From contig JAURHM010000017.1 in assembly GCA_030833315.1 (NCBI GenBank), forward strand, positions 1 through 53,355: a DNA stretch of 53,355 nt, in the 5' to 3' direction. This document shows positions 1 to 53,355 of the stretch, in pieces; positions within the stretch are counted from its first letter, which is position 1; every line of letters starts with the position of its first letter. The notes below the pieces were generated by a model, which saw nothing but the letters and a program-made list of their open reading frames with translations, had not been told where the DNA came from and ran no database searches. This DNA comes from Burkholderiales bacterium (GTDB lineage Bacteria; Pseudomonadota; Gammaproteobacteria; Burkholderiales; SG8-41). The translations under genes and the position numbers were made by a program.

Positions 1-1168
1 GCGCTTCATCGTCGCCGATGATCACCGCAAACCGCGCACCGCTGCCATCCGCTTTTTTCATCTGCGACTTGAAGCTGCCGCCGCCGCAATGCAGGATTAC
101 TGCAAGCCCTGCATCACGCATCTGCTCCGCCACCTGCTCCGCCCAGGCAGTCGCCGCATCACCCTGGCGAACGATATATACATCAGCCACCGCTTCCGGT
201 ACCGCCGCAGAACCGTCCACCAGCAAGGCCAGCAGCCGCTCGACACCCATCGCAAACCCGCAGGCCGGCGCCGCTTTGCCGCCGATCTGCTCAATCAAGC
301 CATCATAACGGCCGCCGGCACACACTGTACCCTGCGCCCCCAGCCGCTCGGTCACCCATTCGAAAACGGTGCCATTGTAATAGTCCAGCCCGCGCACAAG
401 GCGCGGATTGATGCGGAAGGCCAGCCCGGCGGCACGCAGTGAAGCCTGCAGCGCCGCAAATGCCTGCGCCGACTCGTCATCCAGATCGTCGGCCAGTTGC
501 GGCGCCGCCTCGATGAGCGACTGCATAGCCGGATTCTTGCTGTCGAGCACACGCAGCGGATTGCTGTGCATGCGCCGTTTCGCATCCTCATCCAGTTCGC
601 CGACCCGGCTTTCCAGATAAGCCACCAGCTTCGCACGATAACGCGCACGGGCTTCGGATGACCCCAGTGAATTCAGCTCCAGCGTAATGCCATCCAGTCC
701 CAGCGCCTTCCACAGCCGCGCGCACATCAGGATGTGCTCGGCATCGATATCCGGCCCGGCAAAACCCAGCGCCTCAACACCGACCTGATGAAATTGCCGG
801 TAACGCCCCTTCTGCGGTCGTTCGTGACGGAACATCGGTCCGCGGTACCACAGTCTTTGCGGACCGGGATAGAGCAGGTTGTGTTCAATCGCCGAGCGCA
901 CGCACGAAGCCGTACCCTCGGGACGCAGCGTCAGCTGTTCGCCGTTGAGTTCGTCTTTGAAGGTGTACATTTCCTTCTCGACGATATCCGTGACTTCGCC
1001 GATCGAACGCACGAACAGCTCGGTACGCTCCAGGATCGGCATGCGGATTTCACGATAACCATAGGCATGCAGCCAGCGCTGCACCGTATTCTCGAAAAAC
1101 GTCCAGTAGCGAGCATCATCCGGCAGCACATCATTCATGCCACGCACGCCCTGCACCCTGTTGGCCAT
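1..1168 (-). CDS. hisS: Histidine--tRNA ligase, C-terminus cut by window edge
   Basis: Charges tRNA-His with histidine in the cytoplasm. The reading frame is open from an ATG at 1168 to the left edge, giving about 389 residues of a usual 420-430; only the end of the anticodon-binding domain is missing. Class II motif 2 reads [19 protein letters not shown], the histidine-specific motif is seen as [12 protein letters not shown], and motif 3 as GFAMGVERL. The start is fixed by the typical N-terminus [16 protein letters not shown]. It lies 18 bp downstream of ispG on the same strand and is the last visible gene of the ndk-rlmN-pilW-rodZ-ispG-hisS block, so it is probably cotranscribed with it. 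Confidence 0.97.
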
Positions 1169-1186
1169 ATCCTGAATTCCGTCCGG

Positions 1187-2452
1187 TCAGCGCGCCGCGG
1201 CAACAGCCGCCTCGGCAACGCCGTAATGATCGCGCACGTATTGATCGACAATGCGCTGGAATTCTTCGGCGATCTGATCGCCCTTCAGTGTCACGGTTTT
1301 CACACCGTCGACAAAAACCGGCGCCACCGGTGTCTCGCCGGAACCTGGCAGACTGATGCCGATATTGGCCTGCTTGCTCTCGCCGGGTCCATTGACCACG
1401 CAGCCCATCACTGCAACGTGCATGTTCTCGACGCCGGGATAACGGCCGCGCCATTCGGGCATCTGCTCGCGCAGATAGCTCTGGATGCGATTGGCAAGCT
1501 CCTGAAACACCGTGCTCGTGGTGCGTCCGCAGCCGGGACAGGCAATCACCAGCGGTGCAAACGAACGCAGGCCCATGGTCTGCAGCATTTCCTGGGCAAC
1601 AATAACCTCACGGGTGCGGTCGCCGCCCGGCTCCGGCGTCAGCGATACACGGACCGTGTCTCCTATGCCTTCCTGCAGCAGCACCGCCATCGCCGCTGTC
1701 GACGCAACTATGCCCTTGGAGCCCATGCCCGCTTCGGTCAATCCCAAATGAAGCGGATAGTCACAACGCGACGCCAGGTCGCGATAGACCGAGATCAGAT
1801 CCTGTACGCCGCTGACCTTGCACGACAGGACAATACGGTCGTGATGCAGCCCCAGATCTTCAGCCTGTTTCGCGCTTTCGAGAGCGGAAGTCACAAGCGC
1901 ATCACGCATCACCACGGTCGCGTCGCGCGGCTGTGCCAGCCGTCCGTTTTCGTCCATCAATCGCGCCAGCAATTCCTGGTCAAGACTGCCCCAGTTGACG
2001 CCGATACGCACCGGCTTGTTCAGCCGGCAGGCAAAGTCAATCATGGTCGCGAACTGTTCGTCGCGCTTTGCTCCCTTGCCGACATTACCCGGGTTGATGC
2101 GCAGCTTGGCCAGGGCTTCGGCACAGGCCGGAAACTGGGTCAGCAGCCGGTGTCCGTTGAAATGAAAGTCGCCGACCAGCGGCACGTTGACGCCGCGCTT
2201 ATCGAGTTGCTCACGGATAACCGGTACCGCAGCAGCAGCCTCGGCATTGTTCACCGTCAACCGCACAACCTCTGATCCGGCACGTGCCAGTGCTGCAACC
2301 TGCTCGACAGTGCCCGAGATATCCGCCGTATCGGTATTGGTCATAGACTGCACGACAATCGGCGCGCCGCCGCCAACTAGCACATTCCCGACTTTTACTG
2401 TCGAGCTGCGCCGGCGTGGCGCCGGACCGTGAGATGGAAGACAGGCAGTCAT
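1187..2452 (-). CDS. ispG: (E)-4-hydroxy-3-methylbut-2-enyl-diphosphate synthase
   Basis: Iron-sulfur enzyme of the MEP isoprenoid pathway; converts MEcPP to HMBPP. The N-terminal TIM-barrel part carries [12 protein letters not shown] and the C-terminal part holds the 4Fe-4S ligands in CPGCGRTT and [10 protein letters not shown], as in the family. I chose the ATG at 2452 (421 aa): a GGAG lies 10 nt upstream and it begins 7 nt after the rodZ stop. An in-frame ATG at 2497 would overlap rodZ and add a non-conserved leader. It sits between rodZ and hisS in the housekeeping operon. Confidence 0.97.
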
Positions 2453-2459
2453 CAATGAA

Positions 2460-3365
2460 TTACTCCAGTGTAAATCGCGCCACTTCATTCTTGGCATACG
2501 GCGCCAGATCCACTGATCGTCCTTTGTAGGTCACTTTGACGCCGCTGGCGCTGCCAATCACCACATTCAGCGGCGGCACAACCTGGATGATCTGCACGGC
2601 ACCCGCAGGGCTAAGCTGGGAAAACACGATGCGATCATCCCGTTCGCGCACCTCAACCCAAGACTGTTTTTCAAAAACCATCTTCATTTCCACTGCGCCG
2701 GCGCGTTTTACCTCAGGCGCCGCAGCGGGTATCTGCTGGGTTGGTGGCGCAGATACGGTTGCGGGTGCAGGTGACTGCGCAGGCATGGGAGCCGGGACGG
2801 CAACTGGGACTGAAACCGGAGCCGGTTGAGCCGGCTCCGCAACGGGCTGAGTCGGCATTACTGCAGAAACGTCGCTCTGCGGCGGGAAAACCTGCTGCGC
2901 CACTGCCGGCGCCGGGGATACTGGAGTATCAGTCACCTCAGCAGGCGGCGATGAATGGATAAATTCGAACAGCACCACGATCGCCGCCAGCACTGCAATC
3001 AGCGCTGCATAAATCGGCCAGCGGGGTCCGCGGCCATCAGGGAACGGAATGTTATGGGAATGGGGAATCGCCGCACCGGCCGCCAGCGGATCCAAGGGCA
3101 TCGTCAACCCTGCAACAAGAGCTTCGCCATCCAGCTCCATCAGGCGCGCGTAATTGCGTACAAAGCCACGGACGAACACTGGCCCCGGCAGGCGTGCGTA
3201 GTCATCCGCCTCCAGCGCCTCGATCTGAGACGCCGAAAGCTTTAGCTGCTGCGCGATCTCGGCGACGGTCTGGTTACGGCTTGTGCGGGCCTCGGCCAGT
3301 GCACGCCCCGGGCGTATTGCGGACTCAGGAGCCGCGGATTCAACCGTTGTGTCGGTTTCGCTCAT
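2460..3365 (-). CDS. rodZ: RodZ-like cytoskeletal membrane protein (HTH / TM / DUF4115)
   Basis: Probable RodZ, the bitopic protein linking MreB to the inner membrane for rod shape. It has a cytoplasmic helix-turn-helix (about residues 17-85, with [20 protein letters not shown]), one transmembrane helix at about 116-136, a Pro/Ala-rich periplasmic linker at about 140-220, and a C-terminal beta domain of the DUF4115 type from about 225. This domain order and the 301-aa length fit the family. Its ATG overlaps the pilW stop by 4 bp (ATGA), implying translational coupling, and ispG follows after 7 bp. Confidence 0.9.
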
Positions 3366-4186
3366 TCAAACCGGCCCGCCTGCAACGCGGCTGCCTCTTT
3401 CGATTCAGGGAAATTCTTTCGCAGCTGCTGAGCGTAACTGGCCTCGCCATTGGCATTACCCATGCGGCGCTCGACCCGGACGGCAAGCCACAGCACTTCA
3501 GCGTTGGCCTGTGCGGCTTGAGCCAGACGGCGCAGATAACCCTGCGCAGCAGCGTAGTTCGCGGAAACATAAGCAAGGTCTGCCAGCTGGTAAAGCGCTT
3601 GCGCCTGATTGGGCCGCAGCGCCACGGCACGCAGGAAAAACTCCTGTGCGGAGGCGTCATCACCACGCCGGCGCGCACAGACACCGGCATTGACAAGCGA
3701 GCGTTCCGGATTCTGGTAAAGCGGATTCTGCACGGCCGTGAGCAGATATTTGATGCCCTCCGCTTCACGCTTGCGCTGACAGAGGAACATGCCGTAATTG
3801 TTGTTGGCGTCGGGATCCCCGGGCACCAGCCGCAGTGAACGGTTGAAACTTTCTTCAGCCCGCCGGTCATCCTTCAGCGCCGCATAAACCAGTGCCGCAA
3901 CGTTATATATCGGAGCGTAGGAAGAATCCGCCTGCTCCGCAATCCGCACCTCTTCCAGTGCCACGCCGAGGTTGCCGAGTTCGTAGTAACCGGCCGCCAG
4001 CTCGGTATGGATGCGTGCGCGGTTCCGGGCGTCGCTTTCGTTGCCGGTGGTATTCACTGAAGGCTGCAGGTCAGCCGACTGCTCCTGCATCCCGCCACCC
4101 GCGCAGCCGGTCACCAATACGGCCACAACAAGCCAACACGACCAAAGACGGCGATGCACGAACATTCCATTAACCTTGCAAATCAT
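3362..4186 (-). CDS. pilW: Type IV pilus biogenesis/stability lipoprotein PilW (PilF)
   Basis: Outer-membrane TPR lipoprotein needed for assembly of the PilQ secretin. The N-terminus is a lipoprotein signal with lipobox LVTGC (Cys28); the rest is a run of TPR-like helical pairs, for example in [16 protein letters not shown] and [19 protein letters not shown]. At 274 aa it matches the family. The start at 4186 overlaps the rlmN stop (ATGA) and has a GAGGAGAG Shine-Dalgarno 6-13 nt upstream, so it is preferred over the in-frame ATG at 4165. The rlmN-pilW-rodZ-ispG order is common in Betaproteobacteria. Confidence 0.92.
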
Positions 4187-5316
4187 GTTCTGCTCTCCTC
4201 CAGGCGACGTTGCACGCGCCGGGTTTTGTCACGAACCTGTCCGGCCAGCTGGCCACAGGCGGCGTCAATGGTGTCGCCGCGCGTTTTTCGTACCGTCGTA
4301 GTCAGCCCCGCCTGATGCAGCACATCACGGAAAGCGGCAATAGCCGGTATCGCGCTGCGTTCATAACCGGAGCCCGGGAAAGGATTGAAAGGAATCAGAT
4401 TGATCTTGCAGGGCACATGCTTCACGGTCTGCACCAGGTCGCGGGCCTGCGCAACACTGTCATTGATACCGGCAAGCAACACATATTCAAAGGTGACGAA
4501 ATCCCGCGGCGCTTTTTCGATGTACCGCACGCAGGCAGCCATCAGCTCCCTGATCGGATACTTGCGGTTAATCGGCACCAGCTCATCGCGCAGCGCGTCG
4601 TTGGGGGCATGCAGCGATACCGCCAGCGCCACCGGACAGGCATCACGCAAACGATCCATCGCCGGCACGATGCCTGAAGTCGACAGGGTCAGTCGGCGGC
4701 GGGAAATACCGTAAGCATGGTCATCCAGCATCAGTTGCATTGCGGATACCACGTTATCGAAATTCGCCAGCGGCTCGCCCATGCCCATCATCACCACATT
4801 GGTGATGGGTCGCTCCATTCCGGTCGCCGCCGACAGGCTGCGGCTGGCGTGCCACAACTGACCGACAATTTCAGCCGTGGTCAGGTTACGGTTGAATCCC
4901 TGGCGTCCGGTCGAACAGAAGGAACATTCGAGCGCGCAGCCGGCCTGCGAGGAGATGCAGAGCGTGCCGCGATAACGTCGCGCTACAGGAGCGCCTTCGG
5001 CTGCCGGCTCGTCGTCCGCATCTCCTTCGGGAATATAGACGGCTTCAATAGCATTGCCGGTACCGACATCAAAAAGCCATTTACGGGTGCCGTCCGGCGC
5101 CGTGGTGTCTTTCAACACCCGCGGCGCCTCGATCACCGCACAGGCCGACAGTTGCTCGCGGAAACCGCGGGAAACGTCGGACATCAGAGCAAAGTCACAC
5201 ACACCGGACTGATGCATCCAGCGCATCATCTGCCGGGCGCGAAACGGTTTTTCGCCCCGTTCCGCGCACCACGACTGGAACTGCTCGCGGTTAAGCCCCA
5301 GCAGGTTGAGCGACAT
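4183..5316 (-). CDS. rlmN: 23S rRNA (A2503-C2)/tRNA (A37-C2) methyltransferase
   Basis: Radical SAM enzyme that methylates A2503 of 23S rRNA and A37 of some tRNAs. The CxxxCxxC cluster motif is visible as CALECSFC (Cys127, 131, 134). The glycine-rich SAM motif is MMGMGEP, and the C-terminal catalytic Cys is in [13 protein letters not shown]. An acidic insertion, roughly [13 protein letters not shown] at residues 98-110, precedes the radical SAM core and looks lineage-specific. The gene starts 27 bp after ndk and its stop overlaps the pilW start. Confidence 0.97.
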
Positions 5317-5343
5317 GGGCAGCCCGGTTGTCTTGCACGCCGC

Positions 5344-5769
5344 TCAGCGCGAGTGCACTTCGAGTGCGGGAAAGAAATAAGCGATTTCGATGGCCGCATT
5401 TTGTACGGAATCGGAACCGTGCACGGCATTGGCGTCAATGCTGTCGGCAAAATCGGCGCGAATGGTGCCCTTGTCGGCTTTCTTCGGATCAGTGGCTCCC
5501 ATAAGGTCTCGGTTTTTCTGCATCGCGTTTTCACCTTCCAGCACCTGGATCATCACCGGGCCGGAAATCATGAAAGCTACGAGCTCACCGAAGAAGGGAC
5601 GCTCTTTGTGCACTGCGTAAAACCCTTCAGCCTGGGCTTTGGACAGCTGGGTCATACGGGCGGCAACAATTCGCAGCCCGGCCCCCTCAAAACGGGAGTA
5701 AATATGACCGATCACGTTTTTGGAAACGGCATCGGGTTTGATGATGGAAAGCGTGCGTTCGACAGCCAT
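5344..5769 (-). CDS. ndk: Nucleoside diphosphate kinase
   Basis: Balances NTP and dNTP pools by a ping-pong phosphotransfer. The active-site His117 is in NAVHGSDS, the N-terminus [15 protein letters not shown] is canonical, and 141 aa is the normal length. It is the first gene of the minus-strand block that continues through rlmN, pilW, rodZ, ispG and hisS, so the promoter of that block probably lies within 5770-5893. Confidence 0.98.
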
Positions 5770-5854
5770 GAAAATCCCCTACTTCCAGAGTTTGAAATAA
5801 CCCCGAAGAATAGCACGATAACGTCTTGAATAAAAGACGTTTACCGGTCATGGC

Positions 5855-5886
5855 GGTCGTGCCGGAGCCTTTTCTCCAGCACGACC
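5855..5886 (-). terminator. Strong hairpin just after the TRAP permease gene
   Basis: The arms ggtcgtgccggag (5855-5867) and ctccagcacgacc (5874-5886) pair over about 12 bp with a 6-nt loop, 8 nt past the permease stop on the minus strand. No U-tract follows. A second inverted repeat, aacgtctt/aagacgtt, lies at about 5820-5842. It may be a terminator or an mRNA 3'-end stabiliser ahead of ndk. Confidence 0.45.
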
Positions 5887-5893
5887 TGAATCA

Positions 5894-8023
5894 TTAGGCA
5901 ACCGCCTTGCGCAACCGAAAACGCTGCCAAAAGTAAATAGGCAAACCGATACCAAGGCCAATAAAGTCACTTAGCCCCCCTGGATGCAGCAGGTTAAGTG
6001 CCCCGAAGAACAGGATGACTCGAAGGGGCATGGCAAGCTTGCCACCGAACCAGCCTTCCGTAGAGCCAGCAAGGAACCACACACCGATTGCCCCGGAAAT
6101 TGTTGCCTGCACAATTCCCAGCCACGGCCCCTGCATCAGCAACACGGGAGAGTAGAAAAACATGAATGGCACTAGAAAAGTCGCCAAACCCATCTTGAGC
6201 GCAGTCCAGGAGGTCTTCCACGGGTCAGCCTGCGCCATACCCGCTGCCGCAAACGAAGCCAGTGCAACCGGAGGGGTGATTGCCGAAACCACGGCAAAAT
6301 AGAACACAAACATGTGCGCTACCAGCACCGGGATGCCGATCTTGGTCAGACCTGGCGCAATGACCGCCGCGGCGATCGCATAAGCGGCGGTTGTCGGCAT
6401 GCCCATGCCGAGCACCAGCGCAACCAGTGCCGCAAACAGCATGGCTACGAGCTGGCTTGCACCGGCAATGCCGAGAATCAGCTCGGAAAACCGTCCGCCG
6501 ATGCCGGTCAGGGCGATCACACCAACAATGATGCCAGCGCAGGCACACACCGCAACCAGTTGCACTGTATCCCGCGCGGCGAGATTCAAGGCTTCCAGGG
6601 TGCGCTTCCAGCCGAACAGGAGTGCAGGAACCACCACCAGCACGAAAGCAAGTCCCCATACCGCCATTTCACCAAGCGGTTTAATCGCCGGCAAGCCGTG
6701 CTGAAAGCCGAGCGCAATCAGCAATCCGCCCGCCGCGAGGGCCGCGAAACGCAGCAGCAAGGCAGTCAGCACCACAGCCGCAGACCGCGGATCCTCCTGC
6801 CCTTCCGCACTGGTCAGATCGTTAAACAAGCGCGACAACCAGCCCGCAATCAACGCGGCGACGATGCCGAGACCGCCGGCGCGAAACGGCGAATAACCTT
6901 CCAGTAACGCCCAGACAAAGATGACCAGCGGTGAAAACAAGTAAAGCCGCGTCAGCATCAACTTCAGCGGCGGCAGCTCATTGCGTGGAACCCCCTTGAG
7001 ACCCAGCCGGATTGCATGCAGGTCAACGTGGATCCAGCAAGCCGTGTAAAAAAGTATTGCTGGAATGACTGCGGCAAGTGCAATCTGGCCGTAGGGAATT
7101 CCGGTGATCTCGGCCATCAGGAACGCGCCGGCTCCGAGTACCGGCGGCGTCATCTGGCCACCGGTGGAAGATGTTGCTTCAATCGCCGCCGCTGTCGAAC
7201 GATCGTAGCCAACCTTGCGCATCATCGGGATGGTCACCATGCCTGACGCCACGACATTGGCAACGGCTGATCCCGATATTGATCCGAACATGATGCCGGA
7301 GGCCACTGCAGCCTTGGCCGGCCCGCCGCGCGCCCAACCGAACATGGCATTGCAGAGGTCGTTGATGTAGTCGCCAACTTTCGACACCTGCAGGAAAGCC
7401 GCAAAGCACACAAACAGAATGATGTAGGAGGATGAAACCTGTGTGGTGACGCCAAAAATGCCGTATTCACTGTAAATATAGGTAAAAAACCGATCAACCG
7501 CAAAACCCTTGTGCTCCAGCACACCGGGCATCCACGGTCCGACAAAGCAATAAATAATGAACGCAGCAGCAATGATCGGCAGCGCGAGCCCCGAGGTGCG
7601 CCGAGCGAACTCCAGCACCAGCAGTGTCCCGACTACTCCGACGACCACATCGCCGGTGGTGAACTGCGCGCCGGCGCGAAACAGCAGGCCATCGAGTTCG
7701 ATGGCGATATACACCGCACAGCCTACCGAAGCCAGAACCAGCAGCCAGTCATACCATGGCACTCCGGTCTTGGCGGCCCTGCGGAACGGCGCATAGATAA
7801 TCAGGCCCAGAGCCGCGCCCCAGCCAACGTGTATCGCCCTGAACAACAGCGGCTCCAGTGAATAGACGTTGAGCACGTAAAGATGAAACAGGGTGAAACC
7901 AATGCACAAGACCGCCAACAACCACGTCTCCCAGCGGTGAAGCACGCGCCGGTTGCCACTGAATTCCTCATCAGCCATTGGCGGCTTGACGACCTCATCC
8001 ATCGCTGGCGTGGTTGTGCTCAT
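5894..8023 (-). CDS. TAXI-type TRAP transporter, fused small and large membrane subunits
   Basis: Integral membrane part of a tripartite ATP-independent periplasmic transporter. At 709 aa it is a DctQ-DctM fusion: a short N-terminal multi-helix part (residues about 35-170) followed by the large permease with the signatures SSSYIILFVCFAAFLQ, GSISGSAVANVVASG and TGIPYGQIALAA. Fused permeases of this kind pair with TAXI binding proteins, and one is encoded immediately upstream (8093-9085). The start has GGGAGGAAC directly before the ATG. The substrate cannot be read from sequence; relatives take up organic acids. Confidence 0.92.
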   Translation of the reverse strand: MSTTTPAMDEVVKPPMADEEFSGNRRVLHRWETWLLAVLCIGFTLFHLYVLNVYSLEPLLFRAIHVGWGAALGLIIYAPFRRAAKTGVPWYDWLLVLASVGCAVYIAIELDGLLFRAGAQFTTGDVVVGVVGTLLVLEFARRTSGLALPIIAAAFIIYCFVGPWMPGVLEHKGFAVDRFFTYIYSEYGIFGVTTQVSSSYIILFVCFAAFLQVSKVGDYINDLCNAMFGWARGGPAKAAVASGIMFGSISGSAVANVVASGMVTIPMMRKVGYDRSTAAAIEATSSTGGQMTPPVLGAGAFLMAEITGIPYGQIALAAVIPAILFYTACWIHVDLHAIRLGLKGVPRNELPPLKLMLTRLYLFSPLVIFVWALLEGYSPFRAGGLGIVAALIAGWLSRLFNDLTSAEGQEDPRSAAVVLTALLLRFAALAAGGLLIALGFQHGLPAIKPLGEMAVWGLAFVLVVVPALLFGWKRTLEALNLAARDTVQLVAVCACAGIIVGVIALTGIGGRFSELILGIAGASQLVAMLFAALVALVLGMGMPTTAAYAIAAAVIAPGLTKIGIPVLVAHMFVFYFAVVSAITPPVALASFAAAGMAQADPWKTSWTALKMGLATFLVPFMFFYSPVLLMQGPWLGIVQATISGAIGVWFLAGSTEGWFGGKLAMPLRVILFFGALNLLHPGGLSDFIGLGIGLPIYFWQRFRLRKAVA

Positions 8024-8040
8024 GTTCCTCCCTCCCGGAT

Positions 8041-8074
8041 AAAAAAAACCGCACTGTGCTTACGCGCAGTGCGG
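8041..8074 (-). terminator. Intrinsic terminator between TAXI binding protein and permease
   Basis: On the minus strand the arms ccgcactg and cagtgcgg (8049-8056 with 8067-8074) form a GC-rich stem, extended inward by three more pairs (one a wobble), around a ttac loop. Eight consecutive U follow. It lies between the binding-protein stop (8093) and the permease start (8023), so it should let only part of the transcription into the permease and give excess binding protein. Confidence 0.85.
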
Positions 8075-8092
8075 TGTTCTGCAATTGACCGA

Positions 8093-9085
8093 TCAGCCCT
8101 TGTATTCCGGCGGAATCAGGTGCTTGGGCACGGCAATGCCCTTTTCCTTGAAATAGCGAATTGCGCCCGGATGGAACGGCAGGAATCCGTTGCGGTTCCA
8201 GTTGGCAAGCAGCGTCTCTTTCGCAGCCGCATGCCCCTTGACCATCTGCGCGTTGTTTTCAAGCACCGCCTTGACCACGGCATACACCAGTTCTTCAGAT
8301 ACATCCTTGCCGGCAATCGCAAAGTTGTAGAGGCCAACAGTCTTGTGATCCTCGGCCTGCTGCTTGTAAGTGCCTTTGGGAATCAGCGAGTCCGACAATT
8401 CCGGCAATGCCGCTTTGACCTTCTTCAACTCATCATCGCTGAAGGTGAAAAAGCGGACCTTGTTGGTCGTCTCAAGCTCGGAATATGCGGCAATCGGTAC
8501 ACCCGCGCAAAACGGGAACGCATCGATCAGACCGTCCTGCAGGTTCGCCGACATGTCGGAGGCCTGTCCGTTGCGGATCGTGGTGTCGATATTCAGCGCC
8601 TTGAACATCAGCGGGAAATACGTGCCGCAGGTGCCGGCACGCGGCCCGACGCCCGATTTCTTGCCCGCCAGATCCTTGACCGACTTGATGCCCGACTTCT
8701 CCAGCGCCACGAAATGAAACGGCGTGTCGTACATCGGGAACATTGCACGGATGTTGCTGTACTTCTTGCCCTTGGTCCATTCGCCCTTGCCTTCCCAGGC
8801 CTGCAGCGCTACGCCCATCGTAGTCATGCCGAAATCGATCTGCTTGGAATCAGTCAGAATGATGTTCTGGTTGGGGCCCTGGGTTTGCTGGGTGCTGATG
8901 CTGGTGCCGATTTTTTCGTTAACCAAACTGGCCCACACCTGTCCATAAACAAAATAAGTACCTCCGACAGACGCAGTGCCCAGCGTCAAATTGGTGGGCC
9001 ACTTGCCTTGTGCGAGCGCCGCAGTCGCGAATATCAGGCCGGCAACGGCCGCGATCGCGAATTTCACTACCTTTGCAATTGCCAT
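8093..9085 (-). CDS. TAXI family TRAP transporter solute-binding protein
   Basis: Periplasmic receptor for the permease encoded at 5894-8023. The N-terminus is a cleavable signal peptide ending near ATAALAQ. The mature protein starts with the family pattern LTLGTASVGGTYFVYGQV and contains the TAXI core features NQNIILTDSKQIDFGMTT and GPRAGTCGTYFPLMF. I place the start at ATG 9085, which has GAGGAAG 6-12 nt upstream; an in-frame GTG at 9100 overlaps that Shine-Dalgarno. The product is 330 aa, normal for the family. Confidence 0.93.
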   Translation of the reverse strand: MAIAKVVKFAIAAVAGLIFATAALAQGKWPTNLTLGTASVGGTYFVYGQVWASLVNEKIGTSISTQQTQGPNQNIILTDSKQIDFGMTTMGVALQAWEGKGEWTKGKKYSNIRAMFPMYDTPFHFVALEKSGIKSVKDLAGKKSGVGPRAGTCGTYFPLMFKALNIDTTIRNGQASDMSANLQDGLIDAFPFCAGVPIAAYSELETTNKVRFFTFSDDELKKVKAALPELSDSLIPKGTYKQQAEDHKTVGLYNFAIAGKDVSEELVYAVVKAVLENNAQMVKGHAAAKETLLANWNRNGFLPFHPGAIRYFKEKGIAVPKHLIPPEYKG

Positions 9086-9247
9086 GGTTTTCTTCCTCAC
9101 TATGGGTCGTTAGGGATTCCAGGATGCGCTCCTGCAGATTTTGCGGAGCGTTATTCTCATCCTGCGGACCAGCTAAATCAGGTTATCAAAGCCCCCCGCG
9201 TTTAGCAAACCTCCGGCAGATTGTTTTGTCCCCGACAATCCCGGCGG

Positions 9248-10567
9248 TCAGAACGGCCCAGGCACCCAGACCGGAATAAGGCCTTTTCCGCCCTGTGCGC
9301 ACCGGAATCGCACATCGACGCCGATACCGGGCACGGCGGCAAGCTCGTCTCCCAGAAACAGCAAGGGCAGCCGTTCACGCAGCCATGGCGGCAATACGCT
9401 TTCCTGCAACAGGTTGCGCAACGTGCGCCGCGGCCCCCCGGACGCCAGACGTAGCACTTCGCCGCCGTGCCTGATACGAACCGTCAGTCGGCCGCGTTGC
9501 AGCCATCCGGCGGCGATGCCGCTGCCCTTGCGCTGCTCAAGTCGCAGGGTGCCGCCCAGTTGCGGCAAAACCAGTGGCGCGCGACCGCGCCATACCATCT
9601 CGAAGTCCCGCGGCAATGGCGGCAAAGGAGCCACCACGTGTAGTGCGCCCTTGAACCGCCGCAGCTCGAAATCACCCAGATCAACGCAGACTCGTGCGTC
9701 CGCGCGTGCCGTCAACGCCTGGCGCAGCAATTCATCCAGCCGCCCGGCTTCGGGCATAAGCACGCCATGGCGGCGCAGAAACCTTCGCAACGCATTGCGT
9801 GCCCGGTGTGCGGGCATGTCCTGCAACTGCGCCAGCGCAATCGATGCCCCTTCAGCATCGGCCCCGATGTCCTGGTCAGCCAGCACATCGAGCAAATCCG
9901 ACGCTTCAGCCTGCAGCCGCGCTGCACGTGCCAGCACGATGCCTGCACCAGGCACCCTGCGTTCGATCAATGGCAGCACGTCATGGCGCAGAAAATTGCG
10001 CAGGTAAGCACGGTCGAGATTGCTGTCATCCTCCACCCAGGACAGCCGATGGTGGCGCGCGTAGGCCTCGATGTCACTGCGCGGAACATCGAGCAATGGT
10101 CGCCAAACCGCCGGAATGCCTGGTTTGAATACAGGCATGGCGGAAAGGCCGCGCGGACCCGCGCCTCGCAGCAACTGCAGCAGCAACGTCTCGGACTGGT
10201 CATCACGGTTATGAGCCAGCGCCACGACATCGGCATTGCAGGCCGAAAATACCCTGTGGCGGGCCGCCCGCGCCGCCGCCTCGGTACTGTTGCCGCGCGG
10301 CACTTCGACTTTTGCGATTTCCAGTTTCACGCCCAGATCGCGACAGTAACGGCGGCAATGCGTGGCCCAGGCTGCCGCATGCGTGCTGATCTGGTGATTG
10401 ACATGAATCGCAGAGATCCGTCCCGGAGGCAGGCGCAATCCCCGTCGCAACAGGTGCAGCAGCACGACGGAATCGACGCCGCCGCTGAGACCGACGTCAA
10501 TACGGGCTTTGCCCAAGCCACCCGCTTCAAGCGCGGCGCGAACCAGACTGACCAGGCTGTCAGTCAT
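9248..10567 (-). CDS. tilS: tRNA(Ile)-lysidine synthetase
   Basis: Modifies C34 of tRNA-Ile(CAU) to lysidine so that it reads AUA. The ATP-pyrophosphatase P-loop is SGGVDS at residues 28-33, preceded by RIDVGL. HNRDDQSETLLLQLLRGAG and YLRNFLRHDVLP are typical family motifs. The C-terminal third corresponds to the TilS substrate-binding domains (VRIRHGGEVLRL). At 439 aa the protein is complete. It lies 41 bp downstream of accA on the same strand, as in many Betaproteobacteria. Confidence 0.96.
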   Translation of the reverse strand: MTDSLVSLVRAALEAGGLGKARIDVGLSGGVDSVVLLHLLRRGLRLPPGRISAIHVNHQISTHAAAWATHCRRYCRDLGVKLEIAKVEVPRGNSTEAAARAARHRVFSACNADVVALAHNRDDQSETLLLQLLRGAGPRGLSAMPVFKPGIPAVWRPLLDVPRSDIEAYARHHRLSWVEDDSNLDRAYLRNFLRHDVLPLIERRVPGAGIVLARAARLQAEASDLLDVLADQDIGADAEGASIALAQLQDMPAHRARNALRRFLRRHGVLMPEAGRLDELLRQALTARADARVCVDLGDFELRRFKGALHVVAPLPPLPRDFEMVWRGRAPLVLPQLGGTLRLEQRKGSGIAAGWLQRGRLTVRIRHGGEVLRLASGGPRRTLRNLLQESVLPPWLRERLPLLFLGDELAAVPGIGVDVRFRCAQGGKGLIPVWVPGPF

Positions 10568-10608
10568 GCCGTTTCGTCTGTGCCGGAAGCCATCGACAGG
10601 CTGCCGCT

Positions 10609-11577
10609 TCAGCGGCTTTCCGCTTCCTTGAACTGGCCGTAGCCCATCAACCGCTCGAAACGCAATTCGGCGAGCTTGTCGATGGGCAGGTCGCGGAGCT
10701 GGCGCCAGCTGTCCTGCAGCGCTTTTTTCATCGACTGCATCATGGCATCGTGATCGCGATGCGCGCCGCCCAGCGGCTCGGCGACGATCTTGTCGACCAG
10801 GCCCAGCGCTTTCAGCCGGGTTGCCGTGATGCCCAGCGTTTCCGCGGCGTCCGGTGCGCGATCGGCACTTTTCCAGAGAATCGAGGCGCAGCCTTCGGGC
10901 GAAATCACCGAATACGTGGAATATTGCAGCATCAGCGTCACATCGCCAACGGCGATCGCCAGCGCGCCGCCGGACCCGCCTTCGCCGATCACGGTGCAGA
11001 CGATCGGCACCTTTAGCGCCGCCATCACGAAAAGATTGCGTCCGATGGCTTCAGACTGGCCGCGCTCTTCGGCGCCGACACCCGGATAGGCGCCGGGGGT
11101 GTCGATGAACGTAAACACCGGCACACCGAATTTTTCCGCCAGCTTCATCAGCCGCAGCGCCTTGCGGTAACCCTCGGGGCGCGGCATCCCGAAATTGCGA
11201 TAGATTTTTTCTTTGGTATCGCGGCCCTTCTGGTGACCCATCACCACCACCGTTTGCCCGCCGAAACGCGCAAGTCCGCCGACAATCGCCGGATCGTCGG
11301 CATAGGAACGGTCACCGTGAAGCTCCTCGAAATCGGTGAACAGGCTGTTGATGTAATCCAGGGTATACGGTCGCTGCGGATGACGCGCCACCTGCGAGAT
11401 TTGCCAGGACGTCAGCTTGGCATAGATGTCCTTGGTCAGCGTCTGGCTTTTTTTCTGCAGCCGGGATATTTCCTCGGAAATATCCAGTGCCGAATCGTCC
11501 TGCACAAAGCGCAGTTCTTCGATCTTGGTTTCCAGATCGGCGATCGGCTGCTCGAAATCGAGAAAGGTCGCTTTCAT
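10609..11577 (-). CDS. accA: Acetyl-CoA carboxylase carboxyltransferase subunit alpha
   Basis: Alpha subunit of the carboxyltransferase that makes malonyl-CoA for fatty acid synthesis, acting with AccD. The N-terminus [19 protein letters not shown] and the core segments [33 protein letters not shown] and [15 protein letters not shown] are diagnostic, and 322 aa is normal. The 12 nt before the ATG (ttattcctctcc) are pyrimidine-rich with no Shine-Dalgarno-like purine run. It starts 29 bp after the stop of the dienelactone-hydrolase-like gene. Confidence 0.97.
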
Positions 11578-11606
11578 GGAGAGGAATAATACAGGATGCG
11601 CCGGAT

Positions 11607-12476
11607 TCAGGGCTTCAGATGCTGCGCGAAGAAAGCCTCGGCCCGCCGCAGCGTATCCTGCGTCGCAATGCGGTTCGGCTCATGACTTTGTTTGGTCTTG
11701 CCCGGATCGTCATAGGAATGGTGCGCGCCGTCATACCAGTAAAACTCCAGCGCGGCCCCGCGGCTGCGCATGGCATCCGCAAGGCTCCGGCAAACGGTCG
11801 GTGACACTTCGTCATCGTTCTCGGCAACGGCGAGCAGCAATGGTGCGTACGGCTTGTAGTCCGGCTCTGCAGACTGCACCCGGCACCCGGGGTAAATCGC
11901 CAGCGCTGCGCGAAAGCCGGTTGCGAGCGACGGATTCTGCAAACCCGGCGGCCGCGACCCAATTGTCGCGAGCACGGTCATGCCGCCGTTGGACCAGCCC
12001 TGCACGCCGACGCGTTCCGGCAAAACGTCAGCGCGCGTGCGCAGATAGGTCAGCGCGCCGTAGGCGTCCAGCGGCCGCACGGTCTGCTCACTGACCTCCG
12101 CCGGCCTTGAATTGTAGGAATGCTTGGCAAAGCCGTCAGCAAAACCGCGGGGACCGAAACTGTCCACATGAATCGCCACGTAACCGCGGGCTGCCCAGAA
12201 CTCACCCCACAACTTGTGGCGCAAGGTCAGTGCATCAGCGTTGTACTGGCCGCGTTTCAGCGAAGAATAGGAACCGGCGCGTCCGTGCAGCATCACCACC
12301 GCCGGATACTGCCCCGTTGCCGACGGAGCAAATACGTATCCCGTAAGCTTGGTACGACTATCGCCGCTCATGAACTGCACCGTCTCCTGCATCACAGCCG
12401 CGGAAGACGCCGCAGCGGCAACCATTGAGGTCAGCACAATCAGCGCGTGGGCGATAAATTGGAACGGTTGTTGCAC
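11607..12476 (-). CDS. Secreted dienelactone-hydrolase-family alpha/beta hydrolase
   Basis: An alpha/beta hydrolase with an export signal ([19 protein letters not shown]). With the start used here (289 aa) the nucleophile is Ser162 in GWSNGG, the acid is Asp221 or 222 in [10 protein letters not shown], and the base is His252 or 253 in [10 protein letters not shown]. The Ser, rather than the Cys of true dienelactone hydrolase, suggests an esterase or peptidase-like activity; the substrate is unknown. The start is a GTG at 12476 with GAGG 6-9 nt upstream, 7 nt after the MFS stop; a longer GTG at 12518 would overlap the MFS gene and hide the signal peptide. It probably forms an operon with the MFS permease. 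Confidence 0.8.
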
Positions 12477-12483
12477 AGGATCC

Positions 12484-13656
12484 TCACTTTCCTCCGCGCC
12501 TGACGCCCTTCGCGTCACGCTGCATCAGCGCCGCGGCAACCGCCAGCAGTACCGCGTCCAGCCAGAATACGGGTACCATACCCAGCGCCGTGGACAGTGT
12601 TCCGAACACAAACGGCACCAGCACTTCAGTGCCCTTGTTGACCATCTGGCGCAAGCCCATGGCCTCCCCCGACCGCCCCTCCGGGGCCCGGTTGTAGGCG
12701 AGCATCATCGACAGCGGACTGCCGCAACCCAGACCCACGCCCATCACAAAGGAAATTACAAACAGCGCAGCAAAGCCGGTGACAAAGGGGAACGCCAGAC
12801 AGACCACCGTTGCCAGCAGCAACGATCCCGCCAATACGCGTTCCTCGCTGAAACGTTTCACCAGATGCGGCATCAGCGAGCGCACGATCAGCAGAGCAAA
12901 GCCAAAAGCGCCGAGGATCATGCCGATTTCGGAGGCACTCAGTCCGATGCGGTGACCGTAAATCGGCAGCAGCAGATTGTACAGCTCAAGACCGGTTTCG
13001 ATGATGCCCGCAGTGATCAGCGCGCGGCGCAGCGGCGGATTACGAAGCAGATCTCCTACGCGATGTTTCGCCTTCTCTTCCTTGTCCAGCTTGGTGTGCG
13101 TGGTTTTAGGCAACCACCCAGCCCACAATCCCAGCAATAAAACCGGTATTACCGGCATTGCCGCGAGAACCGCGAAAGTCGAGCGATGACCGATCGCATC
13201 GATCAGAAATCCGGTAGAAGTCGGGCCAAGCAGCGCCGTCATGCCGATACCCAGACTGAACCAGCTGTAATTGCGCGTGCGGTCCATGCCTTCAGCCATG
13301 GCGCCAATCAGGTGCTGCACCGAAACCGTATAAAAAATGTAGCAGCAGCCGATCAATGCCGCAGCGATATACAGGACCTCCAGCCGCTGCCAGATAAAAG
13401 GCAACGCCAGACCCGCGAACAATCCGATGGAACCGAGCAACATGGGTTTGCGGAAACCGATGCGGTCGGAAACCTTACCTGCATAAACCGATAGCAGCAG
13501 CGGAAAAAGCGCGTAAGTCGAAAAAATCATGCCGACGAAAAATTCGTTGGCCCCGAGTTCCAGCGCCGACAGCGACATCAGCACCTTGCTTCCCTTGTAG
13601 GCTGTGTGCGTGAGCACACTGAGAAGAACAACGCGGAATATGGACGGGATATTCAT
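12484..13656 (-). CDS. Major facilitator superfamily permease
   Basis: A 390-aa polytopic protein with about 12 hydrophobic helices. The MFS loop 2-3 signature is visible as AGKVSDRIGFRKPML, and a related segment after the central loop is FGFALLIVRSLMPHLVKRF. No substrate-specific motif is recognisable. It is first in a minus-strand pair with the secreted hydrolase at 11607-12476 (7-bp gap), and is divergent from the dehydrogenase at 13799. Confidence 0.85.
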   Translation of the reverse strand: MNIPSIFRVVLLSVLTHTAYKGSKVLMSLSALELGANEFFVGMIFSTYALFPLLLSVYAGKVSDRIGFRKPMLLGSIGLFAGLALPFIWQRLEVLYIAAALIGCCYIFYTVSVQHLIGAMAEGMDRTRNYSWFSLGIGMTALLGPTSTGFLIDAIGHRSTFAVLAAMPVIPVLLLGLWAGWLPKTTHTKLDKEEKAKHRVGDLLRNPPLRRALITAGIIETGLELYNLLLPIYGHRIGLSASEIGMILGAFGFALLIVRSLMPHLVKRFSEERVLAGSLLLATVVCLAFPFVTGFAALFVISFVMGVGLGCGSPLSMMLAYNRAPEGRSGEAMGLRQMVNKGTEVLVPFVFGTLSTALGMVPVFWLDAVLLAVAAALMQRDAKGVRRGGK

Positions 13657-13730
13657 GTCAGTGTCGTACGGACGCGCGCTGCAGGCGCCCGGCGCTGTCG
13701 ATCAAAAACCGCGTCACAAATAGAATTTTC

Positions 13731-13760
13731 TTGTTGGAGGAAAGCAGAGGCGTGTATTTT
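13731..13760 (+). promoter_or_regulatory. Candidate sigma70 promoter for the gene at 13799
   Basis: TTGTTG at 13731-13736 and TATTTT at 13755-13760 are spaced 18 bp in the 142-bp divergent gap between the MFS and dehydrogenase genes. A start about 7 nt downstream would give a leader of about 30 nt. This is pattern matching only. Confidence 0.3.
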
Positions 13761-13798
13761 AGCGCATCATCACCACACACCCACCGGAGTCCCAGAGC

Positions 13799-14671
13799 AT
13801 GAAACTGCAGAACATCGGCATCGTCAGTCCCGGAGACATGGGTCAAGCTGTCGCCCAAACCCTCAAAATCAGCGGGTTCACCGTTCATGCCGCGCTCGAG
13901 GGCCGCAGTGCCCGAACCCGTGCACTGGCCGCTGAAGCCGGACTCATTGACTGCGGCACGATGGAAAACCTCGTCAAGACCTGCGATGTTCTGTTGTCGA
14001 TACTCAACCCTGCCGCTGCAGTGGACAATGCACGCGCCGCAGCCGCAGCCATGAAAACCACCGGCAAACGCTGCCTGTTCGTCGACTGTAACGCCGTCGC
14101 GCCAGGCACCGCACAGGAAATTGACACGATCATCCGCGAAGCCGGCGGTGAATGCGTCGATGCCGGAATCATCGGCCCGCCGCCGCGGGGCAAGGCCAGC
14201 ATGCGCATGTATGTTTCAGGTCCCAAAGCGGCACTGTTATCGCCGCTGAACGGCGGCGGCATCCATGTGCGGATTATGAGCGAACGCATCGGAGATGCCT
14301 CTGCGATCAAAATGTGTTACGCCTCCTACACCAAAGGAGCGGTTGCGCTAGGCGTTGAAATGCTGATGGCCGCGCGACGCATGGGGGTCGATGAAGCGCT
14401 CAACAAGGAACTACAGGAAAGCGCAGCTGAGAACCGGCAATGGATCCTCAGCCGGTGCACGAGCATGCCGCCCAAGGCTTACCGCTGGGTGCCGGAAATG
14501 CTGGAAATCGCAAAAACTTTCGAGGATGCTGGAATGACGCCGCGCATCCTCCTCGGTGCAGCGGACATGTACGAAATGATCGCGCAAACGCCACTGGGAA
14601 AGGAATCGCCGGAAGAGGCCCGCAAGATCGGGCGCGACGGGCAGGCCATCATCAACAATCTGGCAGACTGA
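13799..14671 (+). CDS. NAD(P)-dependent 6PGDH/3-hydroxyisobutyrate-dehydrogenase-like protein (DUF1932)
   Basis: A 290-aa beta-hydroxyacid-dehydrogenase-fold protein. The N-terminal Rossmann motif is GIVSPGDMGQAVAQ, followed by a 6PGDH-type NAD-binding domain (SILNPAAAVDNARAAA) and the substrate-loop segment DAGIIGPPPRGK. The helical C-terminal domain matches the DUF1932 type (KMCYASYTKGAVALGVEML, with Lys of the catalytic region). The substrate is unknown; relatives occur in aromatic and branched-acid catabolism. The upstream GGAG is 10 nt from the ATG. It stands alone, divergent from the MFS gene. Confidence 0.82.
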   Translation: MKLQNIGIVSPGDMGQAVAQTLKISGFTVHAALEGRSARTRALAAEAGLIDCGTMENLVKTCDVLLSILNPAAAVDNARAAAAAMKTTGKRCLFVDCNAVAPGTAQEIDTIIREAGGECVDAGIIGPPPRGKASMRMYVSGPKAALLSPLNGGGIHVRIMSERIGDASAIKMCYASYTKGAVALGVEMLMAARRMGVDEALNKELQESAAENRQWILSRCTSMPPKAYRWVPEMLEIAKTFEDAGMTPRILLGAADMYEMIAQTPLGKESPEEARKIGRDGQAIINNLAD

Positions 14672-14715
14672 ACCGCTATACACGATAGACCGAGCGCTGG
14701 TCGCGCCGAAAGACA

Positions 14716-15588
14716 TCACTGGCCGGCCTCCGGGGGCACTGCTGCACCTGGACGGATCTCTCCATTGTCTTCGAGGGGCATTTCGTAGCGCATCAGATGG
14801 TTTTCCTCACCGTTTTCCCGCGAGATGAAGGTCCCGTTGATGCTGTGATCGACCAGGTAAAACTGGGGGCGCTCAAAACGGATGGCGGCATGACGACGCG
14901 ACACCACCGTGTCGGTAACCACCAGCTCACAGGAAGCTTCGAGTCAGATAGTCAATATCGGATGCCAATCATCCAGACGGGCTTCCTTGCCGGCCAGTGT
15001 CAGCACCAGACTGTCTGCATCTTCGGGAATCATTCGATGAATATGCGGATTTATCAGGGTGCTGTTAACCAGATCGTCTCGCCACTGCACTTCACCAAGA
15101 GCTGTTTTTGCCAGCGTCGTTTTCATAATAGCGTCAAAACACGGCCAGGTCGCCTCGCGATACCCCTCATTCAGCTGCTGCAGTGTTGATTCTGAAATCA
15201 GTATCTGGTCGGGATTTGCGGCATCGGCAAGATAAGCTGCCACATTGGCCGTATCTCCGTAGACATCGTCACCCCCTGTAACCACGGGAGCGGCATGCAA
15301 TCCGATGCGAACTTTCATGTCGCGCCCGCCCAGATACAGCGCCGTGATGGCCCGCTTCATATCGACTGCAGCATCGACTGCGCTGTCGGCATCGGGAAAC
15401 AGGAACATCACGGCATCGCCAAGGGTTTTAACCAGACAACCATGATGTCGGGGCAACACCTCCTTCATTGCAGCAGGACAGGTATTGACGATTTCCAGTG
15501 CGTCAATATCACCATGAATACGGTAAAAGGCAGTGCTCTCAACGATTTCAGCGAACAAACCGCGAGATCGTCAATATGGCTCGGACAT
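14716..15588 (-). pseudogene. Decayed class III adenylate cyclase - FHA domain gene
   Basis: The frame encodes a class III nucleotide cyclase domain (LFAEIVESTAFYRIHGD, KTLGDAVMFLFPD, RIGLHAAPVVTGGDDVYG, VAAYLADAANPDQILIS) followed by an FHA domain (SRRHAAIRF, SINGTFI). The two halves are in one frame but split by TGA at 14944-14946, exactly where FHA domains carry their conserved Gly-Arg: LTI-stop-LEASCELVV instead of an expected LTIGREASCELVV. At the 5' end, ATG at 15588 reads MSEPY then TGA (15571-15573). Removing one T there and adding one T at the GTTTG near 15560 would restore MSEPYDDLAVLFAEIVEST. A TTG at 15558 could still start a 204-aa cyclase-only product. It is either a pseudogene or a site of sequence errors. 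Confidence 0.78.
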
Positions 15589-15797
15589 ACCCGAGCGTTA
15601 CCGACAACAGGGAGCCGTCATTCACAGCGGCGGCGCGCGGCGGGTATTGGCGATGGAACAGTAAACACAAAATTAATTCCTTGAAAATACTTCATTACTT
15701 TACGCAATAAAGCAATACGAAGGCAAAACCCGGGTGCGTCGACAAACCACCGGCAAAGCCTCACAATCACTGGGAAATACCATCGAAGGAAACCGCC

Positions 15798-16646
15798 TTG
15801 AGCACTGCAACCAATACCAAGAACATGGCACTGTTCTGCGACTTCGAAAATGTCGCACTGGGCGTGCGTGAGGCGAAGTTTTCCGAATTCGACATCAAAA
15901 AAGTGCTCGAACGCCTGTTGCTGAAAGGCGATATCGTCGTCAAAAAAGCCTACTGCGACTGGGAACGCTACAAGGATTTCAAGAAACCCATGCACGAAGC
16001 AGCTTTTGAGCTTATCGAGATTCCCCATGTTCGCATGTCCGGAAAAAACTCCGCAGACATCCGTATGGTCGTCGACGCACTGGACCTTTGCTACACCAAG
16101 TCCCATGTCGACACCTTCGTCATCATCAGCGGCGATTCCGATTTCTCGCCTCTGGTATCAAAACTCCGCGAGAACAACAAGGTGGTGATCGGCGTCGGCG
16201 TCAAAAAATCATCCTCTGACCTGCTGATCAACAATTGCGACGAATTCATTTTTTACGACGATCTCGCACGCGAAAAAGCCAAAAAGCAGCAACAGAAAAA
16301 CCGGAAAAAACCGGCTGCTGCGGCAGCAAAAGCCGGCACCGCTGCGGAAAACACGGAAAAAGATAACAGCGACAAGGATGGCGGCGACAAAAAAGCTGAT
16401 GCACTCGATCTGGTCATGGAAACCATCGAGGCACTTTTCACCGAGCGCGGCGCCGAAGAAAAAATATGGGGATCAATGGTCAAGCAGGCGCTCAAGCGCC
16501 GCCAGCCCGGATTCAACGAAAGTTATTACGGCTTCAAGTCTTTCGGCAAGCTGCTGGATGAAGCCCATGCCCGTAAGCTGCTGGTACTCGAGCCGGACGA
16601 AAAATCCGGCGGCGTTATCATCAAGAGTTACAACCCCGATTACTGA
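15798..16646 (+). CDS. NYN (PIN-like) nuclease domain protein with C-terminal OST-HTH/LOTUS domain
   Basis: A 282-aa protein with two domains. The N-terminal NYN domain has the acidic residues of PIN-like RNases: Asp15 in CDFENV, Asp87 and Asp93 in NSADIRMVVDALD, and Asp113/115 in ISGDSDFSPLV. A charged Ala/Lys-rich linker spans about residues 157-200. The C-terminal part, about 201-282 (DALDLVMETIEALF to FGKLLDEA), fits an OST-HTH/LOTUS RNA-binding domain. It is probably a cytoplasmic RNA-processing nuclease of the LabA/YacP-like group; the target is unknown. The start is a TTG at 15798 with GAAGGA about 8 nt upstream; the first ATG (15825) has no ribosome site. Confidence 0.88.
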   Translation: MSTATNTKNMALFCDFENVALGVREAKFSEFDIKKVLERLLLKGDIVVKKAYCDWERYKDFKKPMHEAAFELIEIPHVRMSGKNSADIRMVVDALDLCYTKSHVDTFVIISGDSDFSPLVSKLRENNKVVIGVGVKKSSSDLLINNCDEFIFYDDLAREKAKKQQQKNRKKPAAAAAKAGTAAENTEKDNSDKDGGDKKADALDLVMETIEALFTERGAEEKIWGSMVKQALKRRQPGFNESYYGFKSFGKLLDEAHARKLLVLEPDEKSGGVIIKSYNPDY

Positions 16647-16696
16647 ACCAAGCCGCAAAGCGGCTGTCTGATCTCCGACAAGGAGATTCCAAACTC

Positions 16697-16978
16697 ATGG
16701 ATCAATCCCAGGGCCCGCAGATCCGCTTCGCCGCCCGCCCGCAGGCCGGCCTAATCGAACGCATTGTCTTTTTTGTGCTCGGCCTGGTCGTGCTTGTCGC
16801 CGCATTCTTTTTTATCGGCATCGCACTGATCGCCGGCGCCATCCTCGCCGTCGTTATCCTGCTGCGTTTCTGGTGGTTCAAGCGCAAATTGCGCCGGACC
16901 AATGAAGAAAGCTATGTCGAAGGCGAATACCGCGTGGTTGAAACCGTAATTACCGATCAGCGCCGATCCGGCGAATAA
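16697..16978 (+). CDS. Small inner-membrane protein of unknown function
   Basis: A 93-aa protein with two adjoining hydrophobic helices at about residues 20-42 and 43-58, a basic stop-transfer segment (FKRKLRRTN) and an acidic/polar tail. AAGGAG lies 12-17 nt before the ATG. It follows the NYN gene by 50 bp on the same strand and may be cotranscribed. I do not recognise the family. Confidence 0.7.
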   Translation: MDQSQGPQIRFAARPQAGLIERIVFFVLGLVVLVAAFFFIGIALIAGAILAVVILLRFWWFKRKLRRTNEESYVEGEYRVVETVITDQRRSGE

Positions 16979-16989
16979 CCGCCTGCTGC

Positions 16990-17898
16990 TCAGCAGTGCA
17001 AGCGGTCGAGGTCCTGATCCAGCATGGATACCGGATCCTCCAGCGGCTCGAGATGCGTGATGACATTGACCCGCGGTACCGCCTTGCGGATATCCCTCTC
17101 GATACGCTCCGCCCAGTCATGCGCCTCCTTGACTGCCCATTGCCCCGGCACCAGCACGTGCACCGATACAAACGCACGACTTCCGGCCTGGCGTGTGCGC
17201 AGCGCGTGAAAATCGAGTCCCTGCTCGCGGTAGCTGTTGAGCACAGCCTCAATGGCTGCGATTTTTTCCGGCGGCAGCGAGATATCCATCAGGCCCTCTG
17301 CCGAGCGGTGCATCAGCTGCCAGCCAGTCCAGACAATATTCAAGGCAACAAAGATCGCAATCACCGGGTCGAGCCACAACCAGCCGGTTACCCAAACCAA
17401 TCCCACACCAACCAGCACGCCACCTGAAGTCCAGACATCCGTTATCAAATGATGCGCATCGGCCTCCAGAACAATCGAATGCTGTTCGCGCCCGACTTTC
17501 AGCAGTATCCGCGCCACCAACAGATTAACGACCGATGCAGCTACGGAAACCGCCAGGCCGATGCCCACGGATTCCAGAGGCTGGGGATGTGACAAACGGT
17601 CAACAGCCGCCCAAATGATGCTCAGCGCAGCAAATACAATCAGTAAGCCCTCGAATGCGCTCGAAAAATACTCCGCCTTGCTGTGACCGAACGCATGCCG
17701 GTCGTCTGCAGGGCTTGCGGCCAAGGTCAGAATCCACAGCGCCATCATCGCCGCCGCCAGATTAACGAAGGATTCGATGGCATCTGACAACAATCCGACC
17801 GAACCCGTCATCCACGAGGCAGTGCCCTTGAGAAGAATCGTCGCGATCGCCGCCGCAATCGACAGCCAGGCATATCGTGTCAGCGAGGGATGTTCCAT
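16990..17898 (-). CDS. Cation diffusion facilitator family metal exporter
   Basis: A 302-aa CDF antiporter that should export divalent metal (Zn, Fe, Mn or Co) from the cytoplasm. It has six predicted helices, then a C-terminal cytoplasmic dimerisation domain (from about residue 205; [20 protein letters not shown]). Site-A residues are Asp39 in LLSDAIESF and the HxxxD of DAHHLITDV. The residue matching the second Asp of FieF helix II is Ser (DAIES), so the metal preference may differ from Fie[12 protein letters not shown] matches the family loop. It lies 53 bp downstream of the thioesterase gene. Confidence 0.9.
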
Positions 17899-17951
17899 GC
17901 CGGTATCAACCCGTCATTCGCGATTAATATTTAAATATATGATTATATTAA
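17899..17951 (-). promoter_or_regulatory. AT-rich gap with a TATAAT box upstream of the CDF gene
   Basis: About 30 bp here are almost pure A/T (17922-17952), in contrast to the GC-rich flanks. On the minus strand TATAAT is at 17942-17947, about 43 nt from the CDF start, and the stretch contains the palindrome atatttaaatat. No good -35 is visible, so the promoter call is weak; the composition change is clear. Confidence 0.3.
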
Positions 17952-18386
17952 CTATTTTTTGAGATCGGCCGCAGCAGCCTTGGCCTGGGTGCGCACATCG
18001 AAACGCTCGACATTGACGATGATGCGCTCATGGACACCCTCGCCGATTCGCTCAACCGAATCCTCAGCCCAGACCCGAAAGATCAACTTGCGGCCCTCAA
18101 CCCTGATCACTTCGGCATGCGCATGAACGCGCATACCAACCGGCGTCGCCGCGGTATGACTGACATCGAGCCGCGTACCCACGGTCTGATGCCCCTCCGG
18201 CAGCAAACCCTCGACTGCATTCAGCGCGGATTCTTCCAGCAGCATCACCAGAACCGGTGTCGCCAGGACCTTGATGCGGCCACTGCCGACATGCGGTGCG
18301 GTATCGCGCGTACCGACCATGATTTCCGTGGAGCCGGTCAGACCGGTGCGGATCGAATCGAGATTGAGACTCATGAGTACTTTCAT
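17952..18386 (-). CDS. FlK-like hot-dog thioesterase
   Basis: A 144-aa single hot-dog protein resembling fluoroacetyl-CoA thioesterase. The FlK catalytic set appears conserved with the right spacing: Thr and Glu eight residues apart in ATPVLVMLLEES, and His in VSHTAATP. RVEGRKLIFRVWAEDSVE and GVHERIIV are also family-like. It hydrolyses an acyl-CoA whose identity cannot be read from sequence. The ATG at 18386, or at 18374 (MSLNLDSIRTG), fits the family better than the longer frame starting at 18464, which would overlap the divergent gene at 18463. No strong Shine-Dalgarno is present. Confidence 0.82.
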   Translation of the reverse strand: MKVLMSLNLDSIRTGLTGSTEIMVGTRDTAPHVGSGRIKVLATPVLVMLLEESALNAVEGLLPEGHQTVGTRLDVSHTAATPVGMRVHAHAEVIRVEGRKLIFRVWAEDSVERIGEGVHERIIVNVERFDVRTQAKAAAADLKK

Positions 18387-18462
18387 TGCGAATGGCAATG
18401 ATGCGATGTTACATTGAAATACCACTGTCTGATTCATCAATGCCTTGGAGGAGAACGCACTC

Positions 18463-19572
18463 ATGCGTCTGGGCTATTTCACGATGCCGCTGCACCCGGC
18501 CCACCGGCCACCCGCCATCACGCTGCAGGAAGACCGCGAAGCCATCATCCTCGCCGACCGCCTCGGTTTTTACGATGCTTTTGTCGGCGAGCACCTTACG
18601 GAGCCCTCGGAAAACGTCACCAACAGCTTCATTTTCCTGGCAACGCTGATCCACCACACCCGGAACATCAAACTGGCGACCGGAACCTCCAACCTCTCGC
18701 ACTCGCATCCGACGCTGATCGCCGCGCACGCCGCGATGTTCGATCACCTGGCACAGGGCCGCTTTATTTTCGGTGTCAGTCCCGGCGCACTGCCTTCAGA
18801 CGCCGAAGCACTGGGGATGCTGGGTGAAGACCGTAACAAACTCTTTGCCGAAGCCATTGATGTCATCCTGGCGATCTGGGAGCGCGATGCCCCCTACGAC
18901 ATCGACTTTCCCGGAAACCGCTTCAAAGTCAGCACCGCTCAAACTCAGAATCCCGAGATCGGTCGCGGCGGCATGTACAAACCCTGGCAGCAGCCCCGTC
19001 CCGAAATTGTCGGCACCGTAGTGGCGCCCGGGTCCAAAGGCGTCATCGCGATGGGCGAGCGGGATTTCCATCCGCTGTCGGCCAATTTCCTGCTGTCGCA
19101 ATACCTTGCTTCGCACTGGACCAATTACGCCGAGGGCAAAAAACGTGTAGGCAAGACCGCCGACCCCGCCGACTGGCGAATCGCCCGCACCATTTTTGTC
19201 GCCGATGATGAGCACACCGCAGAGCGTTACGCACTGCAGGACAGCGCAAGCCCGTACCGTCATTACTGGGAACTGCTGCTGAAAAAGATGCTGATCTCGA
19301 AACGTCACGCGATCTTCAAGACCCACCCCGAGCAGGACGATCGTGAACTGACCACCGACTATATGGTTGACCAGTTGGTGCTCTGCGGCACACCGAACCG
19401 GGTTGCCGAGGAAATCCTTGCGCTGCGCGAAGAAGCAGGGGATTTTGGCGAAATCCTCTACGCCGGCATGGACTGGGTGGATCCGTCGCTGGCGAAACGG
19501 TCAATGGAATTGATGGCGGAAAAAGTGATGCCGCAGGTCAATCGCGCCATCGGCAACAAGAAGGCGACTTAA
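18463..19572 (+). CDS. Luciferase-like (LLM) flavin-dependent monooxygenase
   Basis: A 369-aa bacterial-luciferase-fold enzyme that uses reduced flavin and O2 on an unknown substrate. Family features are MRLGYFTMPLHPAHRPP at the N-terminus, GFYDAFVGEHLTEPSEN, the barrel strand IKLATGTSNLSHSHP, and the flavin-site segment DHLAQGRFIFGVSPGALP. The ATG at 18463 is preferred over one at 18445 because GGAGGAG lies 10 nt upstream of it. It is divergent from the thioesterase with 76 bp between the starts. Confidence 0.88.
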   Translation: MRLGYFTMPLHPAHRPPAITLQEDREAIILADRLGFYDAFVGEHLTEPSENVTNSFIFLATLIHHTRNIKLATGTSNLSHSHPTLIAAHAAMFDHLAQGRFIFGVSPGALPSDAEALGMLGEDRNKLFAEAIDVILAIWERDAPYDIDFPGNRFKVSTAQTQNPEIGRGGMYKPWQQPRPEIVGTVVAPGSKGVIAMGERDFHPLSANFLLSQYLASHWTNYAEGKKRVGKTADPADWRIARTIFVADDEHTAERYALQDSASPYRHYWELLLKKMLISKRHAIFKTHPEQDDRELTTDYMVDQLVLCGTPNRVAEEILALREEAGDFGEILYAGMDWVDPSLAKRSMELMAEKVMPQVNRAIGNKKAT

Positions 19573-19652
19573 TCGCCGGGTTTGCCGGCAGGCGCCTTGC
19601 CTTACCAGTAACCGACCTCCCGCCTGTAACAGGGCGGCGAGGAAAATCCTGC

Positions 19653-20309
19653 CTAGGGATGACGCGAGGCCAGCAGCTGCGCCGCCAGTTCTGCAGCACG
19701 CCCAGCAGTGGCAAGCGGCTCCAGCCCTCCCGGTGCATTGTGATAAATGCAGCGCTCGGTCACGATGAAATCCAGCGGAATGTCGTAGGGTTGCGGATAA
19801 ATGGTTTCCAGTCTGGACAACTCGAAAGCCACCCCGATCTTCAGCGGCTGCGGCGTAATCATTGCGAGCGTATGGTCGAAATAGCCGCCGCCATAACCCA
19901 GGCGGTAGCCTCGCGCATCAAAACCCACCGGCGGGATCAGCAGCGCCTGCGGAACAACGACACGCGTGCCTTCCGGAACCGGCAGGTCGAATACCCCTTT
20001 CGAAGTGGCCACACCGGGCCACCATTCACGGAACTGCAGCGGTGCACGTTTCTCGATAACCACCGGCAATGCGGCGATGGCCCCACCGTCACGAAACCGG
20101 CGGATCGCATAACGCGGATCAAACTCGCCCTGGAACGGCCAGTACAGGCTGACCGTCATCTGCCGCAGCATCGGAAAACCGGAAACCAGAAATCCGGTTA
20201 TGGCGTCATTCCAGAGTTGATGTTTTTCCCTGGAAACAGCGGCACGCTTCCGCAGCAATTCCGCCCGCACTGTTTTGCGCCACAGTTTGAGGTCTTCCGG
20301 AGCACTCAT
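19653..20309 (-). CDS. 5-formyltetrahydrofolate cyclo-ligase
   Basis: Converts 5-formyl-THF to 5,10-methenyl-THF with ATP. The conserved C-terminal motif GYRLGYGGGYFDHTL and the mid segment VSLYWPFQGEFDPR identify the family. The ATG at 20309 gives 218 aa; an in-frame ATG at 20342 adds 11 residues that do not look conserved. In many proteobacteria 6S RNA lies next to this gene, but the flanking gaps here (about 80 and 150 bp) are too short to hold it. Confidence 0.94.
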   Translation of the reverse strand: MSAPEDLKLWRKTVRAELLRKRAAVSREKHQLWNDAITGFLVSGFPMLRQMTVSLYWPFQGEFDPRYAIRRFRDGGAIAALPVVIEKRAPLQFREWWPGVATSKGVFDLPVPEGTRVVVPQALLIPPVGFDARGYRLGYGGGYFDHTLAMITPQPLKIGVAFELSRLETIYPQPYDIPLDFIVTERCIYHNAPGGLEPLATAGRAAELAAQLLASRHP

Positions 20310-20457
20310 CGAGATTCCAATTTTCCCGGTTCCGATACGCACATTGCAAAACTCTGATCAGCCGTTCAATTTATAACACGCAACGACAAGCCACGCAGTC
20401 TTACAACGGCAACAGGTCTTCGTGCTACGATTGAAGCGCAACAATACAGGGGCTGTC

Positions 20458-21231
20458 ATGCGCATAACCACAAACATATTCATGGCTTTATTGTTGGCAA
20501 CGTCCGTAACAACGGTATGCGCCGCGACACCCGCCGAACAATACGAAAAATTCTGCACGATTTGCCACTTGCCCGGCTCTCATGGCGCGCCGAAGGTGGG
20601 AAACCATGACGCGTGGACGCAACGGCTGCGCTCCGGATTGAACTCAATCTATCGCAATGCCATTGAAGGCATTCCCAATACCACGATGCTGGCCAAGGGC
20701 GGCCAGGCCGGCCTTCCGGACTCCGAGTTTCGCGCCATTGTCGACTTCATGATTGCCGCAACCGCTCTGCCACCTTCGGTCATTTCCGATGCCAGACGTT
20801 ATGACCGGCTGGGACTGACCGACCGCGACTTCATCCGCCGCGACGTCAGCCGCGACGGCTACCTTTCACGTCAGGAAGTGGGCACCGATCCCGTGTTACT
20901 GAAAGGTTTTTCCCGCTTCGACATCAACCGGGACGGCCGACTCAGCGAGACCGAGTATCGCAACGCGGAAACTGCATTGGAACGGGAGCGAATAGCTGTC
21001 AATGCGGATGACGCCAGCTTGAACACGGCAGTCGGCAAAGCCCTCGCTGCGATAAAAGGCCTGAAAACCGAAGATGTGAAAATCGAGATCAGCGCAGGCG
21101 CGCTGGTGCTGTCAGGCGTGGTGGCACATCCTGGCCTCGCGATCGAGGCTCATGATGCCGTCAAACGCGTAGCGGGACTGAAAAGCATCCAGAACCGACT
21201 GATCACCGGCGACCAGATGGGCTGGGATTAA
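20458..21231 (+). CDS. Periplasmic cytochrome c - EF-hand - BON domain fusion protein
   Basis: A 257-aa exported protein with three modules. The signal peptide ends near TTVCAA. A c5-like monoheme domain has CTICH at residues 33-37 and a likely axial Met77 in NTTMLAKGG. A pair of EF-hand loops follows, both complete: DVSRDGYLSRQE (129-140) and DINRDGRLSETE (155-166). A C-terminal BON domain spans about 185-250 (VKIEISAGALVLSGVV). The heme suggests electron transfer, the EF hands calcium binding, and BON envelope or lipid association. The function is not known to me. The ATG at 20458 precedes the signal peptide directly. Confidence 0.85.
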   Translation: MRITTNIFMALLLATSVTTVCAATPAEQYEKFCTICHLPGSHGAPKVGNHDAWTQRLRSGLNSIYRNAIEGIPNTTMLAKGGQAGLPDSEFRAIVDFMIAATALPPSVISDARRYDRLGLTDRDFIRRDVSRDGYLSRQEVGTDPVLLKGFSRFDINRDGRLSETEYRNAETALERERIAVNADDASLNTAVGKALAAIKGLKTEDVKIEISAGALVLSGVVAHPGLAIEAHDAVKRVAGLKSIQNRLITGDQMGWD

Positions 21232-21299
21232 CCGGCTACAGCATTGTCTTTCGCGATCGGCAGTTCAAAATAAAATGTCGAGCCCTGGCCTTCGACGGT
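21228..21299 (-). pseudogene. Residual C-terminus of a histidine kinase
   Basis: In the 88-bp gap after the glycosyltransferase, one minus-strand frame reads TVEGQGSTFYFELPIAKDNA then VAG and a stop. GxGSTFYFELP is the end of the HATPase_c domain of hybrid and sensor kinases. A TAA (21300-21302) precedes it and there is no start, so only 24 codons remain. Its stop overlaps the stop of the convergent cytochrome gene. The likely origin is deletion of a kinase that paired with the response regulator at 24681-25079. Confidence 0.72.
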
Positions 21300-21319
21300 T
21301 TAGCTTGAATCCGCATGCG

Positions 21320-22756
21320 TCATTGACCGACTCCTTTATGGGGGCCGCCGGGACCGGTCTGCCAGCTGGCACTGCGGGGCATCTCGCCCCAATGTAATTT
21401 GAAATGGAACATCCAGAGCAACAGTGCCCAAAACCGCCATACTGAATTGAGCTGGCGGTAACCGAAGTTTTCCAGAACAACAACCAGCAGCAATACCACA
21501 ATCTGATGCGGTTTCTGATAGATGTGAAATGAAATTTCCTCGAGCAGCAGGGAATTTATCGACAGCACCAGACCGAGGCCGAAAGCTACCAGCATGAAGG
21601 TGACGAAAGCCTCCAGCGATACCAGCCCGGTAAAAAATGCCGTGATCATGAAACAGTAACCTGCCACCTCGACCAGCGGCCCCAGCCATTCAAACAAAAC
21701 CATGAACGGAAAGGCCAGCCAGCCGGCAGTGCCGCCGCGACGATGAAAAAGCAATCCGATATTCAGCGTCAGGCTTTCAATCAGTCCGCGCTGCCAGCGC
21801 ATCCGCTGGTTCTTCAATACAAGCAATTTTTGCGGCGCCTCGGTCCAGCAAACCGGATCAGGCACAAAAACAATACGATAGGGAATATTTCCGGTACGGT
21901 GTAGGCGATGCAGTCTGACGACGAGTTCCATGTCTTCACCCACGGTATCCGTGCGATAGCCGCCGGCTTTGACCACCACTTCCTTGCGAAAAACCCCGAA
22001 GGCCCCGGAAATGATCAGCACAGCATTGAGCGGCGACCACCCCAGACGTCCAAAGAGGAAGGCCCGCATATACTCGACGACCTGGAAAAGCGCCAGCGGA
22101 TTGCGCGGCAAGCCTTTACTGGTCAGGAATCCGCTGTCGAACGTGCAGCCGTTGGCAATACGAATGCTTCCCCCGGAAGCGATGGTATGCGGATTTTCGA
22201 GAAAAGGCTGGACTACCCGGCGCATACTGACCCGCTCCAGTACCGAATCCGCATCCACACTGCAAAACAGCGGGTAACGCGAGGCATTGATGCCGGCGTT
22301 CAGCGCATCCGCCTTTCCGCCGTTTTCCTTGTCGATGACGCGCAGCGTCGGATGCATCTTCGAACGGTAAATGGCCCGCACAGGCTTCACCGAAAGCCGC
22401 TGCCAGTAAGCCTCCGGGAAAGGCTCGAGACCAAATTCGCGGCGCAATGCCTCCATCGTCCCGTCCCTGGAACCGTCGTTGATGACGATCACTTCAAACT
22501 CGGGATAATCCAGCTGCAGAATCGAGCGCACCGAACTCGCAATCGTTACCTGCTCGTTATAGGCCGGCACCAGCACCGACACCGGAAGCTCAAAACCGGA
22601 AAGGCGGCTAGGAATATCATCCAGACTGTGCGCCTCGACATAACGCTTGAGACTGCCCAGCGACAGCAGATTCAGCATCAGATAACCGGTGTTGATACCG
22701 ATGAAATACAGCATGAAAAACCACTGCGCGCCTTCCACCCAGTCATTGACGGTCAT
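21320..22756 (-). CDS. Processive family 2 glycosyltransferase, polysaccharide synthase
   Basis: A 478-aa membrane glycosyltransferase of the PgaC/BcsA/hyaluronan-synthase type. After an N-terminal helix (about residues 10-30) come the GT2 motifs: VPAYNEQ, DGSRDGT, the DxD-like VDADS, the GEDME acid and QRMRWQRG (QxxRW). At least three C-terminal helices follow (about 360-450). This pattern is expected for synthesis coupled to export of a beta-linked polymer. The start overlaps the HEAT gene stop by 4 bp. It is the last intact gene of the RR-YaiO-HEAT-GT unit. Confidence 0.9.
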   Translation of the reverse strand: MTVNDWVEGAQWFFMLYFIGINTGYLMLNLLSLGSLKRYVEAHSLDDIPSRLSGFELPVSVLVPAYNEQVTIASSVRSILQLDYPEFEVIVINDGSRDGTMEALRREFGLEPFPEAYWQRLSVKPVRAIYRSKMHPTLRVIDKENGGKADALNAGINASRYPLFCSVDADSVLERVSMRRVVQPFLENPHTIASGGSIRIANGCTFDSGFLTSKGLPRNPLALFQVVEYMRAFLFGRLGWSPLNAVLIISGAFGVFRKEVVVKAGGYRTDTVGEDMELVVRLHRLHRTGNIPYRIVFVPDPVCWTEAPQKLLVLKNQRMRWQRGLIESLTLNIGLLFHRRGGTAGWLAFPFMVLFEWLGPLVEVAGYCFMITAFFTGLVSLEAFVTFMLVAFGLGLVLSINSLLLEEISFHIYQKPHQIVVLLLVVVLENFGYRQLNSVWRFWALLLWMFHFKLHWGEMPRSASWQTGPGGPHKGVGQ

Positions 22757-23868
22757 GACGAGCGAGCCTCAGCAATGGCCTGACCGAGAATGTCAGCAGC
22801 AAAGCGGTCTTCCAGCGTACCGCTTATTTTTTCCAGATCCTCGATACGGGTACCCGGCAGTGCCAGCAGCGCGCGCGCCGCACGATAACGGACCCACCAT
22901 TGAGGATCGCTTAGCATTCCGGTCAGTAGCCGACGGTCGGAGACATCGCCGATCCGCCCCAGAACCCGGATCGCGCTGACACGGACAAACCAGGCCTCAT
23001 GTGCAGCGTATGCACGGACAATATCCAGATCGCGCGGGTCCTGCACCAGACGCAACGCCGCAGCAATCAGTTCAGGACTCTTTACCTGACGCACAATCTT
23101 TCCGGCCACCGGCAACACACGCTCGGTATGCGCTACTTCCATCATGCGCAGCAGACGTGCCACCTGCGCTTCCGCACCTTTGCTGCTCGCCGTTGCTTCC
23201 ACAGCTGAAATCAGCGGTTGCGTGGCCACTTCCGGGCCCACCTCTTTGAGCATGGTCACGACACGCGACATCGGCCAGTCATCCCGGGCCGCCATCACCG
23301 TCACCAGCCAGGCCAGTATTGAAGAAGCATCAATGTCGAGTAATGCGCGGGCCGCCAGCAGGGACAGCACCGGCGACGGGTCGGAGACCAGCGCGCGCAA
23401 CTCATGCCATTGCGTGCGGTCACCGAGGTGGCCGAGGGTCATCACCGCAATCATCCGTTCCCGGAGGTTGCCCGTGTACATCAGCTCCCTGGCAATCTCC
23501 TCGAGATGCATTGCGCGGGCAAGCGCCTTGAGATTGGCACGAGAAGCGCCGACCAACGATTCATGATGGAAATTCCAGACCCTGAGAAAGTGGTACCGCA
23601 TGTTCCGCGATACCTGCGGCAGTTGTGCCGGAACAGCAAAAACACACTCGGCCAGCAACGGCTGCCACTGCGCTTCATAGAAGCGTTGACGGCGCTGACG
23701 GATCAGCACGCGGACACGCAACAGGAACACCAAAATCAGCAACAGCAAGGAAAAGATGATGGCGCCGATACCAAACATAAAAACCATTTGCAGCATCGGA
23801 TCCTGCGGCATCCATAAAGCCATCGCATCAGGCTCCAATACCACAGATAGGCTTTGATCCAGGGGCAA
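22753..23868 (-). CDS. Membrane-anchored HEAT-repeat protein
   Basis: A 371-aa protein with one transmembrane helix at about 28-50 (FGIGAIIFSLLLLILVFLLR), a basic segment, then a long alpha-helical region with HEAT-like repeats: RMIAVMTLGHLGDRTQW, PVLSLLAARALLDID, WFVRVSAIRVLGRIGDVSD and WWVRYRAARALLAL. It lies between the outer-membrane barrel gene (6-bp gap) and the synthase gene (ATGA overlap). It could be the inner-membrane scaffold that bridges synthase and outer-membrane exporter, in the place TPR domains occupy in PgaA, PelB or BcsC; that role is inferred from context. Confidence 0.82.
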   Translation of the reverse strand: MPLDQSLSVVLEPDAMALWMPQDPMLQMVFMFGIGAIIFSLLLLILVFLLRVRVLIRQRRQRFYEAQWQPLLAECVFAVPAQLPQVSRNMRYHFLRVWNFHHESLVGASRANLKALARAMHLEEIARELMYTGNLRERMIAVMTLGHLGDRTQWHELRALVSDPSPVLSLLAARALLDIDASSILAWLVTVMAARDDWPMSRVVTMLKEVGPEVATQPLISAVEATASSKGAEAQVARLLRMMEVAHTERVLPVAGKIVRQVKSPELIAAALRLVQDPRDLDIVRAYAAHEAWFVRVSAIRVLGRIGDVSDRRLLTGMLSDPQWWVRYRAARALLALPGTRIEDLEKISGTLEDRFAADILGQAIAEARSS

Positions 23869-23874
23869 CGGTGC

Positions 23875-24684
23875 TCAGAAACTGCGTCGAAGGCCGAGCT
23901 GTAGTCCCTGCCGGCGATAGAGCGTACCCTGTTCGTGCTGGATCAGGTCATAGGTTATTGCCAAGGACGGCGTAAACCAGTGCTGGCCGCTGACCGACCA
24001 GCTCTGCACATCGGTGGAAATCACACCGCGCGGCAGTCCAACGTTCTCGACCTCGCGTCCGTTGGCGTAAGACATGCCGATCGTGCTGCGGTCGTCATAG
24101 TAGTAACTGAGCTGCATACGGTGGCTGGCCGCCGAAGATGCGCCTTCCGGTCGCCCTGAATACAGAGTATAGGCGCCGCGGAAATTGCCCCAGTAGCGCT
24201 CGGCAAGCAGTGAAGCCACATTGCTTGCCGTTGCAGTGTATTCGTTGTGACGCAGCCCCAGACCCAGCCCCCATCCGCCCCGGAAGTTTTTCTGCAGAAA
24301 ACCGTAGACCGACCTTTGCGGCAGCACTTCATGCGTCGGGCTGTAACTGCCCTCGATGATGCCGCCCCAGCTCTGGCCCAGCGGAAAATACAGACCGGCA
24401 TGCGCCTCACTGTCTTTCAGCCCGAAACGCTCGGTTTCACGCAATCCGCCATAAACCGTCTGCCGCTCACCCAGCTTGCGGCTGCCCAGCAGATAGGTAT
24501 TGGTCCAGTCCGACAGATTATTGGACAGAGATTCGCGACCGTAACCTAACTCCAGCGCATTCAGCGGCAACTTGAGGCCTGTGCTCTCCGGCCGCGGCGA
24601 CGGCACATCCCCGGACGACGGTTGCGCCCCAGCTTGCAGGGAAACCAGCACGGCAGCACAAAGGAATCCCGCTTTGGCAGTCAC
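23875..24684 (-). CDS. YaiO-like outer-membrane beta-barrel protein
   Basis: A 269-aa exported protein with a signal peptide (AAVLVSLQAGAQ). It then shows alternating aromatic/polar strands typical of small outer-membrane barrels and ends in Phe (GLRRSF). Segments such as LELGYGRESLSNNLSDW and GGLRETERFGLKDSEAHAG resemble the YaiO family. It is a good candidate for the exporter pore of the polysaccharide made by the adjoining synthase. The start overlaps the response-regulator stop (ATGA). Confidence 0.8.
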   Translation of the reverse strand: MTAKAGFLCAAVLVSLQAGAQPSSGDVPSPRPESTGLKLPLNALELGYGRESLSNNLSDWTNTYLLGSRKLGERQTVYGGLRETERFGLKDSEAHAGLYFPLGQSWGGIIEGSYSPTHEVLPQRSVYGFLQKNFRGGWGLGLGLRHNEYTATASNVASLLAERYWGNFRGAYTLYSGRPEGASSAASHRMQLSYYYDDRSTIGMSYANGREVENVGLPRGVISTDVQSWSVSGQHWFTPSLAITYDLIQHEQGTLYRRQGLQLGLRRSF

Positions 24685-25079
24685 ACTGATAATTTGGATT
24701 CCTTCACCAGACGCCTGACGCGTGAAAGCAGCTCATCCGGCTTGAACGGTTTGACCATATAATCGGCCGCTCCGGAATCCAGGGCGCGCACGATGTCTTT
24801 TTCCTGTGACTTCGCCGTCAGCATCAGCACCGGTACGGTTTCCCAGCCCTGCTTGGCCCGGATCGCCGCCAGCAGCTGGTAACCGTCGACAAAAGGCAGC
24901 ATGACGTCCAGCAGCGCCAGCGCCGGCGGCGTGCCGTTGATGATCAGATCCTGTGCAACGCGGCCATCGCTGGCCACCTCAACCTTGAAATCTTCGCGCT
25001 CAAGGATGAATCGCAGCAGATAAGCAATCTGGTCATCGTCTTCGACAACCAGCACCGTTCTTGGTGTTTCGCCCGTCAC
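24681..25079 (-). CDS. Single-domain response regulator (CheY-like)
   Basis: A 132-aa stand-alone receiver domain. The acidic pocket is EDD (residues 13-15), the phosphoacceptor is Asp58 in LALLDVMLP, and the switch Thr and Lys are in LMLTAKSQ and MVKPFKPDE. There is no output domain, so it must act by protein contact or in a relay. It is the first gene of the exopolysaccharide unit. No intact kinase is nearby, only the tail at 21228-21299. Confidence 0.95.
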   Translation of the reverse strand: MTGETPRTVLVVEDDDQIAYLLRFILEREDFKVEVASDGRVAQDLIINGTPPALALLDVMLPFVDGYQLLAAIRAKQGWETVPVLMLTAKSQEKDIVRALDSGAADYMVKPFKPDELLSRVRRLVKESKLSV

Positions 25080-25220
25080 GGAATTCCCATTTTTTTCAAT
25101 AATTACAAACTATTAACTGCAGCTTTTTATTTACAAATATGATACCACTTCACATTCCGGCCAACCATGTTTGGCCGCAGAGCACGAGCTGAACCTCGGC
25201 ATTTTACAGGCTCGGAAACA
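25080..25220. promoter_or_regulatory. Divergent AT-rich control region of the polysaccharide locus
   Basis: This 141-bp gap separates the response-regulator unit (minus) from the deacetylase pair (plus). Positions 25088-25145 are strongly AT-rich. A TATGAT hexamer for the plus direction is at 25138-25143, without a convincing -35. Both transcription units probably start here. Confidence 0.4.
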
Positions 25221-27098
25221 ATGCAACGCCCATTGCTACGGATCATCCTCGGCTTCACTGCCGCCGCAATGCTGGCGGCAGCCGTGTTTTTTATTGCCCG
25301 CAAGCCGGACAACGCGGTTTTCCCGGGAATCAGTGGCCCGGAAGCTTCCACTACCGTGTCCCGGAACGTGCCGGTAGAGTGGAAACAATATGACCATGCC
25401 GCCCCCGGCGCCATGGCCATACTGCTGACCAATCCTGACTCTAGCTGGCTGGGCCTCGCACATGGTCTGAAAACCATCGGCGTGCCCTTCCGTATCACCA
25501 CCGATGTCAAAACAGCGCTTCAGCACAAAGTAGTCATGGTTTATCCCACGATTTCCGGCAAAGTCCTGAATCAGGAGAGTCTGCAGGCACTGGCTGCATT
25601 CCCCCGTGAAGGCGGCACACTGATCGGCTTTGATGTCGCCGGTGGCGGATTGGAGCCGGTATTCGGTTTTTCGGAAACCGGCAGCGACCGCAGTCGCATG
25701 GCCCTGCACATCGACACGAATCAGGCCGTCACTGCCGAATTCACCGACCCGCGGGAGCGGATCATCCCGTTGAACGGCTCGAAACGGTCCGGCGACGATA
25801 TGGGTGTAGTCAGTTACAGCCAGCCACGCTTCCCGCCGCTGGCAACCTACGACAACGGGGCGGCAGCAATCCTGCACCGGGCCGTTGGCAAGGGACACGC
25901 TTACGCCATCGGCCTCGACATCGGCTTTTTCCTGCTCAAGGGCTACAACAACCGCCAGCAGGGAATCGCACGCAGCTACGTCAATGACTTTGAACCCGCA
26001 TTAGACGTATTGCTTCGTCTGCTGCGCAACATCTATCGCCAGGGCGAACCCGATGCAGTGACCCTCGGCACCGTGCCGCAGGCCAAGTCGCTCTCTGTGA
26101 TATTGACCCACGACATTGATTACACGGAATCAGTACGCAACGCGCTGGTATACGCCCAGCACGAAAAACAGTCTGGAATTTCAGCGACCCATTTCATCCA
26201 GACAAAATACATCCGCGACTGGAACGACGATGTGTTCTTCAAGCCGGAACTGGTTGACACCATCGACCGCATCGCCGCACTGGGCATGGAAATCGCCAGC
26301 CATTCGGTATCCCATTCCCGCGTATTCAGCAAATTTGAACTGGGAAGCGGCCGCGAACAATACCCGCAGTACCAGCCTTTCGTGCGCGACGCCGAACATA
26401 CCGAAAACGGCACTGTGCTCGGCGAACTCCGTGTCAGCCGCTTCCTGCTCGGTCACCTGACCAAGGGCGGTGATCCGGTCAGCTTCAGACCTGGCCACCT
26501 GCAAAATCCGTTCTCGCTGCCACAGGCGCTGGAAGCCAGCGGCTTCCGCTACAGTTCCTCGGTGACTGCCAACACGGCACTCACCCATCTTCCCTTCCGT
26601 CTGGCCTATGGCCGGGAAACCAAGGCGCAGACGGCGATTTATGAATTTCCGATCACCATTGAAGATGAACACAAACCGAAACTCGGTGACCGGCTGCCGC
26701 AGGCGCTGGCTGTCGCCGATCGTGTCAGTCGCTACGGCGGTTTGTACGTCGTGCTGATCCACCCCAATGTACTCGACCACAAGCTTGACTTTCAGAAACG
26801 CCTGGTTGCAGCACTGAAAAACCGTGCCTGGTTCGGATCGCTGCGCGATTTCGGAGCCTGGTGGACTGCGCGTGACCAGATCACCTGGCAGGTGCAATAC
26901 GAAGGCCGGCGACGCACGCTGCTGCTAGAATCGCCGCAGCCGATCAGCGACCTCGTCCTGCAACTGCCGAAACACTATCGGCTGGTCAAAACAACACCCG
27001 AAACCGTAACAACTCCTTCTGCAGGATCGTCCCTGCTGATTTCAAAAATAACCGGCCCCCTGAAACTCGAATTCGAAACAGCAGGGGCAGCGCCATGA
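25221..27098 (+). CDS. Membrane-anchored polysaccharide deacetylase with GATase/flavodoxin-like domain
   Basis: A 625-aa protein. One N-terminal helix (about 5-25) anchors it facing the periplasm. A GATase/flavodoxin-like domain follows (about 65-275; MAILLTNPDSSWLGLAHGL, GKGHAYAIGLDIGFFLL). A NodB-type deacetylase domain begins near 285, with metal/catalytic motifs THDIDY (297-300 region), HSVSH (His361 and His365) and FRPGH. The last 70 residues look like a beta-sandwich. The flavodoxin-like plus deacetylase order recalls the C-terminal part of PelA. The start at 25221 precedes the anchor directly with GGA nearby; an upstream ATG at 25167 has no ribosome site. It is coupled to the next gene (ATGA overlap). 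Confidence 0.85.
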   Translation: MQRPLLRIILGFTAAAMLAAAVFFIARKPDNAVFPGISGPEASTTVSRNVPVEWKQYDHAAPGAMAILLTNPDSSWLGLAHGLKTIGVPFRITTDVKTALQHKVVMVYPTISGKVLNQESLQALAAFPREGGTLIGFDVAGGGLEPVFGFSETGSDRSRMALHIDTNQAVTAEFTDPRERIIPLNGSKRSGDDMGVVSYSQPRFPPLATYDNGAAAILHRAVGKGHAYAIGLDIGFFLLKGYNNRQQGIARSYVNDFEPALDVLLRLLRNIYRQGEPDAVTLGTVPQAKSLSVILTHDIDYTESVRNALVYAQHEKQSGISATHFIQTKYIRDWNDDVFFKPELVDTIDRIAALGMEIASHSVSHSRVFSKFELGSGREQYPQYQPFVRDAEHTENGTVLGELRVSRFLLGHLTKGGDPVSFRPGHLQNPFSLPQALEASGFRYSSSVTANTALTHLPFRLAYGRETKAQTAIYEFPITIEDEHKPKLGDRLPQALAVADRVSRYGGLYVVLIHPNVLDHKLDFQKRLVAALKNRAWFGSLRDFGAWWTARDQITWQVQYEGRRRTLLLESPQPISDLVLQLPKHYRLVKTTPETVTTPSAGSSLLISKITGPLKLEFETAGAAP

Positions 27099-28807
27099 TG
27101 CAAACCTGCCACCTGCCCTGGCTGTTGCTGATGATCAGCACCGCATCGCCTGCAGCATGGCTCGGCACCTGCCCGGGCGCGCTACAACAGCCAGGCATCA
27201 AGGTGCTTGATACACTGCTCCAAGCAGGCGGCAGCCGCATCACTGTCGTCGCTGCGGAGAATCGCATACCCGACTGCAACATGACAGAAATCCCGGTGCC
27301 TGCTGACCGGCTGCGCTGGGTGCGCATGCTCAATCGCAAGGAAGCAGATGCACTTTCGCGCGGCATCATTATTAAAAATTCCCGTGGTGAAACCCGGAAC
27401 GGCCTTCCACAGGAAATCATCCCGCTTCAGGACAGCTCTCCTGCTCCTGCTCCTGCTCCGGCATCGGTCCCGATCGGCGCAGAATTGCTGCCGCAACTCA
27501 AAGGCACTGTCTTCGGCCGCGAAAACCGCGCCGTACTTCGACAGGACGGCGCCAGCCTGCGGCTCGAATGCGCGGCCGGTCAGGCAGCAGCCGGCGCGCT
27601 CGTTGCAAGCCCGACCGACTTACGATTGCCCGCGGGCGCCACGGTCGCACTAAAACTCGACACCTCGGCGGAAGGCGTCTTCCGCATCGGCGCAGCCGAT
27701 GCTGCAAGGGAAAAAATCGGTGAATCGCTCACCCTCGGCAGCATCCAACCCGGAGAACGCAGCAGCGGCTTTGCCCTACCCACCGGGCTGGACAAGGCGA
27801 CCTGGCGCCTCTGGGTGATCGAGTGTCCGGAATCCGCAGCGCAGCTCTCGATCCGTTCAGCGCGCCTTGAAGCGCAGCCGGCCGGAGAAACCCCGCCTCG
27901 CTCACTTTGGGTGTGGGAACCTTCCGTCTGGCAACTAAACACCGCCTCCACAATGACACTATTGGCCGCCTATGGCGCCGACACCATATTCGTTACAGTG
28001 CCGCTGGATTCCGCAAAGGAAAACGTCACCGATGCGGCGTCGCTGCAACGTTTCATTGCTGCCGCTGCAGCACGCGGCGTCAAGGTCTGGGCGGTGATCG
28101 GCGACCCTCTTGCCGTATTACCGACCGAACGCGATCAGTTCGCCAAAATGGCCCGTGCTTATACGACCTATAACCGGGATTCGCCGGTAGAGGCGCGCCT
28201 GTCCGGACTGCAGCTCGACATCGAACCCTATCTCAACAGCGGCTATCAGCTCGACACCGAAGAATGGCTCGCCGCTTATCTCGACACACTGGCGCGGGTA
28301 CGCACTCAGGCGATGATGCCGCTTGATGTGGCCGTGCCATCCTGGTGGGGACGACAGCGCTACCGCAACAGCCTGTTCCTCGATCACCTCGGCTCGCAAA
28401 TTGATGTGGTGTCGGTGATGAATTACCGAACCGACCGCCAGCAGCTGATCGATCTTGCCGAACCCTTCCTCGAATGGGGGGTGCGCGCCAAAAAAACAAT
28501 TCGCATCGGACTCGAAGCCGGCCCCATCCCCGATGAATCTCTGCATGTATTCCGTGCCGGCAGCAATGGTGACTTGTGGCTATTGCCGCTGGGCGACAAC
28601 AATCTGCTGGTGTCGCTCGATGCGGCACAGGCATATTCCGCAGCACGCGTATTTACCTATTCGCACAGCATCACGCGCCAGGGAACGAATACCACCTTTC
28701 ACCGCAATATCGGCGCGATGCAGAAACTGCTGCCGCAACTGGAAACGGTGTGGCGTGCATGGCCGTCATTTGGCGGCATTGCGCTGCACGGACTCGACGC
28801 CGACTAA
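27095..28807 (+). CDS. Exported TIM-barrel glycoside-hydrolase-like protein
   Basis: A 570-aa exported protein with signal peptide (LPWLLLMISTASPAAWLG), a small N-terminal region, a Pro/Ala linker (SSPAPAPAPASVP, about 112-124), a beta-sandwich of carbohydrate-binding type (about 135-270), and a C-terminal domain from about 280 with TIM-barrel character: LWVWEPSVW, YGADTIFVTVPLD, GVKVWAVIGD, GLQLDIEPYL, PLDVAVPSWW and VVSVMNYRTD. Asp and Glu of LDIE are candidate catalytic acids. Together with the deacetylase it resembles a split PgaB or PelA, which combine a hydrolase and a deacetylase in one chain. The exact GH family was not recognised. Confidence 0.75.
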   Translation: MMQTCHLPWLLLMISTASPAAWLGTCPGALQQPGIKVLDTLLQAGGSRITVVAAENRIPDCNMTEIPVPADRLRWVRMLNRKEADALSRGIIIKNSRGETRNGLPQEIIPLQDSSPAPAPAPASVPIGAELLPQLKGTVFGRENRAVLRQDGASLRLECAAGQAAAGALVASPTDLRLPAGATVALKLDTSAEGVFRIGAADAAREKIGESLTLGSIQPGERSSGFALPTGLDKATWRLWVIECPESAAQLSIRSARLEAQPAGETPPRSLWVWEPSVWQLNTASTMTLLAAYGADTIFVTVPLDSAKENVTDAASLQRFIAAAAARGVKVWAVIGDPLAVLPTERDQFAKMARAYTTYNRDSPVEARLSGLQLDIEPYLNSGYQLDTEEWLAAYLDTLARVRTQAMMPLDVAVPSWWGRQRYRNSLFLDHLGSQIDVVSVMNYRTDRQQLIDLAEPFLEWGVRAKKTIRIGLEAGPIPDESLHVFRAGSNGDLWLLPLGDNNLLVSLDAAQAYSAARVFTYSHSITRQGTNTTFHRNIGAMQKLLPQLETVWRAWPSFGGIALHGLDAD

Positions 28808-29703
28808 CCCGCGAGCTGCACCCGCGGATGCCCAGCTTTTGAATTCACTGCCAGCGAAGGAACGTCACCCGCACATTGAATACGGTGCATAACCCTTCGA
28901 TAACCACCATCAAACGGATCACGATGGTGCATAACGCAACGGTTATCCCAGATCAGGATGTCACCCGGCTGCCAGACATGGTGCCAGGTAAATTTTTCCT
29001 GGGTGGCATGTGACCACAGGGCTTCGAGCAATGACTCGGACTCCGCGACCGAATAACCGTTGATATAGGCATTGGGACGACGACCCAGATACAGCGCGTT
29101 ATAGCCGGTCTCAGGGTGGGTGCGAATAATGGGGTGACTGGGTCCAGGAGCCTTTCGCACATCATCGACCGGTTGAAAACCTTCACGCAAGTCGCCGGCG
29201 CTGTTGTAGGTCATGTCGTGTTTCAGCGTACGGCCTTCGATTTTTTTACGCAGCGCCGGGTCCAGCAGTTCCAGCGCGAGATACATATTGGCGAAACCGG
29301 TATTGCCCCCGGTCGGCGGGATTTCGAGCGCATACAGCGCGCTGTACGACAGCGGCCGGTCGCGGTAGGAGTTGTCGGAATGCCACACCACTTCTGCATC
29401 GCGCAGCACACCGATGGCTTCTCCGTTTTCCATGACGTTCGACACGACAATGATTTCCGGGTGCGTGCGGGCACGCTCCTTTCCGGTTTTGGCCAGCAGG
29501 GCGAAATCAAGCGTGCCCAGACGTTTGCCGAATTCAATCAGTTCGGGATCGGTCAGCTGTTGGCCACGGATACGGATCACCAGATGGTCGAGCAGCGCCT
29601 GATAGACCGGTTTGAATGCCACATCGCTCAGAGTGCGAACGTCACCGCAACGGACTTCGGCCCCCAGCGCAGCGGACATCGGCCTCACCTCAATGGCACT
29701 CAT
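28804..29703 (-). CDS. TauD/TfdA-family Fe(II)/2-oxoglutarate dioxygenase
   Basis: A 299-aa alpha-ketoglutarate-dependent dioxygenase. The metal facial triad is His108 and Asp110 in VWHSDNSY plus the distal His in CVMHHRDPF, and the 2-oxoglutarate-binding Arg is in GGYRRVMHRIQ. The substrate is unknown; relatives open sulfonates, phenoxyacids and other small acids. It is last in the VOC - FAH - racemase-like - Bug - TauD series on the minus strand, 29 bp after the Bug gene. Its last 4 bp overlap the convergent hydrolase gene. Confidence 0.93.
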   Translation of the reverse strand: MSAIEVRPMSAALGAEVRCGDVRTLSDVAFKPVYQALLDHLVIRIRGQQLTDPELIEFGKRLGTLDFALLAKTGKERARTHPEIIVVSNVMENGEAIGVLRDAEVVWHSDNSYRDRPLSYSALYALEIPPTGGNTGFANMYLALELLDPALRKKIEGRTLKHDMTYNSAGDLREGFQPVDDVRKAPGPSHPIIRTHPETGYNALYLGRRPNAYINGYSVAESESLLEALWSHATQEKFTWHHVWQPGDILIWDNRCVMHHRDPFDGGYRRVMHRIQCAGDVPSLAVNSKAGHPRVQLAG

Positions 29704-29732
29704 GAATCCTCCTGATCACCGGACGCATCTTC

Positions 29733-30695
29733 TCAATCCACACGGATGTTTGCGGCTTTGGCGATGCGGCTGTAGCTGTTGTACTCGTCACGGATCTGGC
29801 TTGCATATTCCTGCGGCGTGCTACCTACCGCCTCGAGGCCGCGCTCGGCAAGTGCGTTTTTTCCCTGAGGCGACTGCAGGATTTTGACCATCTCGGCATT
29901 CAGGCGCGTGATGATCGGATGCGGCGTTTTCGCCGGCGCCAATACGCCGAACACAGTGGCGGAGTTGTATCCGGGCACCCCCTCCTCGGCAATCGTCGGA
30001 AAATCCGGCGCCAGCGCGGAACGTTGTTTGGTGCCTACCCCCAGCAGGCGCAGCTTGCCGGAACGAACATGAGTGATGATCGTCGGCAGATTCTCGAACA
30101 TGAGGTTGAGCCGGCCACCCAGCAGGTCAACCACCGCGGGGCCAGCCCCCTTGAACGGCACATGTATAAAGCGCACGCCTGTGAGGCTCATGAATTGTTC
30201 GGTCGACAAATGTCCGACCGAACCGTTTCCGGCAGATCCGTAATTCAGTTCTCCGGGCTTTGCTTTTGCCAGCGCAATCAGCTCCCTGACATTTTTCGCC
30301 TGGAACGATGCGTGCACCACCAGCGTGAACGGGCTTACCGTCGCCAGCGTAATCGGCGCGAAATCCCGCAGCGTGTCATAAGACGTCTTGTCGCGGATAT
30401 TCGGATTGATGGTCAGCGGACCGGCGCTGCCAAGCATGATCGTGTAACCATCCGCCGGTGCCCTTGCCACCATTTCCGCGCCGACCACACCGCCGGCACC
30501 GGCACGGTTATCCACCACGACGGTCTGACCAAGCGGGGTTGCGAGTTGCTGCGCCAGAAAACGCGCCAGCAGATCGGTGCTGCCACCGGGCGCAAAGGGC
30601 ACGACAAAACGTACCGGTTTGGACGGATAGTTCTGCGCTGAAACACCACCCGGCAATGCAAGGGCCAGCGCCGCAGCAATGATTACCGGCTTCAT
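29733..30695 (-). CDS. Bug-family (TctC-like) tripartite tricarboxylate transporter receptor
   Basis: Periplasmic binding protein of 320 aa with a signal peptide (IIAAALALALPGGVSAQ). The Bug core is visible as YPSKPVRFVVPFAPGGSTD, VVVDNRAGAGGVVGAEMVA, FIHVPFKGAGPAVVDLLGG and DFPTIAEEGVPGY. No TctAB genes adjoin it, so it probably uses a shared permease such as the one at 45654-47646. Its ATG overlaps the upstream racemase-like stop (ATGA). Confidence 0.93.
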   Translation of the reverse strand: MKPVIIAAALALALPGGVSAQNYPSKPVRFVVPFAPGGSTDLLARFLAQQLATPLGQTVVVDNRAGAGGVVGAEMVARAPADGYTIMLGSAGPLTINPNIRDKTSYDTLRDFAPITLATVSPFTLVVHASFQAKNVRELIALAKAKPGELNYGSAGNGSVGHLSTEQFMSLTGVRFIHVPFKGAGPAVVDLLGGRLNLMFENLPTIITHVRSGKLRLLGVGTKQRSALAPDFPTIAEEGVPGYNSATVFGVLAPAKTPHPIITRLNAEMVKILQSPQGKNALAERGLEAVGSTPQEYASQIRDEYNSYSRIAKAANIRVD

Positions 30696-31549
30696 TGGCG
30701 TGCAGCCTTTTTCCGTGCTGCCGGTTTCAGGGCAGCCTTCTTCGGACTCTTCACTGTCGGATAGACGTCGCCGTAGTACTTTCGGATCTCGTCGATCTGG
30801 TCACTGCCCGGCGGTGCGTAATACAGACGCTTGCTGAGGAAATTCCCGCCCATGATGCGGTTGATCTTCACCGCCGCCTCGCCCATTTTCACCAGCGACA
30901 CGATGCCGTTGAGGATGGGCGTGTTCTTGCCCACCGTGTGCACACCGAATTCCGCCAGCAGTGCCATGACCACGCCGCCAGCAGCGATGATGACTTCGGC
31001 ACCCTGCTCAACATTGGCATTGGCCGCCTTCATGAACTGGCCGAAGATGCGCTTGCGGGCGGCGGCGTTGGTGAACCCCTCATCCAGATCATTGATGCGG
31101 TCGATTTTCATGCGGTTGACCGCCGACAGCCTCCGCTCCAGCTTATAACGGTGGACGTTGTCGATGATCCGCGGCGTGAATTTCTCATTGATGGTCACCA
31201 GCGAAAAGTTCTGGCCCATCATGCAGGCCGTATGCAGCGCCGTCTCGCACAAGCCCAGAACCGGCATCGTGGTGATCTCACGGCATATCTGCAGGCCGGG
31301 ATCGCCGATATTGCCGATCAGGAAAGCATCAAAGCCCCGCTTGGTAGCGATCTGCACATTCTCCATGACCTCGCCGGACTCCAGGTAATCGAGGTAATGG
31401 AATTGGTCGGCCAATCCGCCACGCTTGGTGATGCCATGCACCTCGATCTCGGTATCCGGATCCTTGACCCGGTCTAGAATGCGCCGCAATGCTTCGTTAT
31501 AGTGACCCCACGCCTTCTGGCGTGACATGCTTTGATACCAGATCTTCAT
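30692..31549 (-). CDS. Asp/Glu/hydantoin-racemase-fold protein lacking both catalytic cysteines
   Basis: A 285-aa protein aligned by eye to hydantoin and Asp/Glu racemases. The first active-site motif, usually ..CFGDPGL.., reads LIGNIGDPGLQICREI, so Cys is replaced by Asn. The second, usually GAEVI..GC, reads GAEVIIAAGGVVMALL, with no Cys. A Cys occurs in GLCETALH, which is not a usual catalytic position. The C-terminus is Lys/Ala-rich (KKAALKPAARKKAARQ). A classic two-base racemase mechanism is therefore unlikely; a lyase, isomerase or binding role is possible. It lies between the FAH hydrolase gene (22-bp gap) and a coupled Bug gene. Confidence 0.78.
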   Translation of the reverse strand: MKIWYQSMSRQKAWGHYNEALRRILDRVKDPDTEIEVHGITKRGGLADQFHYLDYLESGEVMENVQIATKRGFDAFLIGNIGDPGLQICREITTMPVLGLCETALHTACMMGQNFSLVTINEKFTPRIIDNVHRYKLERRLSAVNRMKIDRINDLDEGFTNAAARKRIFGQFMKAANANVEQGAEVIIAAGGVVMALLAEFGVHTVGKNTPILNGIVSLVKMGEAAVKINRIMGGNFLSKRLYYAPPGSDQIDEIRKYYGDVYPTVKSPKKAALKPAARKKAARQ

Positions 31550-31571
31550 CAGCTGATTCTCCTGCCCGGAT

Positions 31572-32441
31572 TTATTTCAGATTGATCTTGTTGACGATCT
31601 TGCCAATGTGCTCGACTTCGCACTCGCAGACATCCCCATGTTTGAGGAAGACCGGTGGCGTGCGAGAGAAACCGACACCAAAGGGTGTGCCGGTCGGAAT
31701 CAGGTCACCCGGCATCAGCGTCGTGCCCTGCGAAGCATAGGCGATGATCTGCGGAATATTGAAAATCAGGTTCTTGGTATTGGAAATCTGCATTTCCTTG
31801 CCGTTAAGCAAGGTGCGCACAGTCAGATCATGCGGATTTTTGATGTCATCTTGGGTGACAATCCACGGCCCCCACGGGCAGAAGGTATCCAGCGACTTGC
31901 CGCGGTCCCACTGCTTGGCATTGGCAAACTGCAGATCTCGTGCGGACACATCGTTGACCACAGTGTAACCGAACACATAATCCAGCGCCTCTTTTTCACT
32001 GATGTCGCGGCCACGCTTGCCGATGACCACGCCGAGTTCGACTTCGTAATCGACTTCTTTGGTAACACTCTCCGGCCAATGCAAATCGTCATAGGGGCCG
32101 GTGATCGAGTTGGGCCACTTGGTAAACAGCACCGGCTCCGACGGTACCGGCAGATTGGCTTCCTTGCAGTGGTCGATATAGTTCAACCCAACCGCAACAA
32201 TCTTCGACGGATGGAACAGCGGCGCGCAGACCTTGACCTTGTCGAGTGCGTATTCGCGGCGCTGGTTGCTGCCCAGCGCCTCACGCACGAGGCCCAGCAG
32301 TGAATCGCCGCCGCGCACAATGCACATCAGATCGCCCGTCGCATCCACCGGCAGCCCCGCCGCCGACAGATCCACCACCCCATTGCCGTCCAGCACGCCG
32401 GGGCGCACCACACCATCCACCATAAAAGTCAATAATTTCAA
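31572..32441 (-). CDS. Fumarylacetoacetate-hydrolase-family protein
   Basis: A 289-aa FAH-fold enzyme that typically cleaves C-C bonds of acylpyruvates or isomerises/decarboxylates 2-oxo-enoic diacids using Mg2+. The metal-binding pattern is seen in VDYEVELGVVIGKRG and GYTVVNDVSARDLQ. FNIPQIIAYASQGTTLMPGD and TGTPFGVGFSR are the usual C-terminal motifs. A product with a carboxylate side chain is consistent with the Bug and dioxygenase genes downstream. It follows the VOC gene by 59 bp. Confidence 0.93.
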   Translation of the reverse strand: MKLLTFMVDGVVRPGVLDGNGVVDLSAAGLPVDATGDLMCIVRGGDSLLGLVREALGSNQRREYALDKVKVCAPLFHPSKIVAVGLNYIDHCKEANLPVPSEPVLFTKWPNSITGPYDDLHWPESVTKEVDYEVELGVVIGKRGRDISEKEALDYVFGYTVVNDVSARDLQFANAKQWDRGKSLDTFCPWGPWIVTQDDIKNPHDLTVRTLLNGKEMQISNTKNLIFNIPQIIAYASQGTTLMPGDLIPTGTPFGVGFSRTPPVFLKHGDVCECEVEHIGKIVNKINLK

Positions 32442-32500
32442 TTACTTACTCCAGAGTTAATCAATAAAGCCTGCTTCTGTTTCGACCGCCGCTTCAACGC

Positions 32501-32953
32501 TCAACGCTTGCCGGCGTGATCCGGAAACTGCATTGCCGACAGCGTGCCGCTGGCCACCTCGACCGGCGCTTCCTCGTTGGGGAAATTCAGCTCCACCTTG
32601 TTGCCCACCGGATCGCGCAGGAACATCTGGAAGCCCGCATTGGGTACGTTCTGCTCTTCAAAGGGAATACCCATCTTTTTAAAACGTGCGCGGAAGTCCT
32701 GCACACCCTTCACGTCATAAGCGGTGTGATCGTAGCTGCTTTTACTTTCGTCCAGCCCCTTCCAGTCTGCCTTGAAGCGCGTAACCACATGCACCAGCGG
32801 ATGTTTGCCGCAATACAGCCACAAGCCGCCCGACGGAAAATCCGGCCGGTAACCGACATGCAGGCCCAGACCTTCGCAGTAAAACTTTTCAATCGCCGGC
32901 AGATCGCTTTCGCGGCAGCCGATGTTGATATGGTGAATTCCGCTGATTTCCAT
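32501..32953 (-). CDS. VOC-superfamily (glyoxalase/extradiol dioxygenase fold) protein
   Basis: A 150-aa single VOC unit with the paired beta-alpha-beta-beta-beta modules. Likely metal ligands are His in IHHINIGC, His in YDHTAYDV and Glu in NKVELNF. The function could be a lyase, isomerase or dioxygenase. GGAGGA lies close upstream of the ATG. It is the first gene of the minus-strand series down to the TauD gene, and divergent from the TauE gene. Confidence 0.85.
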   Translation of the reverse strand: MEISGIHHINIGCRESDLPAIEKFYCEGLGLHVGYRPDFPSGGLWLYCGKHPLVHVVTRFKADWKGLDESKSSYDHTAYDVKGVQDFRARFKKMGIPFEEQNVPNAGFQMFLRDPVGNKVELNFPNEEAPVEVASGTLSAMQFPDHAGKR

Positions 32954-33101
32954 AGCGCTCCTCCTGATGTTTTTTCACGATCCGGACGCAGCAATACCGG
33001 ACAAATACTGTGACACACCTGACCGCCACTTGCCTATAGCCGCGATGCCACGAATGCCGCTGCGCTTGCCAGCAGGCGTAGCTTCATGTTTTGCTCCGGC
33101 C

Positions 33102-33875
33102 ATGAGTTTCCTGATCATCTGCACGGTGGCATGCCTTGCCGCCGTGATGACATTTTTCTCCGGCTTCGGCCTCGGCACCCTGCTGCTGCCGGCCTTCGCG
33201 CTGTTTTTCGCCATCGAAAAAGCGGTGGCGCTGACCGCCATCGTCCACTTTCTGAACGGCATCTTCAAACTGGTGCTGGTGCGCAAACATGTAAATATCG
33301 CCATCGTGCTGCGCTTCGGACTGCCCGCCGCCCTCGGCGCGCTCGCCGGCGCCTGGCTGCTGATACGCATGGCTGAAGCCGGAGCCCTACTTCACTACAA
33401 CCTGCTAGGCCGCAGCATCGAGGTCGCCCCCGCCAAGGTCATCATCGGCATCCTGCTGCTGGTATTCGCCTGCGCCGAATTCCTGCCCGCCTTCCGCAAA
33501 ATCACGTTTGAACCCAAACACCAGATCCCTGGCGGTCTGCTCTGCGGCTTTTTCGGTGGCCTCGCCGGCCTGCAAGGTGCGTTGCGTTCCGCCTTCCTGG
33601 TCAAGGCCGGACTCGACAAGGCCGGTTATGTCGCCACCGGCGCCGCAGTCGCCTTTCTCATCGATCTGTCGCGACTGTCGATGTATGCGCAACTGATCGT
33701 CAATAACCATGCCGAATTCGATTACGCACTGCTCGCCGCCGCGGTCTGCTGTGCACTGGCCGGCTCGGTGCTGGGCAACCGTTATCTACACAAGGCCACG
33801 TTGCCCGGCATCCAGAAACTGGTTGCCGTAATGTTGTTCGTCATCGCGCTGTCGATGATCACCGGCATTCTGTAA
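33102..33875 (+). CDS. TauE/SafE-family membrane permease
   Basis: A 257-aa polytopic protein of the sulfite/sulfonate-exporter family. Helices begin with SFLIICTVACLAAVMTFFSG. The repeated family motifs FSGFGLGTLLLPAFALFF and GGLLCGFFGGLAGLQGALRS are present. It may export or import a small organic acid or sulfur-containing anion. I took the ATG at 33102 because upstream sequence to 32967 encodes a polar, Pro-rich leader unlike the family; no strong ribosome site marks either start. The next gene follows by 21 bp. Confidence 0.82.
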   Translation: MSFLIICTVACLAAVMTFFSGFGLGTLLLPAFALFFAIEKAVALTAIVHFLNGIFKLVLVRKHVNIAIVLRFGLPAALGALAGAWLLIRMAEAGALLHYNLLGRSIEVAPAKVIIGILLLVFACAEFLPAFRKITFEPKHQIPGGLLCGFFGGLAGLQGALRSAFLVKAGLDKAGYVATGAAVAFLIDLSRLSMYAQLIVNNHAEFDYALLAAAVCCALAGSVLGNRYLHKATLPGIQKLVAVMLFVIALSMITGIL

Positions 33876-33896
33876 CAAACCATCCACGGGAAAACC

Positions 33897-34814
33897 ATGA
33901 CCCCCATTGTCATCCTCCTTGGCGGCTACCAGAAACCTGCCTCCATACACACCCGCGCCTGCCTCCGCTTCGGCGAAGTGCTGCAGCGCGAAGCCGCCGG
34001 CAAAGTCGATTTCCAGTTCGTGCCAGACGTGCTGGCGCTGGGCCATAAATCCGGCGACCTGCCCGGGATGGTCGAGCGCGGCGAACTGTCGATGTGCTAC
34101 ATCTCGTCACTGCGCTATGCCCAATGGGTGCCGGAGCTGGCGCTGTTTGATCTGCCCTTCCTGTTTCCCGACCGGCCGGCGGCCTACAAAGTCCTCGAAG
34201 GCAAACTCGGCCAGTCGTTGCGCGCCAAAACTGCCGCGCAGTCGCCCTTCCAGCTGCTGGCCTACTGGGACAATGGCTTCCGCCATTTCAGCAATCGGGT
34301 AAGACCCATCCGCAAGCCGGAAGACTGCAAGGGCATCCGCACGCGCATCCAGATGAGCGAAGTGCAGGCCGAATCGCTGCGCCTGCTTGGCTTCGAGCCC
34401 ATCCTGGAAGACATCAAGATTTTTGTCGAACAGATCGGCGGCGACCGTTTTGACGGCCAGGACAATCCGCTGACCAATATCGTCAACTTCAACATCCACA
34501 AACACCACCGCTACATCACGATGTCAGGCCACGTCTATGGTGTGGCCTGCCTGATGTGCAACCGCGCCCAATACGAATCGTGGCCGGATGATGTGCGGCG
34601 CGCCGTCGACAAGGCAGCCGCCGAAGCCACTGCGCTACAGCGCCAGCTTGCCGCGGCAGAGGACGAGGAAATGCTCAAACGGCTGGACCCGGCGCAGAAC
34701 GAAGTGGTCAAACTGACGGCAGAAGAGCATCGCGCCTTCGCGGCAGCCGTCAGCCCGGTGACCGATAAATACCGCAAGAATTTCAGGGCGAGCTTTTTTG
34801 ACCTGCTGAACTGA
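33897..34814 (+). CDS. DctP-like TRAP solute-binding protein without a signal peptide
   Basis: A 305-aa protein with the DctP fold pattern: MVERGELSMCYISSLRYAQ, LFDLPFLFPDRPAAYKVLEG, YWDNGFRHFSNRVRPIRKPE, GIRTRIQMSEVQ and DNPLTNI. The conserved Arg of carboxylate binding is in RTRIQMS. Receptors of this type are normally exported, but here the mature-like sequence begins at the ATG (MTPIVILLGGYQKPAS) with no signal and no upstream in-frame start. No DctQ/DctM gene adjoins it. It may be cytoplasmic, or its export signal may have been lost. It is cotranscribed with the TauE gene (21-bp gap). Confidence 0.85.
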   Translation: MTPIVILLGGYQKPASIHTRACLRFGEVLQREAAGKVDFQFVPDVLALGHKSGDLPGMVERGELSMCYISSLRYAQWVPELALFDLPFLFPDRPAAYKVLEGKLGQSLRAKTAAQSPFQLLAYWDNGFRHFSNRVRPIRKPEDCKGIRTRIQMSEVQAESLRLLGFEPILEDIKIFVEQIGGDRFDGQDNPLTNIVNFNIHKHHRYITMSGHVYGVACLMCNRAQYESWPDDVRRAVDKAAAEATALQRQLAAAEDEEMLKRLDPAQNEVVKLTAEEHRAFAAAVSPVTDKYRKNFRASFFDLLN

Positions 34815-34824
34815 AGGGTGTCAT

Positions 34825-35799
34825 TCATTGATCCGTCAGATTTGTCGCCTTGACCACCTTGATCCATTTATCAAAGTCACCGCGAAAATAAGCCTTGAAC
34901 GCAGCAGGTGTAGTGCCCTCCGAATCCGCCCCCATCTGCGCCAGACGCTCACGCGTTTCCGGTGTCCGCACAATCCGGCTGACGTCAGCGGATATTTTCT
35001 TGACTATAGATGGTGGCGTGCCGCGCGGCGCGAAAAGGCCGTACCAAACGTTGACTTCGTAGCCCGGAACGCCCGCTTCGGCAATAGTAGGCACATCGGG
35101 CAATAGCGCTGAACGCTTGGTACTGCTGACACCCAGCGCCTTCATTTTCCCGCTTTTGATCATCGGCAGATTGATAGGCATACCGCCCAGATAAATCGAC
35201 ATGCGACCACCCATCAGATCCGTCTGCGCCTGCGCACCACTCTTGTAAGGCACGTGCGTGATATCCACACCGGCGAGCAAATTGAATAATGCGCCGGCCA
35301 TATGATCGGAACTGCCGTTACCGCCACCGGAACCAAAAGTCAGAGACCCTGGCTTGGCCTTGGCGGCGGAGATGACATCCCTGATCGATTTCATCGGTGA
35401 ATCGGGCTTGACCACCAGCACATTGAATCGGGATGAGATTTGCGTCACCGGCTCAAAGTCGCGCACAACGTCGAAAGGCAAATCCTTGTAGTACGATCCT
35501 GCAATCGCCATGCTGCTTGATGCAAAAAGAATGGTGTAGCCATCCGGAAATGCCTTGGCTACCATCGCCATGCCGATTGAGCCTCCGGCACCGGCACGGT
35601 TATCCACGATGACCGGCCGCCCCCAGTCTTCGCTGAGATTTTGCGCCAGCATACGGCCAACGATATCCATGCTGCTGCCCGGACCGATATGGATCACCAT
35701 GCGCACGGGTTTTTCCGGGTAGACAACAGGATCTGCGGCAAATGCGGATCCTGCGACCACAGCAAAAATCATCGCAGCAATGTTTTTTGTATTTACCAT
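34825..35799 (-). CDS. Bug-family (TctC-like) solute receptor
   Basis: A 324-aa periplasmic receptor with a signal peptide (IFAVVAGSAFAADP) and the Bug segments YPEKPVRMVIHIGPGSSMD, VIVDNRAGAGGSIGMAMVA, DITHVPYKSGAQAQTDLMGG and VPTIAEAGVPGYE. The start has GGAGGAGCGTT directly before the ATG. It has no adjacent membrane subunits and is convergent with the DctP-like gene. The next minus-strand gene upstream is the PuuE-like deacetylase, 83 bp away. Confidence 0.93.
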   Translation of the reverse strand: MVNTKNIAAMIFAVVAGSAFAADPVVYPEKPVRMVIHIGPGSSMDIVGRMLAQNLSEDWGRPVIVDNRAGAGGSIGMAMVAKAFPDGYTILFASSSMAIAGSYYKDLPFDVVRDFEPVTQISSRFNVLVVKPDSPMKSIRDVISAAKAKPGSLTFGSGGGNGSSDHMAGALFNLLAGVDITHVPYKSGAQAQTDLMGGRMSIYLGGMPINLPMIKSGKMKALGVSSTKRSALLPDVPTIAEAGVPGYEVNVWYGLFAPRGTPPSIVKKISADVSRIVRTPETRERLAQMGADSEGTTPAAFKAYFRGDFDKWIKVVKATNLTDQ

Positions 35800-35882
35800 A
35801 ACGCTCCTCCAGGCACGATTTTGAATCCAGCCTACTGCAATTTACGGGTGCGTTAACAACATTCCGGCAACAGCTCGGATTT

Positions 35883-36770
35883 TTATTTTTCTCGGGTCAC
35901 CGTTTTTTTTGCTCGCCGGTACCACTGCATGATCTCCTCGCCCGTCCAGAACGCAACGCCCGGCTGATCACGCAGGCGGCGGAACACGTTCTCGAAATAC
36001 TTGATCCGGTGGGGCACGCCCGAGATATAGGGATGCACCGCAATACACATCACCTTCACGCGGTGCTTACCCTCTTCATACAGCCGTTCGAACTGGTCCA
36101 TGCAGCGCGATTCGAATTCGGCAGCGACATTGTGCTGGACCATCATCATCGCGATGTCGTTCAGCTCCAGAGTATAGGGCATCGACACAACGTTACCGTG
36201 CGCGGTCTTGATTTCGCAGGGTTCGTCGTCGACCACCCAGTCGGCGAGATACTTGATGCCGGCTTCGGCCAGGTAATCCGGTGTGAACAGCGTTTCGGTC
36301 AGCCCCGGTGCCAGCCAGCCTACAGGCGCCTTGCCGGTGAAGGATTTGATCTGCTTGACCGTGCGCTGGATCATCGCACGCTGGTCTTTTTCGATATGGG
36401 TCGGCTGCTGGTCCCATGAGTGGCCGACAAATTCCCAACCCGATTTCAGCGACTCCTCGGCAATGCGCGCGTAATCCACACAGATGCGGCCGTTGGTGAA
36501 CAGCGAGGCCTTGATGTCCAGTTCGTCGAGAGCCTGCTTGATCCGCCAGAATCCGACGCGGTTACCGTATTCATGCCAGGCCCAGTGCGCAAAATCCGGC
36601 AGACGCGTGATATGCGTCGGTGGCGGCAGCACCTGCCGCGGCATCGGCCGCTTGATGTCCCACACCTCGACGTTGACCACCGGCCACACGATCAGCCGCA
36701 CGCCCGCGGGCGGTTTCAGCGGCGGACGGTCGATCATGGGAACATAAGGCAGGCGTTTCGACGGGATCAT
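35883..36770 (-). CDS. Polysaccharide-deacetylase-fold protein, PuuE (allantoinase)-like
   Basis: A 295-aa NodB-fold protein of the subgroup that includes allantoinase PuuE and peptidoglycan deacetylase HpPgdA. It begins with DRPPLKPPAGVRLIVWPVVN and DFAHWAWHEYGNRVGFWRI. SGWEFVGHSWDQQPTH replaces the usual HTxxH, and CIAVHPYISGVPHRI is near the end. Members often act on amide bonds of small molecules rather than polysaccharides. The neighbours (Bug receptor, PDC-hydrolase-like gene) point to catabolism of a nitrogenous or aromatic acid. Confidence 0.87.
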   Translation of the reverse strand: MIPSKRLPYVPMIDRPPLKPPAGVRLIVWPVVNVEVWDIKRPMPRQVLPPPTHITRLPDFAHWAWHEYGNRVGFWRIKQALDELDIKASLFTNGRICVDYARIAEESLKSGWEFVGHSWDQQPTHIEKDQRAMIQRTVKQIKSFTGKAPVGWLAPGLTETLFTPDYLAEAGIKYLADWVVDDEPCEIKTAHGNVVSMPYTLELNDIAMMMVQHNVAAEFESRCMDQFERLYEEGKHRVKVMCIAVHPYISGVPHRIKYFENVFRRLRDQPGVAFWTGEEIMQWYRRAKKTVTREK

Positions 36771-36881
36771 GACGGCTCCGGAAAAATTGATTCGACTGCC
36801 CGATTATAACGACGCCTCGCCGAGATTGAGCAGCACTGCGCATTGCACTAACATCGTGCATCCCCACAAGAAAAACCACGG

Positions 36882-37769
36882 ATGAACAACATGGACCTGC
36901 TGCCCTGCCTGCCCCCGATCGCCAACACCCGCGCCCCGAAAATCCCCACGCCAGCGGGCGCCTGCGACACCCACTTCCACCTCTTCGGGCCGCAGGCAAA
37001 GTTTCCGTTTGCCGATTCGCGCTCCTACACCCCGGACGACGCGCCGCTCGAAGACCTGCTGAAAATGCTCGATGCGCTGGGCATGACCCACGGCGTCATC
37101 GTCCAGGGCAATGCCCATGGCACCGACAACAGCGCGGTGCTCGACGCGCTGCAGCGCGAACCCAGGCGCCTGCGCGCCGCCGCCATCGTCAAACCCGACA
37201 CCGGCCGAGACACACTGAAACACATGGCCGATCTCGGCATCCGGGCGCTGCGTTTTCATCATATGCCCCACGGCGTCGGCTTCAGCCCGCTGGGCATGCA
37301 GTCCTTCGAAAAACTCGCCCCCATCATGGCCGACCTCGGCCTGCACGCCCAGTTCATGATGGATGCCAATGCACTGGACAGCGCGCTGCCCTTCTTCAAA
37401 AACTGGAAACTGCCGGTGGTGATCGACCACATGGGCAATGTCGATGGCAAACTCGGCGCCGACCAGCCCGGCGTGCAGCAGATGTGCAAGCTGCTGGCCG
37501 AGGGCAGAATCTGGGTGAAGGTGTCAGGCGCCTACCGCGTCTCGACGCAGTATCCGGATTATCCGGATGCCAAGCTCATCCACGAGGCGCTGGTGCGCGC
37601 CAACCCCGATCAGATCATCTGGGGCAGCGACTGGCCGCATCCGCGGATGGAAAAGGACATGCCCGAGGACGGGCATTTACTGGATCTGTTTAATGCGTGG
37701 ACACCGGATACGAAATTACGGAAAAAAATCCTGGTGGATAATCCGCGGAAGCTTTATTGCTTCGATTAA
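36882..37769 (+). CDS. Amidohydrolase, 2-pyrone-4,6-dicarboxylate hydrolase (LigI)-like
   Basis: A 295-aa amidohydrolase-superfamily lactonase-like enzyme. The metal-binding N-terminal motif is CDTHFHLFGP, the next strand is GVIVQGNAHGTDNS, and the C-terminal Asp is in IIWGSDWPHPR. LigI opens the lactone of 2-pyrone-4,6-dicarboxylate in protocatechuate/lignin catabolism; this relative may act on a similar lactone. It is divergent from the PuuE-like gene and ends before the palindrome at 37778-37811. Confidence 0.88.
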   Translation: MNNMDLLPCLPPIANTRAPKIPTPAGACDTHFHLFGPQAKFPFADSRSYTPDDAPLEDLLKMLDALGMTHGVIVQGNAHGTDNSAVLDALQREPRRLRAAAIVKPDTGRDTLKHMADLGIRALRFHHMPHGVGFSPLGMQSFEKLAPIMADLGLHAQFMMDANALDSALPFFKNWKLPVVIDHMGNVDGKLGADQPGVQQMCKLLAEGRIWVKVSGAYRVSTQYPDYPDAKLIHEALVRANPDQIIWGSDWPHPRMEKDMPEDGHLLDLFNAWTPDTKLRKKILVDNPRKLYCFD

Positions 37770-37777
37770 ATTTACGC

Positions 37778-37811
37778 AGGACGGATAAGCCAATGAATGC
37801 CTATCCGTCCT
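37778..37811. terminator. Perfect 10-bp inverted repeat between convergent genes
   Basis: aggacggata (37778-37787) and tatccgtcct (37802-37811) form an uninterrupted 10-bp stem with a 14-nt loop, between the convergent amidohydrolase and Bug gene ends. There is no long U-tract on either side, so termination efficiency is uncertain. Confidence 0.55.
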
Positions 37812-37832
37812 GATTGCTAATTGCCGCAATGA

Positions 37833-38849
37833 CTACTTGGACGGCTTGACCAACTCCAATTCCGTCAAAAACACCTTCAGCTCCGCGTAATCCGCATCCA
37901 TATACTTCTTCGTCTCCGCAGCATTGCGGTATTCGTTGTCCCAGTTGTTCTCCACCAGTTCCTTTTTCCACGCCTCACTCTGCGTGAGCTGCTTCAGCGC
38001 GTTGTCCCAGTAGGCGATCTGTGCCGGGGTCATGTTCGGCGCGCCGACATAGCCGCGCCAGTTGGAGACCACGGCGTCGGCACCCTGCTCTTTCCAGGTT
38101 GGTGTGTTGGCGAAAATCCCGCCCAACCGTTGCGGTGAAGCAATGGCAACCAACCGCACCGTGCCGGCCTCCACATATTTGCGCATCAGGCCCACCGAAC
38201 CGGGAACTGCATCGACATGGCCACCCAGCAGCGCGGTGATGGCATTGCCGCCGGACTGGAACACCGGCGTCTTGGTTTTGCGCAGATCTATGCCCGACAC
38301 CTTCAGCGCCATCGCGATACCCTGGTGGTTGGGATTACCGAGACTGGTGGCGACGCCAAAGCTCAGCGAGCCCGGGTCCTTTTTCATGCGCTCGATGATT
38401 TCTCGGCCGTTCTTGATCGGTGAATCCGCTTTCACCGCAACCGCGATGTATTCATCGAACAGAATCGCCAGCGGCGTCAGGTGGGTATAGGTCAGCGGCG
38501 CGCGGCCGGAAATGTGATTGGTCAGCAGGCTTTTCGAGGCGATGGACACGAAGTGGCCGTTGCCCGGATGCGCCTGCAGATAGGTGTAGGCAATCGCTCC
38601 GCCGCCGCCCGGCTTGTTATTGATGGTGATCGATGCGGTGCCGGCCAGCTTGCGATCCTGCAGGATGCTCTGCACCAGCCGGCCGGTCGAATCCTGGCCG
38701 CTGCCGGGCGCGGTGTTGATGATGATCTCGATGTTCTTGTCCGGCTGCCAGGCCTGGGCCATTGCCGGCAGGCTGGCCGCAAACAAGGCGGCACCGAGTG
38801 CTGTCTGCAGGGCCGTGGACATCGTGTTGCGCTGTTTCGAATGGTTCAT
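37833..38849 (-). CDS. Bug-family (TctC-like) solute receptor, last gene of the tct/leuCD operon
   Basis: A 338-aa periplasmic receptor. The signal peptide ends at AASLPAMAQA. Bug motifs are WQPDKNIEIIINTAPGSGQD, ITINNKPGGGGAIAYTYLQ and GHVDAVPGSVGLMRKYVEAG. The ATG at 38849 has GGAGGAGG 9-16 nt upstream, so the longer frame from 38933 is not used. It has the PGSGQD variant in place of the usual APGGSTD, as does its paralogue at 42452 (TPGGGID). It follows the LeuD-like gene by 53 bp on the same strand. Confidence 0.93.
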   Translation of the reverse strand: MNHSKQRNTMSTALQTALGAALFAASLPAMAQAWQPDKNIEIIINTAPGSGQDSTGRLVQSILQDRKLAGTASITINNKPGGGGAIAYTYLQAHPGNGHFVSIASKSLLTNHISGRAPLTYTHLTPLAILFDEYIAVAVKADSPIKNGREIIERMKKDPGSLSFGVATSLGNPNHQGIAMALKVSGIDLRKTKTPVFQSGGNAITALLGGHVDAVPGSVGLMRKYVEAGTVRLVAIASPQRLGGIFANTPTWKEQGADAVVSNWRGYVGAPNMTPAQIAYWDNALKQLTQSEAWKKELVENNWDNEYRNAAETKKYMDADYAELKVFLTELELVKPSK

Positions 38850-38902
38850 TGGTATTGCCTCCTCCGTAATTAACACCCAATGGTCGAATTGCAGCGCGGT
38901 GT

Positions 38903-39526
38903 TTAACGGCTCCGCGCTGCAGCCCCTAACCAAGGGCGGTCTTTGTAGTAATGGTTTTCGAATCCTGCGATCCTGTCCGAATACTGCTGGGTGCGGGCGA
39001 TATCGTCCAGCCCTTCAAGCAGGCAGCGCTTGCGCACCTCGTGGATTTCAAATTTGTGCGCCTTGCCCTGCACGTCGGTGACGGTCTGCGCAGCGAGGTC
39101 GACGCTGACTGTCGCGCCGGGCTGATCCTGCAACTGGCGGCGGATGGCGGCGCACTGCTCTTCCGGCAGTGTCAGCGCAAGCAGGCCGTTTTTGGCGCAG
39201 TTGGCGGCAAAGATGTCGCCGAAACTCGGCGCGATCACGCAGCGGATGCCGAATTCATACAGTGCATACACCGCCGTCTCGCGCGACGAGCCGCAGCCGA
39301 AGTTGCGGTCGGCAACGATGATGCCCGACTGATCATACGGCGCGGCGTTGAGCATGAACTCGGTTGGCGTGCCGTCGGGTTTGAAACGCGAGTCATAAAA
39401 CAGGATCTCGCGGTACTTGGGTCCGCGCGGCACCTTGTTGAAGCGCGTCGGGCACAACTGGTTGGTGTCGATATTCGCTTCGTGCATGGGCACGGCAATC
39501 GCGGTTAGTGTGGTGAATGGCTGCAT
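38903..39526 (-). CDS. LeuD-like hydro-lyase (isomerase) small subunit
   Basis: A 207-aa swivel-domain subunit of an isopropylmalate isomerase/aconitase-family hydro-lyase. Typical features are AIAVPMHEANIDTNQLCPTR, the active-site strand DRNFGCGSSRETA (usually SREHA; here Thr for His) and SFGDIFAANCAKNGLLAL. It must pair with a LeuC-type large subunit, and two are encoded directly upstream (39544 and 41003). The operon context suggests a catabolic hydroxy-acid isomerase rather than leucine biosynthesis. Confidence 0.9.
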   Translation of the reverse strand: MQPFTTLTAIAVPMHEANIDTNQLCPTRFNKVPRGPKYREILFYDSRFKPDGTPTEFMLNAAPYDQSGIIVADRNFGCGSSRETAVYALYEFGIRCVIAPSFGDIFAANCAKNGLLALTLPEEQCAAIRRQLQDQPGATVSVDLAAQTVTDVQGKAHKFEIHEVRKRCLLEGLDDIARTQQYSDRIAGFENHYYKDRPWLGAAARSR

Positions 39527-39543
39527 GTTTATAACCTGTTGAT

Positions 39544-40950
39544 TTATTTAATAATTTCTCTGACGTCCGTCAGGTGACCCTTGATCGCCGCCGCGGCCGC
39601 CATCGCCGGACTGAGCAGATGGGTGCGCCCGCCCGGCCCCTGCCGGTTGCGGAAATTGCGGTTTGAAGTCGATGCACAGCGCTCGCCCGGCTGCAGGTTG
39701 TCGCCGTTGATCGCGGTGCACAGCGAGCAGCCCGGATCGCGCCATTCGAAACCAGCCTTGATGAACACCTGATCAAGGCCCTCTGCTTCGGCCTGACGCT
39801 TGACCGCCATCGAACCCGGTACCACCCAGGTCATCACCTGGGCCTTGCCGTGTTTGGCCACGGCTGCGGCGGCGCGCAGGTCTTCAATGCGGCCGTTGGT
39901 GCAGGAGCCGATGAACACGCGGTCGAGCCGGATATCCTGCAGCGCCATGCCGGCGCGCAGGCCCATGTATTCGATCGCGGTTTCGTATTCGGAACGTTTT
40001 TTTGCATCCTTGATACCGGCGGGATCGGGCACCACGCCGGTGACCGGCAGCGCCTGCTCCGGGCTGATGCCCCAGGTTGCTGTCGGTGCGATCTTCGAGG
40101 CATCGAGCTTCACTTCCTTGTCGAATGCCGCTCCCTCATCCGTAGCCAGCGCACGCCAGGCTTCCAGCGCCTGTGTCCAGGCCTTGCCTTTGGGCGCATA
40201 GGGCTTGCCTTCAACGTAGGCAAAGGTTTTGTCATCGGGCGCAATCAGGCCGACGCGAGCGCCGGCTTCGATCGACATATTGCAGATGGTCATGCGGCCT
40301 TCCATGCTCAGATTGCGGATCGTTGAACCCGCATACTCGATCGCATGGCCGGTCGCGCCGTCGACGCCGATCTGTGCAATCAGCGCGAGGATCACATCCT
40401 TGGCAGTGACGCCGAATCCCAGTTCGCCGTCGATGGTCACGCGCATCGTCTTGGGTTTGCGTTGCCACAGTGCTTGCGTCGCCATCACATGCGCAAACTC
40501 TGAAGCGCCGACACCGTAAGCGAGGCAGCCGAAGGCGCCATGTGTCGACGTGTGGGAGTCATTGCCGATGACAAACAGTCCCGGCTGGATGATGCCCTGC
40601 TCCGGCGGCACGATGTGCATGATGCCCTGCTGCTCATGGGCCATACCGAACAGCGTGACGCCGTATTTTTTCGCCATGTCCTGCATGTCGATCACCATGT
40701 TGCGGATGCCGATATCCGGAATGCCGTCCGTGCCTTTGGCACGTCCGGTGGTCGGCACGTAGTGATCGGTAAAAGCGTAAATCTGTCCGGGCTTCAATAC
40801 TTGACGTCCGGTCTTCTCCAGCTCGGTGAAGGCGTGCAGCGTATTTTCCTGGGCGAGCGCGACATCGACATACATCAGCGACTCGCCTTCGTCGGTGAGG
40901 ATGTGGTGCGAATTCCAGAGCTTCTCGATGATCGTTTGCGGTTTGTTCAT
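39544..40950 (-). CDS. LeuC-like hydro-lyase large subunit, paralogue 1
   Basis: A 468-aa 4Fe-4S aconitase-family large subunit. The start is MNKPQTIIEKLWNSH and the substrate region is FTDHYVPTTGRA. Cluster Cys residues lie in IGSCTNGRIEDL and DPGCSLCTAINGD, and ASTSNRNFRNRQG and LLSPAMAAAAAIKGH follow. In the first motif the almost invariant CTNSR is CTNGR (Ser to Gly), unlike its neighbour. It lies 17 bp before the LeuD-like gene and 52 bp after paralogue 2. The two are clearly related but far from identical, so this is an old duplication. Confidence 0.92.
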   Translation of the reverse strand: MNKPQTIIEKLWNSHHILTDEGESLMYVDVALAQENTLHAFTELEKTGRQVLKPGQIYAFTDHYVPTTGRAKGTDGIPDIGIRNMVIDMQDMAKKYGVTLFGMAHEQQGIMHIVPPEQGIIQPGLFVIGNDSHTSTHGAFGCLAYGVGASEFAHVMATQALWQRKPKTMRVTIDGELGFGVTAKDVILALIAQIGVDGATGHAIEYAGSTIRNLSMEGRMTICNMSIEAGARVGLIAPDDKTFAYVEGKPYAPKGKAWTQALEAWRALATDEGAAFDKEVKLDASKIAPTATWGISPEQALPVTGVVPDPAGIKDAKKRSEYETAIEYMGLRAGMALQDIRLDRVFIGSCTNGRIEDLRAAAAVAKHGKAQVMTWVVPGSMAVKRQAEAEGLDQVFIKAGFEWRDPGCSLCTAINGDNLQPGERCASTSNRNFRNRQGPGGRTHLLSPAMAAAAAIKGHLTDVREIIK

Positions 40951-41002
40951 GAAAACTTGTTCCGGATGTTGCTGTTACTGAAGCGGAATTTTAAAAACAA
41001 AA

Positions 41003-42406
41003 TCAGAGCAGTTCACGCACATCCGTGAAATGGCCCTTCAAGGCCGCCGCCGCAGCCATTGCCGGGCTGACCAGATGGGTGCGACCGCCGGGGCCCTGAC
41101 GGTTGCGGAAATTGCGGTTGGAAGTAGAAGCGCAGCGCTCGCCCGGTTTCAGCTGGTCGCCGTTGATGGCAGTGCACAGTGAGCAACCCGGATCGCGCCA
41201 TTCAAAACCGGCAGCGATAAGGATCTTGTCGAGACCCTCCTGCTCCGCCTGCACCTTGACCTTCTTCGATCCCGGCACGACCCATGCCGGCACCACCGCC
41301 TTGCCGCGCTTTGCCACTTCGGCGGCGGCGCGCACATCTTCGATGCGGCTGTTGGTGCAGGAGCCGATGAACACGCGGTCGATTTTGATGTCCTGCAGCG
41401 CCATGCCCGCCTGCAGACCCATGTAATCCAGCGCCATGGTCCAGTCGCTGCGTTTGCGTTCATCCGGCGCATTGCGCGGATCGGGTACGGCGCTGCCGAC
41501 CGGGCCGGCCATTTCCGGATTGACGCCCCAGGTCACCATCGGTTCGATCTGTGCAGCGTCCAGCGTCACCTCGCGGTCAAACACGGCGCCGGCCTCGGTC
41601 GGCAGCTCCTGCCAGCGCACCATCGCCGCATCCCATTCCGCACCTTTTTTCGGCGCATAGGGGCGGCCATCCATATAGGCATAGGTCGTCTCGTCCGGCG
41701 CGATCATGCCGCAGCGCGCGCCGGCCTCGATCGACATATTGCAGACCGTCATGCGGCCTTCCATGCTCATCGCAGCAAAAGTGCTGCCGGCATACTCGAT
41801 GGCATGACCGACGCCGCCGGCAGCGCCGATGTTGGCGATCACTGCGAGAATGATGTCCTTGGGCGCGACGCCGAAACCGAGTTTGCCATTGACGGTGATG
41901 CGCAGCTTTTTCGGTTTGCGCTGCCAGGTCGCCTGCGTTGCCATCACATGCGTCATGTCGGAAGCGCCCATGCCGAAGGCCACTGCGCCGAAGGCACCAT
42001 GCGTGGAGGTATGGGAATCGGCGCCGGCAATCAGCAGCCCGGGCTGGGTGATGCCCTGCTCCGGCGGCACGATGTGCAGGATGCCCTGACCCGGATCATC
42101 AAAGCCGAAGAGCTTGATGCCGTGTTTTGCGGTGTTCTCGTGCTGCGCAATCACCATGTTGCGGATTTCATCGACCGCGATCCCGGCGATACCCTTCTCG
42201 CGGCCGGTGGTCGGGACATAGTGATCGGTGAATGCGAACACCTGATGCGGCCGCGCAACCGACTGGTTACGGCGCTTCAGTGCGGCAAACGCATGCGATG
42301 AACCTTCATGGATCAGCGCACGATCGACATAAAGCAGGATCTCGCCCTCTTCTTCCGCCACGACGTGGCTGTCCCAGATCTTGTCAAACATCGTGCGGGC
42401 GGTCAT
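41003..42406 (-). CDS. LeuC-like hydro-lyase large subunit, paralogue 2
   Basis: A 467-aa aconitase-family large subunit with all cluster ligands: IGSCTNSRIEDV and DPGCSLCTAINGD. It has the canonical CTNSR motif, and FTDHYVPTTGREKG near the N-terminus. The isopropylmalate-isomerase-type C-terminal end is VSPAMAAAAALKGH. It follows a Bug gene by 45 bp and precedes paralogue 1 by 52 bp. No second small subunit is encoded nearby, so it probably shares the LeuD-like protein at 38903-39526. Confidence 0.92.
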   Translation of the reverse strand: MTARTMFDKIWDSHVVAEEEGEILLYVDRALIHEGSSHAFAALKRRNQSVARPHQVFAFTDHYVPTTGREKGIAGIAVDEIRNMVIAQHENTAKHGIKLFGFDDPGQGILHIVPPEQGITQPGLLIAGADSHTSTHGAFGAVAFGMGASDMTHVMATQATWQRKPKKLRITVNGKLGFGVAPKDIILAVIANIGAAGGVGHAIEYAGSTFAAMSMEGRMTVCNMSIEAGARCGMIAPDETTYAYMDGRPYAPKKGAEWDAAMVRWQELPTEAGAVFDREVTLDAAQIEPMVTWGVNPEMAGPVGSAVPDPRNAPDERKRSDWTMALDYMGLQAGMALQDIKIDRVFIGSCTNSRIEDVRAAAEVAKRGKAVVPAWVVPGSKKVKVQAEQEGLDKILIAAGFEWRDPGCSLCTAINGDQLKPGERCASTSNRNFRNRQGPGGRTHLVSPAMAAAAALKGHFTDVRELL

Positions 42407-42451
42407 TGCCGGATTCCTTGTATTGCTTCATGAGTATTCCAAAATCTGGGC

Positions 42452-43423
42452 TTATTTGAGCATGCCGAGATCACCGAGGATCGCGTGATATTCGGCGTAT
42501 TCGTCATCGAACTGCTTGCGGGTCTGCACGCTGTTCAGGTAATTGGCTTCCCAGGTGTTCTGTTCCAGCGCTTCTTTCCAAGCCGGGGAAGCGACGACTT
42601 TGGCGAGCACGCCATCCCACCACGCGATCTGCGCCTGCGTCATGCCTTTAGGGCCGATGACGCCGCGCCAGGTATCCATGACCACCTTGTAGCCTAATTC
42701 CGTCCAGGTCGGGGTATTGGCATAGGGACCGCCAATGCGCCTGGGTGCCAGGATGGCCAGTGCACGAATCTTGTCGGCCTGCACCATGCGCACCACGGAT
42801 GACGGGGTGCCGGTATGGGCGTCGATATGCCCGCCGAGCAGCGCGGTGACGGCATCACCGCCGGAGCCGAGCACCACGGCCTTGAGTTTGCGCGGGTCAA
42901 TGCCGGCCGCCTTGGCCACCAGCGCAAACGACAGATGATTGACGCTACCCAGCGTGGTCGGCGTCGATACCGCCAGTGACTGCGGATCCTTGCGCAAACG
43001 GTCAATAAAATCCTGTCCAGTCTTCAGCGGCGATTCACTGCGGACCGCGACTACCGTGTATTCGCTGAACAAATTGGCGAGCGGCGTGATGTCGCGGTAT
43101 TTGACCGCACCTCTAGCATTGAGATCATTGGCGATGAGGTTGGGCGAATTGATCGCGACAAAATGCGCATCGCCGGCGTGCTGATTCAAATACACCAGCG
43201 ATACGGCGCCGCCACCGCCCGGTTTGTTGTTGACCGAGACCGGAACGCCGGCCAGTGCATTTTCCTGGATGATTTTCTGCAGCAGACGTGCTGTGCGATC
43301 GATACCGCCGCCGGGCGTCGTCGGCACAATGATTTCGACGGGCCTTTCGGGCCGCCAGACCTGCGCCTGTGCAGCCATGACAAAACCGAAACTCAAAACA
43401 GTCAGCAGCACAGTCCGGATCAT
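42452..43423 (-). CDS. Bug-family (TctC-like) solute receptor inside the tct/leuCD operon
   Basis: A 323-aa receptor with a signal peptide (LLTVLSFGFVMAAQAQ) and Bug motifs RPERPVEIIVPTTPGGGID, SVNNKPGGGGAVSLVYLNQ and GHIDAHTGTPSSVVRMVQA. The ATG at 43423 has AGGGAG 8-13 nt upstream; a GTG at 43432 overlaps this Shine-Dalgarno and is rejected. It resembles the receptor at 37833 (NKPGGGGA, GGHIDA/GGHVDA), suggesting the two are paralogues serving the same operon. Confidence 0.93.
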   Translation of the reverse strand: MIRTVLLTVLSFGFVMAAQAQVWRPERPVEIIVPTTPGGGIDRTARLLQKIIQENALAGVPVSVNNKPGGGGAVSLVYLNQHAGDAHFVAINSPNLIANDLNARGAVKYRDITPLANLFSEYTVVAVRSESPLKTGQDFIDRLRKDPQSLAVSTPTTLGSVNHLSFALVAKAAGIDPRKLKAVVLGSGGDAVTALLGGHIDAHTGTPSSVVRMVQADKIRALAILAPRRIGGPYANTPTWTELGYKVVMDTWRGVIGPKGMTQAQIAWWDGVLAKVVASPAWKEALEQNTWEANYLNSVQTRKQFDDEYAEYHAILGDLGMLK

Positions 43424-43463
43424 TGCTTGCACTCCCTGGCTGTGCGCTGCGGTTTCGGGCCGC

Positions 43464-44516
43464 TTACCAGCCGGCGATCAGTTCGGCGCTCGGCTTGACG
43501 TCGCCGCGTTCAACCCGGAGCACAAGCTCATTCATTTTAGCGTGCAGCGGCGCGGGCACGCCGATGTAGGCGCCGCGTTCGGCGACGTAACCGTTGATGA
43601 ACTCGGTTTCGGTACGACGCCCCTTGAACATGTCCTGCGCCATCGAAGGCCGTTGTTCGTCGGAGCGCTTTTTCGCGCCTTCAACGAGGATTTCCTCGAT
43701 GCCGGCCAACGCATCACGGTTACCCTCGCCGGCCAGCGCGAGCATTTCCGGTTCCATGCCGAGCATGCGCTCCAGCGAATACCCCAGCGCCTGACCAACG
43801 CGTACCGATTGCGAACCAAGACGGATCGACACCGACCGCGGACCGTCTGCGGCATCGCGCTGGTTGCCGGACAGACCGGTGGCCGCGCACAGTCCGTTGC
43901 GCATCGCATTCACCGTCAGCTTGGACCAGCGCTCGCCCCAAAGATTGGTGGTGACCTTGGAGCTGTCAGCAGCCCGCAGCATGTCCGCAACTTCCTGTGC
44001 GCGTTTGGTGACACGGCCATGCGGCTCACCGACGCGGAACACAGTGTGCTTGTCGCCTCCCAGCGGGACGGTACGCTTGATTTTTCCCGGCGCATACAAC
44101 TCGGCGGCAACCAGACTGGCAATGCAGCCCATGGTCTTGCCCCAGCCGACGATGGCAGCGATGCGCTCTTCGTTGATGCAGTTCTGCAGCGATACGCAGA
44201 AACCGTCCGGCGCAAGATACGGCTTGATCAGGTGTGTCGCCCATTCGGTGTCATAGGATTTGACGCATATAAACGCGATGTCGACCGGACGCTGCTTGCA
44301 GAACTGCTGCACTTCAGTGAGGTGAATGGCATTGACCTTCACCACATGCGTTTCTTCCGGCGTCATCCCCGACAGATGCAGGCCGTGCTCGCGCATGGTC
44401 TCGACATGTTCGGGCCAGGGATCGATCAGCGTGACGTCATGTCCCGCGCGGGTCAGGTGACCGCCGGCAATACCACCGATGGCACCGGCCCCTACGACTA
44501 CAATGCGTTTACCCAT
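43464..44516 (-). CDS. Ketopantoate-reductase-family dehydrogenase
   Basis: A 350-aa 2-dehydropantoate 2-reductase (ApbA/PanE) family protein. The Rossmann motif is VVVGAGAIGGIAGGHL, the substrate-domain Lys is in WGERWSKLTVNAMRNGL, and the C-terminal helical domain follows. The operon partners (aconitase-type isomerase, isocitrate-type dehydrogenase, carboxylate transporter) suggest it reduces or oxidises a branched 2-oxo/2-hydroxy acid rather than making pantothenate. It is 37 bp from the dehydrogenase gene and 40 bp from the Bug gene. Confidence 0.88.
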   Translation of the reverse strand: MGKRIVVVGAGAIGGIAGGHLTRAGHDVTLIDPWPEHVETMREHGLHLSGMTPEETHVVKVNAIHLTEVQQFCKQRPVDIAFICVKSYDTEWATHLIKPYLAPDGFCVSLQNCINEERIAAIVGWGKTMGCIASLVAAELYAPGKIKRTVPLGGDKHTVFRVGEPHGRVTKRAQEVADMLRAADSSKVTTNLWGERWSKLTVNAMRNGLCAATGLSGNQRDAADGPRSVSIRLGSQSVRVGQALGYSLERMLGMEPEMLALAGEGNRDALAGIEEILVEGAKKRSDEQRPSMAQDMFKGRRTETEFINGYVAERGAYIGVPAPLHAKMNELVLRVERGDVKPSAELIAGW

Positions 44517-44553
44517 GATAAATAATCCAATAAAATCAATTACTTAAAAACAA

Positions 44554-45600
44554 TCATAGCTTGGCGATGATGGCTTCGGCAAAACCTTTGGTGCCGGCAG
44601 TGCCGCCGAGGTCGCGAGTGACCTGCTTCTTTTCGGCCAGGACCGCAGTCATCGCCGCGTCGATGCGATTGGCGGCATCGTGCTCTCCGATGTGGCGCAA
44701 CATCAGCACGCCGGAAAGAATCATCGCCATCGGATTGGCAATGTCCTTGCCGGCGATATCCGGTGCAGTGCCGTGCACGGCTTCGAACATCGCGCAATCG
44801 GGACCGATATTGGCGCCCGGCGCCACACCAAGGCCGCCGACCAGACCGGCCGCGAGGTCGGAAACAATGTCACCGAACAGATTGGCCAGCAGCAGGCCGT
44901 CAAACGATTCCGGCTTGATCACCAGTTCCATGCACAGCGCATCGATGACGCGGGAATCGCAAATGATGTCCGGGAAGTCCTTGGCGACGTCCTGCCCCAC
45001 TTTGAGGAACAGGCCATCGGTCATTTTCATGACATTGGCCTTGTGGCCGATGGTCATCTTGCGGCGGCCGGTTTTTTTCAGGTATTCGAAGCCGTAACGC
45101 GCGGTGCGTTCCGTCGCGCCGCGGGTGATGCGCTTGATGGCTTCGGCGGTGTTATCGTCGACCATGCGCTCGTTGCCAACATACAGGTCTTCACTGTTTT
45201 CACGGAAGATCACCAAGTCGACATTCTGATAGCGCGAGGACACGCCCGGGTAGTTCTTGATCGGACGCACGTTGACGAAAAGCTTCAGTTCCTTGCGCAG
45301 CGCTATGGCGATGCTCGGGTAATCAGCGCGCGATTCCTTGCCGTCCTTCATTCGCTCGATGTTGATGCGGTAGTTGCCGCCGAACGGGGTCTGCGTCGGG
45401 CCTTTGAGCGCCAGCTTGTTACGCTCGATCGACTCAAAAACACTGACTGGCAGCGGTGTGCCGAATTCCTTCTCGGCGCGCAGGCCGACCAGTGCCTCCT
45501 CGAATTCCACTTTTGCACCAGACGCCTTGATGATGGCGCAGGTGGCGCCAACGACTTCCGGACCGATGCCGTCGCCGGGCACCACGGTAACTTTGTTCAA
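44554..45600 (-). CDS. Isocitrate/isopropylmalate dehydrogenase family enzyme (NAD-IDH-like)
   Basis: A 348-aa beta-decarboxylating dehydrogenase. VTVVPGDGIGPEVV, GPTQTPFGGNYRIN, the Arg-rich loop NVRPIKNYPGV, LVIFRENSEDLYVG, the metal site NLFGDIVSDLAAGLVGG and the cofactor loop AVHGTAPDIAGK (Asp in the NAD-specific position) are visible. The family oxidises and decarboxylates 2-hydroxy acids with a vicinal carboxylate, exactly the product type a LeuCD isomerase makes. The start is a TTG at 45600 with GGAG 8 nt upstream; no in-frame ATG fits. Confidence 0.9.
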   Translation of the reverse strand: MNKVTVVPGDGIGPEVVGATCAIIKASGAKVEFEEALVGLRAEKEFGTPLPVSVFESIERNKLALKGPTQTPFGGNYRINIERMKDGKESRADYPSIAIALRKELKLFVNVRPIKNYPGVSSRYQNVDLVIFRENSEDLYVGNERMVDDNTAEAIKRITRGATERTARYGFEYLKKTGRRKMTIGHKANVMKMTDGLFLKVGQDVAKDFPDIICDSRVIDALCMELVIKPESFDGLLLANLFGDIVSDLAAGLVGGLGVAPGANIGPDCAMFEAVHGTAPDIAGKDIANPMAMILSGVLMLRHIGEHDAANRIDAAMTAVLAEKKQVTRDLGGTAGTKGFAEAIIAKL

Positions 45601-45653
45601 AACGCATTCTCCAGATCAGCAAATTTAAAATTCAAAGGTAAATACAAAGACGC

Positions 45654-47162
45654 TTAGCTCTCGTCGCCTTTGCTGCCCAGCTTGCGTAGCATGGGCATGA
45701 CAAAAGGCAGCGCCACGGAAATGACCGACATCGCCAGCAGGGTCACCGTGATGCCGCTGTTGTAAAAGATCTTCAACTCACCACCAGAGATAGTCATCGC
45801 CTGACGGAATGACTGTTCCATGATGCCGCCCAGCACCAGCGACAGCACCAGGGGCGCTACCGGGATGTCGAGCTTGTTGAAAACATAACCGATGACGCCG
45901 AATATCAGGATCAGCCACAGGTCGACCGTGCTGCCGTTGATGGCATATGCGCCGATAACCGAAATGGCCACGATCAGCGGATAGAGGATGCCGACGGGAA
46001 TATAGAGCAGCCGCACGAACAGGCCGATCAGCGGCAGGTTGAGGATAACCAGCATGATGTTGCCGACATACATGCTGTTGATCAGGCCCCAAACCAGATC
46101 CGGCCGGTTCTGGAACAGCAGCGGACCCGGCTGCACTCCATACATGATGAAGGCGCCAAGCATGACCGCCGTCGCGCCGCCGCCGGGAACACCCAGCGTC
46201 AACAGCGGCACCAGAGCGCCTGCGGTATCGGAGTTGTTGGCCGATTCCGGACCAGCCACACCTTCGATCGCGCCGTGACCGAACTCTTCCGGATGCTTCG
46301 ACATCCGTTTCTCGGTGGTATAGGACATGATCGAGGCAATGGTGCCGCCGGCCCCCGGCAATACGCCGATGACAAAACCGATGATGCCGCCGCGCCAGAT
46401 CGGACCTATCGAGCGCTGCCATTCCTCTTTGGTCAACCACAGCTTGCCGGTGATTTTCATCGCCTTGGCTGATGTGCCGCGGTAGATGTCCTCCAAACCG
46501 CGGAACACTTCGGCCATCGCAAACAACCCGACCACAACGACAACGAAACCGACGCCGTCCTGGAATTCCGGAATGCCCATGGTGTAGCGCGCCTGACCGC
46601 TCTGCAGGTCGATGCCAATGGTGGCGATCATCAGGCCGAAAATGGTCGCAATGACGCCCTTCGCCGGTGATTCACCGGTCAGCGTCGAGACCGCGGTCAT
46701 GGCAAACAGCATCAGCGTGAAATATTCGGCGGGACCGAATTTCAGCGCCATCGACGCCAAGGGGACGGCAAACAGCGTAAGGCCGATGACGCCGATGGTG
46801 CCGGCAATGAACGAGCCGATCGCCGACACGGCGAGCGCCGCCCCGGCGCGCCCTTTGCGCGCCATTTCATAACCGTCAATCGAGGTCATCACCGAGGCCG
46901 CCTCCCCCGGGGTGCGGATCAGGATGGCCGTGGTGGAGCCGCCGTATTTGGCGCCGTAATAAATACCGCATAGCATGATCAGCGCCGAGGTCGGATTCAT
47001 GCCGTAGGTGATCGGAATCAGCAGCGCAATGCCGGCAGAGGGTCCGATGCCGGGCAGCACGCCGATGATGGTGCCCATCAGCACGCCTAGGAAGGTGTAC
47101 CAGAGATTCATCGGCTGCATGCAGACGACGAAGCCGTTGAGGATGTGGGTCAGGGTTTCCAT
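45654..47162 (-). CDS. tctA: Tripartite tricarboxylate transporter large permease TctA
   Basis: A 502-aa polytopic permease of the TTT family. Signatures are LGVLMGTIIGVLPGIGPSAG, YYGAKYGGSTTAILIRTPGE, a second GFVIGVLPGAGGTIASIMSY and GPESANNSDTAGALVPLLTL. It works with TctB and periplasmic Bug receptors, driven by an ion gradient. It starts 7 nt after tctB and precedes the IDH-like gene by 53 bp. Confidence 0.96.
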   Translation of the reverse strand: METLTHILNGFVVCMQPMNLWYTFLGVLMGTIIGVLPGIGPSAGIALLIPITYGMNPTSALIMLCGIYYGAKYGGSTTAILIRTPGEAASVMTSIDGYEMARKGRAGAALAVSAIGSFIAGTIGVIGLTLFAVPLASMALKFGPAEYFTLMLFAMTAVSTLTGESPAKGVIATIFGLMIATIGIDLQSGQARYTMGIPEFQDGVGFVVVVVGLFAMAEVFRGLEDIYRGTSAKAMKITGKLWLTKEEWQRSIGPIWRGGIIGFVIGVLPGAGGTIASIMSYTTEKRMSKHPEEFGHGAIEGVAGPESANNSDTAGALVPLLTLGVPGGGATAVMLGAFIMYGVQPGPLLFQNRPDLVWGLINSMYVGNIMLVILNLPLIGLFVRLLYIPVGILYPLIVAISVIGAYAINGSTVDLWLILIFGVIGYVFNKLDIPVAPLVLSLVLGGIMEQSFRQAMTISGGELKIFYNSGITVTLLAMSVISVALPFVMPMLRKLGSKGDES

Positions 47163-47169
47163 GGCGGCC

Positions 47170-47646
47170 TCAGAACGGCAGGATGCCGGGCGGCAGGTTC
47201 ACGCCCAGCAGCTTGGTGAACATGAAATAGCTGATCACCGCGAATAGCACGCTGGTCAGCATATTCATCAGCCAGCGCTTGCGGTTGAACGCCACGGTCA
47301 GTGCCAGCAGATAGCTTGCGGTCGACAGGATGAACCCCAGGGGCTCGAAAGCGATGATATAAACCGCCGTCCAAACCGCAATCGCCACCACCAGCCAGTG
47401 GTGCTTATCCCATTTGGGCTCATCCGACACTTCACCCTTGTCCGCCGAAAGCCTGGCCTTGGCCGAGTTGCGGATGATTTCGACAAGCAGCATGACTGCG
47501 CCAAGCAGCAATCCGACGCCGAGCATGCGCGGAAAGGCTTTCGGCCCCAGCGGATCGCCCAGCTCCAGCGTGGGAATCTGTGCTGTCGCCCAAAAATAAA
47601 CGCCGGCGAGCACCACTGTGCAGGCCAGAATAATGCGATCAGCCAT
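47170..47646 (-). CDS. tctB: Tripartite tricarboxylate transporter small permease TctB
   Basis: A 158-aa protein with four predicted membrane helices (IILACTVVLAGVYFWA, FPRMLGVGLLLGAVMLLVEI, two more in the C-terminal half) and the family pattern LGDPLGPKAFPRMLG. GGAGGAG lies shortly upstream of the ATG. It is the first gene of the nine-gene minus-strand operon running to 37833. The promoter should be in the long gap 47647-48280. Confidence 0.93.
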   Translation of the reverse strand: MADRIILACTVVLAGVYFWATAQIPTLELGDPLGPKAFPRMLGVGLLLGAVMLLVEIIRNSAKARLSADKGEVSDEPKWDKHHWLVVAIAVWTAVYIIAFEPLGFILSTASYLLALTVAFNRKRWLMNMLTSVLFAVISYFMFTKLLGVNLPPGILPF

Positions 47647-48280
47647 TATTGTTTTACTCCTCCGAAAATCAGCTTGATGGTCGTCAATGCGGCTGCAGGA
47701 TTGGTCTTGCCGTCTTGTGGCGCCCTGCGCATTGCGTGTGTTTCGCAGCGCGAAATCTTAACCGAGTTCGACTGGGGTGTGTTGATGCACTGCGACCAAG
47801 TGGCCGGATCGTGGACCCGCATAAAACCATGCTTCCGCAGTCTTGCTGGCACCGTTAAAGTGCGATTGTGATCCGCACTTGCCCCGATGCGCAAAACGAA
47901 AGTCTGGAGTGATCTTCCGAGTGTGCAGATGAGCCCGTGAATGCACGGCACAGCAGCACAGGATTTGTGCGTGTGACGCCAAACTTAAGACCGCAACGGT
48001 AGACAATACACGCTTGATCTCGACGGCGCTGAACTGCCTTGCAGCTACCCTTCGGATGTGGATACCACAATTAATTGTTTTTAAATGATTTTTTCACTTT
48101 AACGCCAAGCCACCGCAGGGCACCGTCGACGCAAGGAGTCACCGTAACAAACGCAAGCCCAGCCTGATCCCGGACCTCGAATGTCGGTGCAGAACAACAA
48201 TCCGCTGCCGCACGTTTACAATCCGTTATCCGCCGGTGTCCGTCGAAGCCGGCGGCGTTTACTTTCTTCCTCAGGCCCCC
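47647..48280. other. 634-bp intergenic region between divergent tctB and the FAD oxidase gene
   Basis: This is the longest gap in the window. I see no convincing gene: short frames such as 47646-47951 (minus) lack family features and a ribosome site. Positions 48065-48103 are AT-rich and would suit promoters of the divergent units. No tRNA, no clear terminator and no known riboswitch core was recognised. Confidence 0.5.
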
Positions 48281-49705
48281 ATGAACGATCGCAGCCCCGC
48301 TTCCGTAGTTGACCGCATCCGCAGCGCCCTCGGCCCACAGGCCGTACTCACCGATGCCGCTGACCTAGAGCCTTATGTCGTGGACTGGCGCGGCGTTTAC
48401 CGCGGTAACGCGGCAGCAGTGGTGCGCCCCGCCAATACCGCCGAAGTCGCCGCGGTAATGAAGATCTGCGCCGAATCCGGCACACCGGTCGTCCCTCAGG
48501 GCGGAAATACGGGCATGTGCGGCGCTTCAGTGCCTAATGCCGGCGGTGGAGAAATCGTGCTGACGCTGGCGCGCATGAACAAAGTGCTCGACGTCGATCC
48601 GATGAACAATACGCTGACTGCGGAGGCAGGCTGCGTGCTGGCCACCATCCAGCAGGCGGCATCCGATGCTAACCGGCTGTTTCCGCTGAGCCTCGGCGCT
48701 GAGGGCAGTTGCCAGATCGGTGGCAACCTGTCGACCAATGCCGGTGGTGTGAATGTGCTGCGTTACGGCAATACCCGCGACCTGGTACTGGGTGTTGAGG
48801 TTGTTCTGCCCGACGGTCGTATCTGGAACGGACTCCGGGGCCTGCGCAAGGACAATACCGGCTACGACCTCAAACATCTGTTCATCGGCGCCGAAGGCAC
48901 ACTGGGCATCATTACCGCAGCAACGCTGAAACTGTTCCCCCGCGCCGCCGCCAATGCCACGGCATGGATGGCCGTGCCCCATCCGGAAGCAGCACTGAAA
49001 CTGCTGGCGCTGATGCGCCGCCATTGCAATGACCGCATCACGGCCTTCGAACTAATATCACGGCACAGCCTCGAACTGGTGTGGAAGCATGTTCCCGGCA
49101 CGCGTGACCCGATCACCGAGCCACACCCCTGGTATGTGCTGACCGAACTTGCCGACGCCGGCAATGAACAGGCCCTGCGCGCCGATCTGGAGACCGCACT
49201 GGAAGAAGCCCTGCAGCAGTCTCTGGTGGATGATGTCGTCATCGCAGAAAACCGCACACAGGCCCAGGCCCTGTGGCATATGCGTGAATCGATCCCCGAA
49301 GGCGCACGTCAGGAGCCGGTGATGGTGTACCGGCATGACATTGCCGTTGCTGTGGGTCGCATTCCTGAATTCATCCGTGAAGCGCAGGTGGCGCTGGAAG
49401 CGCGTTTCCCCGGAGTGCGGTTGATTTGCTTCGGCCATCTCGGTGACGGCAATCTGCATTACAACGCCTACCTGCCTGAACGCCTGCGCTCGGATGCCGC
49501 AGCCCGCGATGCACATGACGTTACCGAAACGGTATACGACATCGTGAAGCAGTACGGCGGCAGCTTCAGCGCCGAACACGGCATCGGACTGTCCAAGGTC
49601 GCCGAACTCGTGCATTACAAAAACCCGGTCGAGCTCGACCTGATGCGCACCGTCAAGCGGGCGCTCGACCCGAAGGGCCTGATGAATCCGGGTAAGGTTC
49701 TTTAA
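48281..49705 (+). CDS. FAD-linked oxidase, D-2-hydroxyacid dehydrogenase (GlcD)-like
   Basis: A 474-aa flavoprotein of the vanillyl-alcohol-oxidase/PCMH superfamily, with the N-terminal FAD domain (VVRPANTAEVAAVMKICAE, PQGGNTGMCGASVPNAGG, SLGAEGSCQIGGNLSTNAGG) and the C-terminal metal-binding half (CFGHLGDGNLHYNAYLPE, FSAEHGIGLSK). This is the pattern of D-lactate, glycolate and D-2-hydroxyglutarate dehydrogenases. Oxidation of a D-2-hydroxy acid would suit the neighbouring carboxylate operon. I used the ATG at 48281; an in-frame GTG at 48236 would add an unconserved 15 residues. Confidence 0.9.
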   Translation: MNDRSPASVVDRIRSALGPQAVLTDAADLEPYVVDWRGVYRGNAAAVVRPANTAEVAAVMKICAESGTPVVPQGGNTGMCGASVPNAGGGEIVLTLARMNKVLDVDPMNNTLTAEAGCVLATIQQAASDANRLFPLSLGAEGSCQIGGNLSTNAGGVNVLRYGNTRDLVLGVEVVLPDGRIWNGLRGLRKDNTGYDLKHLFIGAEGTLGIITAATLKLFPRAAANATAWMAVPHPEAALKLLALMRRHCNDRITAFELISRHSLELVWKHVPGTRDPITEPHPWYVLTELADAGNEQALRADLETALEEALQQSLVDDVVIAENRTQAQALWHMRESIPEGARQEPVMVYRHDIAVAVGRIPEFIREAQVALEARFPGVRLICFGHLGDGNLHYNAYLPERLRSDAAARDAHDVTETVYDIVKQYGGSFSAEHGIGLSKVAELVHYKNPVELDLMRTVKRALDPKGLMNPGKVL

Positions 49706-50073
49706 GCTGCCGCGACAAACAGTCCGATGACGCAGAACAATCCTGCGGACCAGACCAGCGATCGCAGCATTGGCCGGTCATAAAGATAGGCCAGCGTGTA
49801 GATGATCCGGAAGCCGATAAAAGCAACGGCGAGCATGTCGATCGTGCCCTGCCGGCCACCGGCCAGGTGTGCGATGATCACCGCCGCGGCGAACAGCGGA
49901 AATGCTTCGAAGGCATTCAGTTGCGCCCAGTAGGCGCGCTGCTGGCGCGGCGGCAACTGTTCGACACCGGCCCGCGGCGCTGCATTATCGTAAGTGCGGC
50001 GCCACTTGGAAGCGACCGTGGGCCAATAAGGCAGAAGGCCGGCGACAAGGATCATCCAGTAGGCGGTGGTCAT
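49702..50073 (-). CDS. MAPEG-family membrane protein
   Basis: A 123-aa four-helix membrane protein of the MAPEG (eicosanoid/glutathione metabolism) type. The family signature is the segment RAYWAQLNAFEAFPLFAAAV, followed by FIGFRIIYTLAYLYDRP. Bacterial members are of uncertain function; some have glutathione-dependent activity. It is convergent with the FAD oxidase gene (4-bp overlap) and divergent from msrB. Confidence 0.9.
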   Translation of the reverse strand: MTTAYWMILVAGLLPYWPTVASKWRRTYDNAAPRAGVEQLPPRQQRAYWAQLNAFEAFPLFAAAVIIAHLAGGRQGTIDMLAVAFIGFRIIYTLAYLYDRPMLRSLVWSAGLFCVIGLFVAAA

Positions 50074-50169
50074 GGGGCGCTCTCCGTAACAGGCTGGTCG
50101 GGAATAAACAGCGAAATTCAGGAATGGATGCGGAACTAAATACGGGACAATTCAGCCCAAGGAGTGATT

Positions 50170-50565
50170 ATGAGTGAAAAAATCAAAAAGACCGACGCCG
50201 AATGGAAAGCACAGCTGACGCCCCAGCAGTTTGAGGTGGCGCGCCGCAAGGGCACCGAGCGGGCCTTTACCGGCGAATACTGGGATAACCATGAGAACGG
50301 CGTCTACCGTTGCGTCTGCTGTGGCGCCGATCTGTTCAATGCCGCAGAAAAATTCGAATCCGGCACCGGCTGGCCGAGTTTCTGGCAGCCTGCGGTATCC
50401 GAAAATGTGGCAACCGAGGAGGATAACGGCTTTTTCATGACCCGCACCGAAGTGCTGTGCAGCCGTTGCGATGCGCATCTGGGTCACGTATTCGAGGACG
50501 GCCCGAAACCGACCGGCCTGCGTTACTGCATCAATTCGGCGGCGCTCAAGTTCGAGAAAAAGTGA
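50170..50565 (+). CDS. msrB: Peptide-methionine (R)-S-oxide reductase
   Basis: A 131-aa MsrB that repairs methionine-R-sulfoxide. The zinc-binding CxxC pairs are CVCCGADLF and [12 protein letters not shown], the substrate region is [10 protein letters not shown], and the catalytic Cys is in [17 protein letters not shown] lies 6-11 nt before ATG 50170; the in-frame GTG at 50164 overlaps that Shine-Dalgarno and is not used. Its stop overlaps the GTG start of the next gene. Confidence 0.97.
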
Positions 50566-51257
50566 ACCGCGCCATACGTCGCGCCTTTGATCAGGCGGCC
50601 GCAGCCCTGATCGCCGAATTCGAACGAACCGGACCCTACCCCGGTCAGGAAGTCACACCGCCAGTACTCGCCGAAGTCATCCGGCAATGCCTGGAGACCC
50701 GCCGGCAGATGGATGCCGAGGAACTGGAACTGCCGCTGGAAGAAGTTGATGAACTCGGCAGCAGCGCGCTGGAGTGCCTGGCGGACATGGGTCTGTGGGC
50801 ATGGCAACTGAAGCTCGACGACCATCGCGCCGCCATCGAGGATCTGGCGCTGGACATGGCCCTGTGGATCGCCAAACAAGGCGGTGAAATTACCATCCTG
50901 GAACCCGCCGTCAACGCCCTCGCCCGTGAAGCTGATCACACCCGCGATGCGGCAGCACTCAAAGCTCTTTTTGAGCGTGCCTGCAGCCTGATCGCACAGG
51001 TGGCGCCGGCAATCACCGAAAGCAGTGATCTCGCCGATCTGCAGCCCTGGCTGATGCTGCATTTCAACTGCGCGATCATCGCCACGCGGACCCAGCAGCC
51101 GGATCTGATGAATGCAGCCTACGATCTGCTGGAAACCCATATACCTGAGCATTGCCGGGCTTTTTACGCCGAGGGGGTCCGCGAATCGTCAAAACCCGCT
51201 TATGGCCCGCAGGTCGGCGACCTGATGCGGGAGCGTCTCGCCAAATGGACGGCCTGA
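50562..51257 (+). CDS. Conserved-looking helical protein of unknown function, coupled to msrB
   Basis: A 231-aa, mostly alpha-helical, soluble protein without signal peptide or clear motif ([20 protein letters not shown] at the start, [20 protein letters not shown] late). The start is the GTG of the GTGA overlap with the msrB stop, so translation is probably coupled. The frame is open further upstream but only as a shadow inside msrB. I do not recognise a family. Confidence 0.75.
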
Positions 51258-51282
51258 TGACAAGCATGGATAATGGCCGGTC

Positions 51283-51822
51283 ATGAAATTCCTGTTTGAT
51301 ATTTTCCCGGTCATCCTGTTTTTTGCCGCTTTCAAGCTGTATGGCATTTACATTGCGACGACAGTTGCCATCGTGGCTACGGTGCTGCAGATCGCCTGGA
51401 GCTCGTTCAGGCATCGCAAAGTCGACAACATGCAATGGATCAGCCTCGCGCTGATTGTCGTTTTTGGCGGCGCCACGCTGCTGCTCAAGGACGAGACCTT
51501 CATCAAGTGGAAACCGACCGTGCTCTACTGGCTGTTTGCCTCGGTGCTGATCCTGTCTCACCTGTTTTTCAACAAGAACTTGATCCGTTCGATGATGGAG
51601 CAGCAGGTCAGCGCGCCGGACCCGGTATGGGTCAAACTGCTGTTCGGCTGGGTCGGTTTTTTCGCGGTGATGGGTGTGCTCAATCTGTATGTCGCCTTCA
51701 ACTACTCGACCGACACCTGGGTCAGTTTCAAGCTTTTTGGCGGCATCGGCCTGATGCTGCTGTTTGTTCTGGGACAGGCCTTTGTGCTGGCCCCGCACAT
51801 GAAGGAAAAGAGCGGCGAATGA
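51283..51822 (+). CDS. yciB: Septation protein A / inner-membrane-spanning protein YciB
   Basis: A 179-aa protein with about five helices and the family start [53 protein letters not shown] and [20 protein letters not shown] are typical. YciB/IspZ affects cell-envelope integrity and septation in enterics and Shigella. It precedes the bolA-like gene by 19 bp, a common betaproteobacterial arrangement. Confidence 0.96.
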
Positions 51823-51841
51823 TCCTGCGCTCGACCGGATC

Positions 51842-52105
51842 ATGACCGTTGCCGACACCATCCGCGACAAACTCGCCCTGCTCGAACCGGAATCGATCGA
51901 ATTGCTGGATGAATCCGGCCGGCATATCGGTCACGAAGGCGCCAAAGGCGGCGGCGGACATTACCAGCTGATTATTGTGTCGCAGGCTTTTGCCCATAAA
52001 CCGCTGCAATCCCGGCACCGCATGGTGTATGAGGCGCTGGGCGGGATGATGCACAAGGAAATCCACGCACTCGCCATCAAGGCGTATGCTCCGGACGAAA
52101 TATGA
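51842..52105 (+). CDS. BolA-family protein
   Basis: An 87-aa single BolA domain with the invariant His in SGRHIGHEGAK and the pattern QSRHRMVYEALGGMMHKEIHALAIKAY. BolA proteins bind monothiol glutaredoxins and Fe-S clusters and influence stress morphology. It is unclear whether this is BolA or the IbaG-like branch. It sits between yciB (19 bp) and the parvulin gene (ATGA at the stop). Confidence 0.93.
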   Translation: MTVADTIRDKLALLEPESIELLDESGRHIGHEGAKGGGGHYQLIIVSQAFAHKPLQSRHRMVYEALGGMMHKEIHALAIKAYAPDEI

Positions 52106-52134
52106 CCATGAACACCCTCAGAGGATTTGTTGCC

Positions 52135-52908
52135 ATGCCCAAGAAAACTTCCCCTATCCTGCTGCTCGCAGTCACCGCGGCTTTTGCGACAACTCCAGCA
52201 TTCGCTCAGGTGGCTAAGGTCAACGGGGTATCCATCCCCCAATCGCGTTCTGACATCCTGCTGAAGGAAGTCACCTCACAAGGCCGTCCGGATTCCCCCG
52301 AACTGCGCACGATGATCAAGCAGGAACTGGTCAGCCGTGAAGTCATGTCCCAGGAAGCCGTCAAAATGGGCTTGAACAAGAATCCGGAAGTCAGCGCACA
52401 GCTTGATATCGCCCGCCAGAGCGTCCTGGTCGGGGCCTTCCTCAACGAAGCCGCGAAACGCAATGTGCCCGGGGAAGATGCCTTGAAAAAAGCCTACGAA
52501 CGCTTCAAGGACAGCCCCGCCGCCAATGAGTACTGGGCACGTCACATCCTCGTTACCAGCGAGGCTGAAGCCAAGGAAATAATCACCCGCCTGAAGGCCG
52601 GCGCCGATTTCGCCAAGATCGCAGCAGAGAAATCCATCGATGAGGGCACAAAAGCCCAAGGCGGAGACCTGAATTGGTCTCCGCCAGCACGATATGTCCG
52701 CCCGTTTGCAGAAGCCCTGGCCAGCCTCAAAAAAGGCGACATGACGGAAGCCCCGGTGCAGACCAACTTTGGCTGGCATGTTATACGCGTTGAAGACGTC
52801 CGTCCGCTGAGCTATGAGGCGATCAAGCCGCAACTGCAGCAGGTCGTGCAGCGTGAAAACGTGCAGAAAGTTATCGAAGACCTTCGCGCCAAGGCAAAAG
52901 TCGAATAA
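52135..52908 (+). CDS. Periplasmic parvulin-type peptidyl-prolyl isomerase
   Basis: A 257-aa SurA/PrsA-like chaperone. The signal peptide MPKKTSPILLLAVTAAFA ends near TTPAFAQ. An N-terminal helical chaperone part (about 30-115) is followed by a PpiC/rotamase domain (about 120-215): ARHILVTSEAEAKEIITRL, DLNWSPPARYVRPFAEAL and NFGWHVIRVEDVRP. I use the ATG at 52135 (AGAGGA 9-14 nt upstream, directly before the signal peptide). An ATG at 52102 overlaps the bolA stop (ATGA) and would add 11 polar residues. Confidence 0.92.
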   Translation: MPKKTSPILLLAVTAAFATTPAFAQVAKVNGVSIPQSRSDILLKEVTSQGRPDSPELRTMIKQELVSREVMSQEAVKMGLNKNPEVSAQLDIARQSVLVGAFLNEAAKRNVPGEDALKKAYERFKDSPAANEYWARHILVTSEAEAKEIITRLKAGADFAKIAAEKSIDEGTKAQGGDLNWSPPARYVRPFAEALASLKKGDMTEAPVQTNFGWHVIRVEDVRPLSYEAIKPQLQQVVQRENVQKVIEDLRAKAKVE

Positions 52909-52933
52909 GCAGCACACGCAGCCGCAAAGGCAG

Positions 52934-52937
52934 GTCA
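52934..52937 (+). repeat. Left copy of 4-bp target duplication (GTCA)
   Basis: GTCA directly precedes the left terminal repeat of the miniature IS3 element, and the same GTCA follows its right end at 53152-53155. Four-base duplications occur in part of the IS3 family (IS407 group). Confidence 0.6.
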
Positions 52938-52979
52938 TGACCTGCCCCCATGAGTAGTTACACAGCCGCGTAGAGTCCG
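52938..52979 (+). repeat. Left terminal inverted repeat of the IS3 derivative
   Basis: It starts TGACCTGCCCCCATGAG and ends TAGAGTCCG. It matches the reverse complement of 53109-53151 with 13 identical leading bases and nine identical trailing bases; the middle is imperfect. Confidence 0.85.
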
Positions 52980-53108
52980 ACTATGCCGAAAGGAGTCGGA
53001 CATGAAGAAGCGGTTTATAGAAAATTAACCACAGCCGGCCGCATAGTGCGCTCGGCTATCTCACCCCGGCCGAGTTTTCTGCACAGCGAAAACCAGGTAA
53101 TTTAACCC

Positions 53109-53151
53109 CGGACTCTACATTGGCCTGTGGCTAATTCTTGGGGGCAGGTCA
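53109..53151 (-). repeat. Right terminal inverted repeat of the IS3 derivative
   Basis: Read on the minus strand it starts TGACCTGCCCCCAAGAATT and ends TGTAGAGTCCG. It overlaps the last codons and stop of the residual orfB. Confidence 0.85.
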
Positions 53152-53155
53152 GTCA
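53152..53155 (+). repeat. Right copy of 4-bp target duplication (GTCA)
   Basis: It matches 52934-52937 on the other side of the element. Confidence 0.6.
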
Positions 53156-53182
53156 CAAAGGCAATAGACTGAAAGACAAAAG

Positions 53183-53214
53183 AAAAAGCCCGACCTCATC
53201 GAGGCCGGGCTTTT
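53183..53214. terminator. Bidirectional intrinsic terminator between rrn and parvulin genes
   Basis: agcccgacctc and gaggccgggct (53187-53197, 53201-53211) pair around a short loop, with one mismatch or wobble. They are flanked by A5 on the left and T4 on the right. On the minus strand the hairpin is followed by UUUUUCUUUU, ideal for ending the rRNA operon. On the plus strand it can end readthrough from the parvulin gene. Confidence 0.88.
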
Positions 53215-53224
53215 CCGGTATGGG

Positions 53225-53341
53225 TGCCTGACAATGTCCTACTTTCACACGGGTAGTCCGTACTATCATCGGCGCTGAGTCGTTTCACGGCCCTGTTCGG
53301 AATGGGAAGGGGTGGGACCAACTCGCTATTGTCGTCAGGCA
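53225..53341 (-). rRNA. rrf: 5S ribosomal RNA
   Basis: On the minus strand the sequence starts TGCCTGACGACAATAGCGA and contains CCATTCCGAACAGGG (5S loop A/B region). It ends ACATTGTCAGGCA, whose ends pair as helix I (TGCCTGAC with GTCAGGCA). At about 117 nt it is the normal size. Being on the minus strand with a terminator right after it, it is the 3' end of an rRNA operon whose 23S and 16S genes should lie to the right of the window. Confidence 0.96.
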
Positions 53342-53355
53342 TAGCTGTTTGGCTA

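What the first reader, a model, noticed from the sequence alone, without database searches (positions are those of the whole stretch)
21228..28807. Possible new synthase-dependent exopolysaccharide system mixing Pga- and Pel-like parts
Two divergent, internally coupled units encode a response regulator, YaiO-like outer-membrane barrel, membrane-anchored HEAT-repeat protein and processive GT2 synthase (ATGA overlaps or a 6-bp gap throughout), and a membrane-anchored deacetylase plus an exported TIM-barrel hydrolase-like protein (ATGA overlap). PgaB and PelA join hydrolase and deacetylase in one chain, and PgaA/PelB/BcsC join TPRs to a barrel. Here each function is a separate protein, and HEAT repeats stand where TPRs usually do. 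The deacetylase also carries a GATase/flavodoxin-like domain like PelA. The synthase, deacetylase and barrel calls come from motifs; the joint system is inference.
Basis: partly seen in the sequence, partly recalled or inferred. Interest (0 to 1): 0.8.

Follow-up and report, generated by a model that had tools for sequence, protein, structure and literature searches.

The report
Polysaccharide synthase system with HEAT adaptor
Six neighbouring genes look like a machine that makes, modifies and exports a sugar polymer; its core recurs in many bacteria and pairs the polymer-making enzyme with an unusual membrane-bound signalling adaptor, a combination we did not find described in the papers we searched.

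Summary
The six genes are real and belong together. With the HEAT protein as query, a PgaC-like GT2 synthase lies next to it in 25 of 26 other genomes (the miss is a contig end). The rest recurs elsewhere: two Nitrospira loci hold all six kinds in another order, and one Clostridium locus has HEAT-GT2-TIM. In the window's genus the system comes in graded forms at one site: core (RR-YaiO-HEAT-GT2), core plus TIM, core plus DAC and TIM. HEAT repeats are predicted cytoplasmic (92 of 95 homologues) and coexist with TPR-YaiO barrels, so they do not replace periplasmic TPRs. The exported protein is a TIM barrel with GH18-like motifs and a jelly roll, without a detectable match to PgaB. A receiver usually accompanies HEAT-GT2 (53 of 78 loci). 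Best reading: synthase-dependent exopolysaccharide machinery whose synthase is gated by a phosphorelay through a membrane-anchored HEAT adaptor, with optional tailoring enzymes. Polymer, gating and enzyme activities are inferred. New variant of a known kind.

The parts
24681..25079 (-). Stand-alone receiver (REC) response regulator, 132 aa, no output domain
   Evidence: Pfam Response_reg only; D14, D58 and K110 conserved in 57, 57 and 59 of 59 HEAT-linked receivers
23875..24684 (-). YaiO-family outer-membrane beta barrel, 269 aa, no TPR match
   Evidence: PF19413, TIGR04390
22753..23868 (-). Inner-membrane anchored HEAT-repeat protein, repeats predicted cytoplasmic
   Evidence: HEAT_2; positive-inside pattern in 92 of 95 homologues; GT2 adjacent in 25 of 26 other genomes found with HEAT as the query
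21320..22756 (-). PgaC-related GT2 synthase, 478 aa
   Evidence: Pfam GT2; TIGR03937 PgaC 139 bits, below its cut-off of 422; VDADS, GED and QRxRW motifs (motif meaning recalled); mean column identity 71% over 10 sequences
25080..25166 (.). A+T-rich divergent intergenic region (GC 0.32), possible shared promoter region
   Evidence: composition; promoter function inferred, not tested
25167..27098 (+). Membrane-anchored deacetylase: N-terminal TM, probable GATase/ThuA-like domain (about 80-260), CE4 domain, C-terminal beta sandwich
   Evidence: PF01522; D316, D318, H379, H383, R441, H532 invariant in 6 of 6 (catalytic roles recalled); model and fold hits
27095..28807 (+). Exported hydrolase-like protein: signal sequence, N-terminal beta domain (about 20-112), CBM29-like jelly roll (about 136-260), TIM barrel with GH18-like motifs (about 265-570)
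   Evidence: model pLDDT 93, Foldseek, D375, E377, M442, Y444 invariant in 30 of 30

Best explanation
This is a synthase-dependent exopolysaccharide system. The GT2 synthase polymerises a sugar in the cytoplasm and threads it through the inner membrane (inferred from its family). The HEAT protein is anchored in the inner membrane with its repeats in the cytoplasm and sits with GT2 (shown: conserved adjacency, predicted topology; inferred: physical contact). The phosphorylatable receiver binds HEAT and so switches the synthase on or off (inferred). In several genus members a histidine kinase gene lies directly behind GT2 and probably phosphorylates the receiver; no close copy of that kinase was found in the window genome. 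YaiO lets the chain out through the outer membrane (inferred). The anchored CE4 enzyme removes acetyl groups in the periplasm and the TIM barrel with its binding module trims the chain (both inferred). DAC and TIM are optional; other lineages have a sulfatase-fold protein beside TIM instead of DAC. An amino-sugar polymer is likely because the synthase, the deacetylase and the GH18-like barrel point the same way, but this is not shown.
For: HEAT as the query: 14 of 14 full-length homologues outside the window in 300 order genomes have GT2 directly downstream; of 13 outside the window in 369 class genomes, 12 have GT2 adjacent (one convergent) and one is a contig end; one genome is in both sets. 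GT2 as the query (the 80 best kept from a capped list; 78 after dropping two already held): HEAT directly upstream in 68, in the locus in 75; receiver 53, YaiO 52, TIM 24, DAC 6, the six DAC loci all with TIM (hypergeometric p 5e-4, not corrected for kinship; four of the six are Nitrospira-like). TIM as the query: of 4 other class genomes with a strong TIM (E below 1e-20, a line I drew afterwards), 3 have HEAT, against 10 of 364 (Fisher p 1.4e-4). In the 13 genus genomes drawn, TIM is in 5 of 7 with HEAT and 0 of 6 without (p 0.016). All six lie together in four genus members (window, L187, L188, L190) and in Nitrospira L079 and L082 in another order. Topology. Receiver: 60 of 84 receiver hits just upstream of HEAT score 94 bits or more, against 3 of 53 elsewhere; D58 in 57 of 59; in other phyla the gene before HEAT is often a larger protein ending in this receiver. 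Kinase behind GT2. GT2-HEAT distance correlation 0.92 over 59 loci (confounded by species kinship).
Against: No biochemistry: polymer, donor sugar, deacetylation and hydrolysis are not shown, and REC-HEAT-GT2 contact is untested. The receiver profile was built from 8 receivers of this set, so its score gap is partly circular near the window. Weak TIM relatives do not go with HEAT: 0 of 9 class genomes with weak TIM hits have it. G462 keeps DAC-TIM on another contig than its core. 26 of 78 loci gave no YaiO hit, among them four Massilia loci, and seven order loci have HEAT-GT2 without receiver or YaiO. Four of 95 HEAT proteins have a second hydrophobic stretch. TIM has Arg (MxYR) where GH18 enzymes have Asp (MxYD, recalled), so it may not be active as a GH18-type hydrolase. 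The DAC model is of moderate confidence. The window genome has no match at E <= 1e-60 to the kinase of its sister species.
Confidence: 0.72

Rival explanations
1. HEAT is only an assembly or stability factor for GT2, and the receiver serves another process (a phosphate sink or a chemosensory relay), so there is no phosphorelay gating of the synthase.
For: Five of 78 loci show HEAT-GT2 with no other hit, and seven order loci have HEAT-GT2 without receiver or YaiO (L044-L046, L048, L050, L052, L055). HEAT repeats are general scaffolds (recalled).
Against: HEAT-linked receivers score as one group across phyla and keep their phosphorylation residues; in multidomain proteins the C-terminal receiver is the one before HEAT.
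Confidence: 0.25
2. A Pga- or Pel-type system whose parts were split into separate genes, the HEAT protein doing the work of the periplasmic TPRs.
For: PgaC-related GT2, CE4-type deacetylase, probable GATase-like domain.
Against: HEAT repeats are predicted cytoplasmic and coexist with TPR-YaiO. Profiles of TIM, DAC, HEAT and YaiO give at most 4 bits with E. coli PgaA, PgaB and PgaD (single-sequence templates). The genome has no TIGR03938 PgaB or PF16933 PelG match (the control genomes rang in both searches).
Confidence: 0.1
3. TIM is not a hydrolase but a polymer-binding or guiding protein: a barrel with a changed GH18-like site plus a binding module.
For: MxYR instead of MxYD in 29 of 30 members (His in L154), and a CBM29-like jelly roll.
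Against: D375 and E377 are invariant in 30 of 30; four members match the recalled GH18 signature exactly.
Confidence: 0.3

Closest known systems
Pga/PNAG system (PgaABCD, E. coli)
   Same: GT2 of the PgaC kind (104 bits with the GT2 profile); a periplasmic deacetylase and a barrel hydrolase in the scheme (PgaB, recalled); an outer-membrane barrel
   Different: No convincing match to PgaA, PgaB or PgaD; deacetylase and barrel are separate proteins; HEAT plus receiver instead of PgaD
Pel system (PelA; recalled)
   Same: Deacetylase with a GATase/flavodoxin-like domain, and a hydrolase barrel
   Different: No PelG match in the genome; two proteins instead of one; PelA itself not compared here
E. 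coli yaiO-yaiX-yaiP-yaiS cluster
   Same: YaiO barrel, a GT2 (YaiP) and an annotated deacetylase (YaiS) in one locus
   Different: No HEAT or receiver gene among the annotated genes; YaiP 42 bits with the GT2 profile, YaiO 7 bits with the YaiO profile, YaiS below zero with the DAC profile
Mxd-like loci (GGDEF-like protein, GT2, HlyD, TolC-like; the name Mxd is recalled)
   Same: Carry a distant TIM-family domain near a GT2
   Different: No HEAT hit in the loci scanned; HlyD/OEP and TackOD1 proteins instead
PDB 10yv, 'Putative GH97 from Cellulomonas fimi'
   Same: Solved relative of the TIM family (profile E 5.5e-24)
   Different: 275-residue chain, so without the extra domains; no paper seen; function not known to us

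Membership tests
Synthase-dependent exopolysaccharide systems (general kind) | Membrane GT2 of the processive type encoded with an outer-membrane barrel and periplasmic modifying enzymes | tested here: met
   Gene content only; polymer synthesis and export not shown
Pga/PNAG | PgaC equivalog score | tested here: not met
   TIGR03937 139 bits, cut-off 422
Pga/PNAG | Two-domain PgaB (CE4 + GH153) | tested here: not met
   No TIGR03938 match in the genome; TIM and DAC profiles do not match PgaB (single-sequence template)
Pga/PNAG | PgaD and a TPR-barrel PgaA | tested here: not met
   HEAT against PgaD about 3 bits and YaiO against PgaA about 1 bit; window YaiO has no TPR match. PgaA and PgaD were not searched for in the whole genome
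Pel | PelG transporter | tested here: not met
   No PF16933 match in the genome
Pel | PelA-like hydrolase + deacetylase chain | not tested
   PelA was not compared
CE4 deacetylase (DAC) | Metal-binding His/Asp triad and catalytic residues in a NodB-type domain | tested here: met
   PF01522 above cut-off; residues invariant in 6 of 6 (roles recalled); CE4 chains among the fold hits
GH18 (TIM) | TIM barrel with a DxxDxDxE-like motif | tested here: inconclusive
   Best E-values go to a GH10 xylanase with a binding module; chitinases and SleL rank 10 and below with TM 0.28-0.30 on the query, and GH20 barrels score alike. D375 and E377 invariant; exact signature in 4 of 30, not in the window protein; Pfam GH18 E 0.08 in 1 of 30; profile against a chitinase E 0.016
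GH18 (TIM) | MxYD motif (recalled) | tested here: not met
   MxYR in 29 of 30, MxYH in L154
YaiO outer-membrane family | TIGR04390 / PF19413 | tested here: met
   124 bits (cut-off 32) and 70.7 bits (cut-off 23.9)

The most novel reading that the evidence does not exclude
A cross-phylum module (receiver, membrane-anchored HEAT adaptor, PgaC-like GT2) in which a phosphorelay directly gates a polysaccharide synthase at the membrane, instead of or beside c-di-GMP binding by the synthase; it has been combined repeatedly with different export and tailoring parts (YaiO or TPR-YaiO, deacetylase, sulfatase-fold protein, a TIM barrel of a family that Pfam does not hold).
Probability: 0.4. Interest if true: 0.78.

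Novelty: new variant of a known kind. Interest (0 to 1): 0.63.

Why it matters
Known synthase-dependent systems are mostly described as controlled by transcription and by c-di-GMP (recalled). A receiver-HEAT-synthase module found in Proteobacteria, Nitrospira, Clostridium and Solirubrobacter records would be a second, phosphorylation-based way to switch matrix polymer synthesis, and would give testable roles to HEAT, TIM and GT2 genes in many environmental bacteria. The graded forms within one genus (core, core plus TIM, core plus DAC and TIM) make the role of each tailoring enzyme directly testable.

Tried and rejected
HEAT as a stand-in for periplasmic TPRs: rejected by predicted topology and by coexistence with TPR-YaiO. 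Stutzerimonas 'sea' cluster (PMC12125118; outline and abstract, passages, sections 12 and 27 seen): its Discussion says this polymer was called pel in strain A1501, so I did not take it as this system; gene contents were not compared. The 'pgaC' word hit there was pGacS. Xanthomonas xagABCD (PMC3609779, 12 of 17 passages; PMC4643136, passages): the xag-like cluster of iron oxidisers has a BcsB-like gene; no evidence that it is the same, sequences not compared. PMC12419801 (passages) and PMC12691653 (passages, outline, abstract): not relevant. Ten full-text searches (three of them on narrow leads) showed no description of a HEAT-GT2-receiver-YaiO system; several listings were cut (20 of 53, 10 of 25, 15 of 29, 20 of 230), and other hits were seen as listings only. 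Subscription papers and preprints are not covered. The first scan of named genomes with the single TIM protein found nothing. Foldseek on the whole TIM chain gives low global TM scores because of its three domains; only 50 rows were shown, so the absence of GH153 or GH166 entries among them is not a test.

Dropped rows: eight genomes with partial HEAT hits (E 9e-7 to 7e-4) were not counted. In one search L075 and L095 were dropped as copies of L043 and L059; L151 and L152 (one strain, two records) were both kept there; one search dropped L075, L095, L115 and L152. L187 and L076 seem to be one contig (equal length), and so do L195 and L109; the tallies by HEAT, by GT2 and by TIM therefore share some genomes. 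The 95 HEAT proteins include such copies. The weak TIM hits of G238 and G545 were not fetched. The DAC of L082, split into two ORFs, was left out of alignment A5.
Full report
Observation. GT2 is related to PgaC but far below the PgaC cut-off (139 against 422 bits).

The core is conserved. I used HEAT as the query so that the test would not depend on the other genes. In 300 genomes of the order there were 14 full-length homologues outside the window, and all 14 have GT2 directly downstream; seven also have receiver and YaiO upstream (L042, L043, L047, L049, L051, L053, L056), seven do not (L044-L046, L048, L050, L052, L055). In 369 genomes of the class there were 13 outside the window; 12 have GT2 adjacent (one convergent) and the other is a contig end. 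G107 is in both sets, so this is 25 of 26. From the other side, the 80 best GT2 matches kept from a capped scan of named genomes, less two already held, carry HEAT directly upstream in 68 of 78 and somewhere in the locus in 75; receiver 53, YaiO 52, TIM 24, DAC 6, sulfatase-fold protein 7. These loci are not independent: seven are Stutzerimonas/Pseudomonas and several are Nitrospira. They include Massilia, Lysobacter, Stenotrophomonas, Methylobacter, Nitrospira, Bacteroidota, Gemmatimonadota, Clostridium and Solirubrobacter records; many are metagenome bins whose labels may be wrong.

DAC and TIM are optional. In the 13 genus genomes drawn, HEAT occurs in 7, and TIM in 5 of those 7 and 0 of the other 6 (p 0.016). 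Four (window, L187, L188, L190) have all six genes in the same divergent order beside the same TauD-like gene; L189 has TIM without DAC; L042 and L207 have the core with TauD next to it. Nucleotide comparison of the window with L042 shows collinear flanks with about 3.8 kb in the window facing about 180 bp in L042. DAC was found only with TIM: 6 of 6 GT2-picked loci and 2 of 2 genomes among 300 of the order. In Nitrospira (L079, L082) DAC, TPR-YaiO and TIM lie in a row between receiver-HEAT and GT2 (the DAC of L082 is split). In Stenotrophomonas the order is HEAT, GT2, TPR-YaiO, sulfatase-fold protein, TIM. One Clostridium locus (L150) and one Bacillota bin (L139) have HEAT-GT2-TIM without a YaiO hit, as expected if YaiO serves an outer membrane. 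Less clear cases: G462 keeps DAC-TIM on another contig than its core; in G601 TIM with YaiO and sulfatase-fold genes lies on one contig and receiver-HEAT-GT2 on another; in G232 the TIM match has stops and lies at a contig end. At genome level in the class, 3 of 4 other genomes with a strong TIM have HEAT against 10 of 364 (p 1.4e-4), but 0 of 9 with a weak TIM do; the line between strong and weak (E 1e-20) was drawn after seeing the list.

HEAT looks like a cytoplasmic adaptor, not a periplasmic scaffold. Of 95 HEAT proteins (some are copies of one genome), 92 have more Lys+Arg in the 15 residues after the TM helix than before it, 3 are equal and none reversed (means 5.0 and 0.6); four have a second hydrophobic stretch. 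TPR-YaiO coexists with HEAT in several lineages. A receiver like the window's is usually upstream: 60 of 84 receiver hits just upstream of HEAT score 94 bits or more, against 3 of 53 elsewhere, two of which lie divergently beside HEAT. The profile was built from eight receivers of the window's wider group, so the gap informs mainly on other phyla, where the gene before HEAT is often a larger protein ending in this receiver, several with Hpt, a second receiver or GGDEF domains (ten proteins scanned, nine of them of this kind). The phosphoacceptor Asp is kept in 57 of 59 and the Lys in 59 of 59. A CHASE-PAS histidine kinase gene lies directly behind GT2 in five genus members (L042 = G319, L076 = G697, G682, G693, G701), and a hybrid kinase lies before the receiver in Stutzerimonas L105. 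The window genome has no match to that kinase at E <= 1e-60, so its receiver may take phosphate from another kinase. Distances of GT2, HEAT and receiver correlate strongly (0.81-0.92 over 59 loci), but shared species history explains part of this.

TIM. In 30 members D375, E377, P378, M442 and Y444 are invariant. The model (pLDDT 93) shows an N-terminal beta domain, a jelly roll and a TIM barrel. The best Foldseek E-values go to a GH10 xylanase with a binding module (TM 0.24-0.26); GH18 chitinases and SleL come from rank 10 on with slightly better TM (0.28-0.30 on the query, up to 0.51 on the target), GH20 barrels score alike, and the jelly roll matches CBM29. Sequence favours GH18: the motif is GLQLDIEP in the window and FDGVNLDIE in some relatives, which fits the recalled GH18 signature in 4 of 30; a chitinase is the next PDB profile hit (E 0.016). 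The second motif is MxYR rather than MxYD. A solved relative exists, 10yv from Cellulomonas fimi, labelled 'Putative GH97' (E 5.5e-24). Weaker relatives of TIM sit in another kind of locus: a GT2 is present in 8 of 8 class loci fetched, and in the loci whose proteins I scanned there are TackOD1/GGDEF-like, HlyD and, in two, OEP proteins. In several the TIM domain ends a protein of about 700 residues whose first part I read as TolC-like, although the one scanned (L163) had no Pfam match.

DAC.

Known systems. The genome has no match to PgaB (TIGR03938) or PelG (PF16933). Profiles of TIM, DAC, HEAT and YaiO give at most 4 bits with E. coli PgaA, PgaB and PgaD, while GT2 matches PgaC at 104 bits. 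E. coli has a YaiO-GT2-deacetylase cluster without an annotated HEAT or receiver gene; its deacetylase does not match DAC. Ten full-text searches showed no description of this system (listed in Tried and rejected).

Verdict. A real, conserved and, as far as searched, undescribed variant of synthase-dependent exopolysaccharide machinery. Shown: gene association, predicted topology, conserved catalytic and phosphorylation residues, a confident model of TIM. Inferred: the polymer, the export route, gating by the receiver through HEAT, and the activity of DAC and TIM.

Noticed in passing
L155-L159, L161-L164, L061: Distant TIM-family domains occur near a GT2 in loci with HlyD, TackOD1/GGDEF-like and (in L061, L156) OEP proteins, often at the end of a protein of about 700 residues: a second polysaccharide-type locus using a related barrel.
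   Followed up: partly
L059/L095, L060, L098, L108, L110, L113, L114, L119, L160: A sulfatase/alkaline-phosphatase-fold protein lies beside TIM in place of the deacetylase, suggesting a different decoration of the polymer (for example phosphoethanolamine or phosphoglycerol, a guess).
   Followed up: partly
window 20422-21320: The CHASE-PAS histidine kinase gene found behind GT2 in sister species is not here; a cytochrome c/EF-hand/BON protein gene (20422-21231 +) faces GT2 instead, and the genome has no match to the kinase at E <= 1e-60.
   Followed up: yes
PDB 10yv_A: A solved Cellulomonas fimi protein labelled 'Putative GH97' is a relative of the TIM family, for which no Pfam model was hit.
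   Followed up: partly
L112: A record titled Klebsiella pneumoniae (a metagenome bin) carries receiver-YaiO-HEAT-GT2; the label may be a binning error.
   Followed up: no
L050, L052, L055: A small protein (118-123 aa; TPR by Pfam in L050, the others by clustering) is coupled to HEAT-GT2 without YaiO or receiver hits; in L052 the neighbours are housekeeping genes. A reduced form of the module.
   Followed up: no
L128, L131, L139, L143, L150, L153: HEAT-GT2 pairs in Halolactibacillus, Alkalibacterium, Clostridium and another Bacillota bin, some with TIM or receiver, so the module also occurs in bacteria without an outer membrane.
   Followed up: partly
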